In this document: piece after piece, positions 1 to 11,609 of the stretch
How the letters are laid out: every line of letters starts with the position of its first letter
How positions within the stretch are numbered: position 1 is the stretch's first letter
DNA from: Omnitrophica WOR_2 bacterium RIFCSPHIGHO2_02_FULL_52_10
GTDB taxonomy: Bacteria; Omnitrophota; Gorgyraeia; Zapsychrales; Zapsychraceae
Length of the DNA: 11,609 bases
NCBI GenBank assembly: GCA_001805655.1
Contig: MHGR01000005.1
Location: forward strand, 1-11,609
Direction: 5' to 3'
Notes under the pieces: model-generated
Seen by the model: only the letters and a program-made list of their open reading frames with translations
Told to the model about the DNA's origin: nothing
The model's database searches: none
Position numbers and translations under genes: made by a program

Positions 1-48
1 ACCGGCGGCATCCCGCTTGGCCGCCGTTGTCATCGCAGCTGTTCATCC

Positions 49-54
49 AAAGGA
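49..54 (+). promoter_or_regulatory. Shine-Dalgarno site for gcvPA
   Basis: AAAGGA lies five bases before a TTG codon at 60-62. Translation from that TTG gives an N-terminus beginning M-I-P-Y-I, which is how GcvPA proteins normally start. An earlier in-frame TTG at 27 has no comparable site and would add 11 residues that do not resemble the family. The site therefore decides the start. Confidence 0.6.
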
Positions 55-59
55 TACCG

Positions 60-1451
60 TTGATCCCCTACATCGCCAGTACGGAAAAAGACATCGAAGC
101 CATGTTGAAGACCGTTGGCGTTTCTTCGCCGGAGGAGCTCTTCCGCGACATCCAGCCCCGCCACAGGCCCAAGTCGTTTGACCTTCCGGAAGGAATGTCC
201 GAGTTTGAGATTGTCGAGCATGCCAAGCGGCTGGCCGCCAAGAATGCCTCCGGCCTGGTGCAGTTCATCGGCGGCGGATATTGCGACCACTATGTCCCGG
301 CCGCCGTGAAGGCCCTGGTTTCTCGGGGGGAATTCTACACCGCCTACACGCCCTATCAGCCGGAATGCGCGCAGGGCACCCTGCAGGCCCTCTATGAGTT
401 CCAGAGCGCCATTTGCGCCCTGACGGACATGGAGGTGGCCAACGCCTCCCTCTATGACGGCGGCACGGCCCTTTATGAGGCCGCCATGATGGCGATCCGC
501 ATCACTGGCAGAAAAAAGATCATCATGGACGGCGGGGTCAGCCCTATCTACCGCAAGATATTAAGGACATACACGGGCAATCTTTCCTATGAATTCCGGG
601 AAACACCCGTCATTCACGGTCAGAGCAGCCGCGAAGATATTTCTAAATTGCTGGACCATGACACGGCGGCCGTGATTTTGCAGAATCCGAATTTCTTCGG
701 GGCTATCGATGATCACACGGATATCGTTGAGCGCGCCCATGCCAAGGGGATTTTGGTGATTGAGAGCGTTTATCCCATATCGCTCGGACTGCTCAAGACC
801 CCGGGCGACATGGGGGCGGACATCGTCACCGGCGAAGGGCAGAGCCTGGGGCTGCCGCTGAATTTTGGCGGGCCGTACCTCGGCTTCATGGCCACGCGCA
901 AGCAATTCATACGCAAGATGCCGGGGCGCGTGGTCGGCGAAACCGTGGACGCCGCCGGCCGGCGGTGTTTTGTCAACACCCTGCAGGCCCGGGAGCAGCA
1001 TATCCGCCGGGAAAAAGCGACCTCGAATATCTGCACGAATGTTTCATTATGCGCTCTGCAAGCGGTCATTTACCTGTCCCTCTTGGGCAAGAGCGGGTTC
1101 AAGGAGTTGGCGCAGCTGAACCTGGACAAGGCGGAATTCGCCAAACAGGAAATCGCAAAAGTCGACGGCGTTGAAGTGAAGAGGAGCTCGCCGACCTTCA
1201 ACGAGTTCACCGTCCATCTGCCGGTCAACGCTTCAAAAGTGGCCGGGGCCATGATCAAGAAGGGCTTTGCCGCCGGTTTTCCACTAGGGCGGTATTACAA
1301 GGGCATGGAGCAGTACATGGTCGTCGCCGTCACGGAAAAAAGGACAAGGGAGGAAATATTGAAATATGCGCAGGCGTTGAAGGATGTGTTACGTAGTGGC
1401 GGGGTGACCCCGCCCCTACATTTAGGGGTGCCTGGATCGAAAGAGGATTGA
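60..1451 (+). CDS. gcvPA: glycine dehydrogenase (decarboxylating) subunit 1
   Basis: This is the alpha (non-PLP-lysine) half of split glycine decarboxylase, the cytoplasmic P-protein of the glycine cleavage system. With GcvPB it decarboxylates glycine and transfers the aminomethyl group to lipoyl-GcvH. The start at TTG 60 gives 463 residues, with an N-terminus (IPYIASTEKDIEAML) typical of the family. Conserved-looking segments include GGGYCDHYVP (about 71-80), TAYTPYQPE (about 94-102) and the Y-D-G-G-T-A stretch (about 132-137). The subunit normally lacks the PLP lysine, as here. About 444 residues precede a GC-rich palindrome (1393-1419), which together with flanking sequence encodes the last 15-20 residues. 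That tail is unlike the family and makes the protein slightly longer than the usual 440-450. gcvPB follows after 9 bases, so the two are surely co-transcribed. Anything upstream, such as gcvT or gcvH, is outside the window. Confidence 0.95.
   Translation: MIPYIASTEKDIEAMLKTVGVSSPEELFRDIQPRHRPKSFDLPEGMSEFEIVEHAKRLAAKNASGLVQFIGGGYCDHYVPAAVKALVSRGEFYTAYTPYQPECAQGTLQALYEFQSAICALTDMEVANASLYDGGTALYEAAMMAIRITGRKKIIMDGGVSPIYRKILRTYTGNLSYEFRETPVIHGQSSREDISKLLDHDTAAVILQNPNFFGAIDDHTDIVERAHAKGILVIESVYPISLGLLKTPGDMGADIVTGEGQSLGLPLNFGGPYLGFMATRKQFIRKMPGRVVGETVDAAGRRCFVNTLQAREQHIRREKATSNICTNVSLCALQAVIYLSLLGKSGFKELAQLNLDKAEFAKQEIAKVDGVEVKRSSPTFNEFTVHLPVNASKVAGAMIKKGFAAGFPLGRYYKGMEQYMVVAVTEKRTREEILKYAQALKDVLRSGGVTPPLHLGVPGSKED
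1393..1419. repeat. GC-rich REP-like palindrome inside the 3' end of gcvPA
   Basis: Two 13-base arms, 1393-1405 and 1407-1419, pair at 12 of 13 positions around a single central base. The sequence runs GTAGTGGCGGGGT, then g, then ACCCCGCCCCTAC. The only mismatch pairs 1397 with 1415. The palindrome is read in frame as R-S-G-G-V-T-P-P-L-like residues beyond the point where GcvPA proteins usually end. This form suggests a REP/MITE-like interspersed element that landed at the gene end. Its mRNA hairpin would sit about 40 bases before the gcvPB start. That it is a dispersed family is inferred; only one copy was seen in this window. Confidence 0.6.
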
Positions 1452-1460
1452 TTTATCGAT

Positions 1461-2912
1461 ATGCAATTAATTTTCGAGAAAAGCGTGGAAGGCCGCCGGG
1501 GATTTGAAGTCCCGCGCTCGGATGTCGGGTTCAAGGCGCAGATTCCTCAGCCGTATAGGAGGCGCCGGGACTGCCCGCTGCCCGAGGTTTCCGAACTGGA
1601 CGTAGTGCGCCATTTCACGCTGTTGTCCCAGAGAAATTATTCCGTTGACACGCAGTTCTATCCGCTCGGCTCCTGCACGATGAAGTATAACCCTAAATTT
1701 ACCGAAGTGATTGCCGCCATGCCGGGGTTTGCCGATCTGCACCCACTTTTGCCCCAGCTGGAAGACGGCGAGAAGCTGGTGCAGGGGGCGCTGGAGGTCA
1801 TCTTTGAACTTGAGCAATGGCTGTGCGAAATAACGGGCATGCGCCGCTTTACCATGCAGCCGCTCGCCGGCGCGCACGGTGAATTGACGGGCGTCATGAT
1901 CATGGCGGCCTACCACAAAACGAAGGGAAACAAAAAAAAATATATCATCGTGCCGGATTCGGCCCACGGCACCAATCCAGCGACAGCCGCCATCGCCGGT
2001 TACGAGATTGTCGCGGTGCGCTCCGATAGCCGCGGCGTCATGGACTTAAACGAGCTGCGGGAAAAGCTCACTGATGAGGCGGCCGGGCTCATGCTCACCT
2101 GCCCCAACACGCTGGGGATATTCAATGCCGATGTGGACACCATCGCCGACATGATTCACGCGGTGGACGGGCTCATGTATTGCGACGGGGCGAACCTCAA
2201 CGCGATTCTGGGACGCTGCCGGCCGGGCGACATCGGCTTTGACGTCATGCACCTCAACACGCACAAGACCTTCACGACACCGCACGGCGGCGGCGGCCCG
2301 GGGGCCGGACCCGTCGGCGTTGTGGAAAAATTGGTACCGTTTTTGCCCATCTCTCTGGTGGACCGGCGGGAGGACGGCACGTATTATTTAAACTACGACT
2401 ACCCGGAATCGATCGGCTATCTTTCCTCCTTCTACGGGAACTTCGCCATTTTGCTGCGGGCGTACGCCTATATTCTGATGGCCGGCCAGGCGGGGCTTAA
2501 GGCGATCAGCGCCCACGCGGTGCTGAACGCCAATTACATCAAGGAGCGGTTGAAACCATATTACAAAATAGCCTATGACCGCCCGTGCATGCATGAAGCC
2601 GTGTTTTCGGCGTCGGAGCAGGCCCGGCGCGGCGTTCACGCGACCGACATTGCCAAATTCCTCATCGACCAGAATATCCATCCCCCGACCGTGTATTTCC
2701 CCCTGTCCGTCAAGGAGGCGATCATGATCGAGCCGACCGAGACGGAGTCAAAAGAAACGATGGACCGCTTTGTCGAAGCGATGATCCAGGCCGATGAGCT
2801 CAGCCGCGCGGACCCGGAAGCCTTCCATGACCTTCCCAAGACAACCGTTGTGTCCCGCCCGGACGAAGTCAAAGCCGCCCGCGATCTCAACACGAATTAT
2901 TTCGCCCGTTAG
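1461..2912 (+). CDS. gcvPB: glycine dehydrogenase (decarboxylating) subunit 2
   Basis: This is the beta, PLP-binding half of split glycine decarboxylase, 483 residues, a normal length for the family. The PLP lysine is K269 in the motif HLNTHKTFTTPHGGGGPG (about 264-281), encoded at 2265-2267. Other family landmarks are the N-terminal FYPLGSCTMKYNPK (about 66-79), PDSAHGTNPATAA (165-177) and the Y-C-D-G-A-N-L-N stretch (240-247). It assembles with GcvPA, probably as an alpha2-beta2 enzyme, and hands aminomethyl groups to lipoyl-GcvH. The ATG at 1461 starts the expected N-terminus. A possible ribosome site, AAGAGGA at 1441-1447, is 13 bases upstream, further than ideal, so coupling to gcvPA translation is likely. 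A run of nine A at 1932-1940 is crossed without loss of frame. Confidence 0.97.
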   Translation: MQLIFEKSVEGRRGFEVPRSDVGFKAQIPQPYRRRRDCPLPEVSELDVVRHFTLLSQRNYSVDTQFYPLGSCTMKYNPKFTEVIAAMPGFADLHPLLPQLEDGEKLVQGALEVIFELEQWLCEITGMRRFTMQPLAGAHGELTGVMIMAAYHKTKGNKKKYIIVPDSAHGTNPATAAIAGYEIVAVRSDSRGVMDLNELREKLTDEAAGLMLTCPNTLGIFNADVDTIADMIHAVDGLMYCDGANLNAILGRCRPGDIGFDVMHLNTHKTFTTPHGGGGPGAGPVGVVEKLVPFLPISLVDRREDGTYYLNYDYPESIGYLSSFYGNFAILLRAYAYILMAGQAGLKAISAHAVLNANYIKERLKPYYKIAYDRPCMHEAVFSASEQARRGVHATDIAKFLIDQNIHPPTVYFPLSVKEAIMIEPTETESKETMDRFVEAMIQADELSRADPEAFHDLPKTTVVSRPDEVKAARDLNTNYFAR

Positions 2913-2949
2913 TCACTTACGTCCAATTCCCAAGCTGCAGCGAAAACCG

Positions 2950-2978
2950 TTGACAGGATTTTAAAAGAAATTCAAAAT
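2950..2978 (+). promoter_or_regulatory. predicted sigma70-type promoter for the lipoate ligase gene
   Basis: A perfect TTGACA (2950-2955) is followed by a 17-base spacer and CAAAAT (2973-2978), which matches TATAAT at four of six positions. It lies in the 148-base gap after gcvPB. It suggests that the lipoate ligase gene can be transcribed independently of gcvPAB. Transcription would start near 2985, upstream of both possible starts of the gene. The prediction rests on sequence match only. Confidence 0.45.
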
Positions 2979-3060
2979 ACTGCTAACGCTTTGCCGCCAA
3001 GATGAGTTGGTAGCGCTCCGGCGCGCGCTGACGGCATATAACCCACGGCTTACGACGCCC

Positions 3061-3795
3061 ATGCTTTTAAAAGACATTTCTCTCAAACTTCCCCAGGAAA
3101 ATATTTTATACGATGAAGTGTTGTTGGAGCTCGCGGAGAGGGGCCATTCCGGCGAAGTTTTACGTTTCTGGGAATCGGAGCAGCTGTTCATTGTCCTCGG
3201 CCGGACCGGCAAGGAAGCAGAGGATATTAATGTGGATGCCGCCCACCGGGACCAGATACCCGTCTTGCGTCGCGCGTCCGGCGGCGGAACCGTGCTGCAG
3301 GGGCCGGGCTGCCTGAATTATTCTCTGGTCTTGTCCAAAGGCCATGATCCGGCCATTGCCGATTTACGGAAATCCTATGAATTTATCCTTGGCAAGGTCA
3401 TTGTGGCCTTACGGAATGTCGGCATTAAGGCGGAGTTCTACCCCATTTCTGATATCGCCTTAATTGAGGGGCACAAGAAGATTTCCGGCAACGCGCAGAA
3501 GCGCGCCAAAAAATTTATCCTTCACCACGGGACCATCCTCTATAATTTTGATCTGACGAAATTCGAGCGGTATCTTAAAATGCCCGCGGATGTCCCCGAA
3601 TACCGCCAGGGGCGCTCCCACGCGGAATTTGTAGCGAACATCCCATCCGAGGTCAGGGACATCAAAAAGGCGCTTTATGATGCGTTCGCGGTCAGCAGGG
3701 AGGAGCAGTTCATGGACAGCCGGGAACTGGAATGCCTGCAGGAATTTCTGGACACAAGAAACGCCCGGCAGGAGCCGGCCAAGCATCAGAGGTGA
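3061..3795 (+). CDS. lipoate-protein ligase A family protein, catalytic domain only
   Basis: This is a member of the biotin/lipoate A/B ligase family, 244 residues from ATG 3061. Visible motifs are RRASGGGTVLQGPGCLNYS (about 70-88), the lysine motif GHKKISGNAQKR (about 137-148, with K140 in the position of the lipoate-binding lysine), HHGTILYNFDL (155-165) and PEYRQGRSHAEF (179-190). The expected substrate is the lipoyl lysine of GcvH or 2-oxoacid dehydrogenase E2 proteins. It ends soon after the catalytic domain and lacks the roughly 90-residue accessory domain of E. coli LplA (338 residues), as in two-part LplA/LplB enzymes. No cysteine is seen just ahead of the lysine motif, where LipM-type octanoyltransferases are expected to carry theirs. 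The start is uncertain: ATG 3061 fits the family's N-terminus but has no clear ribosome site, and an in-frame TTG at 3007 would add 18 unremarkable residues. Ligase versus transferase activity cannot be settled here. Confidence 0.85.
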   Translation: MLLKDISLKLPQENILYDEVLLELAERGHSGEVLRFWESEQLFIVLGRTGKEAEDINVDAAHRDQIPVLRRASGGGTVLQGPGCLNYSLVLSKGHDPAIADLRKSYEFILGKVIVALRNVGIKAEFYPISDIALIEGHKKISGNAQKRAKKFILHHGTILYNFDLTKFERYLKMPADVPEYRQGRSHAEFVANIPSEVRDIKKALYDAFAVSREEQFMDSRELECLQEFLDTRNARQEPAKHQR

Positions 3796-3806
3796 AGATT
3801 CTTGGA

Positions 3807-3855
3807 ACATAAAAGGTTAGGCAAATTTACGAAAACCTCTATGTTATTGCTTTTT
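3807..3855 (+). terminator. possible intrinsic terminator after the lipoate ligase gene
   Basis: An imperfect inverted repeat pairs ACATAAAAGGTT (3807-3818) with AACCTCTATGT (3834-3844) across a 15-base loop. A T-rich stretch ending in TTTTT (3851-3855) follows. The stem is AT-rich and the T run is not directly adjacent, so this is a weak candidate. Its place, 12 bases past the stop codon, is right for a terminator. Confidence 0.3.
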
Positions 3856-3975
3856 GGAATGCGCGGAAAGCGCCTTTCAACCGCGGATTCAAGCTGCCCC
3901 AGGCCCGTTTCCTGCCGTTTGTTTTCCACTAAGTCAAAAATTTCCTAGGAGTTCCGTAATTTTTCCTGTTTTATC

Positions 3976-4011
3976 TTGACACCCCTATGTGGTTTTGATA
4001 GTTTATATAAT
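3976..4011 (+). promoter_or_regulatory. predicted promoter for the secretin operon
   Basis: A perfect TTGACA occupies 3976-3981. Two candidate -10 boxes follow: TAGTTT at 3999-4004 with the ideal 17-base spacer, and a perfect TATAAT at 4006-4011 with a 24-base gap. The surrounding 3990-4035 stretch is strongly AT-rich. The site is 60-100 bases ahead of the first gene of the operon, leaving an untranslated leader of roughly 55-65 bases. The rest of the gap from 3856 to 3975 holds only a small GCGC/GCGC hairpin and T-rich sequence, with no gene that I can see. Confidence 0.5.
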
Positions 4012-4072
4012 AGTTAGTTTTATTATTACTCTTCATGCGGTTTCTGTTAATCTCCAGCGGGGAAAGAGTAAA

Positions 4073-4942
4073 ATGAGCTATTATAAAGTTTTGGGGTTTG
4101 AGAAAGAGCCGTTTTCCACCAGCCCGGATCCCAATTACTTCTATCTTTCCCGCGAGCATGAGCAGGCCCTGACCAACACCCTCATTGAATTGCGCTTAAG
4201 AAGGGGCTTAAGCGTCATCTTGGGCGACATCGGAACGGGGAAAACGACATTGTCCCGCAAGCTCATCCAGGAATTGAAAGTTCGGCAGGATGTGATTTTT
4301 CACATCGTCCTGGATCCTTCGTTTGAAAATGAAAATATGTTCCTGCGCTCCCTGGCGAGAAATTTCGAAATACCGATTCCTGAAGCGCAGGCGCCCTCCT
4401 CCCTGGATTTGCGCGATGCCCTTGAGCGGTTTCTTTTCCAGAAAGGCGTGACCGAGAACAGGTCGGTGGTGCTGATCATCGACGAAGCGCAAAAGCTCAA
4501 CGAAATGTCCCTGGAAGTGCTGCGCGTCCTGCTGAATTATGAAACGAATGAGTATAAGCTTCTGCAATTGGTCCTGCTCGGCCAGACAGAGCTGCATGCC
4601 AAGATCATGAACATCCCGAATTTTTTCGACAGGATCAGTTTTATATACACATTGAATCCGTTCAGTCTCAAAGAGACGGAGGAGATGATCAATTTCCGCA
4701 TCCGCAGGGCGGGCTATCAATCGCGGATGCACTTGTTTCTTAAAGATGCCGTTGTTGAGATTCATAGAGCCACCCACGGCTATCCGAGGCGGATCATCAT
4801 GCTCTGCCATAAGGCGCTTAAGGAATTGGTCATGCGCAACAAATCCGTGGTCAGCGCGGGCATCATCGAAGAGATCATTCAAAACGAAATGCGGGCCGGA
4901 TGGCACAGGAAAGATCCTCTACTCCTGAAAAACAGCTATTAG
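4073..4942 (+). CDS. ExeA/MshM-like AAA+ ATPase
   Basis: This is a cytoplasmic AAA+ ATPase of the ExeA/GspA/MshM group, 289 residues. The N-terminus (YYKVLGFEKEPFSTSPDP, then YLSREHEQAL) is the group's hallmark. Walker A is GDIGTGKT (51-58) and Walker B is LIIDEAQ (134-140). LLGQTEL (168-174) and the F-F-D-R segment (184-187) follow as expected, then a helical lid domain. ExeA of Aeromonas continues into a peptidoglycan-binding domain. This protein stops at the ATPase, as MshM-type proteins do. Known relatives help assemble secretins in the cell wall by energising a GspB/ExeB-like partner. The start is ATG 4073, with GGGGAAAGAG (4059-4068) as ribosome site. An in-frame TTG at 3989 lies within the promoter and is rejected. 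It is first in the operon, and its last 43 bases overlap the next gene. Confidence 0.9.
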   Translation: MSYYKVLGFEKEPFSTSPDPNYFYLSREHEQALTNTLIELRLRRGLSVILGDIGTGKTTLSRKLIQELKVRQDVIFHIVLDPSFENENMFLRSLARNFEIPIPEAQAPSSLDLRDALERFLFQKGVTENRSVVLIIDEAQKLNEMSLEVLRVLLNYETNEYKLLQLVLLGQTELHAKIMNIPNFFDRISFIYTLNPFSLKETEEMINFRIRRAGYQSRMHLFLKDAVVEIHRATHGYPRRIIMLCHKALKELVMRNKSVVSAGIIEEIIQNEMRAGWHRKDPLLLKNSY

Positions 4943-5592
4943 GTCTTATTGAAGACCCTAAACAGCAGGATTTAAGCCAGAAAAAATCAAAGCGCAGATC
5001 TTTGAATTTTTTTTCTATCGAGGCCCTGCGCGGCCGGTTTTCCTTCCTGCGGGAAAGCCTGAGCGCCGGGGCATTAAAGAAATTTCTGTTTGATATCAAA
5101 GGGCTCAATCGGGTCCTGAGAATATGCATCATTGTCCTGGCGGTCTATCTGGTCGGTTACTTTGCCATGGCGCTCGTCAGGATGAACGAGGCCCCCGAAT
5201 TCGAGAATAAGAGTTCCAGGGCTTCTGCGGAATATCGGCCGGCAGGGTTGTCCACGAAGAACGTGGCGTTTTACCTTGAAGGGCCGCGGGCGCGTAATAT
5301 TTTCACTTTCGGCGACATCACGAAAGAAAAAGTCGAGGAATTGAAAACCGAGGAAGTCGCCGCGCCCGTCGAAGTGACCGAAACGCCGGCGGCCATCTTG
5401 GCCGGCCAATTGGGGTTAGTGGGCATCGGCTGGTCCGATGACCCGGATGTCATGGTCGAGAATGTAGAGACCAAAAAGATGCACTTCTTGAAAAAGGGGC
5501 AGCGCATTGACGGAATGATTAAGGTAGAGGCGATATTCGAGGATAAGGTGATCCTGACGTACGATAACGGCAAGGAACTGGAATTGAGATAA
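4900..5592 (+). CDS. inner-membrane GspC/PilP-like component of the secretin system
   Basis: This 230-residue bitopic protein has a basic cytoplasmic N-terminus (about 1-72), one membrane helix (about 73-93, RICIIVLAVYLVGYFAMALV), a linker containing ARNIF (131-135), an acidic Glu/Val-rich spacer (145-165) and a C-terminal domain. That domain (about 170-230) has the GspC homology-region/PilP pattern: LVGIGWSDDPDVMVEN, then a phenylalanine and K-K-G-Q-R-I, a valine-rich strand and a final G-K-E-L-E-L. In type II secretion and pilus systems such domains bind the N0 domain of the secretin from the periplasm, linking it to the inner membrane. The start at ATG 4900 lies inside the ATPase gene, suggesting translational coupling. 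The secretin gene begins 21 bases after the stop. It could be called GspB-, GspC-, PilP- or MshK-like; sequence alone does not choose. Confidence 0.75.
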   Translation: MAQERSSTPEKQLLGLIEDPKQQDLSQKKSKRRSLNFFSIEALRGRFSFLRESLSAGALKKFLFDIKGLNRVLRICIIVLAVYLVGYFAMALVRMNEAPEFENKSSRASAEYRPAGLSTKNVAFYLEGPRARNIFTFGDITKEKVEELKTEEVAAPVEVTETPAAILAGQLGLVGIGWSDDPDVMVENVETKKMHFLKKGQRIDGMIKVEAIFEDKVILTYDNGKELELR

Positions 5593-5613
5593 AATTTTAA
5601 GGATCCGGGCTGA

Positions 5614-7527
5614 ATGTTTATGCGAAGTATGACAAAAAATATCTTAGTGGTTGCGGCAGGCTGTCTATTAGCGGCCTGCGTGTATACCGCGCAGGTTTGC
5701 GCCCAAGCCGAGGAGGACGCGGCGGTGGATTCGGCGGGGACCCAGGTTGAGGAAGCCGCGCCGGCCATTGTCATCGAGGAAGCGCCGGAGCAAGAGCAAG
5801 AGCAAGAGCCGGCCGGGGAGACGATTACGGCCGAGGCGCAGGAGACCGAGGGCGAGCTCCCGCCGGAAGATGCGCTGCCCGCTTCCGGGGCCGAAAAAAA
5901 TCTTGATAATGCCCCGGTGAATGTGTTGGAGAAGCCGCGCAGGGTTAACATGAACCAATTGATTACCCTGGATTTGCGCAGCATGGATGTCAATGATGCC
6001 CTGACCTATATCTCCTTGCGCAGCGGGGCGAACATCGTGGCCAGCAAAGCGGTCACCGGGCGCGTCACCCTGCAGTTGAAGGATGTTTCCATTCAGGACG
6101 TTTTCGACATTACGCTCATCACCAACGGTTTGGCTTACGAGAAATACGGCGATATTTACTATGTGATGACGGAGCAGGAATATGAAGCGCGTTATGGCAA
6201 GAAATTCGCCGACATCCGCAAGGTCAGGACGTATCAGCTCAAATATGCCATCCCCGAGAAGGCCTTTGATCTGCTGGACACGCTCAAGAGCAGCATCGGC
6301 CGTATTTTGGTGGACCAGGAATCCGGCACCATCCTCATGGTGGACACGGAGGAGAAGCTGAACGAAATGGAAGCGACGCTCCAAACGCTGGAGCAAAAAG
6401 GCAATGTGAACATCTTTAATCTTCAGTACGCCCTGGCCACAGATGTCGAAGCACGGTTGAAGACACAGCTGGACGACAAGAACGTGGGCTCCATCTGGTC
6501 CGATGAGCGGAGCAATCAGGTCATTGTCCGGGCCCTGCCGGACCGGATGTTGGATGTCAAGGAGATCATCGCGGCACTGGATAAAAAGACCCTGGAGGTC
6601 CTCATTGACGCGAAAATAGTCCAGGTTCAATTATCCGATTCCCTGCAGACCGGTTTTGAGTGGGAAGGGATGTTTGAGGAGCTGTTTGACAGCGCCGGCG
6701 GTGGATTTGTCGGCAGCCATCCCCTGAATCCGGTCGAGCGGTTAAACCAGACCTTTATTGATGATTTCACGACGATCCAACCGGAGGACGCCAATCCTTC
6801 CGCCGGTTCCAAGGTGACGCCCGGCAAAGAGATATTTTTCGGGTCGGTCGACAAAAACCATTCCTTTGAAGCCGTGATGAAATTTCTAGCCACGCTGGGA
6901 GAAACGCGCCTATTATCTAACCCGAAACTGGCGGTGGTTAACAATCAGGAGGCGCGCATCCATGTCGGCCGCCAGGAGGCCTATATCACATCAACAACGA
7001 CGGCCGGCCAGACCACCACCACCACGGCGGAAGACGTGACCTTCGTTAACGTTGGCATCCAGCTTTCGGTGACGCCCACGATCAATGACGAAGGCTTTGT
7101 CACCATGAAGATCAAGCCGGAGATCAGCAGCGTGGTCGATACCCTGGTGACGCCCAGCGGCAACCAAATCCCGATCATTGACACGTCCCTGGCCGAGACG
7201 ACGGTGCTGGTCAAAGACGCCTCCACGATTATCATTGGGGGGCTGCGCCGGGATGAGGAAACGGAAAATTCAGAGCGCATTCCCTTTCTCGGAGATTTGC
7301 CTCTGCTCGGAAACCTGTTCAGGAATCAGACCAAGGCCACGCAGCGCAATGAGCTGCTGGTGATGATCACGCCGCATATCGTGGACGGAACGCGCATCTA
7401 TTCCGGGGACATCGATGATCCCGACAATCAACCGACAAAGACATTCAAAGATTACGATGAATATGATACAATTTCTGAAACCTACGGCCCGGATTTCGGC
7501 AGGCTGGACTACAAGCCGTTCCGGTAA
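5614..7527 (+). CDS. GspD/PilQ/MshL-family outer-membrane secretin
   Basis: This 637-residue protein should form the multimeric outer-membrane pore of a type II secretion or type IV pilus-like machine. After an export signal (about 1-32) comes an acidic Glu/Ala/Pro-rich linker (about 33-108). An N0-like domain follows (about 115-190), then N1/N2-like domains (about 204-325), then the secretin core (about 328-592). Landmarks in the core are ETRLLSNPKLAVVNNQEARI (430-449), a Thr-rich gate-region loop (about 459-471), VGIQLSVTPTI (480-490), TIIIGGL (538-544), FLGDLPLLGNLF (558-569) and the closing ELLVMITPHIV (580-590). A charged tail ends the protein. The signal is ambiguous: LAAC (19-22) fits a lipobox, while AQA (30-32) fits signal peptidase I. 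AAGGA at 5599-5603, 10 bases before ATG 5614, supports this start. Two N-domains before the core and the ATPase context favour MshL/PilQ-like over classical GspD. Confidence 0.93.
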   Translation: MFMRSMTKNILVVAAGCLLAACVYTAQVCAQAEEDAAVDSAGTQVEEAAPAIVIEEAPEQEQEQEPAGETITAEAQETEGELPPEDALPASGAEKNLDNAPVNVLEKPRRVNMNQLITLDLRSMDVNDALTYISLRSGANIVASKAVTGRVTLQLKDVSIQDVFDITLITNGLAYEKYGDIYYVMTEQEYEARYGKKFADIRKVRTYQLKYAIPEKAFDLLDTLKSSIGRILVDQESGTILMVDTEEKLNEMEATLQTLEQKGNVNIFNLQYALATDVEARLKTQLDDKNVGSIWSDERSNQVIVRALPDRMLDVKEIIAALDKKTLEVLIDAKIVQVQLSDSLQTGFEWEGMFEELFDSAGGGFVGSHPLNPVERLNQTFIDDFTTIQPEDANPSAGSKVTPGKEIFFGSVDKNHSFEAVMKFLATLGETRLLSNPKLAVVNNQEARIHVGRQEAYITSTTTAGQTTTTTAEDVTFVNVGIQLSVTPTINDEGFVTMKIKPEISSVVDTLVTPSGNQIPIIDTSLAETTVLVKDASTIIIGGLRRDEETENSERIPFLGDLPLLGNLFRNQTKATQRNELLVMITPHIVDGTRIYSGDIDDPDNQPTKTFKDYDEYDTISETYGPDFGRLDYKPFR

Positions 7528-7563
7528 AAATCCGCGGCACAAAATTTATAGGTACTCCGCTCA

Positions 7564-8679
7564 ATGAACCAAAAGATTTTGCCAGTGATCACATTGACCC
7601 TGCTGGGTTTGCTTGGAACGGGAACCGGGTATGGCGAGCCGCTGGCCGCGTTATTCGGCGGCAAGAAAAATGAGGAACTGCTGAAACAGAACGCCCAAGA
7701 ATGCCAAGCCAAACTCGATGCCAAGGATCTGGAATATCAGAAACTGCGGGATACGAAAAAAGATGAGTCGGACGCGGCGCAAAGTTTGCGCGAAAAGAAC
7801 AGCACGCTGATGGAGGCCTATGAAAAATTGCAGAGCGACCAGCAGGCGATCGTGGAACAGCTGAACCGGCTGCGCCGGGATAACCAACGCTGCGAGGCCG
7901 TTAAGGAATCTTACGATCAGATGAATTTGGAGAATGAGGCGTTTATCGAGGAGAACAAGGCCATGGAGGTCGAGAAGGAAGAGCTGAAAATGACCCTGGA
8001 AAACTTGAAAATGCATGTTCAGGATCTCAACAAGGAAAATGAGGAGTTGAATTCTCTGTTATCGGAAGCCCAGGTCGATGATGAGGAAAAGGAGAGAAAG
8101 CTCCGCGGCAAGGTGCAAAAAGAGCTGGAAGACCTGGTCAGCCGGACCAAGTCATTAAAAGAAGAGAATGCCGCATTGGAAAAGCAAAACAAGGAAGCCA
8201 GGATGAACGCCGCTGTGGCGCAGTCAACCAATGAACGGCTCCAGGTTGAACTCGAATCCCACAAAAAAGATCTCGCCGCCATGGAGGAGGGCTTTCTGGG
8301 GATGAAGCAGGAGAACCGTTATCTGTCTCAGCAGACGTCGGAATTTCCAAAGAAAATCACCGATCTGGCCCGGCACAACCGCAAGCTCGTCAAGGAAACC
8401 GCCGACATGCATTACAACCTCGGGGTTTCCTTTATTAAAAGCCAGGAGTACGAGCGCGCAGTCAAAGAGTTCACTCAGGTGATTGAGTTGAAGCCGGATG
8501 ACGCGGACGCCCATTATAATTTGGGATACATTTACGCCGAGCACCTGGTGGACAGGCCGACGGCCATCAAGCATTTCAAGGATTATCTGGCTTATGCCAG
8601 AGACGCCAAGGACCGTGACTGGGTGAAGCAATATATCTTCACCTGGCAGACCTGGCAGGGGAAAGAAAAGGTCAAGTAG
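7564..8679 (+). CDS. exported coiled-coil and TPR-repeat protein
   Basis: This 371-residue protein has a signal peptide (about 1-24, KILPVITLTLLGLLGTGTGYG), so it probably acts in the periplasm. Residues about 36-270 are highly charged, Glu/Lys/Gln/Leu-rich and predicted by eye to be coiled coil. Two TPR repeats follow: about 280-313 (H-Y-N-L-G ... A-V-K-E-F) and about 314-347 (A-H-Y-N-L-G-Y ... A-I-K-H-F). The C-terminus carries a tryptophan cluster, WVKQYIFTWQTW (353-364). Coiled coil plus TPR is also the plan of CpoB/YbgF, but this coiled coil is much longer. As the fourth gene, 36 bases after the secretin, it may serve the machine as MshN- or PilF-type TPR proteins serve pili. That role is inferred from position. 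The ribosome site is weak (AGGT at 7550-7553). Confidence 0.8.
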   Translation: MNQKILPVITLTLLGLLGTGTGYGEPLAALFGGKKNEELLKQNAQECQAKLDAKDLEYQKLRDTKKDESDAAQSLREKNSTLMEAYEKLQSDQQAIVEQLNRLRRDNQRCEAVKESYDQMNLENEAFIEENKAMEVEKEELKMTLENLKMHVQDLNKENEELNSLLSEAQVDDEEKERKLRGKVQKELEDLVSRTKSLKEENAALEKQNKEARMNAAVAQSTNERLQVELESHKKDLAAMEEGFLGMKQENRYLSQQTSEFPKKITDLARHNRKLVKETADMHYNLGVSFIKSQEYERAVKEFTQVIELKPDDADAHYNLGYIYAEHLVDRPTAIKHFKDYLAYARDAKDRDWVKQYIFTWQTWQGKEKVK

Positions 8680-8798
8680 AAGCACTTGAGGGGGCTAATT
8701 AAAAAAATCAACATTTGAAACACTGGCATCCTTAAACCGAATAAATCGTGATAGATCTTTCAAGCCATTTCCGCAGTAAAATTCAAGTTTATCAAAGC

Positions 8799-11609
8799 AT
8801 GAAAAAGAGTAAGACCGCATTTGTTTGCTTTTTTATTCTATTTTCCGCACCATTGTTTTTTTCCCCGCTCAATGGATATGCAGCACTGGAGGAAGTGACT
8901 CCGGGGCTGACGGGGATGACCAAAGGCGGTGCCGTCCCGGTTGTCCGGGAAAGCCATCCCCTGCCGGAAGAAGTGGTCATCAAGCAGATCGTGGAAATCG
9001 AAAGAAACCGCCTGTATATGCTTCCCGTAGGATCGGATCTCGGTTTGAAGAAGGGTGGAACCATCGGCATCTACCGCTCCGGTAAGGAAGTGGCGGAAGT
9101 CCGCCTGATTTCTGTCCTTCCGGACAGTTCTATGGGCGAGGTAACGGAATTATTCAACATTACCGATATCTTCGAATCGGATACGGTCCGTATTACGGTG
9201 AAAAAAGAGGCGCCGACCGTGAGAACCACGCTCACAACCTCTGGGGAAAAAGAAGCGGTGAGCGATATCAAGGATGTTTATACGAGTACGGACGAGGACC
9301 AAACAAAGGGGATGCTCGGGAGCGAAAGCCATGTCAAGGAACAGGTGAAAAAGGTCCAAGACCCTTTGGTGGAGGAGGTCCAGGGGCTGAAGCAAGGGAT
9401 AGCAACGCTCAAGGAGGATTATGAAGGGAAAATGGAAGGGGTTCTTAATACCGTCGCCGGAGGCGGATCCAGGGCCGTCCTGGCCGCCGAGCGCAAATGG
9501 AAGCAGAAGCTGGAGGAGATCGAAAAAAATTATCAAACGCAGCTGACCAATCTTAGGGAAAGCCTGGAGCAACAGTTCCAAGGCGAGCGGGAAGCATTGG
9601 AGAGCAGGATTCAGGCGTTGACCCGGCAGATCGCTGAGGCAGGCGAATCCGCGGATGTGCGCACAAAACAGCTGCTGGTGGATCTTAAAGGATCAGATGT
9701 CTCCACCAAGACCCTGCAGCAGTCATTTGAGCAGGAGCGCCGGATCGCCGATAAGCAATGGCAGGAGAAAATGGCGGCCCTGGAAGAGCGCTACCAGAAT
9801 CAAATGAGGATCGAAAGGGAGGATTTTGAGCGTGAGTTGCGCCTTAACCGGGACACATTCCAGAGTAAGCTGTCGGAGTTTGAGAGCCAGCTTATTGTTT
9901 TCAGGGGGAACAGCGATAAAGAGGTTACCCAGCTTCGAAGCCAGCTGAAGGAGCAAAGGGAATTCATCGATTTGCTTAAGAAGGAGAAGGGCGAACTCGA
10001 AACCAATATGACCGATAAGAACCGGCAGCTCGTCAAATATAAAAAAGAGCATACGACCATGCAAGACGAGCTGAACCGGAGCAAAGCGACCTATGCCCAA
10101 AAAATCGACGGCGTGAAGCGCCCGCTGGAAGATGAGATTGAGCGCTTGCAGGAGCAGTTAGCCCAGCTCCAAGCCGACAGCGGCAAGAAATTGAATGAAG
10201 CGCAGAGGAACTATCAATTTGAGCTGCAGGCGCTGGAGGAGCAATGGAGCGCAAAATACGCCGCGGCGGCATCGCAGTCAAAAAGTGAAGTGGATACCTT
10301 AAGGACCGGCCTGACGGATCAGACGGCGCAGTGGCAGGCCCAGCTCAATGAGGCGCAGGGCAAGGCGGCCGCGCTCGAACAGGCCGGGATGGCCAATGCG
10401 ACAGCCGTCAAGGATTATGAAAAATTGCTGAGAGAGTATAAGCTGAACATCAAAGACCTGGAGGAAAGGCTGCACGAAACTGAGGTCTCCCGCGAGGAGG
10501 CGATTCAAACCGCCCGGGCCTCTCTGGAGCAGGAGCTGGAAGAACTCAGGAACAGATTGGTCGAAGCGGTGGACAGCTATGAGGGGAAACTGAACGAATT
10601 GAAAGCGAACACGCAGTTTGAGGTATCCGCCGCCGAGCGGGGATGGAGCGAGCAGAAGATGGCGCTGGAGAAAAAGATCGGGGAAGACGCCTCGCTCATC
10701 GAGTTCCTGAACGGGGAGATGTCCTCCCTGACCAGCGATGTCGAAGACCGCTCGCAGAAGATTGCCAAATTGGAGGAGGAAGTGGCTTTTCTGAAAAACG
10801 GCATGGATTCTATGGTCGCGTCCAATCAAACCATTCAGGAGAAAGCGCAAAGCGATATTCTGGCGGCCGAGGTTCAGTGGCAGGAGCGGCTGAAGACTGA
10901 AACAGCCAAGCATGAGGCAGAACTGGCCGCGGTTAAGCAGCAGGCGGCCGATCAGGTCAGCACGGTACAGGCGGCCATGGGTCAGCTCAAAGGGGACAAT
11001 GCGTCTCAGGTAAACGGGCTGGAGGCCAAAATACTGGAGAAAGGCGGCGCCATTAAATCGTTGGAAGAACAAATCGCCAAGCAGGGGGAGCACGTTAGGT
11101 CGCAGGAGGCGGAAATTTCGAAATATGAAAACGATATCGCCAAGCTGAAAGACACCTTGGCCGATACGAAGTTGTCCCAATCCAGGAAGGTGGAAAAGGC
11201 CACAAAATCGCTGAGCGTAAAAATTGAAAAATTGAGCCGTGAGTTCGTACAAACTGAACGGAAATATGAATCCCAGATCTCTGATCTCCTGCGCAAGGCC
11301 AAAAATGATCTTTTAGACAATGAGGAGCAGTGGCAGGCGCAATTGGAGACGGAACAGAAGAGCCATCAGGAAGAATACGCCGCGTTGCGTCAGGGAAGCG
11401 AAGCAAAAGTAACAGAACTCCAGGCACAGGTAGATCAATTAAAGAAGGACCATGAGCTTGCCCTTAACAAGGTTCGGGAGGAATCCGGTAAAACATTATC
11501 CGCATCCGAGGCGCAGTGGCAGGCGCAATTGGAGACGGAACAAAAGCGTCATCAGGAAGAATACGCCGCTCTCCGACAGGGGAGCGAGGCGAAAGTAAAC
11601 GATCTCCAG
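8799..11609 (+). CDS. very long exported coiled-coil protein with Trp-centred repeats (5' part; runs off the window)
   Basis: The frame is open from ATG 8799 to the last base: 937 codons without a stop, so the gene is cut by the window edge. I do not recognise a named family. Residues 1-28 form a signal peptide (MKKSKTAFVCFFILF, ending near N-G-Y-A). Residues about 59-132 form a small beta-rich domain with VGSDLGLKKGGTIGIYRSGK, resembling SH3-like or FlgT-C-like barrels of envelope proteins. From about 165 onward the chain is almost entirely Glu/Lys/Gln/Ala/Leu coiled coil with no further membrane segment. Its eight tryptophans (residues 234, 321, 483, 512, 616, 694, 845, 907) all fall in one motif close to A-x-E-x-Q-W-Q-x-x-L. 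No strong ribosome site is seen. The 119-base gap after the TPR gene leaves open whether it is in the same operon. A filament, tether or substrate of the adjacent machine is conceivable but unproven. Confidence 0.85.
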   Translation, partial: MKKSKTAFVCFFILFSAPLFFSPLNGYAALEEVTPGLTGMTKGGAVPVVRESHPLPEEVVIKQIVEIERNRLYMLPVGSDLGLKKGGTIGIYRSGKEVAEVRLISVLPDSSMGEVTELFNITDIFESDTVRITVKKEAPTVRTTLTTSGEKEAVSDIKDVYTSTDEDQTKGMLGSESHVKEQVKKVQDPLVEEVQGLKQGIATLKEDYEGKMEGVLNTVAGGGSRAVLAAERKWKQKLEEIEKNYQTQLTNLRESLEQQFQGEREALESRIQALTRQIAEAGESADVRTKQLLVDLKGSDVSTKTLQQSFEQERRIADKQWQEKMAALEERYQNQMRIEREDFERELRLNRDTFQSKLSEFESQLIVFRGNSDKEVTQLRSQLKEQREFIDLLKKEKGELETNMTDKNRQLVKYKKEHTTMQDELNRSKATYAQKIDGVKRPLEDEIERLQEQLAQLQADSGKKLNEAQRNYQFELQALEEQWSAKYAAAASQSKSEVDTLRTGLTDQTAQWQAQLNEAQGKAAALEQAGMANATAVKDYEKLLREYKLNIKDLEERLHETEVSREEAIQTARASLEQELEELRNRLVEAVDSYEGKLNELKANTQFEVSAAERGWSEQKMALEKKIGEDASLIEFLNGEMSSLTSDVEDRSQKIAKLEEEVAFLKNGMDSMVASNQTIQEKAQSDILAAEVQWQERLKTETAKHEAELAAVKQQAADQVSTVQAAMGQLKGDNASQVNGLEAKILEKGGAIKSLEEQIAKQGEHVRSQEAEISKYENDIAKLKDTLADTKLSQSRKVEKATKSLSVKIEKLSREFVQTERKYESQISDLLRKAKNDLLDNEEQWQAQLETEQKSHQEEYAALRQGSEAKVTELQAQVDQLKKDHELALNKVREESGKTLSASEAQWQAQLETEQKRHQEEYAALRQGSEAKVNDLQ
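11328..11423 (+). repeat. direct repeat, copy 1, within the coiled-coil gene
   Basis: This 96-base unit encodes QWQAQLETEQKSHQEEY and 15 further residues. It matches 11514-11609 at 83 of 96 bases by hand count. The two copies are spaced 186 bases apart (62 residues), keeping the frame. Most differences are at third positions, pointing to a recent in-frame duplication. Confidence 0.85.
11514..11609 (+). repeat. direct repeat, copy 2, truncated by the window end
   Basis: This is the second copy of the 96-base unit, encoding QWQAQLETEQKRHQEEY and 15 further residues. It reaches the last base of the window, so the unit and the array may continue. Six older, more diverged versions of its core motif are scattered upstream in the same gene. 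Confidence 0.8.

Follow-up and report, generated by a model that had tools for sequence, protein, structure and literature searches.

The locus analyzed here raises the question of what is done by a giant, apparently exported coiled-coil protein encoded beside a secretin operon, and whether the tryptophans placed along its coil have a function of their own. The window, that is, the whole stretch of DNA analyzed, is one complete contig of 11,609 bp (G000:C5) from a 1.56-Mb, 137-contig genome of 76% completeness. The range given for the giant gene in the first-pass annotation stops at 11609 because the contig has 11609 bases.

The giant gene and its secretin operon

The operon comprises AAA ATPase, GspC-like, secretin, coiled-coil/TPR and giant genes, in this order:

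4073..4942, + strand, AAA ATPase gene (AAA_22, E 1.5e-20)
4900..5592, + strand, GspC-like gene (T2SSC, E 0.0025, and GspC_delta, E 2.2e-6, both below cut-off)
5614..7527, + strand, secretin gene (Secretin, E 3.1e-50)
7564..8679, + strand, coiled-coil/TPR protein gene (TPR_11, E 2e-12)
8799..11609, + strand, giant, predicted exported coiled-coil gene (937 codons seen without a stop, cut by the contig end)

The ATPase is presumably ExeA/MshM-like, and the secretin is matched by both PilQ and GspD models below their cut-offs. The secretin operon noted earlier beside the giant is indeed found upstream of it, both in the window and in all four relatives showing the gene in context. A search of related genomes for a similar gene in the same place, suggested in the first-pass annotation, identified a protein with a beta-barrel and the tryptophan motif at this position in G001, G002, G004 and G020 (in G004 and G020 the giant is split over two contigs, which were left unjoined; G003, of the same genus, was left out, as its contig ends inside the secretin gene). 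Some match to the giant at E 0.001 or better was observed in 20 of 55 searched genomes.

The giant is not present wherever the operon is. In genus g4 (G007, G028, G023) the operon occurs without it, the secretin and the TPR protein of G028 being 46% and 29% identical to those of the window, respectively. The gene following the giant, 42% identical between the window's own genus and G020, has relatives (about 30% identity) in the same three g4 genomes, just downstream of the TPR gene; the two are separated by a 112-aa ORF in G007, and in G023 by a short TPR frame that is probably broken. Hence, one lineage has either acquired or lost the giant at this place.

Two genes after the giant, a transposase-like gene is observed in relatives from two genera (L042, 13562-14881, + strand, Y1_Tnp E 2.7e-8; by eye also L041, 16918-18189, + strand, and L126, 1551-2849, – strand). 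Upstream of the operon, the window (27-3795) encodes a two-subunit glycine decarboxylase and lipoate ligase, genes also seen in G001, G004 and G020. T2SSE ATPase family matches, some of them weak, number 11–19 per genome in G000, G001, G002, G004 and G020, which is unusual.

The following features were assigned within the giant gene:

8799..8882, + strand, signal-peptide-like N-terminus (residues 1–28) with a hydrophobic run and an invariant Ala28, cleavage read by eye
8967..9203, + strand, small beta-barrel domain (residues 57–135)
9321..11609, + strand, predicted coiled coil from about residue 175 (modelled helices, then composition and periodicity)
11322..11423, + strand, first copy of a 102-nt direct repeat
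11508..11609, + strand, second copy (86% identical), stopping at the contig end

The ATG at 8799 is the likely start, since relatives begin with MKN or VKN there. The hydrophobic run comprises 19 residues starting from residue 6, and the cleavage-site-like Ala28 is invariant in all five aligned sequences. Scanning of the 8500-8900 region yielded no terminators and two promoter-like sites, both on the minus strand. In a single-chain model, helices span residues 175–219 and 224–379, and the coil beyond is predicted from composition and periodicity. The repeat copies share 88 of 102 bases, and the second copy and the contig stop at the same base, suggesting that the repeat broke the assembly; a search for a second copy or a continuation of the giant elsewhere in the same genome gave a best match no better than E 0.012.

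Relatives are encoded on the Candidatus Omnitrophota MAG contigs JAKQAH010000084.1, JAGLQN010000221.1 and JAFGFL010000080.1, and, in another genus of the family, on MHGQ01000069.1. Length-limited searches of 5.8 billion proteins with the C- and N-terminal regions of P0001 retrieved 6 and 5 proteins, respectively, 7 of them distinct, while among the best 7989 candidates by shared words residues 1–480 of P0006 found only P0006 itself. Five relatives look full-length (1565, 1913, 2032, 2195 and 2601 aa). The family is unnamed in titles and abstracts of the open-licence literature covered. The giant represents a real, unusual protein family.

Tryptophan motif and coil periodicity

The eight tryptophan codons, their spacings (87, 162, 29, 104, 78, 151 and 62 residues) and the residues preceding tryptophan (Q six times, K and G once each) are as described in the first-pass annotation. 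Below, ranks are given among 750 positions scored with a profile trained on relatives only, the tryptophan column being omitted:

9498..9500, + strand, W234, strong motif, rank 2
9759..9761, + strand, W321, strong motif, rank 1, W in all five aligned relatives
10245..10247, + strand, W483, rank 9
10332..10334, + strand, W512, weak motif, rank 34
10644..10646, + strand, W616, weak motif, rank 51
10878..10880, + strand, W694, strong motif, rank 5
11331..11333, + strand, W845, strong motif, rank 4
11517..11519, + strand, W907, strong motif, rank 3

Six copies are good, but W512 and W616 are weak, so the statement that every tryptophan sits in the motif goes a little too far. Of the second block proposed to follow it (KxHQEEYAALRQ), clear copies come after W845 and W907, and a looser one after W694. 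The flanks of the eight tryptophans contain 54.2 bits, compared to 40.9 ± 1.6 (maximum 48.2) for 2000 random sets of eight positions in the same protein, and the flank information in relatives gives z of 13.1 (P0001), 17.0 (P0003) and 5.8 (P0006). At least three of four motif features (an acid at –3, a base at +3, a hydrophobic residue at +4 and E/D/Q at +8) are matched by 119 of 158 coil tryptophans, compared to 502 of 13,952 non-tryptophan positions, in 11 sequences or fragments; as these overlap and are related, the counts are not independent. The proposed restriction of tryptophan to the motif thus describes these 119 residues, while the other 39 match fewer features. Of these 39, 19 match at most one, mainly within SRSKWIASVKxPLE and SLWDEAKKEL. 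The free occurrence of tryptophan elsewhere, named in the first-pass annotation as a refuting result, is therefore observed only in part.

The periodicity of hydrophobicity was measured with tryptophans masked, in 152 windows near tryptophan and 6050 distant ones from 10 sequences. Around tryptophan the period is 3.67, that is, 11/3, compared to 3.55 at more than 30 residues from any tryptophan. Hydrophobic columns are observed at –29, –26, –22, –18, –15, –11, –7, –4 and 0, and then at 4, 7, 11, 15, 18, 22, 26, 29 and 33, which are hendecads in register; columns –4, 7 and 18 are weaker (0.33–0.37). When the tryptophan set was slid along the sequence, 8 of 717 shifts attained the observed hendecad preference in the window, the corresponding figures for the other ten sequences being 81/595, 57/995, 40/1563, 67/1215, 3/1845, 37/2251, 28/1048, 162/1682, 6/983 and 35/930; the direction is the same in all 11 sequences, and the preference is individually weak in several of them (81/595, 162/1682, 57/995, 67/1215). 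In sequence terms, the tryptophans centre predicted hendecad islands within an otherwise heptad-like coil. The earlier suggestion of a register break was right in kind, as hendecad islands occur at tryptophans, but the helix itself is not broken: in the single-chain model one helix runs through both W234 and W321.

By geometry, position 0, occupied by tryptophan, would face the bundle axis, with positions ±4 about 33 degrees to either side. According to passages of PMC9858780, each hendecad repeat directs one core residue towards the axis, and this residue has to be small, or else the bundle is wider, and FilP and Scy are hendecad coils of this type. Of the 119 strong motifs, 77 have S, A, G or T 11 residues before tryptophan (background 0.22), and 85 have Y, H or W 11 residues after it (background for Y/H/W/F 0.045). 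We predict that the axis clash is solved either by an oligomer larger than a dimer, or by a staggered or antiparallel neighbour whose small –11 residue makes room for tryptophan to pack.

A PL motif is found exactly 41 residues before tryptophan in 22 of 50 cases (the next commonest distance accounts for 6 cases), including 2 of 5 in the relative from the other genus and 0 of 4 in P0006, the protein whose N-terminal domain the window's most resembles by eye. In the window, two such motifs are seen:

9363..9368, + strand, PL motif (P189), 45 residues before W234
10122..10127, + strand, PL motif (P442), exactly 41 residues before W483

The PL-41-W unit is the recognisable module of the giant; neither it nor the N-terminal barrel was noticed in the first-pass annotation. 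Comparison of the relatives shows two conserved coil ends flanking an expandable middle, whose modules have been copied, as seen from repeat arrays in P0004 and the 102-nt repeat in the window. The tandem array proposed earlier fits the middle, which grows and shrinks by modules.

Such copying is what would be expected if the tryptophan motif were merely left over from duplicated repeats while the coil drifts, without its own function, and the middle tryptophans are indeed not kept in place: three of the window's eight are W in P0006, and five of the seven aligned are W in P0002. However, tryptophans are retained in non-expanding parts of the coil, such as that containing W321, and the nine aligned tryptophans of P0006 are W in nine of nine cases in P0002 (39% identity) and in seven of nine in P0001 (36%). 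Moreover, tryptophan occupies the centre of 125 of the 144 positions with flanks of at least 14 bits. We consider a mere relic unlikely; the earlier suggestion of a real function is supported, and the motif is probably functional.

An SMC-like ATPase, the alternative named in the first-pass annotation, is not borne out. NCBIfam SMC models match the coil only, far below cut-off (47.6 vs 729.4 bits), the LSGG signature of SMC heads is present in none of the 11 sequences, some of which are fragments, and a Walker-A-like pattern occurs in two of them, at unrelated places (P0002 at 899, P0004 at 122). The Pfam families Filament, Apolipoprotein, DUF16 and DUF4709 all score below cut-off and reflect coil composition.

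End domains and TonB_C-bearing secretins

The only Pfam match of the barrel in the window is Hen1_Lam_C (19.3 vs 25 bits). In two relatives the barrel matches FlgT_C at E 0.03 and 0.05, below cut-off, so that the barrel is only putatively FlgT-type, from its fold match to 8z5n. The barrel profile found no match among PDB sequences, and Foldseek alone, run with the barrel model, gave none under E 0.001. The idea that, next to other giants (L049, L039), the barrel has a gene of its own was dropped because the match is weak (prob 17.6).

The C-terminal domain was out of view of the first-pass annotation because the contig ends. In orthologues it has the alpha-beta-beta-alpha-beta arrangement of the TolA-III/TonB fold, and the giant of the window probably ends in a domain of this type, judging from orthologues about 33–34% identical over the aligned part. 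Pfam TonB_C and TonB_2 do not match the C-terminal domains of four relatives (one partial) at E up to 1; the four matches of the C-terminal profile to PDB sequences have E 0.11 or worse and include no TonB, and Foldseek alone finds nothing under E 0.001 for the C-terminal model (best 0.0097, TonB). The giant has a TolA/TonB-like end, yet is no member of these families by Pfam or by neighbourhood: no ExbB/ExbD or TolQ/TolR gene lies beside it in the window.

This fold could suggest an energised transducer of the TonB/TolA type, with the N-terminus uncleaved in the inner membrane and ExbB/ExbD driving a pull on the outer membrane or the secretin, the more so as ExbB-type genes are present, one in each of the four genus-mates searched (including G000) and three in G020. 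On the other hand, the invariant Ala28 resembles a cleavage site, the ExbB match lies elsewhere in the genome, on contig C62, where it belongs to a distinct T4P-like cluster, ordinary TonB-like proteins of 235–261 aa are also encoded in the genus, and a flexible coil of the length estimated below would transmit a pull poorly; such a transducer seems improbable.

Among 81 genomes of the order, the domain profile matches an ORF of more than 1000 aa in at least four (G001, G002, G004, G020), and also ORFs of 513–774 aa in at least 60. All ten of the latter that were tested match Secretin, and nine also pass the TonB_C cut-off; the exception (G018; TonB_2, 19.3 vs 22 bits) lies beside PilM, PilN and a GspC-like gene. 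Secretins with C-terminal TonB_C are L159 2472-4118 (–), L160 666-2762, L161 1086-3080 (–), L162 687-2996 and L163 1005-2459 (two stretches each), L164 675-2276 (–), L165 3-1601, L166 685-2355 and L124 1053-2918; in L163 (G038) the secretin is incompletely covered and adjoins masked bases. Such secretins appear widespread in this Omnitrophota order. RcpC/CpaB adjoins the one whose neighbour was tested, and a combination of secretin, TonB C-terminal domain and Tad was not found in the open-licence literature covered. The fusion shows that joint action of the two domains is possible; binding of the giant's domain to the secretin of its operon does not follow.

Possible role in the envelope

As a straight helix, the coil would be 190–344 nm long, with 1.8-fold variation among five relatives. 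The periplasm is far shorter. The periplasm-spanning filament proposed earlier is therefore not supported, as a coil so long and variable is no radial strut or ruler. Its length and its expandable middle would suit a secreted or surface fibre leaving the cell, perhaps via the neighbouring secretin, with one end as an anchor and tryptophan nodes contacting fibres or cells, and passages of PMC10066038 discuss Omnitrophota giant ORFs as adhesins. However, Pfam finds no adhesin domain in the window or four relatives. Moreover, the periplasm is where TolA-III and TonB C-terminal domains work, and we regard a surface fibre as unlikely.

The giant probably belongs to an envelope machine built around a secretin. 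To the more specific reading, a lineage-specific TolA/TonB-like envelope tether working with a T2SS/T4P-type secretin, we give about an even chance. Such a tether would be exported by Sec, given the signal-peptide-like N-terminus; its C-terminal domain could bind, towards the outer membrane, to the neighbouring secretin or a secretin partner, and its N-terminal barrel to another envelope or ring component. Because of its length and variability, the coil would run along the envelope or fold back on itself rather than span the periplasm, PL and Gly sites being possible hinges. At each tryptophan node the bulkiest side chain, placed on the axis, might create a wider, untwisted or staggered contact, so that nodes would set the register or lateral association, with modules gained or lost. 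A bolder version, a new type of secretin-linked envelope fibre, in which a giant coil of PL-41-Trp modules with a TolA/TonB-type end uses nodes as widening or docking points, has its length and cross-linking tuned by gain and loss of modules, and may pass through the secretin, we hold to be quite improbable.

TolA of the Tol-Pal system and TonB, proteins of a few hundred amino acids, similarly have a C-terminal domain of this fold ending a long helical or extended exported part, whereas the giant (1565–2601 aa) has an additional N-terminal barrel, a cleavable-looking N-terminus, no adjacent ExbB/TolQ gene and no Pfam TonB_C match. In the TonB_C-bearing secretins of the order the same domain type is tied to a secretin, but by fusion, while that of the giant is at the end of a protein of its own, encoded next to a PilQ/GspD-like secretin. 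The actinobacterial proteins FilP and Scy are, according to passages of PMC9858780, also long bacterial coils rich in hendecads. They are cell-division coils with alanine-rich cores, unlike the apparently exported giant with tryptophan at the axis position; DivIVA of Pfam has no match in the window or four relatives. The Myxococcus Glt gliding machinery, as described in passages of PMC3169522, likewise unites a TonB-type domain (GltG), TPR proteins and a giant (GltI, 4132 aa) in one envelope machine, a likeness by description only. In that machine the domains are on different proteins and a secretin is absent. Finally, the Omnitrophota giant ORFs of PMC10066038, as described in parts of that paper, are very large proteins of the same phylum without known role, but exceed 20 kb, many with transmembrane helices, while the giant gene takes 4.7–7.8 kb in full-length relatives; the words "TonB", "secretin" and "coiled" do not occur in the main text part of that source.

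If the tether reading is right, the TolA/TonB plan would no longer be limited to a strut of periplasmic size but would include a modular fibre of many times that length, and a TolA/TonB-type domain would be tied to secretins in an uncultured phylum whose giants mostly have no assigned role. As the axis position here holds tryptophan, the family would also provide a natural, repeated test of the small-residue rule for the hendecad axis.

Other large ORFs were also observed. Downstream in L037 (2-6514, – strand) lies a giant tryptophan-rich ORF of at least 2171 aa with 58 tryptophans and only a sub-threshold Kre9_KNH match, and in G039 an ORF of at least 2483 aa with 112 tryptophans and a repeat like AGINWLDIDxLSD (L122, 6553-14001, + strand) is found downstream of the same AAA-GspC-secretin genes. 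Coil-like ORFs of the same order have few tryptophans: L049, 8838-19118 (– strand; 3426 aa, one tryptophan), L050, 1-9171 (+ strand; at least 3056 aa, none), L051, 2924-12271 (– strand; 3115 aa, eight) and L052, 7017-11978 (– strand; 1653 aa, four).
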